DNA of 64,000 bases. Source: Gammaproteobacteria bacterium (GTDB lineage: Bacteria; Pseudomonadota; Gammaproteobacteria; Pseudomonadales; Azotimanducaceae_A). The notes under the pieces were generated by a model, which searched no databases, was not told the origin of the DNA, and worked only from the letters and a program-made list of their open reading frames with translations. Below are positions 1 to 64,000 of the stretch, piece after piece; position 1 is the first letter of the stretch; the number at the start of each line of letters is the position of its first letter. Position numbers and translations under genes: made by a program. The DNA is taken from assembly GCA_012960755.1 (NCBI GenBank), contig DUAT01000144.1:62001-126000 (forward strand), given 5' to 3'.

Positions 1-253
1 TGGATATATCTTTAATAGGTTTCGCCAGAAAAAGATCAGAGGCACATGCCAGTATATCCAGCCCATCCAGAGAATTTGCAGCCTCGGTAATCTTATCTGT
101 GAGTTCGACAGCCGGAAGCTGTTCGACTCTTGCGACGGTTGCCCCTGCTTCCTCATAGGCATCGGCAATCGCAGCCCCAGCGGGTTGGTCGGCAGCAACG
201 ACAATCGCTTTCTTACCAGTCAGATCGAAGTGCTCCACGGTTTTACTTTCCAT
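1..253 (-). CDS. SDR family oxidoreductase, N-terminal part (runs off window)
   Basis: The first 84 residues of a short-chain dehydrogenase-like protein are visible, starting MESKTVEHFDLTGKKAIVVA. An AGGAGG Shine-Dalgarno lies about 6 bases before the ATG at 253. The beta-alpha-beta start of a Rossmann fold is recognisable, but the usual TGxxxGxG cofactor loop is replaced by AADQPAGAA, so NAD(P) binding may be altered. The gene starts 11 bases after the stop of the SDR upstream and is probably co-transcribed with it. The catalytic part lies outside the window, so activity cannot be judged. Confidence 0.75.
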   Translation of the reverse strand, partial: MESKTVEHFDLTGKKAIVVAADQPAGAAIADAYEEAGATVARVEQLPAVELTDKITEAANSLDGLDILACASDLFLAKPIKDIS

Positions 254-264
254 CCTATGCCCTC

Positions 265-1071
265 CTAGCCGACATATTCCGGCACAAAGTCAACTGGCCC
301 GAGGCCACCGGCTAACCCACCACCGTCAATCGTAAACGCCTGCCCTGTAATATATGAGGAAGCGTCAGACGCCAGGTAAACAGCCAGGGGGCCAAGCTCC
401 CACCATTCTCCGAGCCGCCTTACTGGAATACGGATTCCACGTTGATGGCGAATCTGCTCTTCCTTTTCCGAGGTCGCCGGTCCCTGTGCCACAAATCCCG
501 GAATAATGGTATTAACCCGAATGTTATGCGGCGCAAGCATGGTTGCCGTGCTTTTAGTCAGCGAAATCTGGCCGCCCTTCGCCGTTGGGTATGCAAAAGA
601 TTGATTACCGCGCAATGCTGTTCCCGAGGCAGTATGAATAATGACACCACCTTCGCCGTGACTGACCATGTGTTTTGCTGCGGCCCTCGAGCAGTAAAAA
701 TTGCTTTTTAGGTTAGTCGCCAGTACAGCTTCAAAAGCCTCATCCGGATACTCCCAAAACTCCCAGTTACCTTGAACCCCTCCGCCACCAGCATTGGCGA
801 TCATGACATCAATCTTTCCGTATTCATCAACACAACGATCAACCAGCCCATCCACCAGGGAGGAATCTGTGACATCGCACTGATGTGCGATTGCGGTACC
901 GCCATCCGCTGTAATTTCACTAACGGTGTCGTCAATTTGTTCCTGGGTTCTGGCGCTACATATAACAGAAGCACCTGCTTTTGCCAACGCTTTGGCCATT
1001 GCCTTACCCAGGCCACGACCTGATCCGGTGACGACCACGGCGCGACCATCCAGTCGAATTTTCTCTAACAT
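265..1071 (-). CDS. SDR family NAD(P)-dependent oxidoreductase
   Basis: A complete 268-residue classical short-chain dehydrogenase/reductase, probably a cytosolic enzyme that interconverts an alcohol and a ketone. The cofactor motif TGSGRGLG is at residues 15-22, NAG is near 93-95, Ser149 is present, and YPTAK at 161-165 supplies the catalytic Tyr and Lys. The C-terminus has the common IDGG motif. It lies between a PhyH dioxygenase gene upstream and a second SDR downstream on the same strand, which suggests one oxidative catabolic operon. The substrate cannot be deduced. Confidence 0.9.
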   Translation of the reverse strand: MLEKIRLDGRAVVVTGSGRGLGKAMAKALAKAGASVICSARTQEQIDDTVSEITADGGTAIAHQCDVTDSSLVDGLVDRCVDEYGKIDVMIANAGGGGVQGNWEFWEYPDEAFEAVLATNLKSNFYCSRAAAKHMVSHGEGGVIIHTASGTALRGNQSFAYPTAKGGQISLTKSTATMLAPHNIRVNTIIPGFVAQGPATSEKEEQIRHQRGIRIPVRRLGEWWELGPLAVYLASDASSYITGQAFTIDGGGLAGGLGPVDFVPEYVG

Positions 1072-1109
1072 AATCAGTTCCTATTGCGTATACATGGGCA
1101 AGTCGAATC

Positions 1110-1997
1110 CTAATCGTACAGGCCGCGTGGATTTCGAGCCATCAGTTCATAGTCAGGGCCTGATTTCTGCCAGCCATAAGGTTGGTTTTGAGCAACGAGT
1201 GTTTTGAAACGCCCGTTGTTTGCGTGGCGCAGCAGAACCTCTTCAGGCACCACATCACCGTGTCGTTCCTGGGTTTGAATGTACTGGCGGCTGAAGTAGA
1301 CAGCCAGGTTCATCCGGATGCCCGGATTTACCCTCGCGAAAGAACCGTGCCAGGTATTGCCGTGCCACACCACACAGTCACCAGGGTCAAGATCCATGGA
1401 GACAGCATGCGGATTCGCCTTGCTCTGCCCCAACATCATCTCCGGCACTGTCGGCTGGCGTGCCAGCTTATGACTGCCCGGCACCATCGCCAGGGCACCA
1501 GCCTCCTTACTATAGGGTGTCAGGGCGTAATTGACATTGGCCACCTGGGAAATATCGGAAAACGGTGCTGGCATGCCGTTGCCGTTATCTGAATGCAATG
1601 GCAGAGGGTGACCGCCCGGTGCTTTGAAGTGACAACCAATGCTGGAGAGCAAGCAACTTTCCCCGAGCAGGTAGGTAATTAGCGCCAAAGGTTTTGGCTC
1701 CATTAAAATTTCTTCGAAAACCTGGTCGTCATAAAGCATGTAGGGGAGATAGGTTCCACCTTCCAGCTTGTCGCTTGTCTCGTTTTCGATATCAAAGCTA
1801 TGGCCAAACTGGTTTTCTGCGCGGTGGAGTATCTTCTCTTTTGCCCTGTCAATTTGATCAACCGACAATACCCCTTTGAGCGTGGTATATCCCTTCGCCT
1901 CAAGTTCGATGAGATTGTCATTTAAGCCCAGCGATTCGATCTCATCGAGAACACGCTGCAGGGGATTCGAACGGGGTTGTGCCTTTACTTGTGCCAT
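1110..1997 (-). CDS. Phytanoyl-CoA dioxygenase (PhyH) family protein
   Basis: A 295-residue Fe(II)/2-oxoglutarate-dependent oxygenase of the PhyH family, which hydroxylates lipid-like or small organic substrates. The facial-triad HxD is His135-Ser-Asp137. The distal His lies in the WHGNTWHGSF segment (His212 or His217), and Arg228 in PGIRMN is placed to bind 2-oxoglutarate. The length is normal for the family. The stop lies about 40 bases before the SDR gene, on the same strand and probably in the same operon. The substrate is unknown. Confidence 0.9.
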   Translation of the reverse strand: MAQVKAQPRSNPLQRVLDEIESLGLNDNLIELEAKGYTTLKGVLSVDQIDRAKEKILHRAENQFGHSFDIENETSDKLEGGTYLPYMLYDDQVFEEILMEPKPLALITYLLGESCLLSSIGCHFKAPGGHPLPLHSDNGNGMPAPFSDISQVANVNYALTPYSKEAGALAMVPGSHKLARQPTVPEMMLGQSKANPHAVSMDLDPGDCVVWHGNTWHGSFARVNPGIRMNLAVYFSRQYIQTQERHGDVVPEEVLLRHANNGRFKTLVAQNQPYGWQKSGPDYELMARNPRGLYD

Positions 1998-2159
1998 TGC
2001 AAGTTTTCCTGTTTTTTCTTGTCTAAAGAGTGTCTAAAAAGCGTCTAAAGCAAGGTTGTCCAAAGTGTCGAGTAAATAAATAAACCATTCTGTGACGCAT
2101 CGCAAGTGTGCTAACGCTGCCCGGGAGGCTGATCTCTATTCTCGGTCAGCCTCCTGGCG

Positions 2160-3407
2160 TCATTCTGGCCCGAGATATTCCGCAAAAGTTTCCCAATTCG
2201 CGCCCGCCAATTGCCTGGCGTTCTGTGTGTACTTCCAATCGAAGTCCTGTTCAAACTCTTCTGGTCTCGACATGGATAGCTCTGCCACAGGGACTTTAGG
2301 CCGATCAGGATCAATCACATTACCATCGACCATGCCAAAACCAGCAAATGTCTTATAGCCCATCAGCGCTTTTAGCTTAGGTGATACGGCAGCAAGGATG
2401 TTTTCCGGGACACTAAGGTATTGATTCTCCTGTTGACGCATCATACCGCGGAGATACAGGTTTCTCATACCCAGCCGTGTGCCCCGGGCAGTTCTTTCCC
2501 CACCAGAATGCAACAACCGGCTGTCGGTGAGAATGCAACAGCCAGCCGGTGCCGTTAAAGAAACTAGATTACCTTCGGCGAGTTTCTCGAATTCAACACC
2601 AGGCCTGATTTTGTTGCGACCGTTTGCTTCGCGGTGAGATCCCGGCACCATATAGGTACCACCCTCTTCGAGGCTAAACTCTGAAAAAGTCCAAATGATC
2701 AGACAAGCCAGCGGGTATTCCGGGTGAGGCAGTGGTGTCCCGCCCTGGTCCTGATGCAGCTCCTGCAAACCACCACCCTGGTGAACGATAGATCCGTGCG
2801 TAGTACCAAGATAATAGCCTTTCCCCAGGATCTTTCCGAGCAGTGTCTCAATCAGGCTTGCGCGCTGGCAGGCAGATTCCTCAAACGCGATCAGGTCCCT
2901 GAATACCTGTCCCTTGGGCAGCATATTAAACACCAATTGTGCGTTGCCATGATGGCTCATATGCGCGACTTTTGCAGCACGTTCTGCCTTCGCCTGATCC
3001 AGCAGTCGGTTCACCTGTGCCTCTACCTGTGCAGGAGACAGCACATCTTCAACAATGCAATAGCCCCAGCGCATAAAGTCTCTTTCGAGCTGAGCCTGGT
3101 TCGTTGTTGCTTTCGGCAGGTGTGGGAAATCGGAGCTGCGTCTTATTTTCCCCCGATGCTCGGTGATACCTAACAGTCTGGCACCTGAACGTTTGGCTTC
3201 ACCATAGTTTATCTCAGCTGGGTATTCACCATCCGGTTCACCCTCACCCGATTCTTCGGATTGATCCGATTGATCCAAAAGTGCCCGCAGACGTTCAACC
3301 TCTGCCCGTAACTCGGTGACCTCGTCTTCAGCCGTGGGCGTGGGCGCAGTGCTGACACCAGCGTCACGGTGACTGGGTGCGATATCATTCTCGCGATCTT
3401 CGTTCAT
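2160..3407 (-). CDS. Phytanoyl-CoA dioxygenase family protein with N-terminal coiled coil
   Basis: A 415-residue PhyH-family Fe(II)/2-oxoglutarate dioxygenase. HxD is His218-Gln-Asp220; His300 (LLHSGG) and Arg311 (TRLGMR) complete the metal and 2-oxoglutarate sites. An acidic N-terminal extension of about 90 residues includes a short heptad-like segment (about 28-46, ELRAEVERLRALL) not typical of the family. The ATG at 3407 is preferred over an upstream in-frame ATG at 3473 because AGGTAAGG sits just upstream of it. It is transcribed divergently from the LLM gene at 3565 and heads the minus-strand group. Confidence 0.88.
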   Translation of the reverse strand: MNEDRENDIAPSHRDAGVSTAPTPTAEDEVTELRAEVERLRALLDQSDQSEESGEGEPDGEYPAEINYGEAKRSGARLLGITEHRGKIRRSSDFPHLPKATTNQAQLERDFMRWGYCIVEDVLSPAQVEAQVNRLLDQAKAERAAKVAHMSHHGNAQLVFNMLPKGQVFRDLIAFEESACQRASLIETLLGKILGKGYYLGTTHGSIVHQGGGLQELHQDQGGTPLPHPEYPLACLIIWTFSEFSLEEGGTYMVPGSHREANGRNKIRPGVEFEKLAEGNLVSLTAPAGCCILTDSRLLHSGGERTARGTRLGMRNLYLRGMMRQQENQYLSVPENILAAVSPKLKALMGYKTFAGFGMVDGNVIDPDRPKVPVAELSMSRPEEFEQDFDWKYTQNARQLAGANWETFAEYLGPE

Positions 3408-3478
3408 AACCTTACCTGCATTATTAACCCGGATATCATAGCGCGTCCTCCATGTTTCGCACCATTGGTACATCAGGA

Positions 3479-3500
3479 AACCTCTGATTAATCAGAGGTT
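3479..3500. repeat. 22-bp perfect palindrome in divergent intergenic region
   Basis: The core CCTCTGATTAATCAGAGG (3481-3498) is a perfect inverted repeat, extended by AA/TT. The right half plus flank, AATCAGAGGTTCCTTAG (3490-3506), recurs exactly at 7860-7876 next to a truncated toxin gene. It could be a dimeric-regulator operator between the divergent genes at 3407 and 3565, or the fused ends of an excised small mobile element. The second copy favours the latter. Confidence 0.55.
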
Positions 3501-3564
3501 CCTTAGATAGCTATAACTGCTGATCACAGGCACAATAGTTTTTTATGAACCGGAATACAAAAAC

Positions 3565-4473
3565 ATGGACTGGGGAATACATTTACCGCAACTGGGCAAT
3601 CAGGTTAGTCGTGAAAGCCTGATCAGGTTCGCCAGGCGTATCGATGAATTGGGCATTCATTCCGGTTGGGTGAGTGACCATGTTTGCTGGCCTGCGGCGT
3701 TTGAACCGAACTATCCGTACACCGATGACGGCAGCTTCCCCGCACCCAATGATATGGCGTGGCTGGATCCCATCGGTACCCTGCTTTTCGTCGCAGGCTG
3801 TACTGAGCACATAAAACTGGGGACGACTGTATTGATCCTTCCCTACCGGTTACCCGTAGTAACAGCAAAGCAACTGGCCACCCTGGATGTTGTCTCAAAC
3901 GGCCGTTTAATCCTCGGGGTGGGTGTTGGCTGGATGAAAGAAGAGGCCGAGGTTCTGGGCATGCCGTTTGATCATCGCGGCAAACGTAGCAACGAACAGC
4001 TCGAGATATTCCAGTCCCTGTTCACCCAGGAGGAACCTGAGTTCCAGGGTGATTACTATCAATTACCAAAAGTGAGGTTTGAACCCAAACCTTTGCAGGA
4101 TCCGGTTCCCGTATGGGTTGGAGGTGATACCAGACTGGCCTTCCACCGTGTTGCGAAATATGGCCAGGGATTCCAGGCCGCATTCCAGCCGTTTGATCGA
4201 ATCAAAGAAGAAATAAGTGAGATCCACGCGTGTTGCGAGACCATTGGCCGTGACCCGAAAGAACTGACGTTCTCTGTCCGGATGTACCTGGACCCAAAAG
4301 GCATGATGGAGCCTGAGAAGTCGATAACAGGAAATCAGGAACAAATACTGGCTACTATTGAGCAAATGAGATCCATCGGTGTGTCCCATATTTTGCTCGA
4401 CCCGGTAGCACCAGGGGGTGTCGATGGGCGGTTGGAGGCTGTTGAGCAGTTTATCGAATTCGTGGGTGGGTGA
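3565..4473 (+). CDS. LLM class flavin-dependent oxidoreductase (F420-type)
   Basis: A 302-residue luciferase-like TIM-barrel oxidoreductase. It starts MDWGIHLPQLG and contains the family patterns SDHV near residue 38, LGVGVGWMKEE near 115-125 and PVPVWVGGD near 180. Members use FMN or F420 to oxidise or reduce small organics. The length is normal for TIGR03619-like enzymes. It stands alone on the plus strand, divergent from the PhyH/SDR operon, and ends upstream of a decayed toxin gene. The choice between FMN and F420 cannot be made from sequence alone. Confidence 0.85.
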   Translation: MDWGIHLPQLGNQVSRESLIRFARRIDELGIHSGWVSDHVCWPAAFEPNYPYTDDGSFPAPNDMAWLDPIGTLLFVAGCTEHIKLGTTVLILPYRLPVVTAKQLATLDVVSNGRLILGVGVGWMKEEAEVLGMPFDHRGKRSNEQLEIFQSLFTQEEPEFQGDYYQLPKVRFEPKPLQDPVPVWVGGDTRLAFHRVAKYGQGFQAAFQPFDRIKEEISEIHACCETIGRDPKELTFSVRMYLDPKGMMEPEKSITGNQEQILATIEQMRSIGVSHILLDPVAPGGVDGRLEAVEQFIEFVGG

Positions 4474-4565
4474 CCGAAGACTGAAGCTTTAAGGGTGTTT
4501 CGACAGTCGCGACTTGCACAAAACGTACAAGTTATACAGAAAAACCAAACAGCATGCTCTCATAG

Positions 4566-4828
4566 ATGATTGAATTACCAACCTGGACCAGGGAGGCCTG
4601 GTCTGACTACTTGTACAGGCAGCGTCAAAACAAAAAAACACTGAGAAGAATTAACAAACTGATAGTTGACACACAACGTTCACCATTTGAAGGGGTTGGC
4701 AAACCTGAACGCCTCAAGGAAACCTGAGCGGATTTTGGTCAAAGCGGATAGACGAAACAAACCGATTAGTCTACGTGGTCGACAATACTCAGATCTCAAT
4801 CATCTCATGCCGTTATCACTACAACTAA
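4566..4828 (+). pseudogene. yoeB: YoeB-family toxin, frameshifted remnant
   Basis: Reading from ATG 4566 gives MIELPTWTREAWSDYLYRQ and then INKLIVDTQRSPFEGVGKPE, a clear YoeB ribosome-dependent mRNA interferase. The frame ends at a TGA after PERLKET. The expected continuation (SGFWSKRIDETNRLVYVV, ending SCRYHYN and TAA at 4826-4828) lies in another frame. A single indel near 4726 therefore split an otherwise full-length gene of about 87 codons. No YefM/Phd antitoxin is recognisable in the roughly 90 bases upstream. The gene is presumably inactive. Confidence 0.85.
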
Positions 4829-4877
4829 ATTGTTAAGCACCGCTGCCTACATCCCGCGTGCTACCCTGCACACTGAT

Positions 4878-5879
4878 TCAATCGTCATCGCTCAACCGGA
4901 CCAGCATCTTGCCGGTGTTCTCGCCGCTCAACAACCCAATCATGGCGGCCGGAGCTTCTTCGATGCCATTCATTATGGTTTCGCGGTACTTCATCTTGCC
5001 GTCTGCGATCCACCGCCGCATATCAGAAAGGAACTGATCTCGCATATGATTAAACTCATAGACCACAAAGCCTTTCATGGTGACGCGGTTGTATATCATA
5101 TTCGATAAGGTGGTAACCCCTTCTGATCTTGCTCCCTTGTTGTTGTAGCCTGAAATCATGCCACAGACCGGGATTCTGCCCAGGGGTCGCATTTGCCCAC
5201 AGGCAGCATCCAGATGCTTGCCGCCAACATTTTCGAAGTAAACATCAATACCGTCCGGCAAACCAATATGGAGTTCCTTCGAAATACTCTTCGTTTTGTA
5301 ATTGAAAGCGTAGTCAAATCCGAGCTCCGATGTCAGGTACTCGACCTTCTCATCGGAACCGCAACTACCGGCTACCCGGCAGTTTTTGATCTTTGCTATC
5401 TGACCCACCACACTTCCAACTGCTCCGGCAGCGGCAGAGACGAAAACATTCTCGCCCTCTTTTAGTTCACCAGTGACCAGCAATCCGCCCCACGCCGTAA
5501 AACCTGTTCCACCGAGTACATGCAAATGGGTGGTTAACGGTTCTCCGTCCAGGGTGATGATCTGTAGTTGTTTCGCCTTTGCGATACAGTACTCCCGAAA
5601 ACCATATCGATGTTGTACGTAACACCCCACAGGAAATTCCACATCGTCACTTTCAACAACCTTGCCGATCGCGCCGCCACCCATGGCCTCATCCAGCTTG
5701 GTTTGACCATTGCTCATCGGTGGACGCATCGCAGGATCAATTGACATGTACAGATTCTTAACCAGAATATCCCCAGCCGATGTTTGCAGTGTATTTTCAA
5801 CCAACTGAAAATTTTCCGGCACCGGCATGCCATCAGGTCTGGAAACCAGGTGGATTTCTCTGCTGACGATTTCACTCAT
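4878..5879 (-). CDS. NADP-dependent oxidoreductase (MDR, leukotriene B4 12-hydroxydehydrogenase/CurA-like)
   Basis: A 333-residue zinc-independent medium-chain dehydrogenase/reductase. The opening RPDGMPVPENFQLVE and NLYMSIDPAMRP are characteristic of the PTGR/CurA branch, which reduces alpha,beta-unsaturated ketones with NADPH. The Rossmann glycine motif AAAGAVGSVVG lies near residues 148-158, and the catalytic-domain pattern DVYFENVGG is present. It is divergent from the GMC oxidoreductase at 6003. A homologue with the same architecture lies at 15227-16393. Confidence 0.9.
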   Translation of the reverse strand: MSEIVSREIHLVSRPDGMPVPENFQLVENTLQTSAGDILVKNLYMSIDPAMRPPMSNGQTKLDEAMGGGAIGKVVESDDVEFPVGCYVQHRYGFREYCIAKAKQLQIITLDGEPLTTHLHVLGGTGFTAWGGLLVTGELKEGENVFVSAAAGAVGSVVGQIAKIKNCRVAGSCGSDEKVEYLTSELGFDYAFNYKTKSISKELHIGLPDGIDVYFENVGGKHLDAACGQMRPLGRIPVCGMISGYNNKGARSEGVTTLSNMIYNRVTMKGFVVYEFNHMRDQFLSDMRRWIADGKMKYRETIMNGIEEAPAAMIGLLSGENTGKMLVRLSDDD

Positions 5880-6002
5880 AGTTTTTTCTCTACCATAATC
5901 GATAGATCGATCCTACCGTGTGAACAGACCGCGATCAAACATGTTGTTTGCCGTTCACGTCATAGTAGGGCATATTCTTTTCCGTATCGTGAGGAGGCAA
6001 TA

Positions 6003-7598
6003 ATGGCGAATGAACCAGTTGATGTGCTAATTATCGGTGCCGGGGCATCGGGTGCCGCATTTGCGTGGAGTATGGCTGATACTCGAATGAAGATTCTCTG
6101 CATGGAGCAGGGGGACTGGATGAATCCGAGTGATTACCCCAGCACGGGAATGGATTGGGAATCGAGAGAGGACTTCAGCATCAGTCCTAACCGGCGAAAT
6201 AGGGAAACCGACTACCCTATCAATGAAACCAATTCTCCCATTGCTGTCGCCAACTTCAACGGTGTCGGTGGCGGCACTGTTCTCTACGCTGGACATTTCC
6301 CTCGCTTTCACCCATCTGACTTCAGGGTTAAATCCCTGGACGGCGTGGCTGATGACTGGCCAATTGACTACGAAACCCTGGCGCCCTACTACGACGAAAA
6401 TGATCGCATGATGGGCGTCTCGGGTCTTGAAGGTGATCCGGCCTACCCGGACAAGAAGTCAATGATGCCCCCCCTGCCGCTGGGTAAATCCGGTCAGGTT
6501 ATCGCCAGGGGGTTTAACAAAAAGGGCTGGCACTGGTGGCCATCTGATTCTGCAATTGCGACCGAACAATATGATGGCCGGGACAAGTGCATTAATCTTG
6601 GTGCCTGCGTTCACGGCTGTGCCCAGGGGGCCAAAGCCAGTACTGATATCACTTATTGGCCCCATGCGATCCGCGCCGGTGTCGAACTACGAACCCGATG
6701 TCGTGTAAAAGAAATTACAGTGAATGATCAGGGCATGGCAACGGGTGTTATCTACTTCGACGCACAGGGCAACGAGCTTGAACAAAAGGCTGAAGTTGTT
6801 GTGATGGCCTGCAATGGCGTAGGCACACCAAGAATCCTTTTGAATTCTGTCTCCCGGCAATTTCCTGACGGGCTTGCGAACAATAGCGGACTGATTGGAA
6901 AAAATTTCATGTTTCATCCCTATGCTTCTATACAGGGCGTGTTTGAAGATCCGCTGGATGGCAACCATGGCCCACACGATAGTATCTGGAGCCAGGAATT
7001 TTACGAAACAGATCTTTCCCGGGGGTTTGTACGGGGCTACACGTACGAGATCAACAGAGGCAGGGGGCCGGTTGCCACGGCGATGACCGGGGTATTTTCG
7101 GGCCGTATTCCCTGGGGTGAAGGGCATCACCAGGCTTATCGAAAATATGTAAACCGCCTCACTGGCATGGTAGCTATTTGTGAAGATTTACCGGAGCTGC
7201 ACAATACGGTTACCCTGGACCCTGAACTAAAAGACTCAAATGGCATACCAGCCCCCAAGCTCGATTATACGTTGAGCCAAAACAGTAAAGATATGTTGGC
7301 ATTCTCAATCGCACGTGCGTCAGAAGTGCTGCGAGCTGCAGGCGCAACTGACATTCTCTCTGAATCTCCCATTGCTGGCGGTGGCTGGCACCTGATGGGA
7401 ACTGCCCGAATGGGGACGGACCCGGAAAACTCTGTCGTTAATGAATGGGGACGCAGCCATGATGTTCCAAATCTGTTTGTCATTGACGGCAGCATCTTTG
7501 TCACCAGCGCCGGAGTGAATCCGACGCGAACCATACAGGCACTTGCCCTGTATGTGGCAGATTCCATGAAAAAACGGTTGGCGAACCTGTTTGACTAG
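6003..7598 (+). CDS. GMC family oxidoreductase (FAD-dependent dehydrogenase)
   Basis: A 531-residue glucose-methanol-choline oxidoreductase resembling the large subunit of gluconate-type dehydrogenases. An FAD GxGxxG motif (IIGAGASGAAF) is at residues 9-19, GGGTVLYAG lies near 95, and GGWHLMGTARMG near 455 carries the catalytic His. NPTRTIQALAL closes the FAD site. ATG 6003 was chosen because GAGGAGG lies immediately upstream. The gene for the subunit-3-like partner (7886) follows, separated only by a truncated toxin gene. It is probably a periplasm-facing or membrane-attached dehydrogenase, although no signal peptide is visible on this subunit. Confidence 0.88.
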   Translation: MANEPVDVLIIGAGASGAAFAWSMADTRMKILCMEQGDWMNPSDYPSTGMDWESREDFSISPNRRNRETDYPINETNSPIAVANFNGVGGGTVLYAGHFPRFHPSDFRVKSLDGVADDWPIDYETLAPYYDENDRMMGVSGLEGDPAYPDKKSMMPPLPLGKSGQVIARGFNKKGWHWWPSDSAIATEQYDGRDKCINLGACVHGCAQGAKASTDITYWPHAIRAGVELRTRCRVKEITVNDQGMATGVIYFDAQGNELEQKAEVVVMACNGVGTPRILLNSVSRQFPDGLANNSGLIGKNFMFHPYASIQGVFEDPLDGNHGPHDSIWSQEFYETDLSRGFVRGYTYEINRGRGPVATAMTGVFSGRIPWGEGHHQAYRKYVNRLTGMVAICEDLPELHNTVTLDPELKDSNGIPAPKLDYTLSQNSKDMLAFSIARASEVLRAAGATDILSESPIAGGGWHLMGTARMGTDPENSVVNEWGRSHDVPNLFVIDGSIFVTSAGVNPTRTIQALALYVADSMKKRLANLFD

Positions 7599-7629
7599 GA
7601 GGTTGACCGAGCATAGAGAGCTAATTTAG

Positions 7630-7893
7630 ATGACCTATACACCAGAGCGCGGAGATTTTGTGTGGACGGACTTTGACCCTTCGGCCGGACATGAGCAAGC
7701 GCATAAACACCCTGCTATCATCTTGTCGCCCCAAGCTTTCAATGGGAAGTTAAAACTCGCACTTGTCGCGCAGATTACGAGCAGGGTTAGGCAGCACGGA
7801 TTTGAAGTTGCTTTGCGGGACTGCAAAACCAAGGGGCCCATATTATGCATACCGACCTCAATCAGAGGTTCCTTAGGAAATAGCAATGAGTGA
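7630..7893 (+). pseudogene. MazF/PemK-like toxin, C-terminally truncated
   Basis: An 87-residue ORF with the MazF/PemK beginning (RGDFVWTDFDPSAGHEQAH, then KHPAIILSP). It lacks the last 20-25 residues of the usual 105-110, which normally carry the final strand and helix. Similarity stops at PTS, and the tail is encoded by AATCAGAGGTTCCTTAG, a segment also found at 3490-3506. No antitoxin gene precedes it. Its stop overlaps the start of the next gene (ATGAGTGA). It is probably a non-functional remnant left when an element inserted in, or was deleted from, the GMC operon. Confidence 0.65.
7860..7876. repeat. Second copy of AATCAGAGGTTCCTTAG
   Basis: Seventeen bases identical to 3490-3506. Here they lie at the truncation point of the mazF-like gene and directly upstream of the start of the gluconate-dehydrogenase subunit gene. 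The flanking ACCTC/GAGGT can form a small hairpin (7855-7869). This fits a breakpoint scar or the end of a small mobile element. Confidence 0.5.
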
Positions 7894-8356
7894 TCTAATC
7901 AAGACAGAGCTACCCCTGACAGATGACGAACGTGCCATCCTTAAAATTATAGTAAGTACCATTATACCCGCGAGTAAAGAGTTCAATCTGCCCGGTGCGA
8001 ATGATGCGGAGATTTTTAACCGGATCCTCAGTCACGGACAGAAACACGAAGACCTGCTCAGGCAAGGTACTAAAACAATTGACGAACAATCGTTAGAACG
8101 TTTCGCGTCTCCATTCGTCGAATCTTCAAACGCTGATCAGTCGGTATTGATTGGCGAGTTGAAAAGCTCAAACAGCCCCTTTGTGCCAATTCTGGTGAGC
8201 ATCACGCTTCAGGGTTACTACCAGGACCCACGCGTCCTTGAGTCCGTTGAGATGGAAGCACGCCCACCATTTCCCCAGGGATACGAAGTCGAACAGGGAG
8301 ACTGGTCGCTACTTGATCCTGTTCGCAATCGCGAGAAGTTCTACCGCAAGGTGTGA
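7886..8356 (+). CDS. Gluconate 2-dehydrogenase subunit 3 family protein
   Basis: A 156-residue homologue of the small (gamma) subunit that accompanies GMC-type dehydrogenases. The pattern LTDDERAILKIIVSTIIPAS near the N-terminus and the closing GYYQDPRVLESV...ARPPFPQGY are diagnostic. No twin-arginine or Sec signal is visible at the N-terminus, unlike canonical subunits, so export is uncertain. It lies downstream of the GMC gene at 6003 and probably forms a complex with its product. The ATG overlaps the end of the truncated toxin ORF, which may have replaced the original ribosome-binding region. Confidence 0.8.
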   Translation: MSDLIKTELPLTDDERAILKIIVSTIIPASKEFNLPGANDAEIFNRILSHGQKHEDLLRQGTKTIDEQSLERFASPFVESSNADQSVLIGELKSSNSPFVPILVSITLQGYYQDPRVLESVEMEARPPFPQGYEVEQGDWSLLDPVRNREKFYRKV

Positions 8357-8383
8357 GCCTTTCAATAAACCGAGGATAATTCA

Positions 8384-9193
8384 ATGCCAGAACGCGCTGT
8401 CGACTCCCTTATCAATTCCAGTTTTCTAAGCCCTTCCAACGAGGGTGGTCTTGGCTACCTGTTCAAGGGGATCGAAGGACGACCAAAACTGGATTCTCCG
8501 GAGGCGCTGCTGGAACAAATGGACGCTGCTGATATCGGTGCTTGTGTAATTTCAATCATGGAACCGGATCATGCGACCTGGGTGGGTCGGGCGCACGAAC
8601 AATATCCAAACAAGATTCTTCCGGCGATGATCGTTAATCCGCTGCTGGGATTTAAAGAGATTCAGCGAGTAATTGAATACCATGAAAAATACGGAGTTCG
8701 TTGCCTTCGTATACCACCCTTTCGCTATACCCTGCCGCCCACCGACCGGGTCTACTGGCCGTTTTATACCAAGGCTCTGGAACTGGACCTTAGCGTTTCC
8801 ATGAACGCGGGTATGCCGGGTCCGCGTCGCCCCGGGTTCGTCCAAAACCCCATTTACTACGATGAAGTCGCATTTCATTTTCCCGATCTGCGATTGATTA
8901 TGACCCACTGTGGACAACCCTGGACTGAAGCAGCCATTTCAACCATGACCCATTGGGACAACGTCTATATGTCATGTTGTGCGGTTGCACCCAAATACTG
9001 GCCCGAAAACTTTGTTCACTTCATCAACACCCGGGGCAAACAAAAAATGATGTTCGGTACCGAGTATCCAACAATAGTCTGGGACCGGGGAAGGCAGGAA
9101 GTGGATGCCCTTGGCTTACGCGAGAACGTGATACCAATGTTCCTCCGCGAAAACGCCTGTCGCGCTTACAACTTTGATTTCGATGTGAGCTAA
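8384..9193 (+). CDS. Amidohydrolase family protein (TIM-barrel, amidohydrolase_2 type)
   Basis: A 269-residue metal-dependent hydrolase/decarboxylase-like protein of the ACMSD/amidohydrolase_2 superfamily. The middle PPFRYTLPPTDRVYWPFYTKA, the LIMTHCGQPW strand and the GTEYP motif near the C-terminus match the family. The usual N-terminal HxH metal motif is missing, and the strand that normally carries the next His reads MNAGMPGP. Catalysis may therefore differ or be lost. It is 27 bases after the subunit-3 gene and followed by an LLM gene, which suggests one catabolic operon. Confidence 0.82.
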   Translation: MPERAVDSLINSSFLSPSNEGGLGYLFKGIEGRPKLDSPEALLEQMDAADIGACVISIMEPDHATWVGRAHEQYPNKILPAMIVNPLLGFKEIQRVIEYHEKYGVRCLRIPPFRYTLPPTDRVYWPFYTKALELDLSVSMNAGMPGPRRPGFVQNPIYYDEVAFHFPDLRLIMTHCGQPWTEAAISTMTHWDNVYMSCCAVAPKYWPENFVHFINTRGKQKMMFGTEYPTIVWDRGRQEVDALGLRENVIPMFLRENACRAYNFDFDVS

Positions 9194-9246
9194 CTTCCAG
9201 CACGACGCCAGACCGCTGACGCTAATCCCGCTATAGAGGAAAAACC

Positions 9247-10254
9247 ATGAAAGTCGATGCATCAATCAGTGCCGACATGACAAAGGTCGCAGCTCAGGTC
9301 CAGCGTTTGGAATCAATCGGCTACGATGGCGTCAAGATCGCCGAACTGGATCATGATCCGTTTTTGCCTCTGGCCATCGCTGCAGAGCATTCCGAGAAAA
9401 TCGAAATGATCACCTCCGTCGCGGTTGCCTTTGCCCGCAACCCCATGATCATGGCGAACCTTGCCCATGACCTGAATGCATTCAGCCAGGGACGCTTCAT
9501 TCTCGGGCTGGGCACCCAGGTACAACCCCATATCGTCAAACGCTTCGGTATGCCCTGGTACAAAGGCCCCCGACAGATGCGAGAATTCATCAACGCGATG
9601 CATGCTATTTTTGACTGCTGGTACGAAGGTGAAGATCTGGACTTCGATGGTGAGTATTACCGCCATACGCTAATGCCAAAAACATTCACGCCGCAAAATA
9701 CTGAGGCGGGTCGTCCGGATATTTTACTGTCGGCAACGGGACCCCTGATGACAAAGGTAGCCGCGGAAGTTGCCGACGGCCTGATCATGCATCCCTTCTC
9801 CACCGAACGCTACATCCGGGAGGTTAACCTGCCTGCCATAGAACAGGGCCTGGCCAACGTCGATTCCAACCGGGATGAATTCGTTGTTGATTTCGCACCC
9901 ATGATAGCCACGGGTCATACCGAAGAGGATATGAACACAGCGATTGACGTTATCCGCGATCGAATCGCTTTCTATGGTTCCACACCTGGTTATCGGACTG
10001 TGCTGGACTTACATGGCTGGGGTGCTCTGCAAGGTGAGCTTAATCGACTGATGAAACAACATCGCACCAGTGAAATGGCCAGCCTCATCGATGACGAGAT
10101 TCTGCATACCTTTGCGATTGTCGGCGAACCGAATGCCGTCGTTGAGGAAATGGTGCAACGTTACAGTGATATTGTTGATCGGACAGCATTTTACGCCCCA
10201 TCGCTGGCTGACGATGAAATTGCGAGCTTGATCGGGAAGTTGCAACAGAGATAA
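9247..10254 (+). CDS. LLM class flavin-dependent oxidoreductase, TIGR03617-like
   Basis: A 335-residue luciferase-like monooxygenase or F420-dependent oxidoreductase. The start MKVDASISADMTKV, the strand GYDGVKIAELDHDPFLP and GRFILGLGTQVQPHI match the TIGR03617 subgroup. It is the last gene of the plus-strand group 6003-10254 (GMC, subunit 3, amidohydrolase, LLM) and is followed by a strong hairpin. The cofactor (FMN or F420) and substrate are not determined. Confidence 0.87.
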   Translation: MKVDASISADMTKVAAQVQRLESIGYDGVKIAELDHDPFLPLAIAAEHSEKIEMITSVAVAFARNPMIMANLAHDLNAFSQGRFILGLGTQVQPHIVKRFGMPWYKGPRQMREFINAMHAIFDCWYEGEDLDFDGEYYRHTLMPKTFTPQNTEAGRPDILLSATGPLMTKVAAEVADGLIMHPFSTERYIREVNLPAIEQGLANVDSNRDEFVVDFAPMIATGHTEEDMNTAIDVIRDRIAFYGSTPGYRTVLDLHGWGALQGELNRLMKQHRTSEMASLIDDEILHTFAIVGEPNAVVEEMVQRYSDIVDRTAFYAPSLADDEIASLIGKLQQR

Positions 10255-10260
10255 GGAGGC

Positions 10261-10290
10261 GGTTCACTTCCCCTTAGGGAGAAGTGAACC
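10261..10290. terminator. Strong hairpin between convergent genes
   Basis: A 10-bp perfect stem GGTTCACTTC/GAAGTGAACC is extended by CCC/GGG around a TTA loop with one bulged A. It lies 6 bases after the LLM stop and 8 bases before the stop of the convergent gene. There is no T-run, so it may act as a bidirectional stem for both transcripts or as a 3'-end stabiliser. Confidence 0.6.
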
Positions 10291-10298
10291 TGACGTCA

Positions 10299-12410
10299 TC
10301 AGGGCGCGAGAGGTGTGTTGAAAAACACCTCCGCCGCAGGAACAGCAATTCGGTCAATCATATTGAGCCTTGGTATGCCGTGTCTTGTTTGTGGTGGTTG
10401 AGCACCGGAAAAATCGGTCAGTGCATTTTCCAGATACCAGATTGTTCCATCGCCGTCCTGCATCAGGGGTGTCCATATCCTGCGATGACAATTGACCTGA
10501 ATAATGAACGCGCAAAAGCCGTAATAAGCACCGTCAAGAATCAGGTCTCCATCAGGTTGAATCGTCCACAGCATATCTCTTTCAAGTAAAGCATCACCGC
10601 CTGTATCGAGGAAGAAACTACAATTGGTCGCACTGGTCGCATCATGAAATCCCCAACCAAAATGCGATGTGAACAGAAGCTGACCATCGGCGTCATACTG
10701 ATTTTTCAGTTGCGCATTCAGTCCCGAGTTCCAGAAATTCCCACCTGCAGTTTGCAACAAAGGTAGTGAGAAAGCGAAAGACGGGTCCTGTTTTACCGCG
10801 AGTCCGTAGGTACCAACACGCTCCCCGGTATCATTGTTGGTCAGTTCATAAAAAGCCCCATACACACCATCCAGCAAGTCCAGCAATACAATCTGTTCCG
10901 TCAGGGACTCGTTCGCCGGGCTCAGGTAACTGAGAGTCAGCACATCCCCATTTTCGCTCCAATCGAATGCAGTATTTGCTATTTTGGCGGTGCCGGTGCC
11001 GTCACTGTTGAATGTCAGCAGATCGTTTGCCAGGCCCTCTCCGATGGGCCCCGTGAACGCCGACTCACCCAGATCATAATCAAAGTTAAAGACCCAGCTG
11101 CCAACAAGCGCTGCTTCTGCAACAAAATCGATAGGACTGATCTGTGAGGAGTCACGCAAGCTGCCTTGCTGGGACCTGTTTTCAAACTTATCTGCCAGTT
11201 GAATAACTCTGTCAAAACTGCCATCGCAACCGTCATCAATGTCAATTGGATCATAGGTCGTATGTATCTGCCTGATCAATGACACTTTTTCTTCCAGCAC
11301 ACCGTTTTGAATTAGAACTATATCTCGGCCAATCTCGGTGATTCGTTCAATAACACTGTGATTGTTGCAACTGTTAACATCATTAATCTGCTGTGGGGTC
11401 GCCGTCGTCTGTTCAATGCCTGGAAAACTCACCTGGCTTGTCGGTGCGACGAAGTTCAAACTCAGCACTCCATCGTCTACCTGCCAGTTGTAAGCATCGT
11501 TGATTGGTCGTCCGTCGACGTCTGTCGTCAACAGGTTGCCTGTCCCAGCCGGGTCAAATTCAAGCGCATCGCCTGATCTCGCCAGGAATCCCACCACCGG
11601 CGTGACAATGGCATAGTATTTTGACGGGATGTCAGAAGCTTCAAATCCTGGCAGAAGGTCGGCATCCGTTATGATAGCCAGCAACGTATCTTCAAAGATT
11701 GTTGGGTCTACCGTCTCAACAAATGCAGTAACAGCCAGGCTGTCGGACGTAAACTCCAGCAAGTTGTCGTAGCCAACGGGAATGTCGAAGCCGGGGTCAT
11801 CCAAAATCAATTTTATAACAGCCGCGAGTTGCAGCAATTCGGTGGCATCAACAAATTTCTCAGCTTGTTCGAGTTGTGCCAGGTTAGTAATTGGCTCACC
11901 ACCATTGGCTTGCGTCATCAGGACCACATTAGCCGTAGTGACGTTGGTGATGTCAGTGCTGAATGTTCCGCTTGAATCAATAACACCATTGGCATTTTCA
12001 TCAGATAACAGGCTGGATACAGGACCAATGATGGAAGTCAGTGTCAGTTCTGTTGAACCAGGGACCGTTGCTTCTGCAACCACCAGGTCATCTGTAGTCG
12101 ATGTGGTGATATCTATTTGATAAAAACCATTTTCATCAGCCACAGTGGAATAGACCTGGTCACCGATAGTGAATTGAACAATTGCGAACGGGATAGCTTC
12201 GTCAATGACGCGCCCAGTCAAAGTCAGCTTTCTGCCGCAATTTTCCGGCGCGTTCTTCACATCAACCAACAGACTCACATCACCTTGTTCCACTACAACA
12301 GAGCATGGCACTCCAAGACCATCTTCGATGAACGTTTTCCAGGAGAAATGGTGGTGTTTGGGGTCGATCTCAGTAATCAGGGAACCATCAACACCATTGC
12401 GAGCGGACAC
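10299..12410 (-). CDS. Large secreted protein of unknown function (main frame of a frameshifted gene)
   Basis: A 703-residue open frame with no recognised enzymatic domain. The N-terminal third has a carboxypeptidase-regulatory-like strand pattern (LTGRVIDEAIPFAIVQFTIG, then TVADENGFYQID). The rest is Asp/Gly/Thr-rich beta sequence with DxDxD-like stretches (DENANGVIDSSG, DIDDGCDGSF), typical of secreted lipocalin- or calycin-like surface proteins. The only in-frame start is a GTG at 12410, without a good ribosome site. The real beginning, a signal peptide and His-rich segment, lies upstream in another frame (12411-12672). Convergent with the LLM gene. Function unknown. Confidence 0.6.
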   Translation of the reverse strand: MSARNGVDGSLITEIDPKHHHFSWKTFIEDGLGVPCSVVVEQGDVSLLVDVKNAPENCGRKLTLTGRVIDEAIPFAIVQFTIGDQVYSTVADENGFYQIDITTSTTDDLVVAEATVPGSTELTLTSIIGPVSSLLSDENANGVIDSSGTFSTDITNVTTANVVLMTQANGGEPITNLAQLEQAEKFVDATELLQLAAVIKLILDDPGFDIPVGYDNLLEFTSDSLAVTAFVETVDPTIFEDTLLAIITDADLLPGFEASDIPSKYYAIVTPVVGFLARSGDALEFDPAGTGNLLTTDVDGRPINDAYNWQVDDGVLSLNFVAPTSQVSFPGIEQTTATPQQINDVNSCNNHSVIERITEIGRDIVLIQNGVLEEKVSLIRQIHTTYDPIDIDDGCDGSFDRVIQLADKFENRSQQGSLRDSSQISPIDFVAEAALVGSWVFNFDYDLGESAFTGPIGEGLANDLLTFNSDGTGTAKIANTAFDWSENGDVLTLSYLSPANESLTEQIVLLDLLDGVYGAFYELTNNDTGERVGTYGLAVKQDPSFAFSLPLLQTAGGNFWNSGLNAQLKNQYDADGQLLFTSHFGWGFHDATSATNCSFFLDTGGDALLERDMLWTIQPDGDLILDGAYYGFCAFIIQVNCHRRIWTPLMQDGDGTIWYLENALTDFSGAQPPQTRHGIPRLNMIDRIAVPAAEVFFNTPLAP

Positions 12411-12672
12411 GGTGCTATCGTCTGCTGATTTCCCTTTTACCCGAAACTGCTCCTTGTTTTCTTTCCATTCAACTTTTTGAACTTTGAACGACCTGGTTTT
12501 CTTGCTCGTTCTGTTTTTGTGAGAATTGCCTCTCTCATGTTTTGCATGATTGTTGTTTGTGACTGTGTTTGTGATCGTGTTTGTAACTATGTGCCGCGTT
12601 TCCCGTGGCAGGAACAGCCAGAGCCAGGAATACCAGTACCAGCGCCATTGATTTAACCATCTTTTTCACCAT
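12411..12672 (-). pseudogene. Frameshifted 5' part (signal peptide and His-rich segment) of the 10299-12410 gene
   Basis: From ATG 12672 the reading MVKKMVKSMALVLVFLAL, then AVPATGNAAHSYKHDHKH, is a good Sec signal peptide followed by a His/Lys-rich stretch. It ends at a TGA after HKQQSCKT. Moving one base inside the repetitive ACAAACAACAA tract (about 12555-12565) continues as NNHAKHERGNSHKNRTSKK and runs into the 703-residue frame. One extra base therefore appears to separate the two parts. Either the gene is a recent pseudogene or the base is a sequence error. Confidence 0.65.
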
Positions 12673-12905
12673 TTTTTAGTGTTTCCATTTTCAGATTTCA
12701 GGGGTAACTTTCCGTCCATCCGGTTATTTACGTACATGGGTCTATTATTCAGTACCTAGCACTATCGCACTCGCCTGTAGCAGGCACATCGCCCATTCAG
12801 GTGATGGAATTAATCAATCAATTGCGGCTCAGTAATTCGAACTTACAAAAACGGGTTTGGCGCCACTAACGCGTGAAACTAATCGGAAAGTGGGCCCTGA
12901 CGCCG

Positions 12906-14084
12906 TCACTTGAGATTCGCCCTCAATTCAGGGTCGATAGCAGGGTATGTACGAGGGCTCCATCTGGATTTGATACCCAGGTTGTTGGCATCATTCTGCC
13001 AGTTGTCTTCGCCTTCGCGGGTCTCAACCAGCCCCCACTGCAGCAAAGAGTCGGCATTGTCCTTGATGGAATCTGAAACCCTATGAGGTTTCAAGCCTAG
13101 TTGTGTGACGGCCTTTTGGAGCATGCTGACCGGCGACCTGAATGTGACGCCTTGTTTAAAATTACCGCCAACACCAATTCCAGGATACAACTGTCGCAGT
13201 ATCAACTGCAATTCTTCCTGGGTGATCATTCCGCTCTCATCAGTTGCCACCAGGTTATAACGTTCGCCGTTGATGTTATCCGGGCATTCGGCGATTAAAC
13301 GCTGCGTTTCCGCAACATCACGCACATCGACAATATTCCAGAACATTCTGCGATGACTATAACCTTCCAGCATGTCGCCAATCCTGGTCTGCCAGGACCA
13401 GGGGCGTTGATGCGACGCAGATAATAACGGCCCAATGACATGACAGGGGCAAACACCAAAAGCCTCGAAGCCATTCGCTTCCGCCTCTGCGTATACGAAC
13501 TTTTCAGTTTCCATTTTGGTCATGGCGTATGCGATTTCACGATCCTTGACGACGGTTTCCATGTTCCATTTGGAACCCTCACCGGTGCCCCGGTTCATAT
13601 CTGCCCAGGAATCTTCCACATACGGGTATCCTTCAGGTGCCGGATGCGCAACCGCAGCGAAAGAACTGGTGTAGACCAGGCGTTTAACTGTCCCGGCTTT
13701 CTTCACCGAATCGAGAACCAATCCAGTCGCTTTCAATCCCCCTTCATAAACCTTCAAGGGGGTCGATCCTTCGAGGTTCCCCATCTCTGCCGCGGCGTGA
13801 AAAACTCCACAGCAACCAGTAAACACTTCATCGTAATCACCGGGCACCATCAGGTCACATTCATAAACATCAACTGAACCGGGCCCAATACTATTCATTG
13901 CTGATAAATGGGCCGTGTTCGTTAAATTAGTGGCTTCCCTGACGCAAGCTCGCACCGTATAACCATGACGCACGAGGTTCAGCACAATATGCGATCCGAT
14001 ATATCCAGCACTGCCAGTGACCGCAACGGGTCCATCCTCTGGTTTGATTGCTTTTGAGCCCCCGTTAACCACATCTCTCTCCAT
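12906..14084 (-). CDS. NAD-dependent epimerase/dehydratase (dihydroflavonol-reductase-like extended SDR)
   Basis: A 392-residue extended SDR. The cofactor loop TGSAGYIGSH is near residues 23-32, VYTSSFAAVAHP near 140 supplies the active-site Ser strand, and YAMTK near 186 gives Tyr and Lys. It resembles the cinnamoyl-CoA/dihydroflavonol reductase branch, which reduces carbonyls with NADPH. It is flanked by unrelated genes, and the neighbouring 220-250 base gaps on both sides suggest a single-gene unit. The substrate is unknown. Confidence 0.85.
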   Translation of the reverse strand: MERDVVNGGSKAIKPEDGPVAVTGSAGYIGSHIVLNLVRHGYTVRACVREATNLTNTAHLSAMNSIGPGSVDVYECDLMVPGDYDEVFTGCCGVFHAAAEMGNLEGSTPLKVYEGGLKATGLVLDSVKKAGTVKRLVYTSSFAAVAHPAPEGYPYVEDSWADMNRGTGEGSKWNMETVVKDREIAYAMTKMETEKFVYAEAEANGFEAFGVCPCHVIGPLLSASHQRPWSWQTRIGDMLEGYSHRRMFWNIVDVRDVAETQRLIAECPDNINGERYNLVATDESGMITQEELQLILRQLYPGIGVGGNFKQGVTFRSPVSMLQKAVTQLGLKPHRVSDSIKDNADSLLQWGLVETREGEDNWQNDANNLGIKSRWSPRTYPAIDPELRANLK

Positions 14085-14331
14085 TTTTTGGTTTTCTTTT
14101 TCAAGTTTTTCAGTATGCCATTGGTGCGGCTCAGAAAACCAGATTTCGCCTCGTTTTTAACAGTGACGCCTTATTGCTGAATATAATCTTCAATGATGAT
14201 AAAAAATCTTGTTCTCAAACGTTGATATTTGCGAAAATACCCCCATTATCCATCCTCAAGCCGAACTCACTCGGCTATAGTAGGATTAACTTCCCCTAAT
14301 TAGTGATGTTTCACCCACCCTGGAGATCTAT

Positions 14332-15198
14332 GTGGCTCAAAGTGCTTTAGATTTAGACGTCTGGAAAGAGATTGCGATTGCCAAACAAATATTAATCAAG
14401 ACCGCGACTGATGCACTGGGAATTGACCCTGAGTGCAGTGACACAGAGTTCAAGACCGCCCTTGAAATCGGTATCAGGCAGATCACAGATGCAGAGTCAA
14501 AAGTCAGTATAGCCAATAAAGAAAATCAAACCGCCCTGGATGCAATAAACAAGTCGCTGACATCCACGGAAAAGGCCCGGGCAGAACTGGAAACCGCCCA
14601 CGGCGAGTTGCTTAAAGAAAAACAGGCATTGGACTCGTTGCTTGAGTCAACTCGTAAAACGAGTACTGAAGATCTGATAAAGATCAATCAACAGCTCGAA
14701 GTGAAGGTCAAGGCGCTAAAAACAATCAATGTCACTCTGGCCGATACGCCTGAAAATGTAGTCAAAAAGCTGAAAGCCCTGAATAAGAAGAAACTCGACG
14801 AGACGAATGCTAAGAAAAGAGCCGAGGATGAACTTCGGGCGATTAAGAAAGAGAAACAACAGTTGCAGAAAGAAATAGACGAAAAGAAGGCAACATTGGA
14901 AGCATCGTCAACGCTGGTTGAACAATATCGTGAATTACGCGCCTTTAGCCAGGATCAGTACACCCTGTTGAAAGAGTTGCTGAAGAAGGTGCCTAAGAAG
15001 GAAAAGACCGATGAGCTGAAGTCCCTGCCGGACGTAGACGAAGCACTGCTGAAGAGCCTCGACAGTTCGGATAAATCTGAAGATACAGACGCTGAAGAAT
15101 CGGGAAAACCGAAAAAAAGCAAGAAAGCAACAAAAACAACAAAAACAACAAAAACAACAAAAACAAAGAAAGCAAAAAAATCGAAGAAATCAAAATAG
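14332..15198 (+). CDS. Coiled-coil protein with Lys/Thr-rich tail
   Basis: A 288-residue protein with no recognised domain. Residues about 60-215 are almost continuous heptad-rich coiled coil (for example KKEKQQLQKEIDEKKATLEA). The last 35 residues are TKT/KKSKK repeats, strongly basic like nucleoid-associated tails. No signal peptide or membrane segment, so it is probably cytosolic and possibly DNA- or RNA-binding. The GTG at 14332 follows GGAG at a suitable distance; an ATG overlapping it in another frame stops quickly. The tail is encoded by a 9-bp tandem repeat. Confidence 0.75.
   Translation: MAQSALDLDVWKEIAIAKQILIKTATDALGIDPECSDTEFKTALEIGIRQITDAESKVSIANKENQTALDAINKSLTSTEKARAELETAHGELLKEKQALDSLLESTRKTSTEDLIKINQQLEVKVKALKTINVTLADTPENVVKKLKALNKKKLDETNAKKRAEDELRAIKKEKQQLQKEIDEKKATLEASSTLVEQYRELRAFSQDQYTLLKELLKKVPKKEKTDELKSLPDVDEALLKSLDSSDKSEDTDAEESGKPKKSKKATKTTKTTKTTKTKKAKKSKKSK
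15130..15165 (+). repeat. Four perfect 9-bp tandem repeats (ACAAAAACA)
   Basis: ACAAAAACA is repeated four times in frame, encoding Thr-Lys-Thr units in the basic tail of the coiled-coil protein. Because the unit is a multiple of three, copy-number slippage would lengthen or shorten the tail without breaking the frame. Confidence 0.9.
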
Positions 15199-15226
15199 CC
15201 AACAAGTCCAAAAAGGTATATTGAGG

Positions 15227-16393
15227 CTAGCGGCTACCGCCCAGCACATTATCACTTTCGCGATGTTGCCGGGTCGCTTCATCAAGGGTCGGATCTTCTC
15301 CGACCTGGACAAGGGTCTTGCCGAAGTTTCCACCTTTAAGCAGTGCCGAGAACGCGTCAGGTGCATTCTCTAAACCTTGCCACAGGTCCTCTTTGTACCT
15401 GACTAATCCATCCTTGATCCAACCACTCATGTCCGCCAGGAAAGCCTCCTGGTAATCTTTGACAAAATTGCCCACAAAAAGACCATGAACGGTGACGTTC
15501 AGTCGATCAAACACAGGTTGACCGAGCCGCTTCCAGTTCTCCTGTCCTGACCCGGGCTCCTCATTGCCATACTGGGAAATCAGACCACACAACGTAATGC
15601 GGGAATTTTTATTGAACAAGGGCAGCACGGCTTCAAATACCATCCCACCGGCACTTTCAAAATAGATATCAACGCCGTCCGGACAAGCTGCTGCCAACCG
15701 GGCGGGAAAATCTTCAGCGTTTCGATTGATACAGGCCGAGAAACCCAGAGTTTCTTCAACAAACCGGCATTTTTCGTCAGACCCCGCTATACCAATTACT
15801 CGACAGCCCTTAATCTTCGCGATCTGTCCGGCATTTTGTCCGACACCACCGGAGGCGGCAGACACCACGACAGTTTCTCCGGGTTGTGGCTGGCACTGCA
15901 GATAGACTCCAGAATAGGCTGTCAGCCCCAGCATGCCTAAAACCCCGATAGCGGTAGAGACAGGTGCAAGCGCCGGGTCTATTTTACGCGGAAACATATA
16001 GTTGAAAACCGAGACGTCCTCACCTACGAGGCCGTATTCCTGCCAGCCATTGGTATTAAATATGATATCGCCTTCGACATAGTCTTCGTGGCGACTCTGC
16101 ATGACCACGGACACCGTACGGCCATGACAGACATCTCCGATCCGTTCAACACCGGATCGCCTTCGGCCCCACTGGTAGGGGTCCATCGACAGGTAAATTG
16201 TTCTCGCTGTGAGCTGCCCCGGACCCGGTTGCGGAATCGTCGTTTCGTCAAATGAAAAGTCACCCTCTGTCGGCCACCCAGCTGGCGGTGTGCGCACTAG
16301 GGTCCATTGCCTGTTGACCTGACGGCTAGTCTGATTGTCGATGGGTAAGCCCTTTGCAGTTTCTCGTTTGTGTAACAGCATAGCATCAACCAA
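15227..16393 (-). CDS. NADP-dependent oxidoreductase (MDR, PTGR/CurA-like)
   Basis: A 388-residue zinc-independent medium-chain reductase, paralogous to the product of 4878-5879. It has YLSMDPYQWGRRR, the glycine motif AASGGVGQNAGQIAKIKG (about 180-197) and DIYFESAGG. It carries about 30 extra residues at the N-terminus and about 20 at the C-terminus relative to the paralogue. The start lies 4 bases after the stop of the upstream phosphatase-family gene, so the two are translationally linked. Likely reaction: NADPH-dependent reduction of an enone. An internal ATG at 16381 is an alternative start. Confidence 0.88.
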   Translation of the reverse strand: MVDAMLLHKRETAKGLPIDNQTSRQVNRQWTLVRTPPAGWPTEGDFSFDETTIPQPGPGQLTARTIYLSMDPYQWGRRRSGVERIGDVCHGRTVSVVMQSRHEDYVEGDIIFNTNGWQEYGLVGEDVSVFNYMFPRKIDPALAPVSTAIGVLGMLGLTAYSGVYLQCQPQPGETVVVSAASGGVGQNAGQIAKIKGCRVIGIAGSDEKCRFVEETLGFSACINRNAEDFPARLAAACPDGVDIYFESAGGMVFEAVLPLFNKNSRITLCGLISQYGNEEPGSGQENWKRLGQPVFDRLNVTVHGLFVGNFVKDYQEAFLADMSGWIKDGLVRYKEDLWQGLENAPDAFSALLKGGNFGKTLVQVGEDPTLDEATRQHRESDNVLGGSR

Positions 16394-16396
16394 AGG

Positions 16397-17146
16397 TTAA
16401 ATAGTGATGTTCGCCATGATCGCAGCGTGATCACTCAGTACTTCTCTTCGCCGCGAACCGCCGCTTTTGCCCCACTGGTAGGAAACAGATATCAAACCGC
16501 CTACTGTCTTTGGGCTGAGGTAGGCATAGTCCAGTCGAAAACCGTTGTTTCCGTTCGGTGAATACCAGCTGAACTCTCTTTTATCCCCATGTATGTGTCG
16601 AAACCCATCAACCCAGCCCAGTTTAGACAGCTGTCCTATCCAGTTCTCTTCCATCGCTCCAAAAGCAGGGGATTCTTCATCAATAACCGAAATACCAGAA
16701 TTGGTATCCCCAAGCAATAAACCCGGCTCCCGGGGAAATTTCTTAACAAAACGAATGACACCACGTTGAAATCGATCCTTCCGACCACTGACCCTGTTCG
16801 GCACATGCATCGATCCAATAAACAGGGGCTCGTGGCCACCATGGCCGAAATCATGGATCAGGCAAGGCAGCCAGCGAAACGGATCGATTCGAATACGATG
16901 CTCGATCGGCGTCACCGGCCACCGGGATGCCAGGAGCAACCCGTTGGTTTTATCGTTGCTTCGCGCCGTCGTCACCTGGTGCAGCCATCCGGCACCCCGA
17001 AGCATCGCTGCCAGTGACTGACTGGCACTGGTACCCCGGAATTCTGAAAGCACCAGAATATCGGCATCCCAGGTAACCAATTGTTGAAAAATACCCGCCA
17101 CACGCACGCCACCGCCAGCGCGAATGTTCCAGGCCAAAACCTTCAT
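16397..17146 (-). CDS. Endonuclease/exonuclease/phosphatase family protein
   Basis: A 249-residue EEP-fold metal hydrolase. Diagnostic motifs are MKVLAWNIRAGGG at the N-terminus (Asn9), LVLSEFRG near residue 32 (metal-binding Glu), LLGDTNSG near 143 and the final LSDHAAI (Asp-His). The family includes DNA repair nucleases and phosphodiesterases, and the sequence does not separate these. First gene of a two-gene minus-strand operon with the MDR reductase. Confidence 0.85.
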   Translation of the reverse strand: MKVLAWNIRAGGGVRVAGIFQQLVTWDADILVLSEFRGTSASQSLAAMLRGAGWLHQVTTARSNDKTNGLLLASRWPVTPIEHRIRIDPFRWLPCLIHDFGHGGHEPLFIGSMHVPNRVSGRKDRFQRGVIRFVKKFPREPGLLLGDTNSGISVIDEESPAFGAMEENWIGQLSKLGWVDGFRHIHGDKREFSWYSPNGNNGFRLDYAYLSPKTVGGLISVSYQWGKSGGSRRREVLSDHAAIMANITI

Positions 17147-17245
17147 GTCAGCTTCATGCCAGTTTCATATTAGTTTCATGCTTCTGTCATATTCCTTTCA
17201 ATAGCACACCCACTTCGTTGTCAGGTGTATGCCACTCAATCAGCT

Positions 17246-17286
17246 GGGCTGATTACTGCCGGGCTGATAAACGCCGGGCTGATTAC
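17246..17286. repeat. 15-bp tandem repeat, about 2.7 copies
   Basis: GGGCTGATTACTGCC, GGGCTGATAAACGCC and GGGCTGATTAC follow each other directly in the divergent intergenic region between the EEP gene and the CaiB gene. It could be a slipped-strand expansion or a cluster of regulator-binding half-sites. No protein-coding explanation was seen. Confidence 0.8.
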
Positions 17287-17351
17287 AGTTGTACATGAAC
17301 AGTCCCAGGCGTTAAGTTGTACGCCTTCAAGCTGCAATATAAATCAAAGAT

Positions 17352-18446
17352 ATGTCGAATAGTATTGATCAGGATGCCGATGGCAAGAGTAGAGGAGCGT
17401 TGGATGGGGTTCGTATACTGGATCTCTCGGCAGTCGTTTCGGGACCCATGGCAGCCGTGGTTCTTGCCGACCAGGGGGCTGATGTCATCAAGATCGAGCC
17501 ACCTTACCAGGGGGACGGCATCCGTTTTCTTGGCGCAAGTCGCAATGGTCTGAGCGCAATCTTTTCGATGATTAATCGTAATAAAAGGTCACTGGCGATT
17601 AACCTGAAACATCCTTCCGGTAAAGCATTGGTGCTGCAGTTGGTTGAGACTGCAGACGTACTTCTGCAAAATTATCGGCCCGGGAAAATGGAAAAACTGG
17701 GCCTGGGTTATGAGACGCTGAAGGTCATCAATCCTGATCTTATCTACACTTCCATCAGCGGTATGGGTGATGTCGGTCCCTATGCCGACCAGAAGGTTTA
17801 TGACTATGTTATTCAGGGAATAAGCGGCGCCACAGATGCCCAATCGGAAACCAACAGCCTGAAGATGGTGCGAACTATCATTTATGACAAGGTGACTGCA
17901 CTCACCACTGCACAGGGAATCACCGCCGCCCTGTTCGCCAGGGAAAAAGGCGCAGCGGGACAGCATTTGAAAATCTCGATGCTGGACACCGCCGTATATT
18001 TTAATTGGCCCGACCTGATGTGGAACTATACCTTTATGGGGGAAGGCGTTCAGTACGCAGGAGATTTGGCAGATATGTACGAAATCAGCCCCGCCAATGA
18101 TGGCGCTATAGTTTCACACCGCATGGGCGCTGATTGTTCTTCATATTCCACGGCGGAGCTGATTGAGATATTCTCCGAGAATGAAATCCCCGTCGCCCGG
18201 GCTAACAAGCGGGCTGAAGTTGCAGATGACCCACAAGTAAAGGCAGCCGAGGTATTACTGGATCTGGATCACCCCCGCGGCGGGCAAATGCAGCAACCCA
18301 GGCCTCCCGTCAGGTTCGGGGAAACCCCCTCCACACAACGTTTATATTCACCGGAAGTCGGCCAGCATACTGTCGAAATTCTGTCTGAGCTGGGGCTTAC
18401 CATAGAGGATATGCGGGCTCTGGCAAAGGAAGGGGTTATCAGTTAG
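17352..18446 (+). CDS. CaiB/BaiF family CoA-transferase (family III)
   Basis: A 364-residue family III CoA-transferase, which moves CoA between carboxylic acids. It has GVRILDLSAVVSGPMA near residue 19, INLKHPSGK near 84 and YRPGKMEKLGLGYE near 108. Asp179 (IIYDKVTAL) fits the catalytic Asp that forms the acyl-anhydride. Family members are usually about 400 residues. Here the segment after DMYEISPANDGAI jumps quickly to the STAELIEIF helix, as if about 40 residues were deleted. It follows an AT-rich leader and precedes a DUF6265 gene. The acyl substrate is not predictable. Confidence 0.87.
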   Translation: MSNSIDQDADGKSRGALDGVRILDLSAVVSGPMAAVVLADQGADVIKIEPPYQGDGIRFLGASRNGLSAIFSMINRNKRSLAINLKHPSGKALVLQLVETADVLLQNYRPGKMEKLGLGYETLKVINPDLIYTSISGMGDVGPYADQKVYDYVIQGISGATDAQSETNSLKMVRTIIYDKVTALTTAQGITAALFAREKGAAGQHLKISMLDTAVYFNWPDLMWNYTFMGEGVQYAGDLADMYEISPANDGAIVSHRMGADCSSYSTAELIEIFSENEIPVARANKRAEVADDPQVKAAEVLLDLDHPRGGQMQQPRPPVRFGETPSTQRLYSPEVGQHTVEILSELGLTIEDMRALAKEGVIS

Positions 18447-18501
18447 CCTTGTTACATTCTGGTAAAAAACATACAAAATAGAAAAATAACGGAGTCCTAT
18501 T

Positions 18502-18987
18502 GTGTTGATTAAAAAGTTTCTCACTGCAACCCTGATCATGATGCTTTCAGTAACCAGCACTGGTGTATTTGCTGAAAAGACCAACGTCAAAGACCTGTCG
18601 TGGATGACAGGTGCCTGGGCTGGGCCAGCTGGTCCTGGTATGACCCTCGAGGAAAACTGGATCATGCCCGTAGACGGCTCGATTGCCTCTCTGGTTCGAA
18701 TGACGGGTAATGGCTCCACAAGTATGGTGGAGCTGATTGTCATTGAAGAAGAGAACGATTCCCTGACATTACGAATAAAGCAATGGGATCCCGGTTTCAA
18801 GCCCCGGACTCCAGAACCGCAGGTGATGGAGCTTAAGTCAATGGGAGAAAACAGCGTGGGGTTTAAAGCTGTAAGTGAGGGCGGCTTGAAAACGCTCTCG
18901 TACAGCCGACCAGATAAAGATTCCTTCAACATTGATATCGAAACGAATCAAGGTGCGAAATTCCAGATTCAGCTCAAGGCCAGATAA
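18502..18987 (+). CDS. DUF6265-like exported protein
   Basis: A 161-residue protein with a Sec signal peptide (MLIKKFLTATLIMMLSVTST, cleavage near VFA-EK), then the DUF6265 pattern DLSWMTGAWAGPAG and ENWIMPVDGSIASLVRM. The family is a small periplasmic beta-barrel-like domain of unknown function. The start is a GTG preceded by GGAG. It lies 55 bases after the CaiB gene and ends convergent with a hydrolase gene at 19024. Confidence 0.8.
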   Translation: MLIKKFLTATLIMMLSVTSTGVFAEKTNVKDLSWMTGAWAGPAGPGMTLEENWIMPVDGSIASLVRMTGNGSTSMVELIVIEEENDSLTLRIKQWDPGFKPRTPEPQVMELKSMGENSVGFKAVSEGGLKTLSYSRPDKDSFNIDIETNQGAKFQIQLKAR

Positions 18988-19023
18988 GCAGGGAGACGGA
19001 ATACCTGTTCAAAAGGCTCCCTA

Positions 19024-19977
19024 TTACCTGGATGGTAAGTACTTCTCCAACCACTGTTTTTCCATGGCTATCGCAGCTGCATAGCCTTCACCACGGTAGA
19101 TATCGTAATGCTTTCCGGGTAGTGATTCGTAACGCACCTTAACCCTGTTTTTCAGTTTAGCGTAAAGTGCAGCACCATTTTTGGTGTTATCGAACAGTTC
19201 TTCATCTGCCGCGTCAATTATCAATGTTGCCGCTGTTAATTGATCTGCAGTTGCAAACGGATCATAACGAGCATACCTGGCCCAGTCGGGAAAACCATTT
19301 AAACCTTCGATGGCTCCATCCGGGCCAGGAAATGGCGGCAGCTCACCGCGACTAACAGCAGAACGAAGGCGCAACATGTTTACGGATGATAGCGGGTAAT
19401 CCTCTGCATCAGAGTCATCTGCTCTTGGATTGACAGAACCAATCTGTGTAATCAATACCTTAAATCCGGCTAACGTTGCAGCAGTTTGCAACGCAAGCCC
19501 ACCTCCCAGGCTACTACCCCACACTGCAAGACGCTCCGCATCCACCTGAGACTCCCCTACCAGATAGGCATGAGCAGCTCTAATATCCTCAAGTTGATCC
19601 AGCGGATCAACTATCATGCGCACTTCTTTCACCTTGACAGTGTATTCTTCCCCAGCGTCTTCAGGTTTTTTACCCACTCGAATCAGCTTGCCATCACTTT
19701 CACCCCAGCCTCTATAGTCAAAGGTCAGTACGATGTACCCCATATCTTCGAATTGGGGAGCATAGGCTTGATTCAGATGTGATTTCAGGCCTCCCCAGCC
19801 ATGGACCATCAAAATCGCTGGCCGTTTCTCTGTCTTTCCCAAACCAGATGGTTTCCACAAATTACCCGCTAGCCTGACACCGTCGACCCAGATAGTAATC
19901 GCTTCCTGTTGGGGCTTTGCATATCCAACCGCAGAGACCAGTAAGAAAAGAACAATCGTTATCCACCGCATATTCAT
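19024..19977 (-). CDS. Exported alpha/beta hydrolase (dienelactone-hydrolase/X-Pro-peptidase-like)
   Basis: A 317-residue serine hydrolase with a signal peptide (hydrophobic 5-20, cleavage near GYA-KP). The oxyanion strand ILMVHGWGG is near residue 54, the nucleophile elbow VWGSSLGG near 152, an acid candidate lies in IIDAADEELF and the His is in LPGKHYDIY. It is probably a periplasmic esterase or acyl hydrolase. It is followed on the same strand by 25 bases separating it from a second hydrolase gene upstream, suggesting a pair. Confidence 0.87.
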   Translation of the reverse strand: MNMRWITIVLFLLVSAVGYAKPQQEAITIWVDGVRLAGNLWKPSGLGKTEKRPAILMVHGWGGLKSHLNQAYAPQFEDMGYIVLTFDYRGWGESDGKLIRVGKKPEDAGEEYTVKVKEVRMIVDPLDQLEDIRAAHAYLVGESQVDAERLAVWGSSLGGGLALQTAATLAGFKVLITQIGSVNPRADDSDAEDYPLSSVNMLRLRSAVSRGELPPFPGPDGAIEGLNGFPDWARYARYDPFATADQLTAATLIIDAADEELFDNTKNGAALYAKLKNRVKVRYESLPGKHYDIYRGEGYAAAIAMEKQWLEKYLPSR

Positions 19978-20002
19978 CGCTCAGTTCCTCATATCAAACC
20001 TG

Positions 20003-20971
20003 TTAAGACTCCAGGCTTTTCAAAAACCTGAGAATTGCTTCATTCGTACCTGCAGGATCTTCCTGCTGCACCCAATGCCCCTTACCCGGCAGTAATGTGA
20101 CTTCCCTGAGGTCAGACATTACCGGTGACATGGTTTTTCGTAACCCGGCTTCGTCTGCTCCGGCGATAACCATGTCAGCAGACCCGGAAATAAACGCGGA
20201 AGGGATCTTGACCATCGGATCGACGTCTTTCATCAAATCCCAGTTCGTGTTGAAGTTCCGATAGTAATTCACACCACCTCGAAAACCGGCGCGGGTGAAT
20301 TCGTTAACGTAGTAATCCAGGTCCTCCTCAGTGAGCCAGTCTGGCAATTCCTTCGGTGCGCCAATGCGTCCAAACCAGCCACCGGCACTCCGTTTTGGAT
20401 CGGTAATGGTCGGGTCATGTCGCGGTGTATCAGGGGATGCGTAAAGCATGGAGATGAACCTTCTCGGATCACTGTCGTACTCTTTCTCTGCGACCCCAGC
20501 TTCCTCATTGTGATACAGGATGTAAAAGAATGAGTCCCCAAACAGCTTCTTGAAATTATCCAGGGGCGGCTGTTTCGCAACACCGCCGTAAGGCACGCTC
20601 ATGCCAATAACACCGGTAAACCGGTCCGGGTGCAGCACCGCGGCATTCCAAACTACCATGGACCCCCAGTCGTGCCCGACCAGGACTGCAGTCTGTTCGT
20701 TGACAGCATCTAAAATGCCAACCAGATCTGCTGCCAGTTTATCGATTCGGTACTCAGCCGGATCGGCTGGCGCGTCTGTATCTCCATAGCCTCGCATGTC
20801 TGGCGCTATGACCCGATAGCCAGCGGCTGCCAGGCCTGTCACCTGATGTCGCCACGAGTACCATGATTCCGGCCAGCCGTGAACCAGCAATACCAGCGGT
20901 CCTGTGCCCGCCTCGGCAATTCGTATTGAGATACTATTAGATTCGATCATTGAAAATTTAATATTGTCCAT
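20003..20971 (-). CDS. Alpha/beta hydrolase, epoxide-hydrolase-like
   Basis: A 322-residue alpha/beta hydrolase. HGWPESWYSWRHQ near residue 31 carries the HGxP oxyanion motif of epoxide hydrolases, GHDWGS near 99 provides the Asp nucleophile, and GKGHWVQQE near 300 the catalytic His. Cap-domain tyrosines are present (NYYRNF). It would open epoxides to diols in the cytosol. First gene of the minus-strand hydrolase pair and divergent from the NIPSNAP gene. Confidence 0.88.
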   Translation of the reverse strand: MDNIKFSMIESNSISIRIAEAGTGPLVLLVHGWPESWYSWRHQVTGLAAAGYRVIAPDMRGYGDTDAPADPAEYRIDKLAADLVGILDAVNEQTAVLVGHDWGSMVVWNAAVLHPDRFTGVIGMSVPYGGVAKQPPLDNFKKLFGDSFFYILYHNEEAGVAEKEYDSDPRRFISMLYASPDTPRHDPTITDPKRSAGGWFGRIGAPKELPDWLTEEDLDYYVNEFTRAGFRGGVNYYRNFNTNWDLMKDVDPMVKIPSAFISGSADMVIAGADEAGLRKTMSPVMSDLREVTLLPGKGHWVQQEDPAGTNEAILRFLKSLES

Positions 20972-21126
20972 TTACTTGCTCTACCTTGGAATTGAATTCG
21001 TTTTAAGTTCGGATTCGAGTCGATGAGCTCAAGGGTACAGGAATCTGTTCAATTCGCCCAACAAGATGCGCAACACGAAGACAAGATCCGTGATAGATTA
21101 CCTACTCGCAATTAATGGAGCCAATC

Positions 21127-21468
21127 ATGCTCGTCGAAATTCGAAGTTATCACTATGACCCTGATCAGTTTGATGCTTATCGGAAATGGGCGGTTGACCA
21201 TGCCGTGCCATACCTTAAGGCCAACCTGGACGTCGTCGGCTTCTGGCTCGACAACGGCGAACCACCGGAAATCAACGGCAAAGATCCCATGACGCCGAAA
21301 CACGGTACTGCAAACGTGACCTGGATAATTCGCTGGGAATCCATGGAAAAGAGAAACGAAGGCCAGAAGACCATATTTGCAGGCAAGGGCTGGGAGGAAG
21401 TCTTTTCCCAGCACCCTGATCCCGATGGTTATTTACAGTTGGAATCGCGGTTTGCTGAAGAGGTCTAG
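21127..21468 (+). CDS. NIPSNAP family protein
   Basis: A 113-residue ferredoxin-like (dimeric alpha/beta barrel) protein with the NIPSNAP opening MLVEIRSYHYDPDQFDAYRK. Such proteins accompany catabolic operons and their biochemical role is poorly known. An in-frame ATG lies four codons upstream (21115), but GGAG precedes 21127 at a good distance. It lies 41 bases before an LLM oxidoreductase gene, which it probably serves. Confidence 0.83.
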   Translation: MLVEIRSYHYDPDQFDAYRKWAVDHAVPYLKANLDVVGFWLDNGEPPEINGKDPMTPKHGTANVTWIIRWESMEKRNEGQKTIFAGKGWEEVFSQHPDPDGYLQLESRFAEEV

Positions 21469-21509
21469 TAGACCGCAGCATAAGATCTGGTGACACGGAG
21501 TAGAAACGA

Positions 21510-22487
21510 ATGAAATATGGTGTTTTACAATTTTTTAGCTGGCCGGGAAGGCGGGGTGAACTGCAACAGGTCTATGACCGCGCAATGGAGCGGGTTCACA
21601 TCATGGACCAGAACGACTTTGATGCCGTCTGGATAGCAGAACATCACTTTAGTACCTACAGTGTATGCCCCTCTATCAATATGATGGGGACTCATTTCGC
21701 AGCACATACGAAGAATCTTCGTATTGGCACCGGTGTATCACTGGCGGCGTTTTATAACCCAATTCGCCTGGCGGAAGAAATTGCACTGCTGGACGTACTC
21801 TCTGGTGGTCGCGTCAACTGGGGTGCCGGGAGTGGTTTTGACGCAACGGAGTTCCGTGCCTTCGGCATAGACCGGGAACAAAAACACCCGAGGTTCAGGG
21901 AGAACGTGGACATCGTCTTAAAAGCCTGGCAAAACGACAAGCTGGATTACGACGGTGAATTTAACCAGTACTCGGACCTTGAGGTTCTACCAAAGCCCCT
22001 GCAGAACCCGATTCCGGTGTGGATGGCGGCTTCCTCCCCGGATGCTATCAAGTGGTCGGCGGAAAAGGGTTTCACCATCATGATGGATCCTCATTCGTCA
22101 ATCGGGGATATCACCGCAAAGCGGGAACTGTATGATTCCACCCTGGCGAGTCATGGCCATGCGGTCGAAGGCCGCGATATTCCAGTTGCGAGGTTGCTGG
22201 CCATCGCGCCAACAGACGAACAGGCGCGCAAGGTTGCAGAATCCGGCGCTCAGTGGACAACCGGCAGCTATATGAAAAACCCCCTGGCCGTTAAAGCAGG
22301 TAAAGAAGAAATTGACCCGGTCCAGCGATATGTAGACGACGTAATTTTGTGGGGATGCCCGGAACGGGTAGCTGATCTGCTGGTTCAGTATGAGGAAGAA
22401 AACAAGCTGAACTACCTGTTATGTTCACCCCTGTCCAACCAGTCTTTTACTCTGTTTAATGACGAAGTGTTGCCACGATTGAGGTAG
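21510..22487 (+). CDS. LLM class flavin-dependent monooxygenase/oxidoreductase
   Basis: A 325-residue luciferase-like protein. It starts MKYGVLQFFSWPGRRGELQQ, with FDAVWIAEHHFS near residue 36, LSGGRVNWGAGSGF near 97 and PIPVWMAASSPDAIKW near 168. WIAEHHF is typical of bacterial luciferase-type, FMNH2-using members rather than F420 types. It shares a likely transcript with the NIPSNAP gene upstream; a TIR-domain remnant follows 22 bases downstream. Confidence 0.88.
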   Translation: MKYGVLQFFSWPGRRGELQQVYDRAMERVHIMDQNDFDAVWIAEHHFSTYSVCPSINMMGTHFAAHTKNLRIGTGVSLAAFYNPIRLAEEIALLDVLSGGRVNWGAGSGFDATEFRAFGIDREQKHPRFRENVDIVLKAWQNDKLDYDGEFNQYSDLEVLPKPLQNPIPVWMAASSPDAIKWSAEKGFTIMMDPHSSIGDITAKRELYDSTLASHGHAVEGRDIPVARLLAIAPTDEQARKVAESGAQWTTGSYMKNPLAVKAGKEEIDPVQRYVDDVILWGCPERVADLLVQYEEENKLNYLLCSPLSNQSFTLFNDEVLPRLR

Positions 22488-22509
22488 GCCTCTCAGGCTG
22501 AAAACAGGA

Positions 22510-23362
22510 ATGGACTCAACCATGTCCGATACCGCGGATATTTTCGTCAGCTACAAGAGAAAGGATAAAGCATTTGTCGCTGATCTTGTCAGGGAACTGG
22601 AGGAATCCGGTTTTTCTGTGTGGTGGGACACCCGGATTTCGGCGGGTTCAGAATTCGACACTGTTATTGAGACCGCGTTAAAAAGTGCACGTTGTGTCGT
22701 AGTCGTCTGGTCAGATAGCTCCATAGAATCCGAATGGGTCAAAAATGAGGCCAATGAGGGATTACGCTGGTACCGGGGTCGTGGCGCAAACAGTAACATC
22801 AGGCCTTCATGCAACATTGGTTGAATTTGAAAGGAGTGTCTGGCCGCAGCAGTGGAACAAGCTGGGGTTGCTCTACGCTCCAATCAATGACCTCAGTGCA
22901 GGTGATCTCTATTTCAGAACCAACGACGGTGCCCTAAGCGTCATCAGGGCAACAGATGTCCCGGAAGGTCAAGCCCATATCTCACCCAATGGCGCATGGA
23001 TGGCCTGGACACAGACGGAAGCAGGAGGATCTCAAATCTATATCGAGGCGTTCCCACCCAATGGAGGGCGTCGATTGCGGGTCGAGGTAGCCAACGGAGG
23101 GCGGCCAACCTGGTCCGCCGACGGTGCCGCACTGTACGTCACTTCACACGACCGCCTGCTGCGCGTGCCCTTAACTGAGAACGATGGCCTGACGCTTGGC
23201 GAACCCAGTTTCATCCGAGAACTGGGAACACCCTATAAACCAGGCGTTGATCCATACGATGTTTCTTCCGACGAAAGTCGAATCATTTACGTGCATACAA
23301 CCTATCCCGAACCTCCGGTGGTTGTGCGGATTTCAAATTGGTCCGAACTGCTGCTCGACTGA
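22510..23362 (+). pseudogene. TIR-domain / PD40 (TolB-like propeller) protein, internally deleted remnant
   Basis: The first part (from 22510 or ATG 22522) encodes a good TIR domain: ADIFVSYKRKDKAFVADLV, FSVWWDTRISAG (with the Glu expected in TIR NADases not visible before the break) and SIESEWVKNEAN. Homology stops at about 22770, and the frame ends at 22824. A second frame, open from 22745 to 23362, encodes WD40/PD40-like blades (AHISPNGAWMAWTQTEAGGS, GRPTWSADGAALYVTSHDRL). Full-length relatives join TIR or kinase heads to such propellers through a long middle. The simplest reading is one gene that lost its middle and its frame. Confidence 0.65.
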
Positions 23363-23445
23363 CGAGCAGCTCAAAATAATCAGTCTATGAATCCGCATTC
23401 AGAACTGGCACAGTAGCGATTCTTTTTGTAGCAGGGAACAACCCC

Positions 23446-24051
23446 ATGCACCTATACACCCAAAGCGCATCTCCAAACGGCCAGCGTGTCGAAGTATTTA
23501 TGAAAGAGAAAGGTGTTGAAATTCCATGCACCCAGATTGATCTTCGTGCTGCTGAAAACCTGTCTGAAGATTACCGATCCAAGAATCCATTCGGTCGGGT
23601 CCCGGTCCTGCAACTCGACAGTGGTGCGTTTCTGTCTGAGAGCCAGGCCATATGCCTTTACCTCGAGGGTCTGCATCCGGAACCCAACCTGTTCGGGGAG
23701 TCCGTCGAAGAAAAAGCCCTGATCGAAATGTGGAACAGAAGAGTGGAGCTCAATGTACTGATGCCGGTTGCGCAGGGCTTCAGGAACATAACCGGTTTCT
23801 TTAAAGATCGTGAGAAAGTGGTCCCGGAATGGGGTGAGGTATCCGCTGAGATTGCCAGGGAATCCGTGTCACTGTTTAACGATCATCTCGCAGAGAATCA
23901 ATATATCAATGGTGATCGATACACGATCCCGGATATGACACTGGCGATCGTTTTAGGTTTTGCCAAGAATGTCGGTCAGGAGTTACTCGGCGGGGAAAAT
24001 ATCGCTCGCTGGTATGCCGAGGTTACTGCGCGGCCGGCATTTGCTGCTTAA
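23446..24051 (+). CDS. Glutathione S-transferase family protein
   Basis: A 201-residue GST. The N-terminal thioredoxin-like domain begins MHLYTQSASPNGQRVEVFMK (Ser8/Asn11 region for glutathione), with FGRVPVLQLDSGAFLSESQA containing the cis-Pro and the gamma-Glu-binding SES. An all-helical C-terminal domain follows, with the conserved N-capping YTIPDMTLAI (Asp). It is cytosolic and conjugates glutathione to electrophiles, or acts as an isomerase. Convergent with the FMO gene. Confidence 0.9.
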   Translation: MHLYTQSASPNGQRVEVFMKEKGVEIPCTQIDLRAAENLSEDYRSKNPFGRVPVLQLDSGAFLSESQAICLYLEGLHPEPNLFGESVEEKALIEMWNRRVELNVLMPVAQGFRNITGFFKDREKVVPEWGEVSAEIARESVSLFNDHLAENQYINGDRYTIPDMTLAIVLGFAKNVGQELLGGENIARWYAEVTARPAFAA

Positions 24052-24093
24052 TTTTCAGTCCATGCGCGCGGTAGTTGTTATCAGTAGTCATTA

Positions 24094-25383
24094 TCAGGCT
24101 TGTTCTACGGACAGATAGCTAACAACCGTCGGGCCGTGAAACTCCATGGGTTTATCCCTGAAATGCTCCGGGTCTGCCAGGCGTGACTGTTGTGCTTCGA
24201 GGGCTAATCGGCCGAACCAATCCGGTGTTGCTGGTTCACCACACTGCCGGGCCAGGTGGTCTATGTATGCCGTCTGTTTGTCGCCCAATTTGTGATAGTG
24301 ACGAGGTTTAGTATTTAGTTTCACTAATTCTGCTTCCCTTTCGCGAATCATTCGGTTCATTTCAGTTCTTGAAGGCAGCACCACGTCACCCGTTAGGACT
24401 TTCGAGAACCAACGTGCCTGCATGTCAAACAAGGGGAACGGAATAACAAGGTAGGGCAGGCCGATAAAAGCCAGGGTATGAAATTCCGGCGACACCATGT
24501 CTAAATAAAGCGGATGAACCCAATTATCAGATATTGTCACCGTGCCGGTCGGCAGAAACGGAAACTGATATTCATACCCTGTGCAGAACACAAAAATATC
24601 AATGTCCGTTACCATCACGCCATCAGGGAACTCAAGGTCATTGCCACTGAACCTCAACGGTCCCGGAAACAGGTGGATACCTCTTGATGTAATCTTGTGC
24701 GGAAAGCTGAAACTATCTCCGCACCAGTAAACGGTTTTTGCAACTTCTGAGACTTCCCGCGCAATATCAACCCCTGATGACGCTGTCCCCAATACCACCA
24801 CACGTTTACCTTCAAAATTTTTCGGATTCCTGTAGTTGTGACTATGCATGGTCAACCCATCGAAACCTCCTATCCCGGGAATATCCGGTATCCGTGGCCT
24901 GGAATAGTGCCCGTTACAGACCATGACAGCGTCAAACAAGCTGCTATTGAGGGCGCCCTGGTTCATTTGAGTTAACAGGGACCAGCCGTTACCCGCAGGC
25001 GCCAACCCAGTTACTTTTTCGTGAAAACGAATGAATGGCAAAATACCAAAATCATTGGCGAAACGTTCCAGGTAAACGAGCACCTTTGAATGATGCGGAT
25101 ACCTCTGCCAGTGATCATCACCACCACCTTTCGAATCAAAGGTATAGTCCTGAAAAGCCATCAGGTCACGCGGTAAATTGGTACGCAGCGAATCATACAG
25201 GGAGGAAAATACCGGGCGAGAAGGTGACTGACCCAGCAAGTCATCTTCGGTCTCAGACTGGTAAACCCAGACGCCACCCACCTGTCCAGACTGTTCAAAA
25301 ACGATGGCTTCATGACCGCAACGAATCAGCTCCCGGGCACTCACGAGACCGGCCGCACCCGCTCCAATTACTGCAACTTTCAA
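24094..25383 (-). CDS. Flavin-containing monooxygenase (FMO-like)
   Basis: A 429-residue class B flavoprotein monooxygenase. FAD site VIGAGAAGLVSARE is at residues 5-18, the FMO fingerprint FDGLTMHSHNYRNP lies near 165, NADPH motif VLGTASSGVDIA near 186, and the FCTGYEYQFPF (ATG-like) motif near 258. It oxygenates nitrogen, sulfur or ketone centres. GC and codon use look like the neighbours. The gap upstream holds a 22-bp tandem repeat. Confidence 0.88.
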   Translation of the reverse strand: MKVAVIGAGAAGLVSARELIRCGHEAIVFEQSGQVGGVWVYQSETEDDLLGQSPSRPVFSSLYDSLRTNLPRDLMAFQDYTFDSKGGGDDHWQRYPHHSKVLVYLERFANDFGILPFIRFHEKVTGLAPAGNGWSLLTQMNQGALNSSLFDAVMVCNGHYSRPRIPDIPGIGGFDGLTMHSHNYRNPKNFEGKRVVVLGTASSGVDIAREVSEVAKTVYWCGDSFSFPHKITSRGIHLFPGPLRFSGNDLEFPDGVMVTDIDIFVFCTGYEYQFPFLPTGTVTISDNWVHPLYLDMVSPEFHTLAFIGLPYLVIPFPLFDMQARWFSKVLTGDVVLPSRTEMNRMIREREAELVKLNTKPRHYHKLGDKQTAYIDHLARQCGEPATPDWFGRLALEAQQSRLADPEHFRDKPMEFHGPTVVSYLSVEQA

Positions 25384-25512
25384 ATCTTCCCCCTGGTTGC
25401 TGAATTTCCATCACTGTATCAGTCATCACGAGTTTGCTCCACCATGTACAAACAGTCTTCCAGGTGACCGCGGTCCAACCGTTGTCGTTCAAGAAACCTA
25501 CGATAAATGATC

Positions 25513-25556
25513 GAATTTGCTCGTTCTTGTTCGTGAATTTGCTCGTTCCTGTTCGT
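25513..25556. repeat. 22-bp tandem duplication
   Basis: GAATTTGCTCGTTCTTGTTCGT is followed directly by the same unit with one C-for-T change. It lies in the divergent spacer between the FMO gene and the DUF2277 gene and may hold duplicated regulator sites. Confidence 0.85.
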
Positions 25557-25595
25557 AAAGAGTAGTATGAAGCGTACAAACCCGGGAGAAACACT

Positions 25596-25877
25596 ATGTG
25601 CACAAACATAAAGACTCTCTACAATTTTGACCCTCCTGCCACCGGGAAAGAAATCGAGGCAGCCGCGTTACAATTTGTTCGAAAACTCAGCGGTAGCACC
25701 AACCCCAGCAAACGAAATGAATCGGTTTTCAACCGGGCGGTTATCGATGTCTCCCGGATCGCAGCGAGGTTACTCACCGCTCTGGAAACAAATGTGCCAC
25801 CCAAGAACCGGGAGGTGGAGAAAGAAAAAGCTCGCCTGCGGACGGCGAAACGTTTTCCGGATTCGGTAACATCATAA
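25596..25877 (+). CDS. DUF2277 family protein
   Basis: A 93-residue protein matching DUF2277 over its length. It opens MCTNIKTLYNFDPPATGKEI and has the middle LQFVRKLSGSTNPSKRNES and the closing VPPKNREVEKEKARLR. Small, helical, cytosolic and of unknown function; homologues are common near catabolic genes. It lies 31 bases upstream of an amidohydrolase gene on the same strand and is probably co-transcribed. Confidence 0.85.
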   Translation: MCTNIKTLYNFDPPATGKEIEAAALQFVRKLSGSTNPSKRNESVFNRAVIDVSRIAARLLTALETNVPPKNREVEKEKARLRTAKRFPDSVTS

Positions 25878-25908
25878 GGCTCTCAGCTCTTAAGAAAAGG
25901 GAAAACCC

Positions 25909-27048
25909 ATGGACTACAGTGTAATTTCAGCAGATTGCCATATTGACCTGATCTGGTTACCGGCAGACCTGTTCACCGCTTCGGCACAGAGTAAGCTGGT
26001 TGATCGTATGCCCTATGTGGTCGAAGGTAAGAAAGGGCCCAAGTGGGTGAGTAAAAAAGGGGCAGTATTTGGCCTTCAAAACGGTATGGGATCTGCCGGT
26101 AGAGAGTATGTGCCGGGGGAAATCCATCGCTCAGACCGAATGGCTGAAACCGGACTGTATGAAGATGGCAAAAATGGCATCCGCAGATTAACGGTGCCGG
26201 AACTCAGGATCAAAGACCAGGATCGTGACGGCGTACAGGCCGAAGTCCTATACGGTATCCTGGGTGCATCCCAACGATTGAACGATGGTGAAGCAGCAAC
26301 GGAAGTGATGCGTATCTACAATGAATGGCTGGCGGATTTTTGTGCCTACCAACCCGAGAGATTCGCCGGGCTTGCCTGTATCCCTAATCACGACATCGAT
26401 GCCGCTGTGGCTGAAGTTTACCGGGTCGCTGAACGTGGCGTTGTCAGAGGGGTTGAGGTTGCCAACAGCCTGGACATCAAACCTTTATTTGACCCATCCT
26501 GGACTCCCTTGTGGCAAGCAGTTAACGACGTAAAGCTACCCGTGCATTTTCATACGATCGGTGGGAAACCACCCAACTTCGATGCCATGCCGCATTTGCA
26601 AAGGCGTCAGGCATTCGCCGTGTTCATCACCGGCTTTCAACTGCAAATGTCACGCATTTTGATGGAGCTGATTTACGGGGGGATCCTGGAAGCCTTTCCC
26701 AATATCAAAGTGGTTATTGGCGAGAGTGGTATCGGCTGGATACCGTATATCCTGGAACATATGAACCTTGAATGGGAGGATCAATTCAGGGACCTGACGC
26801 TGACGATGAAGCCATCTGAATACTGGCTGCGCCAGTGCAGCGCGACCTACCAGAGCGACAAGGTCGGCATCAAACTGCTCGACGAACTGGGTGAAGACAA
26901 CATCATGTGGGGTTCGGACTTCCCCCACCCAGACGGCGTGTGGCCTGATTCACAGGAGTTTATTTCCCGGGAAGTCGGCCACCTGCCGGAAGCACAACGC
27001 AAAAAAGTAATTTGCGACAATGCTGCCAATCTCTACGGGTTCGTTTGA
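25909..27048 (+). CDS. Amidohydrolase family protein (ACMSD/decarboxylase-like)
   Basis: A 379-residue TIM-barrel metal enzyme. The start MDYSVISADCHID gives a Cys-His-Ile-Asp version of the HxH motif. PVHFHTIGG carries a metal-binding His, IGESGIGWIPYILEHM is the conserved strand, and MWGSDFPHPDGVWPDS near the C-terminus supplies the catalytic Asp. Family members decarboxylate or hydrolyse aromatic acids. Its end overlaps the open frame of the next gene, but the likely start of that gene is 47 bases downstream. Confidence 0.86.
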   Translation: MDYSVISADCHIDLIWLPADLFTASAQSKLVDRMPYVVEGKKGPKWVSKKGAVFGLQNGMGSAGREYVPGEIHRSDRMAETGLYEDGKNGIRRLTVPELRIKDQDRDGVQAEVLYGILGASQRLNDGEAATEVMRIYNEWLADFCAYQPERFAGLACIPNHDIDAAVAEVYRVAERGVVRGVEVANSLDIKPLFDPSWTPLWQAVNDVKLPVHFHTIGGKPPNFDAMPHLQRRQAFAVFITGFQLQMSRILMELIYGGILEAFPNIKVVIGESGIGWIPYILEHMNLEWEDQFRDLTLTMKPSEYWLRQCSATYQSDKVGIKLLDELGEDNIMWGSDFPHPDGVWPDSQEFISREVGHLPEAQRKKVICDNAANLYGFV

Positions 27049-27094
27049 TCAGGCAGTTTTCACGCACGGGGATCTGACGGACGGGGAGTACACT

Positions 27095-27592
27095 ATGATA
27101 ATTCGCAGTTGGGCAGGTGGCTTAATGCTATTCGCCCTGTTTTACGCAATCATTATTGTCGTCATGTTCGTGTCCCAGTGGCCTTCGATGCACGAGCCGA
27201 ACCACAACGTCACCTTAAAGTCCAACTTACCTGCCGAATCCCAAACACTTATTTATCGAATCGAGAAATCAAAAAATCACGGTGTCAAGGGTGACGCACT
27301 TTACAAAATAGAAACCGGGCACTACCCAATGAACGACACTGAACCTGTCGTCTATCTGGATGCTGCACATATGATCAATGGACACATTCTTGTTTTTCAG
27401 CCTGATTCTGGGCCAACAAAGGTCGTTGAAATCGCAAAACAATATGCCGATGTACTCAGGGAACACCAGATTCAGGAAACAGCTAATGCGATTGTGCGTT
27501 TGATAATGACATTATTCATTCCTATTTTTACCATCGGTTTGTTTGCCTGGGCTGGCAACAAGCTATGGAACGCGATCCAGGACCTGGATTAA
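27095..27592 (+). CDS. Small integral membrane protein, unknown function
   Basis: A 165-residue protein with one hydrophobic segment near the N-terminus (about residues 7-27) and one near 130-152, around a soluble loop of about 100 residues with beta-rich content. ATG 27095 is preferred over an upstream ATG inside the amidohydrolase gene because GGGGAG lies 8 bases before it. The loop is probably periplasmic. It resembles DUF3592-type proteins only loosely, and no function is assigned. A predicted lipoprotein gene follows after 24 bases. Confidence 0.65.
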   Translation: MIIRSWAGGLMLFALFYAIIIVVMFVSQWPSMHEPNHNVTLKSNLPAESQTLIYRIEKSKNHGVKGDALYKIETGHYPMNDTEPVVYLDAAHMINGHILVFQPDSGPTKVVEIAKQYADVLREHQIQETANAIVRLIMTLFIPIFTIGLFAWAGNKLWNAIQDLD

Positions 27593-27616
27593 CCAAACTG
27601 AACGTGGAGACTAACT

Positions 27617-28048
27617 ATGCGTAACCTGTCGATCACATTGCTGCTCACCATGATTGCGAGCTGCGGTGGTCCCCTGTCAATGATCCCGGGGGGAGAACTG
27701 TCCGGGGATGTTAAGTCAGCGCCTTTAACATGGGCTACGGTACCGGATACCATCCAGGTGGAAACGCGCCCGTCTGATCCCTATTCAATTAATATCTGGT
27801 CTGTCGGTCTCGACGAGCATCTTTATATTGCAACCGGAGCAGATGGAACAACCTGGACGGAGTTTTTTGCAACCGACGCCAACGTCAGGGTACGCATCAT
27901 CGACTCGCTCTATGAACTAAAGGCTGATCTTGTGAGTAGCTCGGATGAACGTGATACGGTTTCATCAGCGTATGTAGAAAAATACGAGTTGGACCCTGAG
28001 GATAACTGGCTACAGACAGGAATGATTTTCAGGCTTGATCGCCGTTAA
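27617..28048 (+). CDS. Lipoprotein with DUF2255/split-barrel-like sequence
   Basis: A 143-residue protein with a lipoprotein signal (LTMIASCGG, Cys16). The body pattern, TRPSDPYSINIWSVGLDEHL then DANVRVRIIDSLYELKADLV, resembles flavin-reductase-like split-barrel proteins (DUF2255 or deazaflavin nitroreductase type), which are normally cytosolic. Membrane anchoring would make it unusual. Probably in an operon with the membrane protein upstream. Confidence 0.65.
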   Translation: MRNLSITLLLTMIASCGGPLSMIPGGELSGDVKSAPLTWATVPDTIQVETRPSDPYSINIWSVGLDEHLYIATGADGTTWTEFFATDANVRVRIIDSLYELKADLVSSSDERDTVSSAYVEKYELDPEDNWLQTGMIFRLDRR

Positions 28049-28067
28049 ACATTCAATAACAAACCAT

Positions 28068-28088
28068 AAACGGCTCATATTGCCGTTT
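28068..28088. terminator. Hairpin between convergent lipoprotein and msrB genes
   Basis: A perfect 7-bp stem AAACGGC/GCCGTTT with a 7-base loop. It lies 20 bases after one stop and touches the msrB stop. It probably ends transcription from both sides. Confidence 0.5.
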
Positions 28089-28471
28089 CACAAAGCCTGT
28101 AAATCATCACTGCTGACAAATTTCATCGAGACGGAGTTCACACAGTGACGGGTATTCTTTTCGGTTATTCTTTCACCTTCAAAAACATGCCCAAGATGGC
28201 CGTCACAGTTTGAACAGAGAATTTCGATTCTCATTCCATCGGCATCGACTTCCCGTCGAACTGAACCTTCGATTTCATCATCGAAACTGGGCCAGCCACA
28301 GTGGGACTGGAACTTGTCTTCCGAACGGTACAGGGGTGCATTACACTGCCTGCAAATATAACGCCCGCCTTCGAAAAAATCATCGTACTCACCGGAGAAC
28401 GGCATTTCAGTGCCCTTATGGAGAACAACCCGGGCCTCTTCCGCCGTCAGATCGTTGAACTTGTTTGTCAT
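28088..28471 (-). CDS. msrB: Peptide-methionine (R)-S-oxide reductase MsrB
   Basis: A 127-residue MsrB that repairs oxidised methionine in proteins. Two CxxC pairs (CRQC and CSNC) bind the structural zinc, GWPSFDDEIEGSV is the substrate loop, and the active Cys is in RHCVNSVSMKF. RHCVNS replaces the more usual RYCINS. ATG 28471 (MTNKFNDLT) follows AGGAAAATGAG and is preferred over an upstream in-frame ATG at 28519. No signal peptide, so it is cytosolic. Confidence 0.92.
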   Translation of the reverse strand: MTNKFNDLTAEEARVVLHKGTEMPFSGEYDDFFEGGRYICRQCNAPLYRSEDKFQSHCGWPSFDDEIEGSVRREVDADGMRIEILCSNCDGHLGHVFEGERITEKNTRHCVNSVSMKFVSSDDLQAL

Positions 28472-28567
28472 CTCATTTTCCTGATTAGCTGTGACTCCGT
28501 TCTGGTAATTATGACGCACAATCCGTCAGGCAGACAACCACCAAAGTGGATCGCCTGCCTGCCATGA

Positions 28568-28768
28568 TTATCGATGATAGTTTTTGGATACGGCGCGTTT
28601 TTGAGAGGTGAATCCATTTCTCGACAAGTCCCTCTGTCGCCTTTTACCTTTCTTGCCCGCGGCACCTTTGCCTGTCGTCAGGTTCCTTTCCGGCCTTGCT
28701 GGAAGCGTTACAGAATCCTCATCCTGGCCCGACTTTCCCGGTTTCTTCTCGTGTATTGAATCTTTCAT
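28568..28768 (-). CDS. Small basic protein, unknown function
   Basis: A 66-residue, Lys/Arg-rich, Gly-containing polypeptide (MKDSIHEKKPGKSGQDEDSV onward) with no recognised domain. The strong Shine-Dalgarno AAAGGAGG, at ideal spacing before ATG 28768, is the main support. It lies 67 bases downstream of another 66-codon ORF with an equally good ribosome site. Low complexity suggests a disordered nucleic-acid-binding peptide, but that is a guess. Confidence 0.55.
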   Translation of the reverse strand: MKDSIHEKKPGKSGQDEDSVTLPARPERNLTTGKGAAGKKGKRRQRDLSRNGFTSQKRAVSKNYHR

Positions 28769-28835
28769 ACAACCTCCTTTGATATTTTCAGTACTTTCCG
28801 TACTTTCGGTACTTCCATAACCGCACATAACCGCA

Positions 28836-29036
28836 CTACAGAAAACGCAGTTGATCCAGTTGGTACGACATACTTCGTAAATAAATCATCCTTGCATCAT
28901 CACCTTCCCTGACAAAGTTTTTACCTAATTCAAAGCAAAGCCTGTCGAAGAGGTTCATCTCTTCCAGTTTGTTGTCTGTCACAGACTCTTCTTCCGTACT
29001 TTTGTTGGACGCAGGTAAAACCATCAGACTGGACAT
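28836..29036 (-). CDS. Small acidic protein, unknown function
   Basis: A 66-residue protein (MSSLMVLPASNKSTEEESV onward) with an amphipathic C-terminal half (NLFDRLCFELGKNFVREGDD, then LRSMSYQLDQLRFL). ATG 29036 is preceded by GGAGG at the right distance; longer in-frame starts lack this. No family was recognised. It and the basic protein downstream may form a small operon. Confidence 0.55.
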   Translation of the reverse strand: MSSLMVLPASNKSTEEESVTDNKLEEMNLFDRLCFELGKNFVREGDDARMIYLRSMSYQLDQLRFL

Positions 29037-29449
29037 AAAGTCCTCCATGTAAAAGTAATAGAAATGTTGCACGTGGGTTTGGTGACGCAAACGCGAAGCA
29101 ATGTTTCACTCTAAGAAAGAGAACATGGAACGACAACCGAAACAGGTCCGAATAGTCGGGTAACAGGTTGTATGTTCAGTTAAAGGAAAAACACGCTACA
29201 GATCATGACAAAGTCATATCAACAGGTTATGCGTCAGAGAACACGTGTACTTTTAGAAGTAAGTAATAACCATAATCATGTTCGAATCTCCTTTTTGGCA
29301 CTGGGGTCGCGCACTTGGTGGTCGCGAAACTTAAAGCAACGACGCTGGCTTATCAATTCAATGTTGCGTCAACGGATGCATCAATGTTGCCAAGTCGCAA
29401 GAAAGATGGTTTATTCAACCCTGCAGATCTATTCCAACAGGAGCATTCC
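29037..29449. other. Non-coding divergent spacer
   Basis: 413 bases between the small minus-strand ORF and the HMG-CoA-lyase-like gene. The plus strand is open in frame with the downstream gene back to 29315, but without a convincing ribosome site, so it is treated as leader. No repeat, tRNA or recognisable gene remnant was seen. Confidence 0.5.
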
Positions 29450-30541
29450 ATGAGTCTTTTACCTGAATCAGTCATCATCACCGACGACACTATGCGCGAA
29501 GGGTTACAAATAGAAAGCACAGACATCCCGGTTTCTGAAAAACTAAGATTGTTAGACGCACTGGGTGAGACAGGCGCGAAGGTAATTTCCATTGGCTCAT
29601 TTGCCCACCCCAAGTGGACCCCGCAAATGGCCTGCATCGAGGAAATTGCGGAAAAATTTGAACCGAAACCCGGCATCGAATACACCGCTGCAGTCTTCAA
29701 TGCTCGCGGGTACGAACGTGCGGATGCGTTTTATCCCAAGATCAACGTCCGGCGCAGGCGTTTCGGCACCCATGTCGAACTCTGCGATACCTTCTCTCGC
29801 CGCAACTATAATCGCTCCCAGGCGCAGCAACTTGCCGGGATGGATGCGACTATTAAAGCAGCACGGGAAGCCGACGCAGAATATGGCGCGGTCGCAATTG
29901 GTAATCCTTTCGGGTCGAACTTCGAAGGGCAGTTTTCCCTTAAGCAGCGTATGGATCTACTGGCGATCATGATTGACAAGTGGCACAACGCCGGGTTCAA
30001 GGTCAAACGTTGCTCCTTTCTGGAAGCCATGGGATGGAACATGCCACACCTTGTCAGGGAGACCTTGTTAGCCATCAGGGAACGCTGGCCTGAGATTACA
30101 GATTTTCATTGCCACCTGCACAATGTGAGAGGCGCCACCATCGCCAGTTACTATGAAGCGTTGCAACTGGGAGTTCGGGAATTCGATACCTGTCTCGGCG
30201 GCATGGGAGGCTGCCCTTACTGCGGTAACGGTCGTGCGGCGGGGCATGTGCCGACGGAGGACCTGGTGGACATGTGTCACGAAATGGGCATCGAAACCGG
30301 CTACAACCTGGACAAGCTTATTGAAGCCGCAGCTATTGCAGAAGAAGTGGTCGGCCACCCTCTGTGGGGTCATGTATCCAAAGGCGGACCAAGGCCACGT
30401 GGTGAAAACCTGTTTCCGGCGCGAATGCCTTTCGTTGAGACCCTGGACGAAGCCGCACATTTTCGAAATGGTGCCGCTGTCTACGAAGGGCAGTTATCAC
30501 CCTGGCGAGAGGGTGACGCGCTCAGCGGGATTGAAGCGTAG
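29450..30541 (+). CDS. HMGL-like (hydroxymethylglutaryl-CoA lyase/aldolase) family protein
   Basis: A 363-residue DRE-TIM metallolyase. ITDDTMREGLQIE near residue 12 is the catalytic Asp/Arg motif. HCHLHNVRGATIASYYEA near 220 provides the metal-binding His pair, and FDTCLGGMGGCPYCGNGRA near 245 is the flexible Cys loop. The family cleaves or forms C-C bonds of acyl-CoA or oxo-acid substrates, as in leucine degradation. CPYCGNG in place of CPFAPGATGN is a variant loop. ATG 29450 follows CAGGAGC. Confidence 0.85.
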   Translation: MSLLPESVIITDDTMREGLQIESTDIPVSEKLRLLDALGETGAKVISIGSFAHPKWTPQMACIEEIAEKFEPKPGIEYTAAVFNARGYERADAFYPKINVRRRRFGTHVELCDTFSRRNYNRSQAQQLAGMDATIKAAREADAEYGAVAIGNPFGSNFEGQFSLKQRMDLLAIMIDKWHNAGFKVKRCSFLEAMGWNMPHLVRETLLAIRERWPEITDFHCHLHNVRGATIASYYEALQLGVREFDTCLGGMGGCPYCGNGRAAGHVPTEDLVDMCHEMGIETGYNLDKLIEAAAIAEEVVGHPLWGHVSKGGPRPRGENLFPARMPFVETLDEAAHFRNGAAVYEGQLSPWREGDALSGIEA

Positions 30542-30605
30542 GAACACTTCCTGTAGTGCGATCACCGTCATCTCAATAAGTCGGTTGGTACCAAATTGCC
30601 GTAAA

Positions 30606-32090
30606 CTACGCTGCGTCTCTGGTTTTCTCCGCGGACACAACCGGGTTGCCAAAAATTAACGCGCCATCTTCAAGCGGTGCGTTACGAATGACTTTCTTGT
30701 CCAATACGTAGTTCTGGGTGTTACGCCACGGCCCTTCGCCCTGCTTCGGAAACAGATGCATCAGACGTTGCATATACCCCGCCGAAAAATCATCAATCCA
30801 TGGTCTTGCGGTCATATGCTCATCCTCCCCACGGAGTCGTGGTGTACACTGCCTGACGCCCAGTTTATCCATATGGTTCAACAGGCGGCAGACGTATTCC
30901 GCGTTCAAATCCGCTCGCAGCGTCCACGACGCGTTGATATAGCCGAATGTCTGAACCAGGTTGGGTACATCAGAGTACATCATCCCCTTGTAGGAAAAGG
31001 TCCCGGGGAAATCAACGGATTCGTTGTCGACACTCACCGTGACGCCGCCAAGCAATTTCAGGTTTAATCCGGTTGCGGTAATAATGATATCAGCCTCGAG
31101 TTCTTCACCTGACTGCAATCTAAGACCTTTTTCTGTGAATCGATCAATTTGATCTGTTACCACGGTTGCCTTACCGGATCTTATGGCCTGGAACAGATCG
31201 GAATTCGGTACCAGGCACAAACGCTGATCCCAGGGGTTGTAACTCGGGGTGAAATGAGTATCGACATCATAGTCATCACCCAACTCCTTACGCACCATAC
31301 CCAGCAAGAGTTTTTTAATCTTGTCAGGCTTTACCCGCGTGCGATTGTACATATAACCCTGTAGCGTGATGTTCTTAAAGCGGGTGATGTTGTACGCAAG
31401 TTTTGCTGGCAGGAATTTTCTCAGGGTATTGGCAATCTTGTCTTTATCCGGCGCCGATACGACATAGGTGGGCGAACGCTGCACCATCGTGATACTGGCC
31501 ACGTCCTCGGACATTGCAGGTACCAGTGTCATGGCAGTGGCACCACTACCAATGACAATAACGCGCTTACCGGCATAGTCCAGATCCTCTGGCCAGAACT
31601 GAGGATGTACCAGCGTGCCACTAAAATCATTTATACCGTCGAATTCAGGAGTATAGCCTTCGTCATAGTTGTAGTAACCACTACACATGTACAAAAAATT
31701 GCAGGTGAACTGTACAAACTCGCCCTGACTCTCGGCTTCTACAGTCCAGCGTGCCTCCTCCGTTGACCATTTAGCATCCTTGACGAGATGATTGAACCGA
31801 ATATGCTGACGTATTTCATTCTCGTCAGCCGTCTCGTTGACGTACTTCCATATTGACGGGCCATCGGCGATAGACTTCTCTTCCTCCCAGGGTTTGAAGT
31901 TGTAACTCAGCGTATGCATATCACTGTCTGACCGAATACCAGGATAGCGGAACAAGTCCCAGGTACCGCCAATCGCATCGCGACCTTCCAGGATCGCGTA
32001 AGTTCTTCCCGGGCACTTTTCTTTCAGGTGGTAGGCTGCGCCAATTCCCGAAAGACCGGCACCTACAATGAGTACATCAAAATGATTCAT
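30606..32090 (-). CDS. Flavin-containing Baeyer-Villiger-type monooxygenase
   Basis: A 494-residue class B monooxygenase. FAD motif VLIVGAGLSGIGAAYHL is near residue 5, GGTWDLFRYPGIRSDSDMHT near 44 is the BVMO segment, the fingerprint FSGTLVHPQFWPED lies near 150, and the NADPH motif VIGSGATAMTLVP near 170. It inserts oxygen next to ketones using NADPH and O2. ATG 32090 (MNHFDVLIVG) places the FAD fold at the N-terminus. It is divergent from the arylsulfotransferase-like gene. Confidence 0.9.
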   Translation of the reverse strand: MNHFDVLIVGAGLSGIGAAYHLKEKCPGRTYAILEGRDAIGGTWDLFRYPGIRSDSDMHTLSYNFKPWEEEKSIADGPSIWKYVNETADENEIRQHIRFNHLVKDAKWSTEEARWTVEAESQGEFVQFTCNFLYMCSGYYNYDEGYTPEFDGINDFSGTLVHPQFWPEDLDYAGKRVIVIGSGATAMTLVPAMSEDVASITMVQRSPTYVVSAPDKDKIANTLRKFLPAKLAYNITRFKNITLQGYMYNRTRVKPDKIKKLLLGMVRKELGDDYDVDTHFTPSYNPWDQRLCLVPNSDLFQAIRSGKATVVTDQIDRFTEKGLRLQSGEELEADIIITATGLNLKLLGGVTVSVDNESVDFPGTFSYKGMMYSDVPNLVQTFGYINASWTLRADLNAEYVCRLLNHMDKLGVRQCTPRLRGEDEHMTARPWIDDFSAGYMQRLMHLFPKQGEGPWRNTQNYVLDKKVIRNAPLEDGALIFGNPVVSAEKTRDAA

Positions 32091-32291
32091 AATTTGTTCT
32101 GCTAAGTTATTTGGCTGGATGGACATCACCTGAACTGCTGATGACATCAAATTTCGCGCCTAGGATAAGAATAACAAGCCGTCTTTTCAAGGCAGGATTT
32201 AATCAAAGCGAAATGCAACGACGCACGATTTCCCGCAGACACGTGTATAGTACCGGCTTAGCTATGCCGACGATGCTAACTGGAGGGACAA

Positions 32292-33434
32292 ATGGGGTGG
32301 TCAATTAATCGACCAACGGGGCTGACTTTTCACAATCCCGGACTTTCGACCAAAGGTTATACGTTACTGACACCACACGGTGACCAGTCCACCTACCTGA
32401 TCGACATGGACGGCCGAGTCGTCCACCGCTGGTTATTCAGTCATATCCATCCCGGCTACGGTCGCCTGCTGGAAAATGGCAATCTGCTGATGACGGGCTC
32501 TGATGTCAACCTGGCAACCCCGCCAAAAGACGAACCTACCAAGGCACCACTGCCGTTTGAGCAGCATGTGACCCGCCTGGGCGGATACCATACGACATTA
32601 TGCGAAATGAACTGGCAGGGTAACATCGTCTGGGAGTACGAAAACCGCAGCCAGCACCACGATTTCTATCGCTTTGAAAACGGCAACACCATGGTACCGG
32701 AGTGGGTCGAACTACCCGAGGATCTGCACAAGAAAGTACGTGGTGGCTTTAAGATGCCCCGGGAAAGATTACCACGCCTGTTGGGGGATGATCTTGTTGA
32801 GGTGGACAAAGATGGCAAGGAGGTACGCCGAATTCATACCTGGAAACTACTCGACCCGGTTAAGGATCCGATATATCCAACAACTCGACGATGGGAATGG
32901 ACCCATCTTAACGGCTTCGATGTTAACGACACGGGTGAGATAGTATTTTCAGCACGCAATGCTAACCGGGTGGCCGTTATTAACGCTGACGCAAGCGAGA
33001 TTCAATGGAAGTTTACCCGCAGCTTTAATCAGCACAATCCTACCTGGGTGGGTGACAATATCCAGGTGTTCGATAATGGCGACTCTGCGTCCTCGCGGGT
33101 GATTGAAATTAATCCGGCAACCGACGAAGTCGTCTGGACCTATCATGGTGTGCCGTTCCAGCAATTTTACAGTGGTCATATCTCCGGTGCTTCTCGATTA
33201 TCATCCGGGAATACCCTGATTTGCGAGGGTACCAGCGGACGACTCTTTGAGGTCAACAAGGCCAGGGATGTAGTATGGGAGTGGATTAATCCATTCGTTA
33301 ACAACAATAAACGCGGTGAAGCGACGGTAAGTATCTATCGTGCTCATCGCTATTCGATGGATCACCCGGCACTGGCGGATAAAGACCTGAACCCGGACAG
33401 GTATGCCAATCTGAACCGGCTCAACGGCCTTTAG
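32292..33434 (+). CDS. Arylsulfotransferase (ASST)-like beta-propeller protein
   Basis: A 380-residue protein with repeated propeller-blade motifs: TYLIDMDGRVVHRW, HTTLCEMNWQGNIVWEYE, WTHLNGFDVNDTGEIVFSAR, RVIEINPATDEVVWTYHGVP and SGRLFEVNKARDVVWEWINP. This is the pattern of the bacterial arylsulfotransferase family, in which His residues on the propeller transfer sulfate between phenols. Unlike the periplasmic ASST enzymes it has no signal peptide. GGAGGG precedes the ATG. It may be an enzyme or a binding propeller; catalytic histidines cannot be assigned with certainty. Confidence 0.82.
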   Translation: MGWSINRPTGLTFHNPGLSTKGYTLLTPHGDQSTYLIDMDGRVVHRWLFSHIHPGYGRLLENGNLLMTGSDVNLATPPKDEPTKAPLPFEQHVTRLGGYHTTLCEMNWQGNIVWEYENRSQHHDFYRFENGNTMVPEWVELPEDLHKKVRGGFKMPRERLPRLLGDDLVEVDKDGKEVRRIHTWKLLDPVKDPIYPTTRRWEWTHLNGFDVNDTGEIVFSARNANRVAVINADASEIQWKFTRSFNQHNPTWVGDNIQVFDNGDSASSRVIEINPATDEVVWTYHGVPFQQFYSGHISGASRLSSGNTLICEGTSGRLFEVNKARDVVWEWINPFVNNNKRGEATVSIYRAHRYSMDHPALADKDLNPDRYANLNRLNGL

Positions 33435-33501
33435 TGAAGTTTATTTTATCGGTGCTGGATGCTATAAAGCGAAAGCACAAATACACCTACGGAATTACGA
33501 T

Positions 33502-33900
33502 ATGCGGTTATCAGGCAAAAGCATACTAACGAGATTTTTTTTGCTGGCAGTCTTTCTCTGGGGCACCGTCATCACGACATCTATAGCATCGGCCGAACCG
33601 GCTGGTGGTACCATCCTTTCGATCACGGAAGATTTTGGCAACATGGATACCTCGATCAGTGATGCCGATTTAGGCAAACTCGGAATCTCTCTTGGGGACA
33701 GTTTTGACCTGACTCACAAGGCTACTACCGTGTCAGTACATTTCGGATTCACCTACTCCGATGTCCCGGAAGGTGAATGGGTTTCATTTATCAACGAGAC
33801 CGCAAGACTGCGAATTGCCAGAAATTATGAAAACGCTGCGATGACTTTAGAGGCCAGCATTGGCGACGAAATCACTATTTCGCCCTCGTCAATGAAGTGA
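33502..33900 (+). CDS. Exported stand-alone SAM-hydrolase C-terminal-like domain protein
   Basis: A 132-residue protein with a Sec signal peptide (hydrophobic 9-27, cleavage near ASA-EP). The mature part, GGTILSITEDFGNMDTSIS then LGKLGISLGDSF, and NETARLRIARNYENAAMTLE, follows the C-terminal beta-domain of S-adenosyl-L-methionine hydroxide adenosyltransferases. The catalytic N-terminal domain is absent and the protein is exported, where SAM would be scarce. It may be a binding domain reused in the periplasm. Family assignment is from motif memory. Confidence 0.65.
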   Translation: MRLSGKSILTRFFLLAVFLWGTVITTSIASAEPAGGTILSITEDFGNMDTSISDADLGKLGISLGDSFDLTHKATTVSVHFGFTYSDVPEGEWVSFINETARLRIARNYENAAMTLEASIGDEITISPSSMK

Positions 33901-33924
33901 TTGCTACACTAAAAAGTAGCAATC
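33899..33924. terminator. Hairpin shared by convergent genes
   Basis: A perfect 9-bp stem GATTGCTAC/GTAGCAATC with loop ACTAAAAA, beginning in the stop codon of the upstream gene and containing the stop of the convergent cyclase gene in its loop. GGGTTT follows. It fits a bidirectional terminator. Confidence 0.65.
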
Positions 33925-34904
33925 GGGTTTAACGGCGAACCCGTCCCTCCCGGCACCCTGAGGGGGCCGCCGACAAATAGAAATGTCCAGCGTTTTTGCC
34001 GTCTCGCTTCTTTCGCCAGGGCGTCCAGGTCCAGGTTATCGAGGATAGGCATCCCCAGGCCAACCAGAACCAGTTCATGCAACGGATTCAGCAATCCCTC
34101 AACTCCGGAGGGCATCACATCACTGATTCCGTCACTACCGATAACCGCAACATCTCGTTTCTTCAACCAGAGCGCAACGGAGGCGTGTGAACCGGCAGCC
34201 TTGGCGAGAAAATTCCACTGGCCTTTCTGCCTGACGCGCTCCCAGCGACCGGTCCTGATCAGCAAAACGTCGCCACTACCGATGTGGACCCCGGTTTTCT
34301 TTTCCCAGGCTTCAAGATCATCACTGGTCACAACGGCCCCCGGCTCAAGAAAATCTGTTTGCTTAAACCAGGGCATGTCCACCAGCACACCGCGGGTAAA
34401 GATGCCATTCTTGAAGTTTTGAATCCCCAGCTTTTCTGCACCCGCTGGCTTTAGCCCGTCCACTGAAAATCCGTTGTACATCTTTCCGTAGTGAATAAAG
34501 TGCGGTAATCCATCGAGATGTGAATGGGCAAACCCGTGATACTGCACGCTGTATTTGTCACCGGCGACTTCATGACCGCCAAACGTGCTGACTTCCAACA
34601 GGTGTTCGAAAGGGCTTGCATTCAACGCGTCTGCTTTCTTGTTTAAATCAAGCGAAAGAGATACCGACACCCCCTTCTGCACCAGCCTGGCAGCGGCGAC
34701 ACGTTTGGCAGGTGTAATAAGATTCAGCGTACCCAACTGATCATCGTTACCCCAACGCCCCCAGTTGGAGATGTCCTTCATCCATTGGTCATACTGTACA
34801 CGCGTGACGGTGTCTGGACCCCCGGATTCAGCAAAAGAAAAAGAAACAGATGTTAGATTGATCGTCCCAATAATCAACAGCCACAACAGCGTTTTTCCAG
34901 TCAT
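33909..34904 (-). CDS. Exported cyclase family protein (kynurenine-formamidase-like)
   Basis: A 331-residue putative cyclase-fold hydrolase with a signal peptide (ending near SFA-ES). GFAHSHLDGLPHF is the metal-binding motif equivalent to HxGTHxDxPxH, with DVLLIRTGRWE and a C-terminal HELVLVGLGMPILDNLDLD typical of the family. It is probably a periplasmic amidase or lactonase-type metal hydrolase. ATG 34904 (MTGKTLLW) follows GAGGAAAA and is preferred over the longer form at 34937. Confidence 0.86.
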   Translation of the reverse strand: MTGKTLLWLLIIGTINLTSVSFSFAESGGPDTVTRVQYDQWMKDISNWGRWGNDDQLGTLNLITPAKRVAAARLVQKGVSVSLSLDLNKKADALNASPFEHLLEVSTFGGHEVAGDKYSVQYHGFAHSHLDGLPHFIHYGKMYNGFSVDGLKPAGAEKLGIQNFKNGIFTRGVLVDMPWFKQTDFLEPGAVVTSDDLEAWEKKTGVHIGSGDVLLIRTGRWERVRQKGQWNFLAKAAGSHASVALWLKKRDVAVIGSDGISDVMPSGVEGLLNPLHELVLVGLGMPILDNLDLDALAKEARRQKRWTFLFVGGPLRVPGGTGSPLNPIATF

Positions 34905-34997
34905 CGCAATTTTCCTCTTCTGATTTAAAACACACATTCAAACTGTCAGTTAACCTGGACTAACCCACATACTCTCCGGTGTCATTACATCACCATT

Positions 34998-35381
34998 CTA
35001 GCGCTTGGAAACGGAGATCAGCCAGACTCCCAGAATCGAGGAGATCGTCGTTCGCACAGATAAAAACACGATAGCTGGGAGGTACACCAGGAAAAAATCA
35101 AGAAGATCATTCCAGAACCAGCTGTACAGCCATTCCTTGATGAAATAGATCGCGGACAGCTGATCTTTCCAAAACTCGTTGACGGACATGGTCCACACCA
35201 CATCACTGAATAGTATCAAGCCCAGTATCCACAACAGGAAAACGGTTTCCACCGCACTTGCAGCAAGTACCCAGTAAGCCAGTATTTTGACGGCACCGCT
35301 TGGGAAAATTTCAATGCTCCACACCAGCATAAATATGAACAGGCATGCAACCGCAATGCCAAAAATTCCTGCTCCTATCAT
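34998..35381 (-). CDS. Four-segment membrane protein, unknown function
   Basis: A 127-residue hydrophobic protein with transmembrane segments near 5-22, 32-55, 85-105 and 105-122. It contains no recognised motif. ATG 35381 (MIGAGIFGIAVACL) has GAGGGGAGCAGG immediately upstream, which rules out the longer frame from 35435. It is followed by the exported cyclase gene on the same strand. Confidence 0.6.
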   Translation of the reverse strand: MIGAGIFGIAVACLFIFMLVWSIEIFPSGAVKILAYWVLAASAVETVFLLWILGLILFSDVVWTMSVNEFWKDQLSAIYFIKEWLYSWFWNDLLDFFLVYLPAIVFLSVRTTISSILGVWLISVSKR

Positions 35382-35567
35382 CCTGCTCCCCTCATAAATA
35401 AGACTCCAAATTGATTGCCAACATCCGAAAATCAAGGTGACAATATAAACCAGACATCACCTGTTAGCCAAAGTGAATATTACCTGGCACCGCACAGTGA
35501 CGAAAAACTCTGGATTCTGCCTTCCATAGACCTCAGAATGTCCCGGACTGAACCGCAGGATATGGCA

Positions 35568-36044
35568 ATGGATATCAAAGAACTCGAAAAACGCATGATA
35601 CGTATGGAAGATATCGAATCCATCAAACAGTTAAAGGCTCGCTACTGCGAGATCTGCGACGATGATCATAACCAGCAACGCATCACCACTATTTTTACTG
35701 AAGATGGTATCTGGGAAGGCAAAGGCATTGGCAAAGCCCAGGGCCACGAAGAGATTCGAGCTTTGTTTAAAGGCTTTCAAGACGCGATAAGCTACTCACA
35801 GCATATGGTGCAGAACCCCATCATAGAAGTTGATGGCAACTCGGCTACCGGTATCTGGTACTTCTTTGGTGCCTTCACGTTTTACAGGAACAACCAGGCC
35901 ATGTGGCAAGCCGCCCGGTACCACGAGGACTATGAAAAAGTGTCCGGCCAATGGAAGATCAAGCATCTTCGGATCAGGGAACCCACCATGGCGGCGAAGT
36001 ACGAATCTGGTTGGGCAAAGAAATCAGCAGCGCCAAAAACCTAA
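35568..36044 (+). CDS. SnoaL-like/NTF2-fold protein (nuclear transport factor 2 family)
   Basis: A 158-residue cone-shaped alpha+beta-barrel protein. An N-terminal helix pair (EDIESIKQLKARYCEICDDD) is followed by the strands FTEDGIWEGKGIGKAQGHEE and GNSATGIWYFFGAF. It is typical of SnoaL_4 proteins, which act as small dehydratases, isomerases or ring-hydroxylating partners. ATG 35568 has AGGA 7 bases upstream; 35562 is an alternative. Its last 4 bases overlap the stop of the convergent transglycosylase gene. Confidence 0.78.
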   Translation: MDIKELEKRMIRMEDIESIKQLKARYCEICDDDHNQQRITTIFTEDGIWEGKGIGKAQGHEEIRALFKGFQDAISYSQHMVQNPIIEVDGNSATGIWYFFGAFTFYRNNQAMWQAARYHEDYEKVSGQWKIKHLRIREPTMAAKYESGWAKKSAAPKT

Positions 36045-37303
36045 TCCGTAGAAACGTACTGATCCATTGAGGAATACTTTGCCTGGGCCTTTGTCACCTT
36101 CTGCAGATAGTTCCGGGTTTCTTCATGGGGAAGGTTTGCCACCAGGTAATCATAAACAGCCTGGGGAGTCATGTTATTGATGGTTTTCGCCGCCTCACGC
36201 ACATTGTTGGAGCCAACAAACGTACGCGCGACATTTCCAGCACCGGTATTGTATGCGGCGATGGTGCAGTACTGCCGACTCTCCGGATTCTTAATATGCC
36301 TTAAATAACGGGTATACAGCAGGTTCAGATAGGCAGCTCCAAGCTCCACATTCTGTTCTGCATCGTATAAGTATTCAGGATCCAGCAATAACTTTTCACC
36401 ATAGACATGATTGTAAGCGTCCATTCCACCGGATCTCGGTACCAGCTGCATCAGGCCAAACGCCGGTACAGGCGACCTTGCCCGCGGATTGAAACTACTT
36501 TCTGTTTCGATAACCGCATAAACCAGGCTAGCGGGAAGGTCGTGACGCTGTGCTTCACGTATCACTGACTCCCTGTATCGACTCGCCAACGTCGTTTGAT
36601 ATCCCAGTCGCAGAGGGACCTGGATTGTTACTTTTTTCTTATTGTTGGATAGTCCTGTCAGGCTTGCTTTGACGTTACCACTGCTGCCTTTTTTTGCTTT
36701 ATCTGTCAGTACGCTGCTCACCAACTGGTTCATCTCTTGCGAGTCCGGCACATCTGCACCGATGCTTCCGAGTACCGGCCGGGGATCGTCCGACTTATAT
36801 TCTTGCAGGGAAATATTTTCTGCCTCAAGCTGCTCCCTGGCGTATTTCAGTGCTGAGTCTTTTGCCGCCAGGTCAGCTACCCTGTCGGTTGCAATACTGG
36901 CTGCAGCTACCTGCATGGCAGCGACAACCTTATCGACTTCGGTCTGGTCGGTAAGTATATGTTCAATTTCAATGATGCCTTTTTCAAAGTCTATTTTTCT
37001 GCGTAGTTGGTTGTCTTCCGAATAGTCAACCCAAATCGCTTTTGATGGCAGTTCAACTTCGTCTACGCCCCAGGTCTCTTCAACTTCACCTTCCAGTCGT
37101 TCATAGGCTTCTTTAAGTGCCTTATCCAGGGCCTGGTATTGCGCTTCGAGTTCGGCATCAAGTTCCTGAAACTGGGCTTCCAAAGCTGAATCAAGGGAAT
37201 CAAACAGATCTTCCTCTGCGCCAGCTTCTGCTATGAACAGGAAAGCAGAGCAAACGCCCAGCAGTAGAATAGCCAATCTGAACTTATTCATTCTTTGATC
37301 CAT
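36041..37303 (-). CDS. mltC: Exported lytic transglycosylase, MltC-like
   Basis: A 420-residue murein transglycosylase. A signal peptide (hydrophobic 9-25) is followed by a coiled, acidic segment (LDSALEAQFQELDAELEAQY). The DUF3393-type domain (AIWVDYSEDNQLRRKIDFEK) comes next, then an SLT domain from about 265: LVYAVIETESSFNPRA carries the catalytic Glu, FGLMQLVP the GLMQ motif and YCTIAAYNTGAGN the AYN motif. It cleaves peptidoglycan with 1,6-anhydro formation. No lipobox Cys is visible, unlike E. coli MltC. Last gene of a three-gene envelope operon. Confidence 0.82.
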   Translation of the reverse strand: MDQRMNKFRLAILLLGVCSAFLFIAEAGAEEDLFDSLDSALEAQFQELDAELEAQYQALDKALKEAYERLEGEVEETWGVDEVELPSKAIWVDYSEDNQLRRKIDFEKGIIEIEHILTDQTEVDKVVAAMQVAAASIATDRVADLAAKDSALKYAREQLEAENISLQEYKSDDPRPVLGSIGADVPDSQEMNQLVSSVLTDKAKKGSSGNVKASLTGLSNNKKKVTIQVPLRLGYQTTLASRYRESVIREAQRHDLPASLVYAVIETESSFNPRARSPVPAFGLMQLVPRSGGMDAYNHVYGEKLLLDPEYLYDAEQNVELGAAYLNLLYTRYLRHIKNPESRQYCTIAAYNTGAGNVARTFVGSNNVREAAKTINNMTPQAVYDYLVANLPHEETRNYLQKVTKAQAKYSSMDQYVSTD

Positions 37304-37309
37304 TGCAAA

Positions 37310-38167
37310 CTAATTTACAACAAACACCACTTTCCCCTGCTGCAGAAAATCATCGCCCTGCAGGTTTCTTGTGAAAATATCGATCGCATTCTCTTGCGAA
37401 ACAAAGATCTCGGAATTCTCTCCAAGTGATACCGCGGGGACGACCATCGGCGTATCACCCACAACATCCGTCATGGATTGCGCATTGTCCACGCTATTGG
37501 CCCAGTGCACCCAGTCAATACCCGTACCAACATGACCAGGGCCGTACAATTCCTTGCCTTCTTCTGTACGTACCCTGACGTCCAGCAAAGGTGAAAAGTC
37601 CTGGCTCGACACATCGATTATTAATCCGGTACTGGATTCTTCTGATTCGACCTGTTCACTGACTTCCACAACAGCAACCTCCGGTTGAAATACCTCTTCT
37701 GGCTCCGGTTTTTTTAACTCCGGTTGAACCAATGCAGACAGGGTAGGTTTTTCCCTACAGGAAAGCGCCGAGCTATTAAGGCAAACTGCCAATTCAACTT
37801 CCGCAACCCAGGTGCCATCTTCCTCAAAGAGATTCTCATTTATCGTAAAGGCACCCCGCAACATCCCTTTAACACGACTTCCAATGATGTCACTCTGCAA
37901 TGTCATATCCTTGACCGTGGTGCCGGACGTAATACGGACGCCCTCGATCACTTCAAGAAGATTACGTTGCGCATCAAGGGTCGCAGCTCGCCTGGCCATC
38001 ATTTTTCCCCTTGAGCCTGTGGCAACAGCACTGTCAACGGTGCCAAACCCCTGTGCCGTGACCATACTCAAAGCATCCTCTGCTGTGGCGTTTAGCGATG
38101 TTGACAATATGAGGCCAGATAGAATGAAGTTGAATGTTATTCGTCGAACCATGTCAGTTATCCTCAA
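37310..38167 (-). CDS. LPP20-family exported protein
   Basis: A 285-residue protein with a signal peptide (cleavage near ATA-ED). KMMARRAATLDAQRNLLEVI then EGVRITSGTTVKDM is the LPP20/FlgP-like domain found in flagellar-associated and outer-membrane proteins. The C-terminal half has an acidic, Pro-rich linker (about 150-180) and a beta-domain with DVRVRTEEGKELYGPG. No lipobox was seen. It lies 6 bases upstream of the transglycosylase gene and 17 bases downstream of the TPR/SLH gene. Confidence 0.72.
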   Translation of the reverse strand: MRITDMVRRITFNFILSGLILSTSLNATAEDALSMVTAQGFGTVDSAVATGSRGKMMARRAATLDAQRNLLEVIEGVRITSGTTVKDMTLQSDIIGSRVKGMLRGAFTINENLFEEDGTWVAEVELAVCLNSSALSCREKPTLSALVQPELKKPEPEEVFQPEVAVVEVSEQVESEESSTGLIIDVSSQDFSPLLDVRVRTEEGKELYGPGHVGTGIDWVHWANSVDNAQSMTDVVGDTPMVVPAVSLGENSEIFVSQENAIDIFTRNLQGDDFLQQGKVVFVVN

Positions 38168-38184
38168 AGGAGTACTAATTCAAT

Positions 38185-39249
38185 TTAAGATTGATTTAAC
38201 ATCGAGTCAAGATTGTGCACTACCAGTATCGCTTCCGCGCCGGAGACAAGTTCGTCCGGATGAATCATGCCGCTTTGGTTACCCTGCATCAGACCACGTG
38301 TAACCGCGGTCATCATAGCATTGAAGCCTGTGCTGTTTGATGAGAGGTCAGAAAATGGTGAACGAGTGCCGATAAACTGGGTACGGCTAATATCATATTT
38401 ACTGTACAGGACATCCTCTATCAGCAGTGCCAGTTCAACTCGAGTGATGGCCTTGTGGGGTAAAAAAGCACCGTTTCTGATTCGGAAGCTTCGAAGACCC
38501 AATCGGTGCACTGACAAGATAACGTCTTTATACTCTGACTCCACATAGTCTGTTAAACCCTGGTCGGACGTTTCGCCCACCGAAGGCTGACTTAAATTCG
38601 GGTTCCCTAGCTTTGCTGCCAGCTCCAGATCATGAATTAACAACTCCGCTATCTCTTCACGGGTCACGGTTGCCGAAAAGGCAAAATCACTATCTGTCAC
38701 GGCTACTGCCTTTTCAATCAATTGTAAATTCGTGAGTGCCATTTCGGCTTCTTTGTTGAATTTCGAATCGATACTCAGGGAAATCTTCAGCAGTTCTTCT
38801 GCATCTTCAAACTCCCGGTTCTGCAGATAGACTTTTGCCATCGCGAGGTGTATTTCAGCATGCTCTTTGGAACCCCGGACTCCTTTTGCCTTTCGATATT
38901 GAGAACGTGCTTTATTCCTCTCACCACGGGCACCTTCTATACGAATGGCCAGCGCATACAAATCCAGTTTGTTCGAACGACTCCGGGTATATCGGAGCCC
39001 TTTTTTCGTGACCTCTGCAGCACTCTTGATATCACCTTGCGCCAGGTAAATCCTCCCTAACCCCAGTAGTGCCCTGGTATCCTTTCGGTTTTGCTCAACC
39101 AGGGATGTGTATTTGGGCAAAGCGCCTGCGTAATCGCCTGATGCATATGCCTCATCGGCCTCGTCTATTAACTCCGCAAAAACTGAAACCGAGAATAACA
39201 ATGGAATTATTAGAAAAATTCTTCGAAAACCCATACCGAGGGGCTCCAT
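38185..39249 (-). CDS. TPR and S-layer-homology (SLH) domain protein
   Basis: A 354-residue exported protein. After a signal peptide (cleavage near VFA-EL) come about four TPR repeats (AYASGDYAGALPKYTSLVEQ, DTRALLGLGRIYLAQGDIKS, HLAMAKVYLQNREFEDAEEL). SLH-like motifs follow: VILSVHRLGLRSFRIRNGAF, ITRVELALLIEDVL and SPFSDLSSNS. SLH domains normally bind cell-wall polymers. In a Gram-negative operon with LPP20-like and MltC-like proteins, this points to envelope or peptidoglycan organisation. ATG 39234 is an alternative start with a GGAG site. Confidence 0.8.
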   Translation of the reverse strand: MEPLGMGFRRIFLIIPLLFSVSVFAELIDEADEAYASGDYAGALPKYTSLVEQNRKDTRALLGLGRIYLAQGDIKSAAEVTKKGLRYTRSRSNKLDLYALAIRIEGARGERNKARSQYRKAKGVRGSKEHAEIHLAMAKVYLQNREFEDAEELLKISLSIDSKFNKEAEMALTNLQLIEKAVAVTDSDFAFSATVTREEIAELLIHDLELAAKLGNPNLSQPSVGETSDQGLTDYVESEYKDVILSVHRLGLRSFRIRNGAFLPHKAITRVELALLIEDVLYSKYDISRTQFIGTRSPFSDLSSNSTGFNAMMTAVTRGLMQGNQSGMIHPDELVSGAEAILVVHNLDSMLNQS

Positions 39250-39265
39250 CGTGAATAAAACCTGA

Positions 39266-39283
39266 AAAGCAGTATACTGCTTT
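39266..39283. promoter_or_regulatory. 18-bp perfect palindrome, candidate operator
   Basis: AAAGCAGTATACTGCTTT is its own reverse complement. It lies between the divergent TPR/SLH gene (start 39249) and the phosphotransferase gene (start 39309), where a dimeric repressor could control both. No known regulator consensus was matched. Confidence 0.5.
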
Positions 39284-39308
39284 AATCTCCAATCTGGAAT
39301 TACACGCT

Positions 39309-40394
39309 ATGTCACCGGCTACAACACCAGCGAAGTTACCCGCGAATTGCTGTTCCCCAGGCGATGTAACTACGGACTGGCTCACCGATGTACTTAAGCA
39401 TGCCGGGTATGATGCCCAGGTAGCAGGATTTACCCAACGCAATGTAGGCACAGGACAGGTCGGACAGAATGTTCGATTCGAAATAACCTATGCAAGCGGC
39501 GAAGGCCCCGCTTCGATGGTCGGAAAATTCGCCTCGGATGACCCGGTTAGCCGCCAGACCGGCATTGCAGTGAATGATTACCTGAAGGAAGTTTTGTTTT
39601 ACCAGCAATTGCAATCCACCGTTGACATCACAACGCCAAAAATATATTTCAGTGCGATTAATCTTCAGCAACCGGACGACTTCGTTTTGATGATGGAAGA
39701 TCTTTCCCCGGCAGTTCAGGGAGATCAACTGGCAGGGTGCTCTGCGGACCATGCAAATCTGGCGATCCAGGAACTTGCTGGTCTCGCAGGACCGCGTTGG
39801 TGTGACGAGTCACTGAAACAACTCGAATGGCTTGCACCTCCACAAGTAGCGGGCGCAGATGCCAACGCGCTCTGGCATATGTTTTACCCTGGCTTCATTG
39901 AGCGCTATGAAAGCCGAATCGCGCAAGAACACTTAAAGCTGATAGAACGATACAGCGAACGTGCCAGCGCTTCCAACGCAAGCTCCAGTGAATCGGAGCC
40001 CTTCACCCTCGTACATATTGATTATCGTTTGGACAATATGATGTTCGGCGGCCCTTATCCGGTCGCTATTGTAGACTGGTCACCCAGTCTGGGATCAGGA
40101 GGTGCGGATGCCGCTTATTTTATGGGTACCGGTATGGAGGCAGAATTGCGCAGCAAAGACGAACAACACATCATCAGGGACTATCATTCGCGGTTGCTTT
40201 CATACGACATCGACAACTACGACTTCGACGCCTGTTGGCGTGATTACCGCAAGAGCAGTTTTGCCGGGCTTTCCATGGCTGTTATCGCGTCGATGATTGT
40301 CGGCCAAACAGATCGTGGTGACGATATGTTTATGACGATGGCCAGAAGAAGTGCAGATATGGCCATCGAGCTGGAAGCCCTCGATCTGGTGTGA
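39309..40394 (+). CDS. Phosphotransferase (aminoglycoside-phosphotransferase/EcKinase-like)
   Basis: A 361-residue kinase-fold protein. MVGKFASDDPVSR gives the ATP-binding Lys, DDFVLMMEDLSPA the hinge, VHIDYRLDNMMFG the catalytic HxDxxxxN, and AIVDWSPS the DFG-equivalent Asp. It belongs to the APH/DUF1679 group that phosphorylates small alcohols. In catabolic contexts such proteins often act on acyl or steroid-like compounds, but the substrate here is unknown. Divergent from the envelope operon across a perfect palindrome. Confidence 0.85.
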   Translation: MSPATTPAKLPANCCSPGDVTTDWLTDVLKHAGYDAQVAGFTQRNVGTGQVGQNVRFEITYASGEGPASMVGKFASDDPVSRQTGIAVNDYLKEVLFYQQLQSTVDITTPKIYFSAINLQQPDDFVLMMEDLSPAVQGDQLAGCSADHANLAIQELAGLAGPRWCDESLKQLEWLAPPQVAGADANALWHMFYPGFIERYESRIAQEHLKLIERYSERASASNASSSESEPFTLVHIDYRLDNMMFGGPYPVAIVDWSPSLGSGGADAAYFMGTGMEAELRSKDEQHIIRDYHSRLLSYDIDNYDFDACWRDYRKSSFAGLSMAVIASMIVGQTDRGDDMFMTMARRSADMAIELEALDLV

Positions 40395-40425
40395 ATTGGC
40401 CCATGGGTTTGATTAAGGCGGTTTG

Positions 40426-40854
40426 CTATCCAGCAGGGCTATCTGACAAACAAACCGTCGCTACACCTTCTATCATGCCGCTCTCACCATCGCGTTCAAG
40501 CCAGATTTCGCATTCCGCCATAGCCGCCTGCTCGGCCTTATATAGCCGGGTTACCGCGCCACGGGCAACAATTCTGTCACTATCAAGAATAAGTGGATTC
40601 GGAAAACGCATGACCATGCGCCGAATACAGTTTTCCCCGGCCCAGGCGTGTAGCATATTCACCATATAACCTACACCAAGCGGGCCCTGGTTGATGGTGC
40701 GCTCGCCCAGTCCCAAGGCAGCTACCGCCTTGCGATCCCAGTGTACTGGGTTAGGATCGCGAAGAATGGCCGCCATGGTACGCATACGACCGGCACTGAC
40801 ACTCTCCATTAGCCAATCAGGAATCCTGTCACCCACTTTCACATTCACATTCAC
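40426..40854 (-). CDS. MaoC-like hot-dog dehydratase (C-terminal half type)
   Basis: A 142-residue single hot-dog protein. RDPNPVHWDRKAVAALG carries the hydratase-2-like Asp/His pair and NQGPLGVGYMVNML the following loop. Its start overlaps the stop of the upstream MaoC-like gene by 4 bases (ATGA), so the two products are probably made together as a heterodimeric acyl-CoA hydratase. This split arrangement resembles mycobacterial HadAB and steroid beta-oxidation hydratases. Confidence 0.85.
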   Translation of the reverse strand: MNVNVKVGDRIPDWLMESVSAGRMRTMAAILRDPNPVHWDRKAVAALGLGERTINQGPLGVGYMVNMLHAWAGENCIRRMVMRFPNPLILDSDRIVARGAVTRLYKAEQAAMAECEIWLERDGESGMIEGVATVCLSDSPAG

Positions 40855-41333
40855 GCGCCAGACCTCCTGCCCTGTCTTATGCTGCCCCGTCTCATGTAGT
40901 GCCAGATTATTGTTGTGCGTGCTACCAATTCACCCGTTGGATTCGCCACATCAAAACAAAACTGGATGCGATCGAAATTCTGGCCTTGCTCACTTTGACA
41001 TCGTTCTGCCGATATCACCTTGCCGCTTACCTGGTAGGCAACATCCTCCTTCAAGGGATAGAACATTTGCCAGTCATAGCTTTCGATTCGAATCGAAAGG
41101 TCTGACTCTGCCTGACCCAGCGCAAACATTTCTGCAATGCTGGTACCACTACCAATAATAGGCATATGGAACAGTGCTACCGGATGCACAACGCCATCAC
41201 TCATTAACTCTGAACCAGTACACCCGGTGAGCAGGAAATTTTCCCAGTGTTCAATCGCGTAGATGCCACCAGGAAACTGATGGCCAGCGATGGCTCTGAT
41301 CGATGCCTCATCGACAATTTTATCTGCGCCCAT
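40851..41333 (-). CDS. MaoC-like/FAS1-dehydratase N-terminal type hot-dog protein
   Basis: A 160-residue hot-dog protein of the FAS1_DH_region/MaoC N-terminal type, which usually lacks the catalytic Asp-His pair and serves as structural partner. FALGQAESDLSIRIESYDWQ and LVARTTIIWHYMRRG are typical. It is translationally coupled to the catalytic partner at 40426. Together they would hydrate trans-2-enoyl-CoA or dehydrate 3-hydroxyacyl-CoA. Confidence 0.82.
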   Translation of the reverse strand: MGADKIVDEASIRAIAGHQFPGGIYAIEHWENFLLTGCTGSELMSDGVVHPVALFHMPIIGSGTSIAEMFALGQAESDLSIRIESYDWQMFYPLKEDVAYQVSGKVISAERCQSEQGQNFDRIQFCFDVANPTGELVARTTIIWHYMRRGSIRQGRRSGA

Positions 41334-41369
41334 GGTCAGCCTTTGTTCCTTTGCGACCTTCGAGACTGA

Positions 41370-41669
41370 TTAGCCGCCGATATTCATTGATTGTGAAATG
41401 ACGGAAAATCCCTCGGTGGCTTCCAGGCGTTTGCCAACCACTGCCTGGTACTCCGCTGATTCATACCAGGCCTTCGCTTTTTCGGTAGATTCGAACTTGA
41501 TCACAACTGTTTGTGGACCAGGCGGTGACCCTTCAACTGTTTCGGCAGCGACATCAAAAGCCACCAGTTCTCCGCCGTGACTGGCAATGGTGGCCCCTGC
41601 CAACTGTGAATATTCACCGTAAAGATCCGCGTTGTTTACAACGTATTGCGCAATAAAATATGCGGCCAT
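41370..41669 (-). CDS. DUF1330 family protein
   Basis: A 99-residue dimeric ferredoxin-like-fold protein matching DUF1330: MAAYFIAQYVVNNADLYGEY, then VVIKFESTEKAKAWYESAEY. Function unknown. It lies 36 bases upstream of the two MaoC-like genes and probably shares their transcript. Confidence 0.87.
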   Translation of the reverse strand: MAAYFIAQYVVNNADLYGEYSQLAGATIASHGGELVAFDVAAETVEGSPPGPQTVVIKFESTEKAKAWYESAEYQAVVGKRLEATEGFSVISQSMNIGG

Positions 41670-42021
41670 GTCATTCTCCTGGGTTTGTTTCCCTTTCTGG
41701 TTTGACGGCTAAAGTATCATTAATAATACAGCGGCGTCGAGACTAGCGGAATCCACCACTGGTAAAGAGCGATAGCAGCGCTTCAAAGGTTAGGATAGTG
41801 TGCACTCTTGTGGAACTCCATAAAAGGAGTCGAGATCCGCGGTGAATTCCAACCGCTAGTAGATACGCCGAATCTCTATACATCATTACAAGTCTATCCT
41901 TTGCAAGATATTGTAGAAGACAAACAGACAACCAGGCCTGAACCGAAATTGAGTTTGGTCTCGATTTGTCCTGGGAAACATTAGAGGCGGTGCGGCTATA
42001 CATTTGATGCAGGCACGTTTG
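41670..42021. other. Degenerate intergenic sequence
   Basis: About 350 bases upstream of the DUF1330 gene. Short frames exist on both strands, but none has recognisable homology or a good ribosome site. The 3' end may hold decayed 5' sequence of the DUF900 pseudogene that follows. Confidence 0.4.
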
Positions 42022-42296
42022 CAATAACGACTGGAGGCATCAAATCAAAAAGACATCATCCTCTACATGCATGGATTTAGCCTGGAGTTTCATGAAGCTG
42101 CGCTCAATCTCGCAGATGTGTGGCATTTCATCGGACGACACGGCCTGCCAATTTTTTATTCGTGGCCGGCAGAAAACATCCCGGTGTTTTATCCGATATT
42201 GCCATCCTGGTGAGACAAAACCTTAAACCGGGAGAAGAAGGCAGACCGCTAATTCACGAACAAAATTTCTGGACTTTGCCTGAAAATTACCCGTGA
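42022..42296 (+). pseudogene. DUF900-type alpha/beta hydrolase remnant
   Basis: One frame reads LEASNQKDIILYMHGFSLEF, then HEAALNLADVWHFIGRHGLP and IFYSWPA, the oxyanion and helix region of DUF900 hydrolases. A second frame, from about 42175, reads HPGVLSDIAILVRQNLKPGE, EGRPLIHEQNFWTLPENYP and a TGA at 42294-42296, the family's C-terminus. The catalytic centre between them is deleted and the frame is lost. No start codon is evident. Clearly a decayed gene. Confidence 0.7.
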
Positions 42297-42498
42297 GACA
42301 CATAGCGGGAATTATTGACGAATGTGCGATATCCCATTGGGAGATGTAGTAGAGTCATGGAGGAAGCCAGGCGCTGAGGTTTCGCAAACTGACTACAGGC
42401 AGCAGTACCGGTTCTCTTCCTCAATCTTGCCAAGTTATAGATCCTGTGATTGTTTCAAGTCCAGGACCAAGTGTCTAACCAGGGAAGGAAATCGAAAC

Positions 42499-44112
42499 AT
42501 GAAAAAAGTAGCGATTAAAAAAATGGGATGAACTGGAAGACCGCGTCCCTGCCTATTCTCTTATAGCTAATGTGGACCTGGTAGTGGTTCGTATCGATGA
42601 TTCTGTCAGCGTGATGTATGGTCGCTGCATCGAGGGGCGTTGTTGGCGGACGGCAGAGTGGAAGGCAGAAATCTCATCTGTGGCCTGCACGGCTGGGACT
42701 ACCGGCTGGATAGCGGGGTCAGTGAATACCACAACAGCGAGGCGCTCGCGAAATTCAATACCTGGATCGAGGATGGCCAGGTGTTGGTAGACGAGGAAGA
42801 AATCGCTGCGTGGGTACTGGATCACCCTCAGCCCTATAACAGGGACTCATACCAGGGCACCTTCCAGGATTTCACCGGGACTGTCGACGAGCCCCATGTT
42901 AAGTACATCCGCCTTTTGGCCGACGAGGGTTTAACGAAACTAGGCCATCATGGTCTGACAGAAGCCATGGGCGTACCTCGGGACAGCCTGCCAAAGTGGG
43001 AAGACCTGCAGTTCGTTGTCGCTCAACTTCATAAAGTCCCGCTGCTGGATGACGAAGAGGTAGGTACCGGCCTCGTGATCGGACCCAACGCCAAAAAACC
43101 TTTGCATCTGGACATTCCACTGTTCGTCTCTGATATGAGCTTTGGTGCCCTGTCCGAAGAAGCGAAAGTTGCGCTGTCAAAAGGCGCCGAGGCCGCAGGA
43201 ACAGGTATCTGTTCAGGTGAGGGCGGTATGTTGCCGGAAGAACAGGCAGCCAATTCACGCTATTTCTATGAACTCGCCTCGGCGCGTTTCGGATTTTCGT
43301 GGGACAAAGTTGAGAAAACCCAGGCGTTTCATTTTAAAGGTGGGCAGGGTGCCAAAACCGGCACAGGCGGTCACTTGCCGGGTATCAAGGTCAAGGGAAG
43401 GATTGCAGAAGTTCGCGGGCTACCGGAGGGCGAGCCTGCAATCTCACCTCCAAGGTTTCCCGAGTGGACTCATGTCAGTCAATATCGTGACTTCGATGCT
43501 GAGGTTCGCGAGCACACCGGCGGTATTCCGATCGGATTCAAGCTCTCCGCCCAGCACATCGAAAAAGACATTGATGCCGCCCTTGAGGTAGGCGTCGACT
43601 ACATTATTCTGGATGGCCGTGGAGGCGGCACCGGGGCGGCACCGGTGATTTTCAAAGACAACATCTCGGTCCCTACCATTCCCGCACTGGCAAGAGCGCG
43701 ACTGCACCTGGACCGCAGCAATGCGGCCGGAGTCACGCTGATAATTACAGGTGGTTTAAGGTGACCGGCTGACTTTGCCAAAGCAATGGCATTGGGCGCC
43801 GACGGCATCGCCGTCTCCAATTCGGCGATTCAGGCGATCGGTTGTATCGGAATGCGTGCCTGTCACACGAACAACTGTCCTGTCGGCATAGCCACACAAC
43901 AACCGCATCTGCGTGCTCGATTGCCGGTTGACGTTGCGGCCGAAAGGCTCGAGCGGTTCTTTTCCTCGGCCGTCCACTTGATGGAAGTCCTCGCTCGCGC
44001 GGCAGGGCATCGACACCTGAATGAATTCAACTTTGATGACCTGACCACCTACAAAGCCGACATGGCACAATTGACGGGTGTGGCTTACGGTGGGGCGGTA
44101 CCAATGGCTTAG
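42499..44112 (+). pseudogene. Rieske / glutamate-synthase-like (FMN-binding) oxidoreductase, multiply disrupted
   Basis: The conceptual protein has an N-terminal Rieske domain (WDELEDRVPAYSLIANVDLV; then C-HRGALLADGR and CGLHGWDY) and a GltB-like FMN barrel (FVSDMSFGALSEEAKVALSK, CSGEGGMLPEEQ, GGQGAKTGTGGHLPG, CHTNNCPVGIATQ). Three lesions break it: an extra A in the AAAAAAA run after ATG 42499, an indel at the first Rieske Cys-x-His (about 42627-42632), and an in-frame TGA (43762-43764) between GGLR and PADFAKAM. The barrel frame 42640-43764 and the tail from 43786 remain open. Such proteins catalyse ferredoxin- or Rieske-linked oxidations. Confidence 0.82.
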
Positions 44113-44123
44113 GAGGAGTGACG

Positions 44124-44984
44124 ATGACGACGAATCATAAACTCCCTTCACTCAATACAAGCGCCCTGGAAGACACGCGTGATGCGTGCCATGCCTATGC
44201 CAATGTGCTCGGCAATTGGATGGCATCCTGCCGGTTGCGCCGCAAGCACTGGTGGCAGCTGAGCCTGCGGCCAACTCTCCGAGGTGTGGCGACCGGGATG
44301 GTGCACGCAGATGGTGTGCATTTTGAGTTGGAGCTCGATCTGCAAAATAACCAGGTGCAGGGAGAAATTGCAGGCGGCGAATCATTTAGCCAGTCCCTTG
44401 GAAAACAAACAGCTGCTGAACTGGCAGAGGATGTTCGGGGGTTTCTCCTGGCCGGTGGCGTCGATCCCCGGTTTGTACCAGATACCACACCACAGGAAGG
44501 TCACGATGCCTTGAGTGGTGAGGTGAAGGATGGGTATTCAGCAGAGATTGCCCGGGAATTTGCGGCTGTGTGGCGTGAAGTATCCCATGCTTACGCCATC
44601 TTTCGCGCGGGGATTCCCGAAGAAACCAGTCCCATTATGGTTTGGCCTGGCCATTTCGATCTGTGCATGATGTGGATTCCAGGTCAAAAAATCCCCGATC
44701 AGGATCCGGAAAATGAGGAATATTCCGATAAACAGATGAACTTTGGATTCTCACTGGGTGATGAGGGCATTCCCGAGCCTTACTTCTATATCACCGCGTA
44801 TCCCCTTCCTGACGCTTTTCCAACTCTTAAACTTCCTGCGGGTGCAACATGGTACACGGAGGGATTTAACGGTGTAGTCCTTCGGTATGAGACCCTGCAG
44901 AAAAGCCCGGAAGCACAGACGGAACTGGTTGGGCTCTTGAAGTTCTTAGTGACCCGTGGCCGCGAACACATGCTCGAACACTGA
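44124..44984 (+). CDS. DUF5996 family protein
   Basis: A 286-residue protein matching DUF5996: RKHWWQLSLRPTLRGVATG, MVWPGHFDLCMMWIPGQ, MNFGFSLGDEGIPEPYFYIT and GFNGVVLRYETL. Function unknown. ATG 44124 follows AGGAGGAGTG; a GTG two codons upstream is possible. It lies 11 bases after the broken oxidoreductase gene, which suggests they once shared an operon, yet this frame is intact. Confidence 0.82.
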   Translation: MTTNHKLPSLNTSALEDTRDACHAYANVLGNWMASCRLRRKHWWQLSLRPTLRGVATGMVHADGVHFELELDLQNNQVQGEIAGGESFSQSLGKQTAAELAEDVRGFLLAGGVDPRFVPDTTPQEGHDALSGEVKDGYSAEIAREFAAVWREVSHAYAIFRAGIPEETSPIMVWPGHFDLCMMWIPGQKIPDQDPENEEYSDKQMNFGFSLGDEGIPEPYFYITAYPLPDAFPTLKLPAGATWYTEGFNGVVLRYETLQKSPEAQTELVGLLKFLVTRGREHMLEH

Positions 44985-45106
44985 ACGGGAAATGGCATGG
45001 CATTGATTCTGGCGCCAAGGTGATTTACCACAAAGATCCACAAACCAGCTGGTGGCGTAGGTTTACGGCGACAGTTTATAAAATTTTACCGGAAGGTCAA
45101 TTATAA
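44985..45106 (+). pseudogene. Phospholipase D-like C-terminal remnant
   Basis: Directly after the DUF5996 stop, the frame reads NGKWHGIDSGAKVIYHKDP, then QTSWWRRFTATVYKILPEGQ and a TAA. This is the final 40 or so residues of PLD/cardiolipin-synthase-like proteins (DPxTSxWxRF...LLPIExxL). No upstream part exists. A deletion appears to have joined it to the DUF5996 gene. Confidence 0.65.
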
Positions 45107-45325
45107 TGAACTCGAACATGTCCAGTGAGCAACTGTCCCTTAATCCAGTCTGCCCTGGAGTGATGCGTTAAAATCGCAAAAGCCGGTGATTTGAGTAACG
45201 ATCTTTCAATTCTGGTTAAACAGGCAGCAGAGCAAAGCGAGTAGAAATCAGTATTGGATTACTGATTAAGCCCAGCGATGAAAAGCTGATGTAGGATAAT
45301 TGTTAACTTATCTCGCAGGTAAATC

Positions 45326-45727
45326 GTGATTAACAAAGAGAAGACAAAAAAAATATTGCGGAGGCTGTTTAACGGAGGGGCTATCAGGCGCATCCCTAGA
45401 AACCGCCACGACGCAAAGGTATTTCTGGCACTCGCTGCTTCAAGCTTCGACCCACAGGTTGGTTACTCCGAACCAGAGGTCAATGAGCACCTGCTTGACT
45501 GGATGGAATCAATTACTTGCCCGGATTCAATCGATCATGTGACAGTTCGACGTTATCTTGTAGATTTCTCCTTCCTCTTGAGAGACAACAAAGGAACTTT
45601 ATACAGGACAAATCAAAGTGCTATCAACAGGATCATTGAACCGGAAGCCAGATCAATTCATCCCCGATATGTTCTTGAAGAAGTATCCCGGGAGAGGGAA
45701 CAACGCAAACATGCCAGCACAACATAA
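45326..45727 (+). CDS. DUF2087 family protein
   Basis: A 133-residue protein with the DUF2087 pattern: PRNRHDAKVFLALAASSFDP, YSEPEVNEHLLDWME and VRRYLVDFSFLLRDNKGTLY. The domain resembles a small winged-helix fold and is often fused to ArsR-like regulators; here it stands alone. GTG start with AGGT upstream. It precedes a PPOX-family gene by 16 bases, suggesting an operon. Confidence 0.82.
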   Translation: MINKEKTKKILRRLFNGGAIRRIPRNRHDAKVFLALAASSFDPQVGYSEPEVNEHLLDWMESITCPDSIDHVTVRRYLVDFSFLLRDNKGTLYRTNQSAINRIIEPEARSIHPRYVLEEVSREREQRKHASTT

Positions 45728-45743
45728 TATGCAGGTGTAAAAA

Positions 45744-46211
45744 ATGGCCAGGATATCGGATTCGCTAAAATTGTCAGCATTAGAAGTTGATCAGCTCATG
45801 CGGGATGAAACGCGTCTCAGAATTGCGACCATCGGTCCAGGTACGGAAATTAACCTGATCCCAATGACCTTTGGCTGGGCTCACGGCCTGGTTTATATCT
45901 TTGGTCGCGGGCAAAAGATTACCAATCTGCGTCGGGAAACTACTGCCACAGTACTGGTCGATGTCGGTTCCAGTTGGAAACAACTTCAGGGCATCATGAT
46001 GAGAGGCCAGGCAAAAGTGCTGGAGAACCAGGTCGAAGAAGACGCGGGTGAGTGGTTGCACGAAGCCCGGTTAAACCAGGGCGCCAAGCATGACTTAATA
46101 GAAGATGGAGTGATTCAACCCTATGCCGCGTCCGCCTCTGGAAAGTCACGACGATGGATTGTGTTTAAACCTTCGACAATAGTCTCCTGGGACAATTCCA
46201 AATTAGATTGA
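45744..46211 (+). CDS. Pyridoxamine 5'-phosphate oxidase family (FMN split-barrel) protein
   Basis: A 155-residue split-barrel flavoprotein-like protein. LSALEVDQLMRDETRLRIAT, NLIPMTFGWAHGLVYIFGR, KITNLRRETTATVLVDVG and GIMMRGQAKVLEN follow the family order. It may bind FMN or F420 and reduce small molecules. Downstream of the DUF2087 gene on the same strand. Confidence 0.83.
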   Translation: MARISDSLKLSALEVDQLMRDETRLRIATIGPGTEINLIPMTFGWAHGLVYIFGRGQKITNLRRETTATVLVDVGSSWKQLQGIMMRGQAKVLENQVEEDAGEWLHEARLNQGAKHDLIEDGVIQPYAASASGKSRRWIVFKPSTIVSWDNSKLD

Positions 46212-46257
46212 CCAAACAGGTTTTCTGGGGAATCTCTTCAACACAACGGAGCAACAC

Positions 46258-46635
46258 TTGAAATACGCGTGGGTAGCCTATACCTGTTTTCTGGTCGCAA
46301 TAGGTATTGGCAGGTTGGTGCAAAAAATTTTACTGGACGGTGGCGGCTTCGCCAGCAGGTACCTTCCATTACTCGTGGCTATCGTATTGGCAATCGGCGT
46401 GATGGGTCAGGTTTACCAAAAGAAGATAGCTCGCGCCTGGTTCTGGCAGAGTGTACTCTGGCTTTCAGTGGCCGCAAGTACACTGACCATAGCGCTTTGT
46501 CTCTATCTTGCCCTGATGGTGGGCACTATAACAACCGCCGCCGTGCTGCTAATTTTCGTCATCGTCATTTTACCTGCACAAATGCAAATATGGCACTATA
46601 GTTACCGCTCAGCTGGCATTTGGGGAGCCACCTAA
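46258..46635 (+). CDS. Small multi-pass membrane protein, unknown function
   Basis: A 125-residue protein with three to four hydrophobic helices (about 5-20, 37-52, 63-80, 82-104). The TTG start follows GGAGC at a good distance, and no in-frame ATG is available. No family was recognised. It follows the PPOX gene on the same strand and ends convergent with a GNAT gene. Confidence 0.58.
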   Translation: MKYAWVAYTCFLVAIGIGRLVQKILLDGGGFASRYLPLLVAIVLAIGVMGQVYQKKIARAWFWQSVLWLSVAASTLTIALCLYLALMVGTITTAAVLLIFVIVILPAQMQIWHYSYRSAGIWGAT

Positions 46636-46661
46636 CAGTGCATCTCGCTGAAATCTGGCCA

Positions 46662-47369
46662 TTACTGTTTCCTGAATTTTCGCAGCGCAACTTTATGAAT
46701 ATGAGCAAAGCCCATCCGCAGATAAATGTCTAACGCGTGGTCGTTACCTTCAACCACATGTAAAAAAGGAATCTGATCGCGGTCACACTCCAACCTGATC
46801 AGTTTGTTCATGAGCATGCGTGCGAGTCCACGACCTTGATGACCAGGCCGTGTACAAACACCGCTGATCTCCCGAAATCTCCCGGCGTGCAAGCGTTCAC
46901 CCGCCATCGCAATGAGCCGGCCGTTCTCGACGATCCCAAAATAGTCACCCATTTCTATGGTTCGTTCTGAAAACGGCCCAGGTTGCGTTAACTCAACCAG
47001 TTCCAGCATCTGAGTCACATGGGTACGATCGAGGCGGATAACACTCTCTTCAGAAACATTGTCTTCAGAAACATTGTCTTCAGCTTGATCCGGTAGCTGC
47101 CCTTGCCAGATCAACTCGTTGACCTGGGCGTCTATCTCCAGCAGCCAACCGGCAGGCACAGGACCTGACCAGCCTATGCTATACATTGAATCCCCAGCCT
47201 CGCTTATTTGCGCGAGACCTTCAAAATCCGGATGGTCATTATTTTCAAAGGCAATAATAGATGAGACGTCCGACTTAAATCGTTTGGCCTTCCCGGAGCT
47301 GATGGCAAGCGGGGCTTGTTCGTTCTGCAAACTGTGCCAGGCTATATTTGAAAATTCAGGTGGGACCAT
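46662..47369 (-). CDS. GNAT family N-acetyltransferase
   Basis: A 235-residue protein with a C-terminal GNAT domain. ISGVCTRPGHQGRGLARMLM is motif A with the acetyl-CoA pyrophosphate loop Q/RxxGxG/A. HVVEGNDHALDIYLRMGF is motif B, ending in the FxxxH-like segment. The N-terminal half is a degenerate GNAT-like domain and a linker with a duplicated EDNVS. The acceptor substrate is unknown. Confidence 0.86.
   Translation of the reverse strand: MVPPEFSNIAWHSLQNEQAPLAISSGKAKRFKSDVSSIIAFENNDHPDFEGLAQISEAGDSMYSIGWSGPVPAGWLLEIDAQVNELIWQGQLPDQAEDNVSEDNVSEESVIRLDRTHVTQMLELVELTQPGPFSERTIEMGDYFGIVENGRLIAMAGERLHAGRFREISGVCTRPGHQGRGLARMLMNKLIRLECDRDQIPFLHVVEGNDHALDIYLRMGFAHIHKVALRKFRKQ
47049..47078. repeat. 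Perfect 15-bp tandem duplication inside the GNAT gene
   Basis: TTCAGAAACATTGTC occurs twice in a row, in frame, encoding the repeated EDNVS in the linker between the two halves of the acetyltransferase. A simple slippage event with no frame change. Confidence 0.9.
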
Positions 47370-47462
47370 GCCACTAGTTTTAAGTATTTCAGCCCTGCAT
47401 GCAATCGGTGCAACTGTTAAGTAAGTTGTTAAGGTTCTGGCAGGCTGCTAAACGTAGAATTA

Positions 47463-49133
47463 CTATACGATTGTTCCGGACACTATCGGCTGAAAAGCGG
47501 TAAGACTGTCTATCAAACCTGCATTTCCCAGACCATTGCCGGGAAACAAACTGCCGAAATTACCCTGATCACCGTGCAGTGCCATGTAATTGAGTGCAAC
47601 CATTTCTACCAGCAAATTAACATTGTTCGCAGCTGGCGACGATGCCGTTTCGACGGACCCATCAGCACGGAACCAGCCCAGTTGCTGGTGGCGGGCTTGT
47701 TCAAGCACATCACTGCCGAGCAGTTGTGGTCTGCCTGCAGGATTGTAAACGAGGAAGAATGATGCGGCGGTTGATTGGTTATCACCAGTCCATTCACCTT
47801 TTCCGCGACCCTCGACGGTATCGTCAATTCGACCGTTACTGGCAACAGAACCGTCCGAGAAAACATACATCATAAGTGGCACACCAACTCTGGCAGCATA
47901 TTCAAGACACGCACCCATACAGCGACCTGCACGCAGATCACGTGTCTCACCTGTACCTCTTTCCCCGGTGTGGTAATCAAACCCTCCCATGGTGATGCAA
48001 CCCGCCCCTGAGAATCCATTCACGACCAGCTTCATAACGGCCGCGGTCTTACGAAACTCGCTTTCGCTGTTAAACTCAGCAGTTGAGAAGATGCCACTCG
48101 GGCCCACAATATCCGGGTCGATTTCCGGATTCAAAGTAGTCGGGTCACCAAACCGGTCTGCCAGGTCGGCACTTTTAACATAGCCACAACGTACCAGATC
48201 CTTGATCACATCATCACGCGTTATCATGGAATCAACCTGGGTTAGTTTGAGATCAGAGATGCGTTGGATAGACTCCATGACTGCCACGGCATCTTGCTGC
48301 GATAACAAACCGACCAGATCGCCAACATCAACCAGGCCTGTAACGTCACTTGCCCTGTCGACTTTGGTCGGGCGCACCGTCAAGTCAATGAGGTCAGCCG
48401 GAGCCATGGAATTACCACCGGAGTCCGAACTTCGAGATCCGATCAACGTCAGCAACGAACCATCAGCCCCCGCACGGTTTATGGCATACATCGGATTATG
48501 GGGATTATTGCCTGTATCGTTTTCCGACCGGGCGGGTACCACCGCACCATTAGTGGCAGCCAATGTCCCCGCAGTTGCCTTTTCAAGAATACCTCGCAAA
48601 TAGGCAGAATCACTGTGGAAGGCCAAACCCAGATCCATATTGATAAAGTCGTTCGTCGCTGTTTGCGGATTGGTAATGGGTGGTATCACATCTCCGGGCA
48701 AACCCAGTTTGGAGTAGCCAGAGGTTGAAAGAAAATCGAACTGCCCGTCCCTTCCGCCTGTCAGCACGTTAGAACCGGCGATATTAGCGCCGCCTGCAAG
48801 GTCAAAACAGATAAACGGAATCTTACCGGCGCCCTGTACAGCAAGCCCACAGGATTGTTTCAACAGTTGCAAATCGCCGGATAATGCAGCTTTCGCCTGA
48901 TTGGGATTGGCAAACAAACCAAACAGCGATGGCCCCAATACCGTCGCCGACCCAAGACTGAACCCTTGCCGGATAAAATCGCGCCGGGAAACGGGCCGCG
49001 GATGGTCCGCATGTTTTAGCGGTGCGTCAATCGGTAAACTTTTTGGTAAACCTTTTGACAAACGTCTGGTGATACTCTTCCTGTTCGATTTCTTCATCAT
49101 TTTATTCCAATCACTACTCCCAGAGCGTCCCAT
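47463..49133 (-). CDS. DUF1501-type Tat-exported protein
   Basis: A 556-residue protein with a twin-arginine signal at residues 49-57 (SRRDFIRQG) before a hydrophobic stretch and an Ala-rich cleavage region (QAKAA). The body resembles DUF1501 (alkaline-phosphatase-like fold) proteins: FDLAGGANIAGSNVLTGGRD, GLAFHSDSAYLRGIL, GFDYHTG and GRCMGACLEYAARVGVPLMM. ATG 49100 or 49097 may be the real start, since residues 1-12 are atypical. Tat export implies periplasmic folding with a cofactor or metal. Last gene of the cytochrome operon and 7 bases after the LamG gene. Confidence 0.78.
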   Translation of the reverse strand: MGRSGSSDWNKMMKKSNRKSITRRLSKGLPKSLPIDAPLKHADHPRPVSRRDFIRQGFSLGSATVLGPSLFGLFANPNQAKAALSGDLQLLKQSCGLAVQGAGKIPFICFDLAGGANIAGSNVLTGGRDGQFDFLSTSGYSKLGLPGDVIPPITNPQTATNDFINMDLGLAFHSDSAYLRGILEKATAGTLAATNGAVVPARSENDTGNNPHNPMYAINRAGADGSLLTLIGSRSSDSGGNSMAPADLIDLTVRPTKVDRASDVTGLVDVGDLVGLLSQQDAVAVMESIQRISDLKLTQVDSMITRDDVIKDLVRCGYVKSADLADRFGDPTTLNPEIDPDIVGPSGIFSTAEFNSESEFRKTAAVMKLVVNGFSGAGCITMGGFDYHTGERGTGETRDLRAGRCMGACLEYAARVGVPLMMYVFSDGSVASNGRIDDTVEGRGKGEWTGDNQSTAASFFLVYNPAGRPQLLGSDVLEQARHQQLGWFRADGSVETASSPAANNVNLLVEMVALNYMALHGDQGNFGSLFPGNGLGNAGLIDSLTAFQPIVSGTIV

Positions 49134-49140
49134 CAGAACA

Positions 49141-51612
49141 CTACTGAATTAACATTGCCGCACCGCCGAGTACAGCAGCACAGGTCGCTTTTACAATCGT
49201 ACGGGTCCGCTCCGCCGTCGTACCAGAACTGGCAAAATTCGTAATCAAACTTTCAAGTTCGGTCCGGGTTTGATTGCGGTCAGGCTGAGAACCCAGATTG
49301 ACGCCGAGAACCACGTCCATGAGTGGAATCAACAATGCGTCTCGACCTGCCGTATCAAAGGCGCTGACAGGTACCGCATTAAAGTCAAATGCCGGGAACA
49401 GATTGCCGCGTAAAACCGGATCTTCCACAAGAGAACTGCAATACTCGATGGCCAGCTGGGTGACGCCCATCTGCTGCGAAGAAAGGAAACCTTCAATATT
49501 AGCAGTCACAGGTAACTGTTGCCGAACCGTCAGGAAGGTGCCCAGTACGTCTAGATTGGATGTTGGCACACCCGTTATGGAGGACATACTGGCATTGATC
49601 TCATCGAATTTCTTGATACCAATATCAGGCAGGGCATCACCATCGGGGGACGTCGGCAGTGGGTCTGGAACCGCCTCTACCCTGACGTTGGAGTGAGTCC
49701 CCAGTTGTTCAAACGTCAGGAAAAACTCGTCGCTGTCAGCACCTTTCTCGATGCCTAATATTGTCCCGATTGCTGATAAAGGCTGGCCGGTTCCCGCTGA
49801 ATACAGGCTATCATCCAATGTGATGTCGAGTTTGCTGTAGGCCTGTCCCACCTCCGGCTCCCTGCCATTGATGCCAATTCGCATGCCCCGCAAGGCGATA
49901 CCTTGGAAAGTAACCGGGCTCGTCAGGGAAATGAAATAAGGCTGGCTGAACAGATAGCTGTAACTGTCAAACTGACTGACTTCAAAAACGATGTAGGCTT
50001 CCGGCACGTTAATCAGATGACTGATACCGAAGAGGAAAAAGAACCGTTCACCCACCCCGGCGTCAAAGTTCTGTAGAACCTGACCAGGTGTGAGAACCCT
50101 GTTGTGAATAGCGACCAGTTTAAAAAGCCCGCGCCACAAGCGATCACCCGAAACTTCGTTGCCCAGGGCAAAGGCAAAAGTGTCGTCCCAGTCATTCAGG
50201 GTTCCACCTGCTCCATCGCGTACATCTATCAAACTGCCGTTAACATACAACTGGCGGCCATTGGTTGGGTCGAACGTTGCCACCACATGCTGTAACGTCG
50301 CCTGTAAAACCTCATCCGCATCAGGCGTTGAAATCGCCGGATCCCCATTACCATCCGTCGTTGAAGAACGAGCAAGAAAATCGTAGTTATACAGTGTCTG
50401 ACCCAGGGTGAAATTCCTGGTCATATTACCGCCGGAGTAACTCACGATTCGTGCTTCTTCCTGGGTGACGTTAGCGGACGCTATCCAGGCTTCAAGGGAG
50501 TATTCGCCCGTTGACGTGATCAGGTCGTGGAGTTTTTTACTGGTGCTGGTTAATCCCTGGGCTTTGCCGTTGTCACCAATGTTGATACCCCAGCCACCTA
50601 TCCAACTGACATCGCCTGAAAAACTCAGATCAAGTGAGGGTTCGACACCACTGGTGTCATAAGCGATGGATCCCGATAACGTTTTAAATTGATACAGTGC
50701 AATCACATTTGTATCTACACGCCCACCTCCCGATGCCACTATGCCATCCAGCAGGGTCAATGATCTGGATGTGACAAAATCGGGGTCGACTGCGGTTTCA
50801 GGGATGGAAGCAACGAAAGTTTCAATCGCCGCGAGCATCTCACTGGCGTTTGAATTGCAATCAGTCCAGCAGTTGTGGAATTCACCACCCAAACGAACGA
50901 CCAGTCTCGAATTTGGCGGATCGTCTATTTCTATCTTGCTGCGCGCGGCGGCGTAGGCAGCAATAACGTCGGACACCGCAAAAAAAGGCGACTGCGGATT
51001 TGCCGCAGTATCAGTATGACAATTGGAACAGTAAGCCAGCAGCAACGGGTGTACCGTACTGGCGAACACGCCAGGGTCTGACGGAAATGATTTGGAGGCA
51101 CCGGGATCACGTAAAGTGGGTGCTCGTAACTCGACAGCATTACTCGTACCAGCAGAATCACCCGCCCAGTTACTGATCCAGGTTGCCAGGATATCAGCAC
51201 AGGCCTGGTCTGAGTCCAGCCAGCAGTTATGACCACCACCAACTTTGGAAACCATGCGGGATTGCGAAGGCTGGTTTAAATCAACAATCGGGTTCACCTG
51301 TTCATAAGCCAGGTTGATATCGTCGTTGCGGGCAAAGCTGGGGCTTTGGCCCGAGCTGCCATGACACTGACCACAGCGGTTATCCGGCGCGATATTTTCC
51401 CAGAGATTCACCCGAAATCCCTGCACATCTGTCGTCAGGGCAGCAGGGCCATTCAAAACCAGGCTCTGGCTTGAACCAGCAGGTGCGGCAAGATCGGGGT
51501 TTTCTTCTGTCTCCTGACCAGCCCCTCCACTACAAGCGCTAAGAATGGATACAAGCAAACCAGTGAGCCCGACCCGGGCGACTGACTTGAATAACAAACC
51601 GGTAAATCTCAT
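49141..51612 (-). CDS. Diheme LamG-domain lipoprotein
   Basis: An 823-residue lipoprotein (lipobox LSAC, Cys27). Two c-type heme sites are seen: CGQCH (80-84) and CSNCH (195-199). Each is followed about 45 residues later by a paired pattern (GGHNCW...C and GEFHNCWTDC) that looks like an internal repeat of a cytochrome-like module. The segment from about 315 to 525 is a LamG/concanavalin-like domain (EYSLEAWIASANVTQEEARI, HVVATFDPTNGRQLYVNG). The C-terminal 300 residues have no assignment. It is probably an outer-membrane-anchored electron-transfer or glycan-binding protein. The middle gene of a tight three-gene operon (2 and 7 base gaps). Confidence 0.8.
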   Translation of the reverse strand: MRFTGLLFKSVARVGLTGLLVSILSACSGGAGQETEENPDLAAPAGSSQSLVLNGPAALTTDVQGFRVNLWENIAPDNRCGQCHGSSGQSPSFARNDDINLAYEQVNPIVDLNQPSQSRMVSKVGGGHNCWLDSDQACADILATWISNWAGDSAGTSNAVELRAPTLRDPGASKSFPSDPGVFASTVHPLLLAYCSNCHTDTAANPQSPFFAVSDVIAAYAAARSKIEIDDPPNSRLVVRLGGEFHNCWTDCNSNASEMLAAIETFVASIPETAVDPDFVTSRSLTLLDGIVASGGGRVDTNVIALYQFKTLSGSIAYDTSGVEPSLDLSFSGDVSWIGGWGINIGDNGKAQGLTSTSKKLHDLITSTGEYSLEAWIASANVTQEEARIVSYSGGNMTRNFTLGQTLYNYDFLARSSTTDGNGDPAISTPDADEVLQATLQHVVATFDPTNGRQLYVNGSLIDVRDGAGGTLNDWDDTFAFALGNEVSGDRLWRGLFKLVAIHNRVLTPGQVLQNFDAGVGERFFFLFGISHLINVPEAYIVFEVSQFDSYSYLFSQPYFISLTSPVTFQGIALRGMRIGINGREPEVGQAYSKLDITLDDSLYSAGTGQPLSAIGTILGIEKGADSDEFFLTFEQLGTHSNVRVEAVPDPLPTSPDGDALPDIGIKKFDEINASMSSITGVPTSNLDVLGTFLTVRQQLPVTANIEGFLSSQQMGVTQLAIEYCSSLVEDPVLRGNLFPAFDFNAVPVSAFDTAGRDALLIPLMDVVLGVNLGSQPDRNQTRTELESLITNFASSGTTAERTRTIVKATCAAVLGGAAMLIQ

Positions 51613-51614
51613 CG

Positions 51615-52889
51615 CTAGCCTCCCCTGCAGTATGCGGCGGATTCAGCAAAAGGTTGTTTTAACTTAAAACCGGAATTGCTAAACGAAGACACCATCGAAT
51701 CGATCTTTGATCGATCGGCGGCATCTACGGGATCCCGTAAACAGACTTCCCGGAAAACCTTGGTAACCTGGCACGCTGCAAACGCCTGGCTATTGGCCAA
51801 TTCCCGACCCATCGACTTGGCTCCTGTGCCGGAACCGGTCAATGTCGAATCCCAGCCGATACGCTGATTACGCCCTTCGCGCCAATAGTTGTCCCAATTA
51901 TCGTTAACAGTGACATAACCGGTGGGGAAGTTATTCTGGTTGTGATGGTATTTTTTCACCACCCGTGTTCCGGTGAATACGTCGACAGTTCCGCTTCGGT
52001 TGTAAACCAATTGGCCGCTGTTTCCTTCAGGGTCATTATCGGGATCGTATTCAAAGTTGTAGTAGGCAAATGCTTGTGTCATGGGATCCATACCCGAATG
52101 ACATCCAATGCAGTTATTACGAAACAGCCGACTGTCACCACCGGGTGAACGGGTTACATCCTGACGGATGCGATCAGGGGCACGGGTTATGTCTTTTACT
52201 TCTTCAAGGTCCATGCACAAATGGTTCAACAATGTGAAGCGAAACATGGCCCGGTTGGTCCCGGCGATAAAAAATGCCCTGGCACCGGCTCGCGTCGTAA
52301 TCACCCCGGCGGTTGCCTCAGGTGGAACACCGGTCAACGACGACTGATCGCTTCGCACAAGGACCGAGGCAAGGTCGAGACCTTGTTGCTCCAGTTCTTC
52401 GTAGTGTCTGTTGTCACTGGTTGAATAGCCGGGAACGGCCACATTCGGGGCCAGGTAGACAATATCACCGGTCAGTATTTCGCGAAAATCAACATCGTCC
52501 CGCACCATGCCGATAACTGTCGCGCTGTAATCATTTAATGCGGCAAAGACATCCTGGTCGCGGTTTGTCCACGGCGTCGAAAAATTTTTCAACGTGGTGC
52601 GGTAAAAATCCGGATGTTGCATCGCTATGAATGCGGCAGCCTGGGCATTCTCTTCCTCAGTGCCGGAACCGGTCTGAATAAGGGCCGCCATTTCATCAAG
52701 CCGAACCGCAAGCGGTGAAACCCCGGCAATTCGATTATGAATACGCTGGGCCTGTTCTCGCGAACCAGCATCAGCTGTGACGCAGAAGAGAAGCGCTGCC
52801 ACTATCGCTATGCTTCCAACGAGAATGTACATAACTACTTCTCTCATCTCGTTTCCCATGGCTAATTTAATACTCCCTAGATTAGGCAA
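51615..52889 (-). CDS. Monoheme cytochrome c, DUF1588/DUF1585-like
   Basis: A 424-residue exported protein with an N-terminal hydrophobic segment (about 21-38, ending near TADAG). NNCIGCHSGMDPMTQAFAYY contains the heme motif CIGCH (260-264) and the DP...A...FE continuation typical of DUF1588/DUF1585 domains. In planctomycete-type proteins these are fused to DUF1592 and others. Several in-frame ATGs exist (52889, 52856, 52847, 52830), and a start near 52847 gives a conventional signal peptide. First gene of the minus-strand operon, divergent from the HzsA-like gene across a CRP-type site. Confidence 0.75.
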   Translation of the reverse strand: MPNLGSIKLAMGNEMREVVMYILVGSIAIVAALLFCVTADAGSREQAQRIHNRIAGVSPLAVRLDEMAALIQTGSGTEEENAQAAAFIAMQHPDFYRTTLKNFSTPWTNRDQDVFAALNDYSATVIGMVRDDVDFREILTGDIVYLAPNVAVPGYSTSDNRHYEELEQQGLDLASVLVRSDQSSLTGVPPEATAGVITTRAGARAFFIAGTNRAMFRFTLLNHLCMDLEEVKDITRAPDRIRQDVTRSPGGDSRLFRNNCIGCHSGMDPMTQAFAYYNFEYDPDNDPEGNSGQLVYNRSGTVDVFTGTRVVKKYHHNQNNFPTGYVTVNDNWDNYWREGRNQRIGWDSTLTGSGTGAKSMGRELANSQAFAACQVTKVFREVCLRDPVDAADRSKIDSMVSSFSNSGFKLKQPFAESAAYCRGG

Positions 52890-52965
52890 AACAGACCGCC
52901 TGGGGCAGTGAAATTGAACGAGAAGGTGAACCAGCGCACACTTTTTATTGTTGTCTATCGTATTT

Positions 52966-52981
52966 TGTGAAGTTGATCACA
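52966..52981. promoter_or_regulatory. CRP/Vfr-type operator between divergent heme operons
   Basis: TGTGA-AGTTGA-TCACA is a perfect match to the CRP half-sites with the canonical 6-base spacer, flanked by T and A that extend the symmetry. A TATTCT -10-like hexamer lies at 53002-53007. This puts the site about 41 bases upstream of a predicted start near 53014, the class II activator position for the plus-strand operon. It could also act on the minus-strand operon starting near 52850. Confidence 0.65.
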
Positions 52982-53034
52982 AGCGTTTTTGGTTTATCGA
53001 CTATTCTTCAAAAGTACTTATGTGGTCCACCAGA

Positions 53035-55734
53035 ATGACGTTTCGAATAAGATGCATCGCTGCCTTATCCCTCACGTTGGTAGCTAGCGCCTGCCAACAG
53101 GGCGACCCAGGTGGTCTAAGCCTCGCTGTTACTGGCGATAGCCAGGATCCGGACCCAGTCGTCCAGGATTTTCCGCTAGTCTTTATTAGTCGACCGTTCA
53201 TCATTAACGATCAGGGTGATGTTGCATCAAATACCCCAAGGCAACTCAATGTATTTGAACCAGGCGCGCAACTGATCTTAAAAGAACAGGCAATACCCAG
53301 TGCTTTGGAACGCAATATATCGGACGCGGCTTTCACCGACGACACTTCAGGTACTGCACCCTTATATGACGTACGCGATCTGGAGACGGATTACGACGGG
53401 CGTCGCCTCGCATTTTCGATGCGCGGGCCATTTGATCCCGATGCTGACCTGGAAGACCAGCCAACCTGGAACATCTGGGTCTATGATCTGGACACGGACC
53501 AGCTGAGCAGGGTTATCCAATCTGACACTCTGGCCGAAGCAGGCCAGGACAGGGATCCTGCTTTTCTACCTGACGGCCGAATTGTCTTTACCTCAACCAG
53601 GCAACGCCAATCCCGTGCAATTCTGCTGGACGAGGGACGGCCACAATTTGCCGCGCTGGATGAAGACAGAAGGGAAGAGGCTTCGGTACTCCACGTGATG
53701 AACAATGACGGCACGGGTATTGAGCAGCTCACATTCAATCAGAGCCACGACCAGGGTCCAAATCTGCTCAATACCGGTGAGATCATCTTCAGTCGTTGGG
53801 ACAATGTACCCGGGCGCAACTTTATCAGTTTGTATCGTATCAGGCCCGATGGGACACAACTGGAACGTCTGTATGGATATCACAGCCAGGATACCGGGCG
53901 AGATGGCTCCGACATTGCTTTTATGGATCCACGGCAAATGGACGACGACCAGATACTGGTCATCGCCCGGAGCAACAGCAACAGTATCCTTGGTGGTGAT
54001 CTGATGATCATTGACAGCAACAATTTTGTTGAACACGATCAAACGATATTCGATTTTCAGGGCTCTTCAGCAGAGGGACAAACCTCCCCCCTTAGCACCC
54101 TTGTTGAACTCGACGGACCGTCCCCGGGAGGACGATTCGCATCAGCGGTTCCGCTGTTGGATGGAACCAATCGATTGCTGGTCTCCTGGTCGCAGTGTCG
54201 ATTGCTTGAACGCACCCTGGATAGTACCGCCCCGAATGGCGGGGAAATTGTAAACATCGTGCCCTGTACAGACGAACTATTGTCAGTTTCTGATCCTGCA
54301 CCTGAAGAAGCGGACCCATTGTATGGGCTGTGGATATTAAACCTGGATAACGATAGCCAGCAGTCCGTCGTGCCACCTCTGGAAGGTGTTGTGTTCTCAG
54401 AGGCAGTCGTGATGTCTCCACGGCCAAATCCTGATTTCCTTCAACCCCAGTCAGCAGATAATGCCACCCAGTTGCTGATCGACGAGGCCGCAGGCTTGCT
54501 CCATATCCGCAGCGTCTATGATTTCGACGGCATAGATATCGCGCAGCCCGATTTATCAACAATTGCAAACCCGGTACTGACAACTTCCAGCGAAAGAACC
54601 GCTCACTTTTTACGCATGGAGAAACCGGTTTCGTTACCGGATCGAGACCTGGTCGTAATTCCAGGGTCGGCCTTCGGTCGTTCCCGAGGCGAACTCATGC
54701 GAGAAATCATCGGCTACGCCACCGTCCACCCGGATGGATCTGTTTACGTAAAAGTGCCTGCCGACGTACCATTTGCCATTAGCGTCCTTGACGCTAATGG
54801 CAGACGAATCACAGGCCGGCATCGAAACTGGTTGCAGGTGCGCCCCGGTGAGTTGCTTGAATGTAATGGTTGTCATACTTCGAACAGCGAAATTCCCCAT
54901 GGTCGCAGGGATGCACAAGCGCCGTCCATCAATCCTGGCGGACCATACCCGGATCTCGACCCGGCTTTTGCGGCAACCGCCAGTGCATCAATGGCAGAAG
55001 CGTTTGCCGGGCAAAATGGTGCCCCGGACCCGGCGTTTGACCTGGTATTCGACGATCTATGGACTGACCCTGTTCAACGCGGGAAAGATGCGGCTTTCAG
55101 TTACCGGTACAGCGACCTGCAATCCCCTGCACCAATCAACGCCAGTTGCACAACGAACTGGATTTCCAGTTGCCGTGCAACGATCCACTACGAAGCCAAC
55201 ATTCACCCGGTCTGGCAAGTCGACCGACGCATTTTTGATGTTGACGGCACAACCCTGCTTGTTGACCAGACCTGTACGACCTGCCACACGATGACAGACG
55301 ACATGGGCATGGCGCGAGTACCTGAAGGGCAACTCGACCTGACTGACGGGCCTTCCAGCGACGAGCCAGACCATTTTAAAAGTTATCGGGAACTACTGTT
55401 TGGTGATTCAGAACAGGAAGTGGTTAACGGCGTTCTGGTTGATGTCCTTGTACCCGTGCTGGATTCCAACGGCAACCCGACTTTTCTCACCGATGCCAAT
55501 GGTGACCTGGTTCTCGATGCTCTGGGAAACCCGATTCCGATTTTAACAACTGTTGGCGTCCGACCTGCAATGGCTACCGCGGGGGCTCTGGCTTCACCAG
55601 TATTTACTTCTGCTTTTGACAGCACCGGTACACACTCCGGATACCTTTCCGCTGCAGAATTGAAACTGATTTCCGAATGGCTCGATATTGGTGCTCAGTA
55701 CTACAACGATCCGTTCAAGGTTCCGCAGCAGTGA
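53035..55734 (+). CDS. Diheme HzsA-like PD40-propeller lipoprotein
   Basis: An 899-residue lipoprotein (signal RIRCIAALSLTLVASAC; lipobox ASAC). The N-terminal half carries PD40/TolB-like blades: DTDYDG-type DLETDYDGRRLAFSMRG, DPAFLPDGRIVFTSTRQ and LHVMNNDGTGIEQLTFN. The C-terminal half has CNGCH (610-614), after VRPGELLE, and CTTCH (747-751). This order of propeller then cytochrome resembles the alpha subunit of hydrazine synthase and its many uncharacterised relatives. No sign of anammox metabolism is present, so the function is unknown. ATG 53020 is an alternative start. First gene of a five-gene operon. Confidence 0.8.
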   Translation: MTFRIRCIAALSLTLVASACQQGDPGGLSLAVTGDSQDPDPVVQDFPLVFISRPFIINDQGDVASNTPRQLNVFEPGAQLILKEQAIPSALERNISDAAFTDDTSGTAPLYDVRDLETDYDGRRLAFSMRGPFDPDADLEDQPTWNIWVYDLDTDQLSRVIQSDTLAEAGQDRDPAFLPDGRIVFTSTRQRQSRAILLDEGRPQFAALDEDRREEASVLHVMNNDGTGIEQLTFNQSHDQGPNLLNTGEIIFSRWDNVPGRNFISLYRIRPDGTQLERLYGYHSQDTGRDGSDIAFMDPRQMDDDQILVIARSNSNSILGGDLMIIDSNNFVEHDQTIFDFQGSSAEGQTSPLSTLVELDGPSPGGRFASAVPLLDGTNRLLVSWSQCRLLERTLDSTAPNGGEIVNIVPCTDELLSVSDPAPEEADPLYGLWILNLDNDSQQSVVPPLEGVVFSEAVVMSPRPNPDFLQPQSADNATQLLIDEAAGLLHIRSVYDFDGIDIAQPDLSTIANPVLTTSSERTAHFLRMEKPVSLPDRDLVVIPGSAFGRSRGELMREIIGYATVHPDGSVYVKVPADVPFAISVLDANGRRITGRHRNWLQVRPGELLECNGCHTSNSEIPHGRRDAQAPSINPGGPYPDLDPAFAATASASMAEAFAGQNGAPDPAFDLVFDDLWTDPVQRGKDAAFSYRYSDLQSPAPINASCTTNWISSCRATIHYEANIHPVWQVDRRIFDVDGTTLLVDQTCTTCHTMTDDMGMARVPEGQLDLTDGPSSDEPDHFKSYRELLFGDSEQEVVNGVLVDVLVPVLDSNGNPTFLTDANGDLVLDALGNPIPILTTVGVRPAMATAGALASPVFTSAFDSTGTHSGYLSAAELKLISEWLDIGAQYYNDPFKVPQQ

Positions 55735-56519
55735 ATGTGTCCAAAAACATCTCACGGTTGCTACTCGTGCTGGCGTGTCTGGTTGCCTCGAGTACCGCAA
55801 ATGCTAATTCATCTGCGAAATCAGAATCTGACAAGCCACCCAATACTAAAGTCACGAAAGTTGTAGATCCATACCTGGAAATGCGAACCGGTCCGGGGCG
55901 AGGTTACCCGATTTTTTATGTCGTCGAGGAAGGTGAAATGATCACAATCGACAAGCGCCGTACCGACTGGTTCAAAATTGAAACCAATAGCCGCCACGAA
56001 AAATCCGGTTGGGTGCATGTTACCCAAATGGTCCGAACCGTTAACGCCGACGATGCGTTCGTAACATTTCCAAACTCCAGTCTCTCGGATGCAGCAGACA
56101 GAAAATGGGAATGGTCAATGTCTGGTGGTGACTTCCAGGGCGCTTCATTGATTTCGTCCGCCGTGACCTATCGCTTTACGCGCAATATTGCAGTGCAATT
56201 ACAAGGCTCCCAGATTCTGGGAGATGTCTCCGATGGCCTGATGCTCGTAGCAAGTATCCAGCATTCACCCTTTCCCCATTGGCGACTGTCTCCCTACTTT
56301 CAACTGGGCACGGGCGTACTGCATACAGAACCCTTTTCAACCATTGTTCAATCTGAAGATCGGACGAACCAGACAGTCAACGCGGGCGCCGGGGCTAATC
56401 TTTATTTGACCCGGAGATTTTTAATGTTTCTCGACTATCGTTATCACACCGTGCTGACGAGTCGGGATAAAAATGAGGAAATAAGCGAATGGAAACTAGG
56501 CCTAAGCGTGTTTTTCTAG
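55731..56519 (+). CDS. SH3b-domain outer-membrane beta-barrel protein
   Basis: A 262-residue exported protein. The GTG at 55731 overlaps the stop of the HzsA-like gene (GTGA); a GTG at 55737 is an alternative. After the signal peptide (cleavage near ANA-NS) a bacterial SH3 domain lies at about 35-95 (DPYLEMRTGPGRGYPIFYVV and GWVHVTQM). Alternating beta-strands end in a final aromatic (LGLSVFF), the outer-membrane barrel signature. Translational coupling suggests complex formation with the HzsA-like protein. SH3b domains commonly touch peptidoglycan. Confidence 0.78.
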   Translation: MNVSKNISRLLLVLACLVASSTANANSSAKSESDKPPNTKVTKVVDPYLEMRTGPGRGYPIFYVVEEGEMITIDKRRTDWFKIETNSRHEKSGWVHVTQMVRTVNADDAFVTFPNSSLSDAADRKWEWSMSGGDFQGASLISSAVTYRFTRNIAVQLQGSQILGDVSDGLMLVASIQHSPFPHWRLSPYFQLGTGVLHTEPFSTIVQSEDRTNQTVNAGAGANLYLTRRFLMFLDYRYHTVLTSRDKNEEISEWKLGLSVFF

Positions 56520-57190
56520 CACTCAGTCGTTCGCTGCGAACGACACTGTTTTTAACCATTGCCTGTGCAGGTATCGCAAGCACTGTCTATGCAGACAACG
56601 ACACGCAGTACGATGATCCGCTGGGAGACTCAGTCGATCTTGACCTGATCTCGGACATAGAGAGGCAGCCGGTACAAATTTCAGACATCGATACCGAAAA
56701 CTTCGAGATTGGGATATCCGGTGGCCTGTTATCTATTGAAGATTTCGAAACGAATCCGGTTGTGGTCGGATCGCTCACCTACCATGTCACAGAAGATTTT
56801 TTCGTCGAGGCGCGATTCGGCACCAGTAAAATCGGCACCACCAGTTTCGAGAAACTTTCAGGCGGCGCCAGTCTGTTATCGGATGATGATCGGGATATTC
56901 GCTTTTACGATCTGTCCCTTGGCCTGAACCTGTTTCCCGGAGAAACATTTATTTTCAATCGCTGGGCCGTTAACTCCGGTTTTTACTTCGTCGGCGGTGT
57001 CGGATCCACGGAATTCGCCGGTGACCAAAAATTCACTGCCAGCGGTGGCGTCGGCTATCGCATTATCGCCAACGACTTCCTGGCGATGAATTTACAGGTC
57101 AGGGATCACATATTCGAGACCGAAATCACGGGTGAAAGTAAAACAACCCACAATTTCGAAGTGGTCGCCGGTATTTCAATCTTTTTCTAG
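56489..57190 (+). CDS. Outer-membrane beta-barrel protein
   Basis: A 233-residue protein with a signal peptide (cleavage near VYA-DN), an acidic N-terminal segment, and eight or so amphipathic strands (EIGISGGLLSIEDF, HVTEDFFVEARFGTSKIG, RFYDLSLGLNLFPG, VVAGISIFF) ending in Phe. This is an OmpW/OmpA-like small barrel pattern. Its start lies 31 bases inside the end of the SH3/barrel gene, so the two are coupled and probably act together. Confidence 0.75.
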   Translation: METRPKRVFLALSRSLRTTLFLTIACAGIASTVYADNDTQYDDPLGDSVDLDLISDIERQPVQISDIDTENFEIGISGGLLSIEDFETNPVVVGSLTYHVTEDFFVEARFGTSKIGTTSFEKLSGGASLLSDDDRDIRFYDLSLGLNLFPGETFIFNRWAVNSGFYFVGGVGSTEFAGDQKFTASGGVGYRIIANDFLAMNLQVRDHIFETEITGESKTTHNFEVVAGISIFF

Positions 57191-57237
57191 CGCGGAATTA
57201 AAAAAATACCGGTACAAGATTCAAAAGGAGAAACAAC

Positions 57238-57477
57238 ATGAGACAGGTCCAAAGAATGATCCTGACACTATCAATGGTCACAGCAACCCTGAGTCTGGCG
57301 AGTTGCGTGTCTATTGAGCCCTGGGTAAGCCCATTTGAACGTAATGCGCTGGCTGACCCGATTATGACGTTCTCTCGAGGGTCCGCTGACGCGGCATACA
57401 TCCACCATGTACACCAGGCCAGAGAAGGGGCAAGGGGTGCAGAAGGTGGCTCCGGGGGCGGTTGTGGTTGTAACTAA
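57238..57477 (+). CDS. DUF4266 lipoprotein with C-terminal GGGCGCN
   Basis: A 79-residue lipoprotein (lipobox LASC, Cys23). The mature protein has the DUF4266 core VSPFERNALADPIMTF, and the tail GGSGGGCGCN ends two residues after paired cysteines. AAAGGAG lies 8 bases before the ATG. The partner DUF3570 gene starts 2 bases after its stop. The DUF4266-DUF3570 pair is a known gene neighbourhood of unknown function. The flexible Gly tail with Cys-Gly-Cys could bind metal or be a site for thiol exchange or modification by the thioredoxin-fused protein downstream. Confidence 0.85.
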   Translation: MRQVQRMILTLSMVTATLSLASCVSIEPWVSPFERNALADPIMTFSRGSADAAYIHHVHQAREGARGAEGGSGGGCGCN

Positions 57478-57478
57478 T

Positions 57479-58621
57479 ATGACTGTGACGAGACACCTGC
57501 TGACGGTATTGGTTTGTCTGTCAACACTGCTGTCTGCGTCCGCTATTGCAAAAATACTACCGGAAGACCGGGCAGACGTTTTATGGCACAGCTATGAGGG
57601 TGATAACGTCACCATCAATGGTCCTTCAGTTCTGATACGCAAGGCTTACCAGGACAAGATCTCGGTCTGGGGAAATTACTACGTGGATATGATTTCCGGC
57701 GCATCCATCGACGTAAAAGCGACCGCCTCAGCTTACTCGGAGGAGAGGCAGGAATTCAGTCTCGGTGCAGATTACCTTTACGACAAAACCCTGTTGGGGA
57801 TTGGCTTCACCCGAAGCCAGGAAGATGACTATGACGCCAGCACATTCAGGTTCAACCTCAGCCAGGATTTTTTTGGTGACCTGACAACACTATCAATGGG
57901 TTATGCCTATGGTGATGACACCGTACGGCGCAACGGTGACGATACCTTCGAAGCAGGTGCAATCCATCAGTCCTACAAGGTCGAACTCTCGCAGATCCTC
58001 ACAAAACGTATGATCATGAACTTCGGATACGAGGCCGTTGTCGACGAAGGCTTCTTGAATAATCCCTATCGCTCGGTTCGCTTTGTCGACCCCACCGTTC
58101 AACTGGGGTATAGCTACCAGGCCGAACTGTACCCTAATACCAGATCCAGTGACGCGGCTGCTATTCGCACCATGGTCTATCTTCCGTATCGAGCCGCACT
58201 GCGCGGTGAATATCGCTACTACTCGGATTCCTGGGGAATAACAGCACATAATGGCGAGGTATCCTATACTCACCCCTGGCGCAGACACTGGGAGTTTGAT
58301 GTAAAGTTCCGCTACTATTCACAAACCAGCGCCAGCTTCTATAGCGACCTTTTCCCTTACCGGAACGCTCAAAATTTTCTGGCGAGAGATAAGGAACTCG
58401 CCACCTTTGATAGTACAACTGCGGGCATTGGTGTGTCTTATCTGTTTAATGAGGAAGGATTCCTGTTCTTCAGTCGCGGTTCGGTGAACCTTTATCTCGA
58501 CTACATGATGTTTGACTACAAGGACTTCAACAATGTCCTCGCCGGTGGTACCGTTGGTGAAGAACCCGCCTTTAATTTTAATGCCGTGGTTTTCAGGGCG
58601 TATTTGTCACTCTGGTTTTAG
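57479..58621 (+). CDS. DUF3570 outer-membrane protein
   Basis: A 380-residue beta-barrel protein with a signal peptide (cleavage near AIA-KI). DUF3570 features include the opening DVLWHSYEGDNVTINGPSVL then VSVWGNYYVD-like strands (KISVWGNYYVDMISGASIDV), many alternating strands, and a terminal LSLWF aromatic. It is probably a 14-16-strand outer-membrane channel or assembly platform. ATG 57479 is preferred over upstream frames that would overlap DUF4266. It partners the DUF4266 lipoprotein and is followed by a terminator. Confidence 0.86.
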   Translation: MTVTRHLLTVLVCLSTLLSASAIAKILPEDRADVLWHSYEGDNVTINGPSVLIRKAYQDKISVWGNYYVDMISGASIDVKATASAYSEERQEFSLGADYLYDKTLLGIGFTRSQEDDYDASTFRFNLSQDFFGDLTTLSMGYAYGDDTVRRNGDDTFEAGAIHQSYKVELSQILTKRMIMNFGYEAVVDEGFLNNPYRSVRFVDPTVQLGYSYQAELYPNTRSSDAAAIRTMVYLPYRAALRGEYRYYSDSWGITAHNGEVSYTHPWRRHWEFDVKFRYYSQTSASFYSDLFPYRNAQNFLARDKELATFDSTTAGIGVSYLFNEEGFLFFSRGSVNLYLDYMMFDYKDFNNVLAGGTVGEEPAFNFNAVVFRAYLSLWF

Positions 58622-58641
58622 CGGGATCAAACTATTATTAC

Positions 58642-58663
58642 ACCTGTAGCTGGTACAGGTTTT
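58642..58663 (+). terminator. Rho-independent terminator after DUF3570
   Basis: A perfect 7-bp stem ACCTGTA/TACAGGT with a GCTGG loop, followed by TTTT, 20 bases after the DUF3570 stop. Only 45 bases then remain before the next gene, which must either have a compact promoter here or depend on read-through. Confidence 0.65.
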
Positions 58664-58708
58664 AACATACAATTCAACATCCTAATTCGTTGTCAATGCG
58701 GGTACTCA

Positions 58709-59455
58709 ATGAACGTTGCCAAGTGGATAATAATGTCATCCATCGCAATCGCCTCTTTTTCCAGCTCTTTCTCAGAATCACTCGCATCGGCCAGCGACTC
58801 TGTCGACGACAAGATGTCACGTATAACCATTGTCGTTGATGGCATGATGAAAAGTAAAAGCGGTGCGACCTGACTAAGCTGACCAGATTCGGTCTCAGCT
58901 GCTCTGTCAGAGCTAGCAGGTGTTAACAACGTAACGGTGGCCCTTGAGACCGACGAGTTTACCGTGACCTATGACGGGCGTCTCGCAACGGCTAAAGAAA
59001 TGAAAGATGCGATTAGCGATTTGGGATATGTACCGAAGGTCGTTGAAAGTCGTTTTGCTGGAACAAACTTAACCGGGACATCCGTCGATTCTGCAAAAGG
59101 CCCGATCCCGGAACCGGTCGCATCGGCAGTAACCCAGGCGGGTGATACAGGCAAACTCGTGTTTATTGATTTTTATGCAGAGTGGTGTGGCGCCTGTAAA
59201 ATACTGGATAGAACCACCCTGAAAGATCCCGCTGTGCTAACAACGCTTGAGCAGTTTGTGTTCCTCAAGGTTGATGCAGACCAGTATCCTGATGCCATAA
59301 TCCATTTTAAGATCGTGGGTATGCCTACACTTGTTGTGCTGAATGCGCTCGGTGAAGAAGTCTTCCGGCAAGTGGGACCCATAACAGCAGACAGGCTTGT
59401 AAGTGAGCTGGCACTCATAATTGCTGTCTTTGAGCAAAAATCAGTGAGTCGCTGA
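58709..59455 (+). CDS. Exported HMA(UxxU)-thioredoxin fusion, predicted double-selenocysteine protein
   Basis: Read from ATG 58709 with UGA as Sec, this is one 248-residue frame. It has a signal peptide (MNVAKWIIMSSIAIASFSSS, cleavage near ASA-SD) and an HMA domain from about 38 to 110 (RITIVVDGMMKSKSGAT, then ULSUPDSVSAALSELAGV, and AISDLGYVPKVV). A thioredoxin domain lies at about 145-240 with WCGAC (Cys160, Cys163) and cis-Pro GMPTLV. The two UGAs (58871, 58880; residues 55 and 58) fall exactly at the HMA CxxC positions, matching CxxCxxxVxxAL...GV. Frame, signal and domains on both sides are intact. Likely a periplasmic metal- or selenol-based redox protein serving the DUF4266/DUF3570 genes. 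Standard callers would start it at GTG 58937 and lose the HMA. Confidence 0.82.
58898..58917 (+). promoter_or_regulatory. Candidate bacterial SECIS element
   Basis: GCT-GCTCT-GTC-AGAGC-T-AGC folds as an 8-bp stem with one bulged U and an apical GUC loop, so a GU sits in the loop as SelB-binding hairpins require. The loop G (58906) is 24 bases after the second UGA and 33 after the first, both within the range described for bacterial SECIS elements (roughly 16-37). One hairpin could serve both codons. The fold was done by eye. Confidence 0.6.
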
Positions 59456-60723
59456 TTTTTCTAATTTACCATCTTTAATGACGGTCGTAACCTGAGTTAA
59501 GGCACTAACATCCTGCAACGGGTTACCTTGCACGGCAATCAGATCGGCCAGTTTTCCCACTTCCAACGTTCCCAGCTTGTCAGAAATTTCAAGTAGTTCT
59601 GCTGCCACGACGGTGGCTGAGTGGATCGCCTGCGCAGGTGACATTCCGGCAGCGACCATCAGCTCAAATTCCAGGGCATTCTGACCGTGAGGTGTGACAC
59701 CAGTATCAGTGCCAAACGCAATCTTAACCCCGGCTTTTTGCGCCATGGCAAAACTTGCCCGGGATCCGCTGGCAGCAAGATTTGCCTTTTGCTTGATTGC
59801 ATCGGTGAAGTAAGGATTGCCTTCCATGGAGAGCGGCACATAGTGACCCGGCATCAATGTTGGCACCAGGTAGGCACCATGCTTTTTGAACAATCGAATG
59901 GATTCCTTATCAAGGAATGTCCCATGGTCAATTGAGTCAACACCTGCTCGCAGTGCGGCATTAACACCGTCCGTGCCGTGAGCATGTGCGGCAACTTTGC
60001 GACCCAGGTTGTGTGCTGTGTTCATGATTTCATAGAGTTCATCGTCGGTCATCTGAACACCGAGTCCTGTAGCCGTGTCTGACAGCACCCCACCGGTGGC
60101 AGTCACTTTGATCCAGTCCGCACCGTACTTGACGGCGTGCCTGGTTGCCTTTCGGCAGGCCACGACACCATCGCATATCGTCTCCGGTGTCCATAGTTTC
60201 ATCAGATCGGCGCGGATGCCATCAATGTCACCATGCCCCCGGTCGCCGCAAGTGAGGAACCCGCTGCGTAAACACGAGGGCCTGGAATAAGATTTGTTTT
60301 TATCGCGTCACGAATTGCATAAATTGACTCAGGCGATCCGCCCAGATCCCTCACCGTCGTGAAACCTGCATAAAGCGTTTTCCTGGCATTGTTTACACCG
60401 CGCAGCAGGGTAAAAGTTTCGTTCTCAGTGACAGTGCGTGATCTTGACCCTGGCCCAAGTTCGATCAGCAAATGCACATGCAAGTCCATTAACCCAGGTA
60501 AGACAAACTGATCTTTCAGGTCCAGCAGTCTGGCACCTGCTGCAGGATTAACAAACCCGTCAGCTAACTCAGTGATCTTGTTATCGGATATCACAATGGT
60601 CTGGTTTTTTAAAGGTGGTTTTCCCGGTACTGCTAATAATGTCCCAACATGCAGCACGAGATTGTCTGCAAAGGCAGCAGGGCAAACACAGAATAAAATT
60701 ATCAAACAGATTGATCAGCGCAT
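59441..60723 (-). pseudogene. Exported amidohydrolase (imidazolonepropionase-like), frameshifted
   Basis: Two frames together give one amidohydrolase_1 enzyme. The first (60202-60705, TTG start) has a signal peptide and VLPGLMDLHVHLLIELGP (HxH) and ends VYAAGSSLAATGG, then shifts. The second, ending at 59441, contains GADWIKVTATGG, VAAHAHGTDGVNAAL, DSIDHGTFLD and IAFGTDTGVTPHG (Asp) and IKDGKL. The join fails because one base is missing next to CCCCC at about 60233-60240; adding it gives GGHGDIDGIRADLMKLW. An ATG at 60723 is in frame but followed by TGA at codon 3. It overlaps the end of the convergent Sec gene by 15 bases. Confidence 0.75.
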
Positions 60724-60807
60724 CGTAATTCCAATTGAGGAAGCAGACACCAATCTAAACACTGATGACCAGTGCGTGTCACATTTCTGCGTTTCTTAAC
60801 GAGATGG

Positions 60808-61752
60808 CTATGACGGCAAAAAGTGAACCGGATAACTGATTCGGGTGACAACAACGGCCTTGTCGCCGAAGTCAAACATCTGAACCCGACGGACTAATTT
60901 GTTAACCATTTCATCGTCTTCCATCTCTGTCGAAATGATCCGGCAGTCTGAGACGGTACCATCGGGTTCGATAACCAGTTCAAGGACCACCTTACCCAGT
61001 AAACCCGGGTTTCGACGCAGGGCACGATTGTAGATAGCAAATATGGCGCCTTTGTTTGCATCAAACACCCGGCGAACTTCCTCAATGCTTCGCGCAGGTT
61101 GTGACTCTGAGTTTGCTAATCTCACGGCACCTGAATTCAGCGCTGTTTCTTCATCTGGCGCGTCTACGACCGTGGTCTCTCTACCTGCCAGGGCAACACC
61201 ACCTGTGGTTCGAGACAGGTTGGAAATATTTACATTGGCGCGTCGACCCTCACCTTTTGTTGTCAACAGTGATCTGTCAAGGCGGGTTGCTTCCCCGCTA
61301 CCTCGTTGTACCAGTGTCGTTTTTTTGAGCGCCCTGGTGTCGATGGCATCACGCATATCGCTGAGTTCGTCCTGAAACGCGAGAATCCCGGAACTTTTGG
61401 CTTTTTCACGGGCCTGTTGAACTGTTTGTTCCACTGGCACTTTTATTTTTTCGACGGGTTTTTTCTTCTCGACTTTCTTCTCAATCTTTTTTTCTTTAGG
61501 TTCTAATTCGACAGGGTCCTGAATAACTACCGGTTTCGGTTTGGGTTTCCTTTTTTCCATGATAATTTGTGCCAGGCGAACCGGTAAGCGCTCCTGCACC
61601 TCCCGTGGAACCTCAGGCAGGCGGATAAAACCAATCCCAATTGACAGGATGAATGTGACGAACATCAATCCCGTCACCAGTCGATTAAAGGCCTTTTCTT
61701 CCGGCGTCGTCGACCAGGCAGGTGCGACTACATAGGTGTTTGTACGACTCAT
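60808..61752 (-). CDS. AgmX/PglI C-terminal domain, TonB-like energy transducer
   Basis: A 314-residue protein with one N-terminal transmembrane segment (about 26-44), a charged Lys/Pro/Glu spacer (KRKPKPKPVV and KKIEKKVEKKKPVEK), and a C-terminal AgmX/PglI TonB-like domain: FDANKGAIFAIYNRALRRNP, GKVVLELVIEPDGTVSDCRI and ISYPVHFLPS. It spans the periplasm and passes energy from ExbB/ExbD to an outer-membrane target. The start overlaps the stop of the exbD gene upstream by 4 bases. Last gene of the transducer operon. Confidence 0.86.
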   Translation of the reverse strand: MSRTNTYVVAPAWSTTPEEKAFNRLVTGLMFVTFILSIGIGFIRLPEVPREVQERLPVRLAQIIMEKRKPKPKPVVIQDPVELEPKEKKIEKKVEKKKPVEKIKVPVEQTVQQAREKAKSSGILAFQDELSDMRDAIDTRALKKTTLVQRGSGEATRLDRSLLTTKGEGRRANVNISNLSRTTGGVALAGRETTVVDAPDEETALNSGAVRLANSESQPARSIEEVRRVFDANKGAIFAIYNRALRRNPGLLGKVVLELVIEPDGTVSDCRIISTEMEDDEMVNKLVRRVQMFDFGDKAVVVTRISYPVHFLPS

Positions 61753-62240
61753 GAAGCGGCCCCTTCACCGACCTGGTTCACCGCCAGGGCAATACTGGTA
61801 AAGTCGGCTTGCTGGCAGGTATACATGATCCGCTTCAGCAGTTCGTAGGGTAACTCCCGGTCGCCCATGATGGTTATTTTGCCTTCAAAGTCCTCAGGAT
61901 CCGCCAGCCTGTCTTTCTTTCGACGCGCCTGGTATTCAAGCTCCGTTTTCAACCTGGCAATCAGTGGTTCCGGCAGCTTTAATACTTCGTCGACGGATAC
62001 AATATGCCGCCCCTGGACAACAAGTTCATCCTGGCTGACCGAAATGATAATACGTTCATCAGGTCTCTGCTCGGACAGGGAGTCAGGCAGTTTAACGGCA
62101 CCTGAGGTTTCCAGGATTTCCACTTCGCTCGAGTTTACCATCAGAAAGAAAACCAGGATTGTGAATATATCCATCAGCGAGACAAGGTTAAGAGTCGCTG
62201 GCTTTTGATTACGCGAACGCCGGGTTTTTCTTCCAATCAT
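61749..62240 (-). CDS. exbD: ExbD/TolR family protein (Asp-bearing paralogue)
   Basis: A 163-residue biopolymer transport protein with one membrane segment (about 18-36, LNLVSLMDIFTILVFFLMV) that keeps the proton-conducting Asp (Asp24). A periplasmic C-terminal domain has the usual pattern KITIMGDRELPYELLKRIMY. Overlaps both neighbours by 4 bases (ATGA), indicating strict stoichiometric translation with its sibling and with AgmX. Confidence 0.87.
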   Translation of the reverse strand: MIGRKTRRSRNQKPATLNLVSLMDIFTILVFFLMVNSSEVEILETSGAVKLPDSLSEQRPDERIIISVSQDELVVQGRHIVSVDEVLKLPEPLIARLKTELEYQARRKKDRLADPEDFEGKITIMGDRELPYELLKRIMYTCQQADFTSIALAVNQVGEGAAS

Positions 62241-62746
62241 GCTTCACCGCCCTTTGATGCAGGCGCATCACCCAAAGACAATACCGGGAAAAGCTCGGCC
62301 AGAACCATGCGGTCGCTCTGTTTAACCCGATAGGCACGAACCCGATCCATCACAAACACCAGCGTCTGGTAGTCGGTATCTGACTCCAACAGTATTGTCG
62401 CGTCACGCTTGCCGGGTAAGCGACTCTTGATTTCCTGCAAGGTTAACGAAAGTTTGTTCAGGTCATGTTTACCATTAGCCAATACCGGTAGTCGTTTGAT
62501 AATTGCCCTCCCGTCCCGAATGATGAGTGCCTTTTTGAGTATCTGAACTTCCAGGTGAACCTGCTCCGGGTCCAGATCTCCCTGGCCTTCGCTGGTAGGA
62601 AAATTCAGGTCAATGACCGCCGTGTGAGTAAACACCAGGGATAACAGCAATACCGGAACCAGCACAATCATCAGGTTCATAAATGGAGTGACATCCAAAT
62701 CTGCCGCCTCGGTTTGTCGATTACGTCTTTTTTGTGATCTGCGCAT
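62237..62746 (-). CDS. exbD: ExbD/TolR family protein (Asn-substituted paralogue)
   Basis: A 169-residue ExbD-like protein. Its membrane segment DVTPFMNLMIVLVPVLLLSL aligns with E. coli ExbD VTPFIDVMLVLLIIF, but the key Asp is Asn24. The periplasmic domain (ATILLESDTDYQTLVFVMDR) is intact. It probably forms a mixed dimer with the Asp-bearing paralogue inside the ExbB pentamer. It lies 27 bases downstream of exbB. Confidence 0.85.
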   Translation of the reverse strand: MRRSQKRRNRQTEAADLDVTPFMNLMIVLVPVLLLSLVFTHTAVIDLNFPTSEGQGDLDPEQVHLEVQILKKALIIRDGRAIIKRLPVLANGKHDLNKLSLTLQEIKSRLPGKRDATILLESDTDYQTLVFVMDRVRAYRVKQSDRMVLAELFPVLSLGDAPASKGGEA

Positions 62747-62773
62747 GATTAATTCCTGCTCGCAACAATTCGA

Positions 62774-63421
62774 TTACTTGGGCGCGGCCTCTTTTTGCCG
62801 ATCAGCGAGATTCAGAAATTTCACAATAGCGATATCCAGACTCTCCACGATTGCGTTGGTTTTGCCCTGCAAATGGGAATGCACCAGTAACAATGGGATA
62901 GCCACCATGAGCCCAAACGCCGTGGTATTCATCGCCAGGGAAATACTCGCGGAGAGCAGGTTCGCTTTTTCCGCCGGGTCAGCATTCGCCACTGCCGTAA
63001 ACGCTGCTATGAGACCAATAATAGTGCCGAGCAGTCCCAACAACGTTGCTATGTTGGCAAAAGTCGCAAGATAAGGTGTTCGCTTCTCTATTCTTGGCAG
63101 CGCTTCCAGCAAACCTTCTTCCATGGCGTACTCAATATCCTGTCGACGACGGGCACTTTTCAAACGCACAAGCCCTTCCTTGAAAACGTGGCTGACTGCA
63201 GACTTTGGCTTCTGCATCCGCTTGTTGAGCTCCTTGTACTGACCATTTGACAGCAGCGGCAGCAAGGCATCAAAGTCCTTTCTGTTGGCCCTCATGGCAC
63301 TGGATAAGAAGATATAGCGTTCTATTGCAATGGCAACACCGAACGTCAGCACGATAGCGATAGGAATCATAAAGGGACCCCCATCCTGGAAAAAACGAAT
63401 TGGCATCGTAATAAGATCCAT
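62774..63421 (-). CDS. exbB: MotA/TolQ/ExbB proton channel family protein
   Basis: A 215-residue ExbB/TolQ-like inner-membrane protein with three hydrophobic helices (about 16-36, 118-140, 158-180). It has the family motifs LATFANIATLLGLLGTIIGLI and SISLAMNTTAFGLMVAIPLL, where Thr residues line the proton path. It supplies proton-motive force to the AgmX-type transducer through the ExbD pair. Four bases separate it from the small exported gene upstream. Confidence 0.9.
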   Translation of the reverse strand: MDLITMPIRFFQDGGPFMIPIAIVLTFGVAIAIERYIFLSSAMRANRKDFDALLPLLSNGQYKELNKRMQKPKSAVSHVFKEGLVRLKSARRRQDIEYAMEEGLLEALPRIEKRTPYLATFANIATLLGLLGTIIGLIAAFTAVANADPAEKANLLSASISLAMNTTAFGLMVAIPLLLVHSHLQGKTNAIVESLDIAIVKFLNLADRQKEAAPK

Positions 63422-63425
63422 GACT

Positions 63426-63743
63426 TTAGTCCTCCTCGGACGTTATTTTACTTTCTAAGGGAGTGGGATTGGCACTGGCCAATTCCATAAGTAAGTTTCG
63501 ATAGGCAATCTCACGACGATATTCATGGGGATAGATCGGTGCCATGAGCTGACTGGTATCCATTTCCAGTTTTGTTTCCGGCATCGCCTTATTCCGGGTT
63601 GTCTGCCAGGGCAACACGTACAGCACTTTGGGAAGTTCCTGATTGCCGGAGATTACTGTTTCATCCAGGTAAATGACTTCCGCTGCGTTACTGGCAGCAG
63701 AAAACCCGGTTAACAAAATACATGCAGCAAATATCCTGATCAT
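63426..63743 (-). CDS. Small exported protein of the ExbB operon, unknown function
   Basis: A 105-residue protein with a signal peptide (cleavage near SNA-AE) and a mature part with VIYLDETVISGNQELPKVLY and PHEYRREIAYRNLLMELA. It has no recognised domain. Its ATG overlaps the stop of the TPR gene (ATGA) and it ends just before exbB, so it is firmly part of the transducer operon. It may be a periplasmic adaptor. Confidence 0.7.
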   Translation of the reverse strand: MIRIFAACILLTGFSAASNAAEVIYLDETVISGNQELPKVLYVLPWQTTRNKAMPETKLEMDTSQLMAPIYPHEYRREIAYRNLLMELASANPTPLESKITSEED

Positions 63744-64000
63744 CTTGCACCTCCAGATGCGATTCGGTTTGAAGAACTGATGCGCCGGGACAAATCTGCC
63801 ATCCAGCCGCTAACTCGTTTATCTGGTTCGAGCATAAATGACTGGTATTTTTCGTAAGCAACGAGCGCTTCCGGTAACCTGCCCTGGTAAATTTCATAAA
63901 GGATCCCCAGGTTGAGATGCGCCGCACTATTTTCGGGGTTAACCTTGAGGCATTGAAGGTAAGCCTGTTCCGCTTTATTGAAGTTGAACCGCCTCCTTTC
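63740..64000 (-). CDS. TPR protein, C-terminal part (runs off window)
   Basis: The last 86 residues of a longer protein. FNFNKAEQAYLQCLKVNPEN, then SAAHLNLGILYEIYQGRLPE and ALVAYEKYQSF, form tetratricopeptide repeats. The tail (SGWMADLSRRISSSN) is polar. The stop overlaps the following start by 4 bases. TPR proteins commonly precede AgmX-type exbB/exbD operons and probably provide a protein-binding scaffold in the periplasm. Confidence 0.8.
   Translation of the reverse strand, partial: ERRRFNFNKAEQAYLQCLKVNPENSAAHLNLGILYEIYQGRLPEALVAYEKYQSFMLEPDKRVSGWMADLSRRISSSNRIASGGAR

Follow-up and report, generated by a model that had tools for sequence, protein, structure and literature searches.

What protein is encoded by a frame in which two UGA codons fall exactly on the two cysteine positions of a metal-binding motif? 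This question is raised by a gene at positions 58709-59455 of a 64,000-nucleotide stretch of gammaproteobacterial DNA (hereafter, the window). The gene and all of its features given below lie on the + strand.

The frame encodes an HMA-thioredoxin fusion with two UGAs at the metal site

With UGA read as selenocysteine (Sec), 58709-59455 translates into a predicted selenoprotein of 248 residues with a putatively exported N-terminus, an HMA domain, a linker and a thioredoxin domain, and it terminates at the UGA stop at 59453-59455. A preliminary description of the locus had claimed that this frame is interrupted only at the Cys sites of the HMA motif, and this is what we found: the internal UGAs at 58871-58873 and 58880-58882 (predicted Sec55 and Sec58) occupy both Cys positions of CxxC. 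Pfam matched HMA at residues 50-107 (E 3.9e-11) and Thioredoxin at residues 148-234 (E 6.6e-15), both above cut-off. In the structural model, the HMA domain covers residues 36-112 (58814-59044). The thioredoxin domain, which is DsbD-gamma-like, lies at 59150-59410 and carries a CGAC active-site motif (C160, C163) at 59186-59197. Fold comparison placed MerP among the best matches for the HMA half and DsbD gamma for the thioredoxin half; copper HMA domains fit the HMA model as well as MerP does.

The first 90 nucleotides (58709-58798) encode a hydrophobic segment that is likely an export signal. Its best 12-residue Kyte-Doolittle mean is 1.9, in a range of 1.9-3.1 for 12 of the 13 family members described below, and the same scan found no hydrophobic N-terminal segment in the remaining one (L011). 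On this prediction, which uses hydropathy only, the protein would be periplasmic. Translation may alternatively start at ATG 58733, the position equivalent to the first residue of a database protein 72% identical to the fusion (P0003).

Standard gene calling starts after both UGAs and therefore drops the signal and the metal site, leaving the thioredoxin alone. The standard-code ORF begins at GTG 58937, as had been pointed out, and a database entry identical to the window (P0002, 163 aa) starts even later.

Both UGAs are kept throughout the family

We searched for relatives by a tblastn-confirmed scan of species genomes, which returned 27 loci, 11 of them with both domains (L001-L011). The 16 others (L012-L027) hold the thioredoxin half only and are left out of all counts. 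A twelfth gene, L081, was located in the genome of L007. These 12 relatives are spread over nine genomes (11/12 from gammaproteobacterial or proteobacterial assemblies, 1/12 from a planctomycete), and each has two internal UGAs and no more, always at the same pair of codons. Both CxxC positions are thus UGA in 13/13 genes, in the context GMMKS-x-x-G-x-T-U-x-x-U-P; since all 12 other genes carry the pair at the same codons, it is not there by chance. The thioredoxin motif is equally stable (W159, C160, A162 and C163 invariant in 13/13). The MKSKSGAT segment that precedes the metal motif (58847-58870) had been taken as the sign of a dedicated family, a view that the alignment upholds: G45, M46, M47, K48, S49, G52 and T54 are invariant in the 13 genes, including the planctomycete copy, which is 29% identical overall.

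Three protein searches (a protein search, an HMA-only profile and a full-length profile) yielded 88 distinct database proteins, none of which is a Cys version (GM...CxxC); the reach of the two profile searches was limited to proteins with short exact words in common with the query, and the full-length one scored the best 7991 candidates. Only six of the 88 span the metal site; each of them shows Trp at the two positions, which we attribute to a gene caller that reads UGA as Trp. The remaining entries start past the UGAs or belong to other thioredoxin proteins, which lack the motif. The preliminary description had called for a count of residues at the two sites in homologues, and unrelated residues occurred in none of the 13 genes and six spanning proteins. 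At every readable site, the HMA-thioredoxin family reads UxxU. Two of the database proteins, P0018 and P0026, have an extra HMA-like stretch after the thioredoxin with an ordinary Cys motif (GLACPFC); their N-termini begin past the UGAs, and their full layout is not visible.

The family is rare among the matches listed in a draw of 369 Gammaproteobacteria. The query had a match in 277 of these genomes, yet the HMA part was spanned only by the two copies of the centre genome; the next matches align from about residue 100 and resemble DsbD-type thioredoxin domains. Among plasmids, 60 records matched, none over 80% of the query, and the best eight of the 60 cover the thioredoxin part only.

Judged by its substitutions, the frame ahead of the UGAs evolves as protein: in the 18 codons that lead up to the first UGA, pN/pS is 0.21 for the protein frame and 1.93 and 1.24 for the two others (12 of the 13 sequences; L011 was excluded as too distant). 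UGA is also an ordinary stop in the window, where 55 long frames end in 22 UGA, 22 UAG and 11 UAA codons.

A covarying hairpin lies within SECIS distance of both UGAs

A SECIS-like hairpin is found at 58898-58917, with a stem pairing 58898-58905 with 58909-58917 (58914 unpaired) around the triloop GUC (58906-58908). It lies 32 nt past the first UGA and 23 nt past the second. A 2026 review (PMC13188914) gives the rules for bacterial SECIS elements as a loop of 3-9 nt, a stem of 4-16 bp, a G at loop position 1 or 2, a distance of 16-37 nt from the UGA and a minimum free energy of -7.5 kcal/mol or lower. The hairpin agrees with the rules on shape and spacing, and both its G-first triloop and its 5-bp core are present in 13/13 sequences. 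As both distances fall within 16-37 nt, a single hairpin fits both UGAs. The bare 20-nt hairpin reaches the energy limit in 11/13 sequences (-7.9 kcal/mol in the window), while L005 (-7.0) and L009 (-6.2) miss it.

In the alignment of the 13 sequences, 92.3% of cells are paired, both sides have changed in four of the eight pairs (nine cells) and covariation scores 0.280; none of 500 shuffles reached any of these three values, and slid versions of the hairpin attained at most 49% paired cells and two both-side-changed pairs. A further measure, the number of further pair types, was reached by 163/500 shuffles. The five inner pairs hold in all 13 sequences; the three outer pairs are kept less strictly, one being open in 1, one in 5 and one in 2 of the 13. 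Run independently, RNAalifold gave the same inner stem. The core kept by all 13 survives in just 2-7% of synonymous recodings per sequence, a figure that is no probability, since the sequences are related. Synonymous change is also reduced in the 13 codons past the second UGA (pS 0.34 vs 0.72 upstream), as expected for an RNA element overlapping the code. Folding of the window's hairpin region as a single sequence gave a structure no stabler than shuffles (z 0.01). From the alignment and spacing, SelB would serve both UGAs through this one hairpin, with Sec predicted to be inserted at each.

We rejected a second candidate hairpin at 58881-58894: 89.2% of its cells are paired, but its covariation was matched by 24/500 shuffles and its paired cells by 26/500, and it has broken pairs in 3/13 sequences.

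Most relative genomes encode the selenium machinery

The search for sel genes that the preliminary description had suggested was run on the relatives, and it found selA, selB, selD and tRNA-Sec together in seven of the nine genomes. Taken singly, selA and selB were each above cut-off in 8/9 genomes and selD in 9/9, and ARAGORN recognized a tRNA-Sec with anticodon UCA in 7/9. The two incomplete genomes are G002 (a 3.1-Mb assembly), where only selD was found and selA, selB and tRNA-Sec were not, and G009, with no recognized tRNA-Sec. An Rfam tRNA-Sec match in G002 was discarded, being tRNA-Ser according to ARAGORN. The 64-kb window itself yielded no SelA, SelB or tRNA-Sec. Two of the selD matches (G007:C12:295182-296105 and G009:C70:30451-31374) contain one in-frame UGA each and probably encode a Sec-containing SelD.

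Mercury-type genes recur beside the fusion in relatives

We then considered the neighbours of the fusion. A MerR-family regulator is adjacent in 7/12 relatives (L001, L006-L010 and L081), although all nine relative genomes together hold only 47 MerR_1 matches; the other five relatives have no MerR neighbour within the stretch examined. Three cysteines are invariant across the seven adjacent regulators, at positions that we take to be the Hg-ligand positions of MerR. For the four regulators scored against family models, the MerR model was best in every case, but at 128-134 against a cut-off of 150.85, and the scores of the CueR, ZntR and CadR models came close. MerT is encoded at most two genes away in two of the 12 relatives (L002 and L081). 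The fullest arrangement is at L125, the L081 locus in genome G006, where merA, a merP-like CxxC gene and merT are followed by merR and the fusion in convergent orientation. The MerA encoded there (539 bits, cut-off 454) is the sole one above cut-off in the nine genomes. The earlier proposal that the UxxU pair binds a soft metal is thus strengthened in part, gaining support from the MerR, MerT and MerA neighbours of relatives.

At two loci, neighbours of the copper/silver RND efflux type occur. Near the fusion, L006 has a CusA/CzcA-family pump (1216 bits, cut-off 701) and L009 another (591 bits, under cut-off), with CusB-like adaptors, and L009 also has a RicR-like copper repressor under cut-off nearby. 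Membrane proteins near the fusion in L006 (9365-10306), L007 (9513-10052) and L010 (5741-6283) form one cluster, and one at L125:5147-5677 is weakly YgaP-like, under cut-off. In L002, a probable selenoprotein frame lies between MerT and the fusion (7063-7641, +), with one in-frame UGA and the motif GPTUGVC; it has no Pfam or NCBIfam match.

Around the window copy, there is no mer gene and no MerR-type neighbour. It comes after DUF4266 and DUF3570 genes. A functional link to these was considered and rejected: DUF3570 is present in 8/9 relative genomes and never on the fusion-bearing contig, and because it always lies on other contigs there, the arrangement in the window is not taken as evidence. 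A motif scan showed a thioredoxin-motif gene adjoining the DUF4266-DUF3570 pair (57238-58621, +, in the window; L110-L112) in three of the eight copies of relatives.

The fusion differs from catalogued selenoproteins

UxxU proteins of the HMA type are already catalogued, as the preliminary description had indicated: PMC9312934 lists a "putative mercuric reductase" with UxxU, PMC13188914 a metal-binding protein with UxxU and two Sec, and an NCBIfam model, NF041115, describes a UxxU metal-binding (seleno)protein. Sec-containing MerP sequences are listed in the GOS survey (PMC2398784), with neither motif nor fusion given in the part available. NF041115 shares with the fusion an HMA-type domain and two Sec in UxxU, but its model has 74 positions and no thioredoxin, and the fusion stays below its cut-off (40.5 bits vs 95); no match above this cut-off occurs in any of the nine relative genomes.

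MerP (TIGR02052; PDB 1osd) resembles the fusion in its HMA fold, its predicted export and, at L125, the company of merR, merT and merA. Unlike MerP, the fusion has a predicted UxxU for CxxC, a longer loop before the motif and a fused thioredoxin; it scores 36.3 bits, below the cut-off of 92.55, and L125 has a separate CxxC MerP-like gene besides it. The MerT/CopZ fusion-like heavy-metal transport selenoprotein (NF045683) likewise combines Sec with an HMA part and is tied to mercury-type transport, but it has a MerT membrane part where the fusion has thioredoxin (21.1 bits, below the cut-off of 375). In structure, the thioredoxin half matches best to DsbD gamma, the C-terminal thioredoxin domain of DsbD (NF001419), yet the fusion lacks the DsbD membrane domain and scores 61.3 bits vs 330, with the C-terminal thioredoxin part alone aligned. 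Finally, the rhodanese/DsbD fusion-like selenoprotein TsoB (NF045694) also has a double Sec and a DsbD-like part, as described in PMC13188914, but with rhodanese instead of HMA and a UxxxxU motif (51.3 bits vs 805). In the open-licence full-text literature, we found no report of an HMA-UxxU-thioredoxin fusion, of its conserved MKSKSGAT insert or of the linkage to mer genes.

A mercury-capturing selenol pair is the favored reading

Our preferred reading, to which we give a probability of about one half, is that the gene encodes an exported MerP-like HMA selenoprotein that likely captures Hg(II) or a similar soft metal, with both ligands encoded by UGA, one hairpin shared between them and a DsbD-gamma-like thioredoxin reducing the selenium pair. 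Exported HMA domains with CxxC hold a soft metal by two thiols, and selenols bind Hg(II) more tightly than thiols do. In this scheme, both UGAs would be decoded as Sec via SelB and the single hairpin, and the exported pair would hold Hg(II) in the manner of the MerP thiols but more tightly. Because a periplasmic selenol pair should oxidize readily, the thioredoxin would give electrons in cis: in the oxidizing periplasm, diselenide formation within the pair would be favored, and the fused WCGAC domain would reverse it after being charged by a membrane thiol carrier. A point against this step is that reducing a diselenide is harder than reducing a disulfide. DsbD is the natural electron source for a DsbD-gamma-like thioredoxin; in the nine relative genomes, it was above cut-off in four, partial in four and not found in one. 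Once captured, the metal would be handed to MerT/MerP-type transport and to MerA in genomes that have them, or to RND efflux, or would stay sequestered. Sec insertion, the identity of the metal and the reductase step of WCGAC are all proposed here. Counting against this reading are the lack of mer and sel genes around the window copy, the five relatives with no adjoining MerR, the regulator scores below the MerR cut-off, the single MerA above cut-off, the copper/silver-type genes of L006 and L009, the incomplete selenium sets of G002 and G009, the missing hydrophobic N-terminus of L011, the unremarkable folding energy of the window hairpin and the patchy occurrence of DsbD.

More tentatively, the fusion could be a dedicated resistance protein under MerR control: a periplasmic diselenol trap, always UxxU and never CxxC, that would outcompete MerP for Hg(II) and be opened by its thioredoxin, with one SECIS recoding two UGAs nine bases apart. 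The affinity between selenium and mercury is usually treated as a matter of toxicology; a family apparently with two Sec at a mercury-type site, for which no Cys version was found, would put it to use. The gene would also offer a natural example of two UGAs, nine bases apart, that a single bacterial SECIS apparently serves.

An unlikely alternative is a selenium-dependent periplasmic oxidoreductase, in which UxxU on the HMA fold would cycle between diselenol and diselenide and be recycled by the thioredoxin, its substrate being oxidized thiols, peroxides or metalloid oxyanions rather than a metal. According to PMC9312934, most of the Sec proteins known are redox proteins. The thioredoxin fused to the UxxU site, the second likely redox selenoprotein (UGVC) adjoining the fusion in L002 and the five of 12 relatives without an adjoining MerR are also consistent with it, whereas MerR beside seven relatives, MerT near two and the location of UxxU at the site of a metal-binding fold argue for a metal. 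Cu(I) or Ag(I) in place of mercury is a still less probable choice. The architecture would be unchanged, and the protein would act as a selenol chaperone that supplies Cus-type RND efflux, in line with the CusA/CzcA-family pumps and CusB-like adaptors near L006 and L009, the under-cut-off RicR-like repressor of L009 and the equal fit of copper HMA domains. Against this, MerR ranks first for 4/4 regulators scored, all seven regulators keep a third cysteine, which CueR is not known to have, and merA, merT and merP adjoin the fusion in L125. That the UGAs are Trp codons or true stops, through an alternative code, a pseudogene or a sequencing error, with the thioredoxin part alone being made, is highly improbable: Trp at both sites of six database proteins and the absence of selA and selB from G002 would suit it, but we discarded it on the UGA pair conserved in 13/13 genes, the protein selection ahead of it (pN/pS), the covarying hairpin, the frequent use of UGA as a stop (22/55 long frames) and the tRNA-Sec with anticodon UCA in 7/9 genomes.

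Other observations in the window

On the opposite strand, an amidohydrolase-type gene (59441-60705, -) is seemingly split into two frames that meet at TGATG near 60202, a frame break that is either real or a sequencing error; the check for Pfam Amidohydro_1 covered the downstream piece. At 52948-55734 (+), a large protein with CxxCH motifs matches the middle domain of hydrazine synthase alpha (E 5.3e-15).
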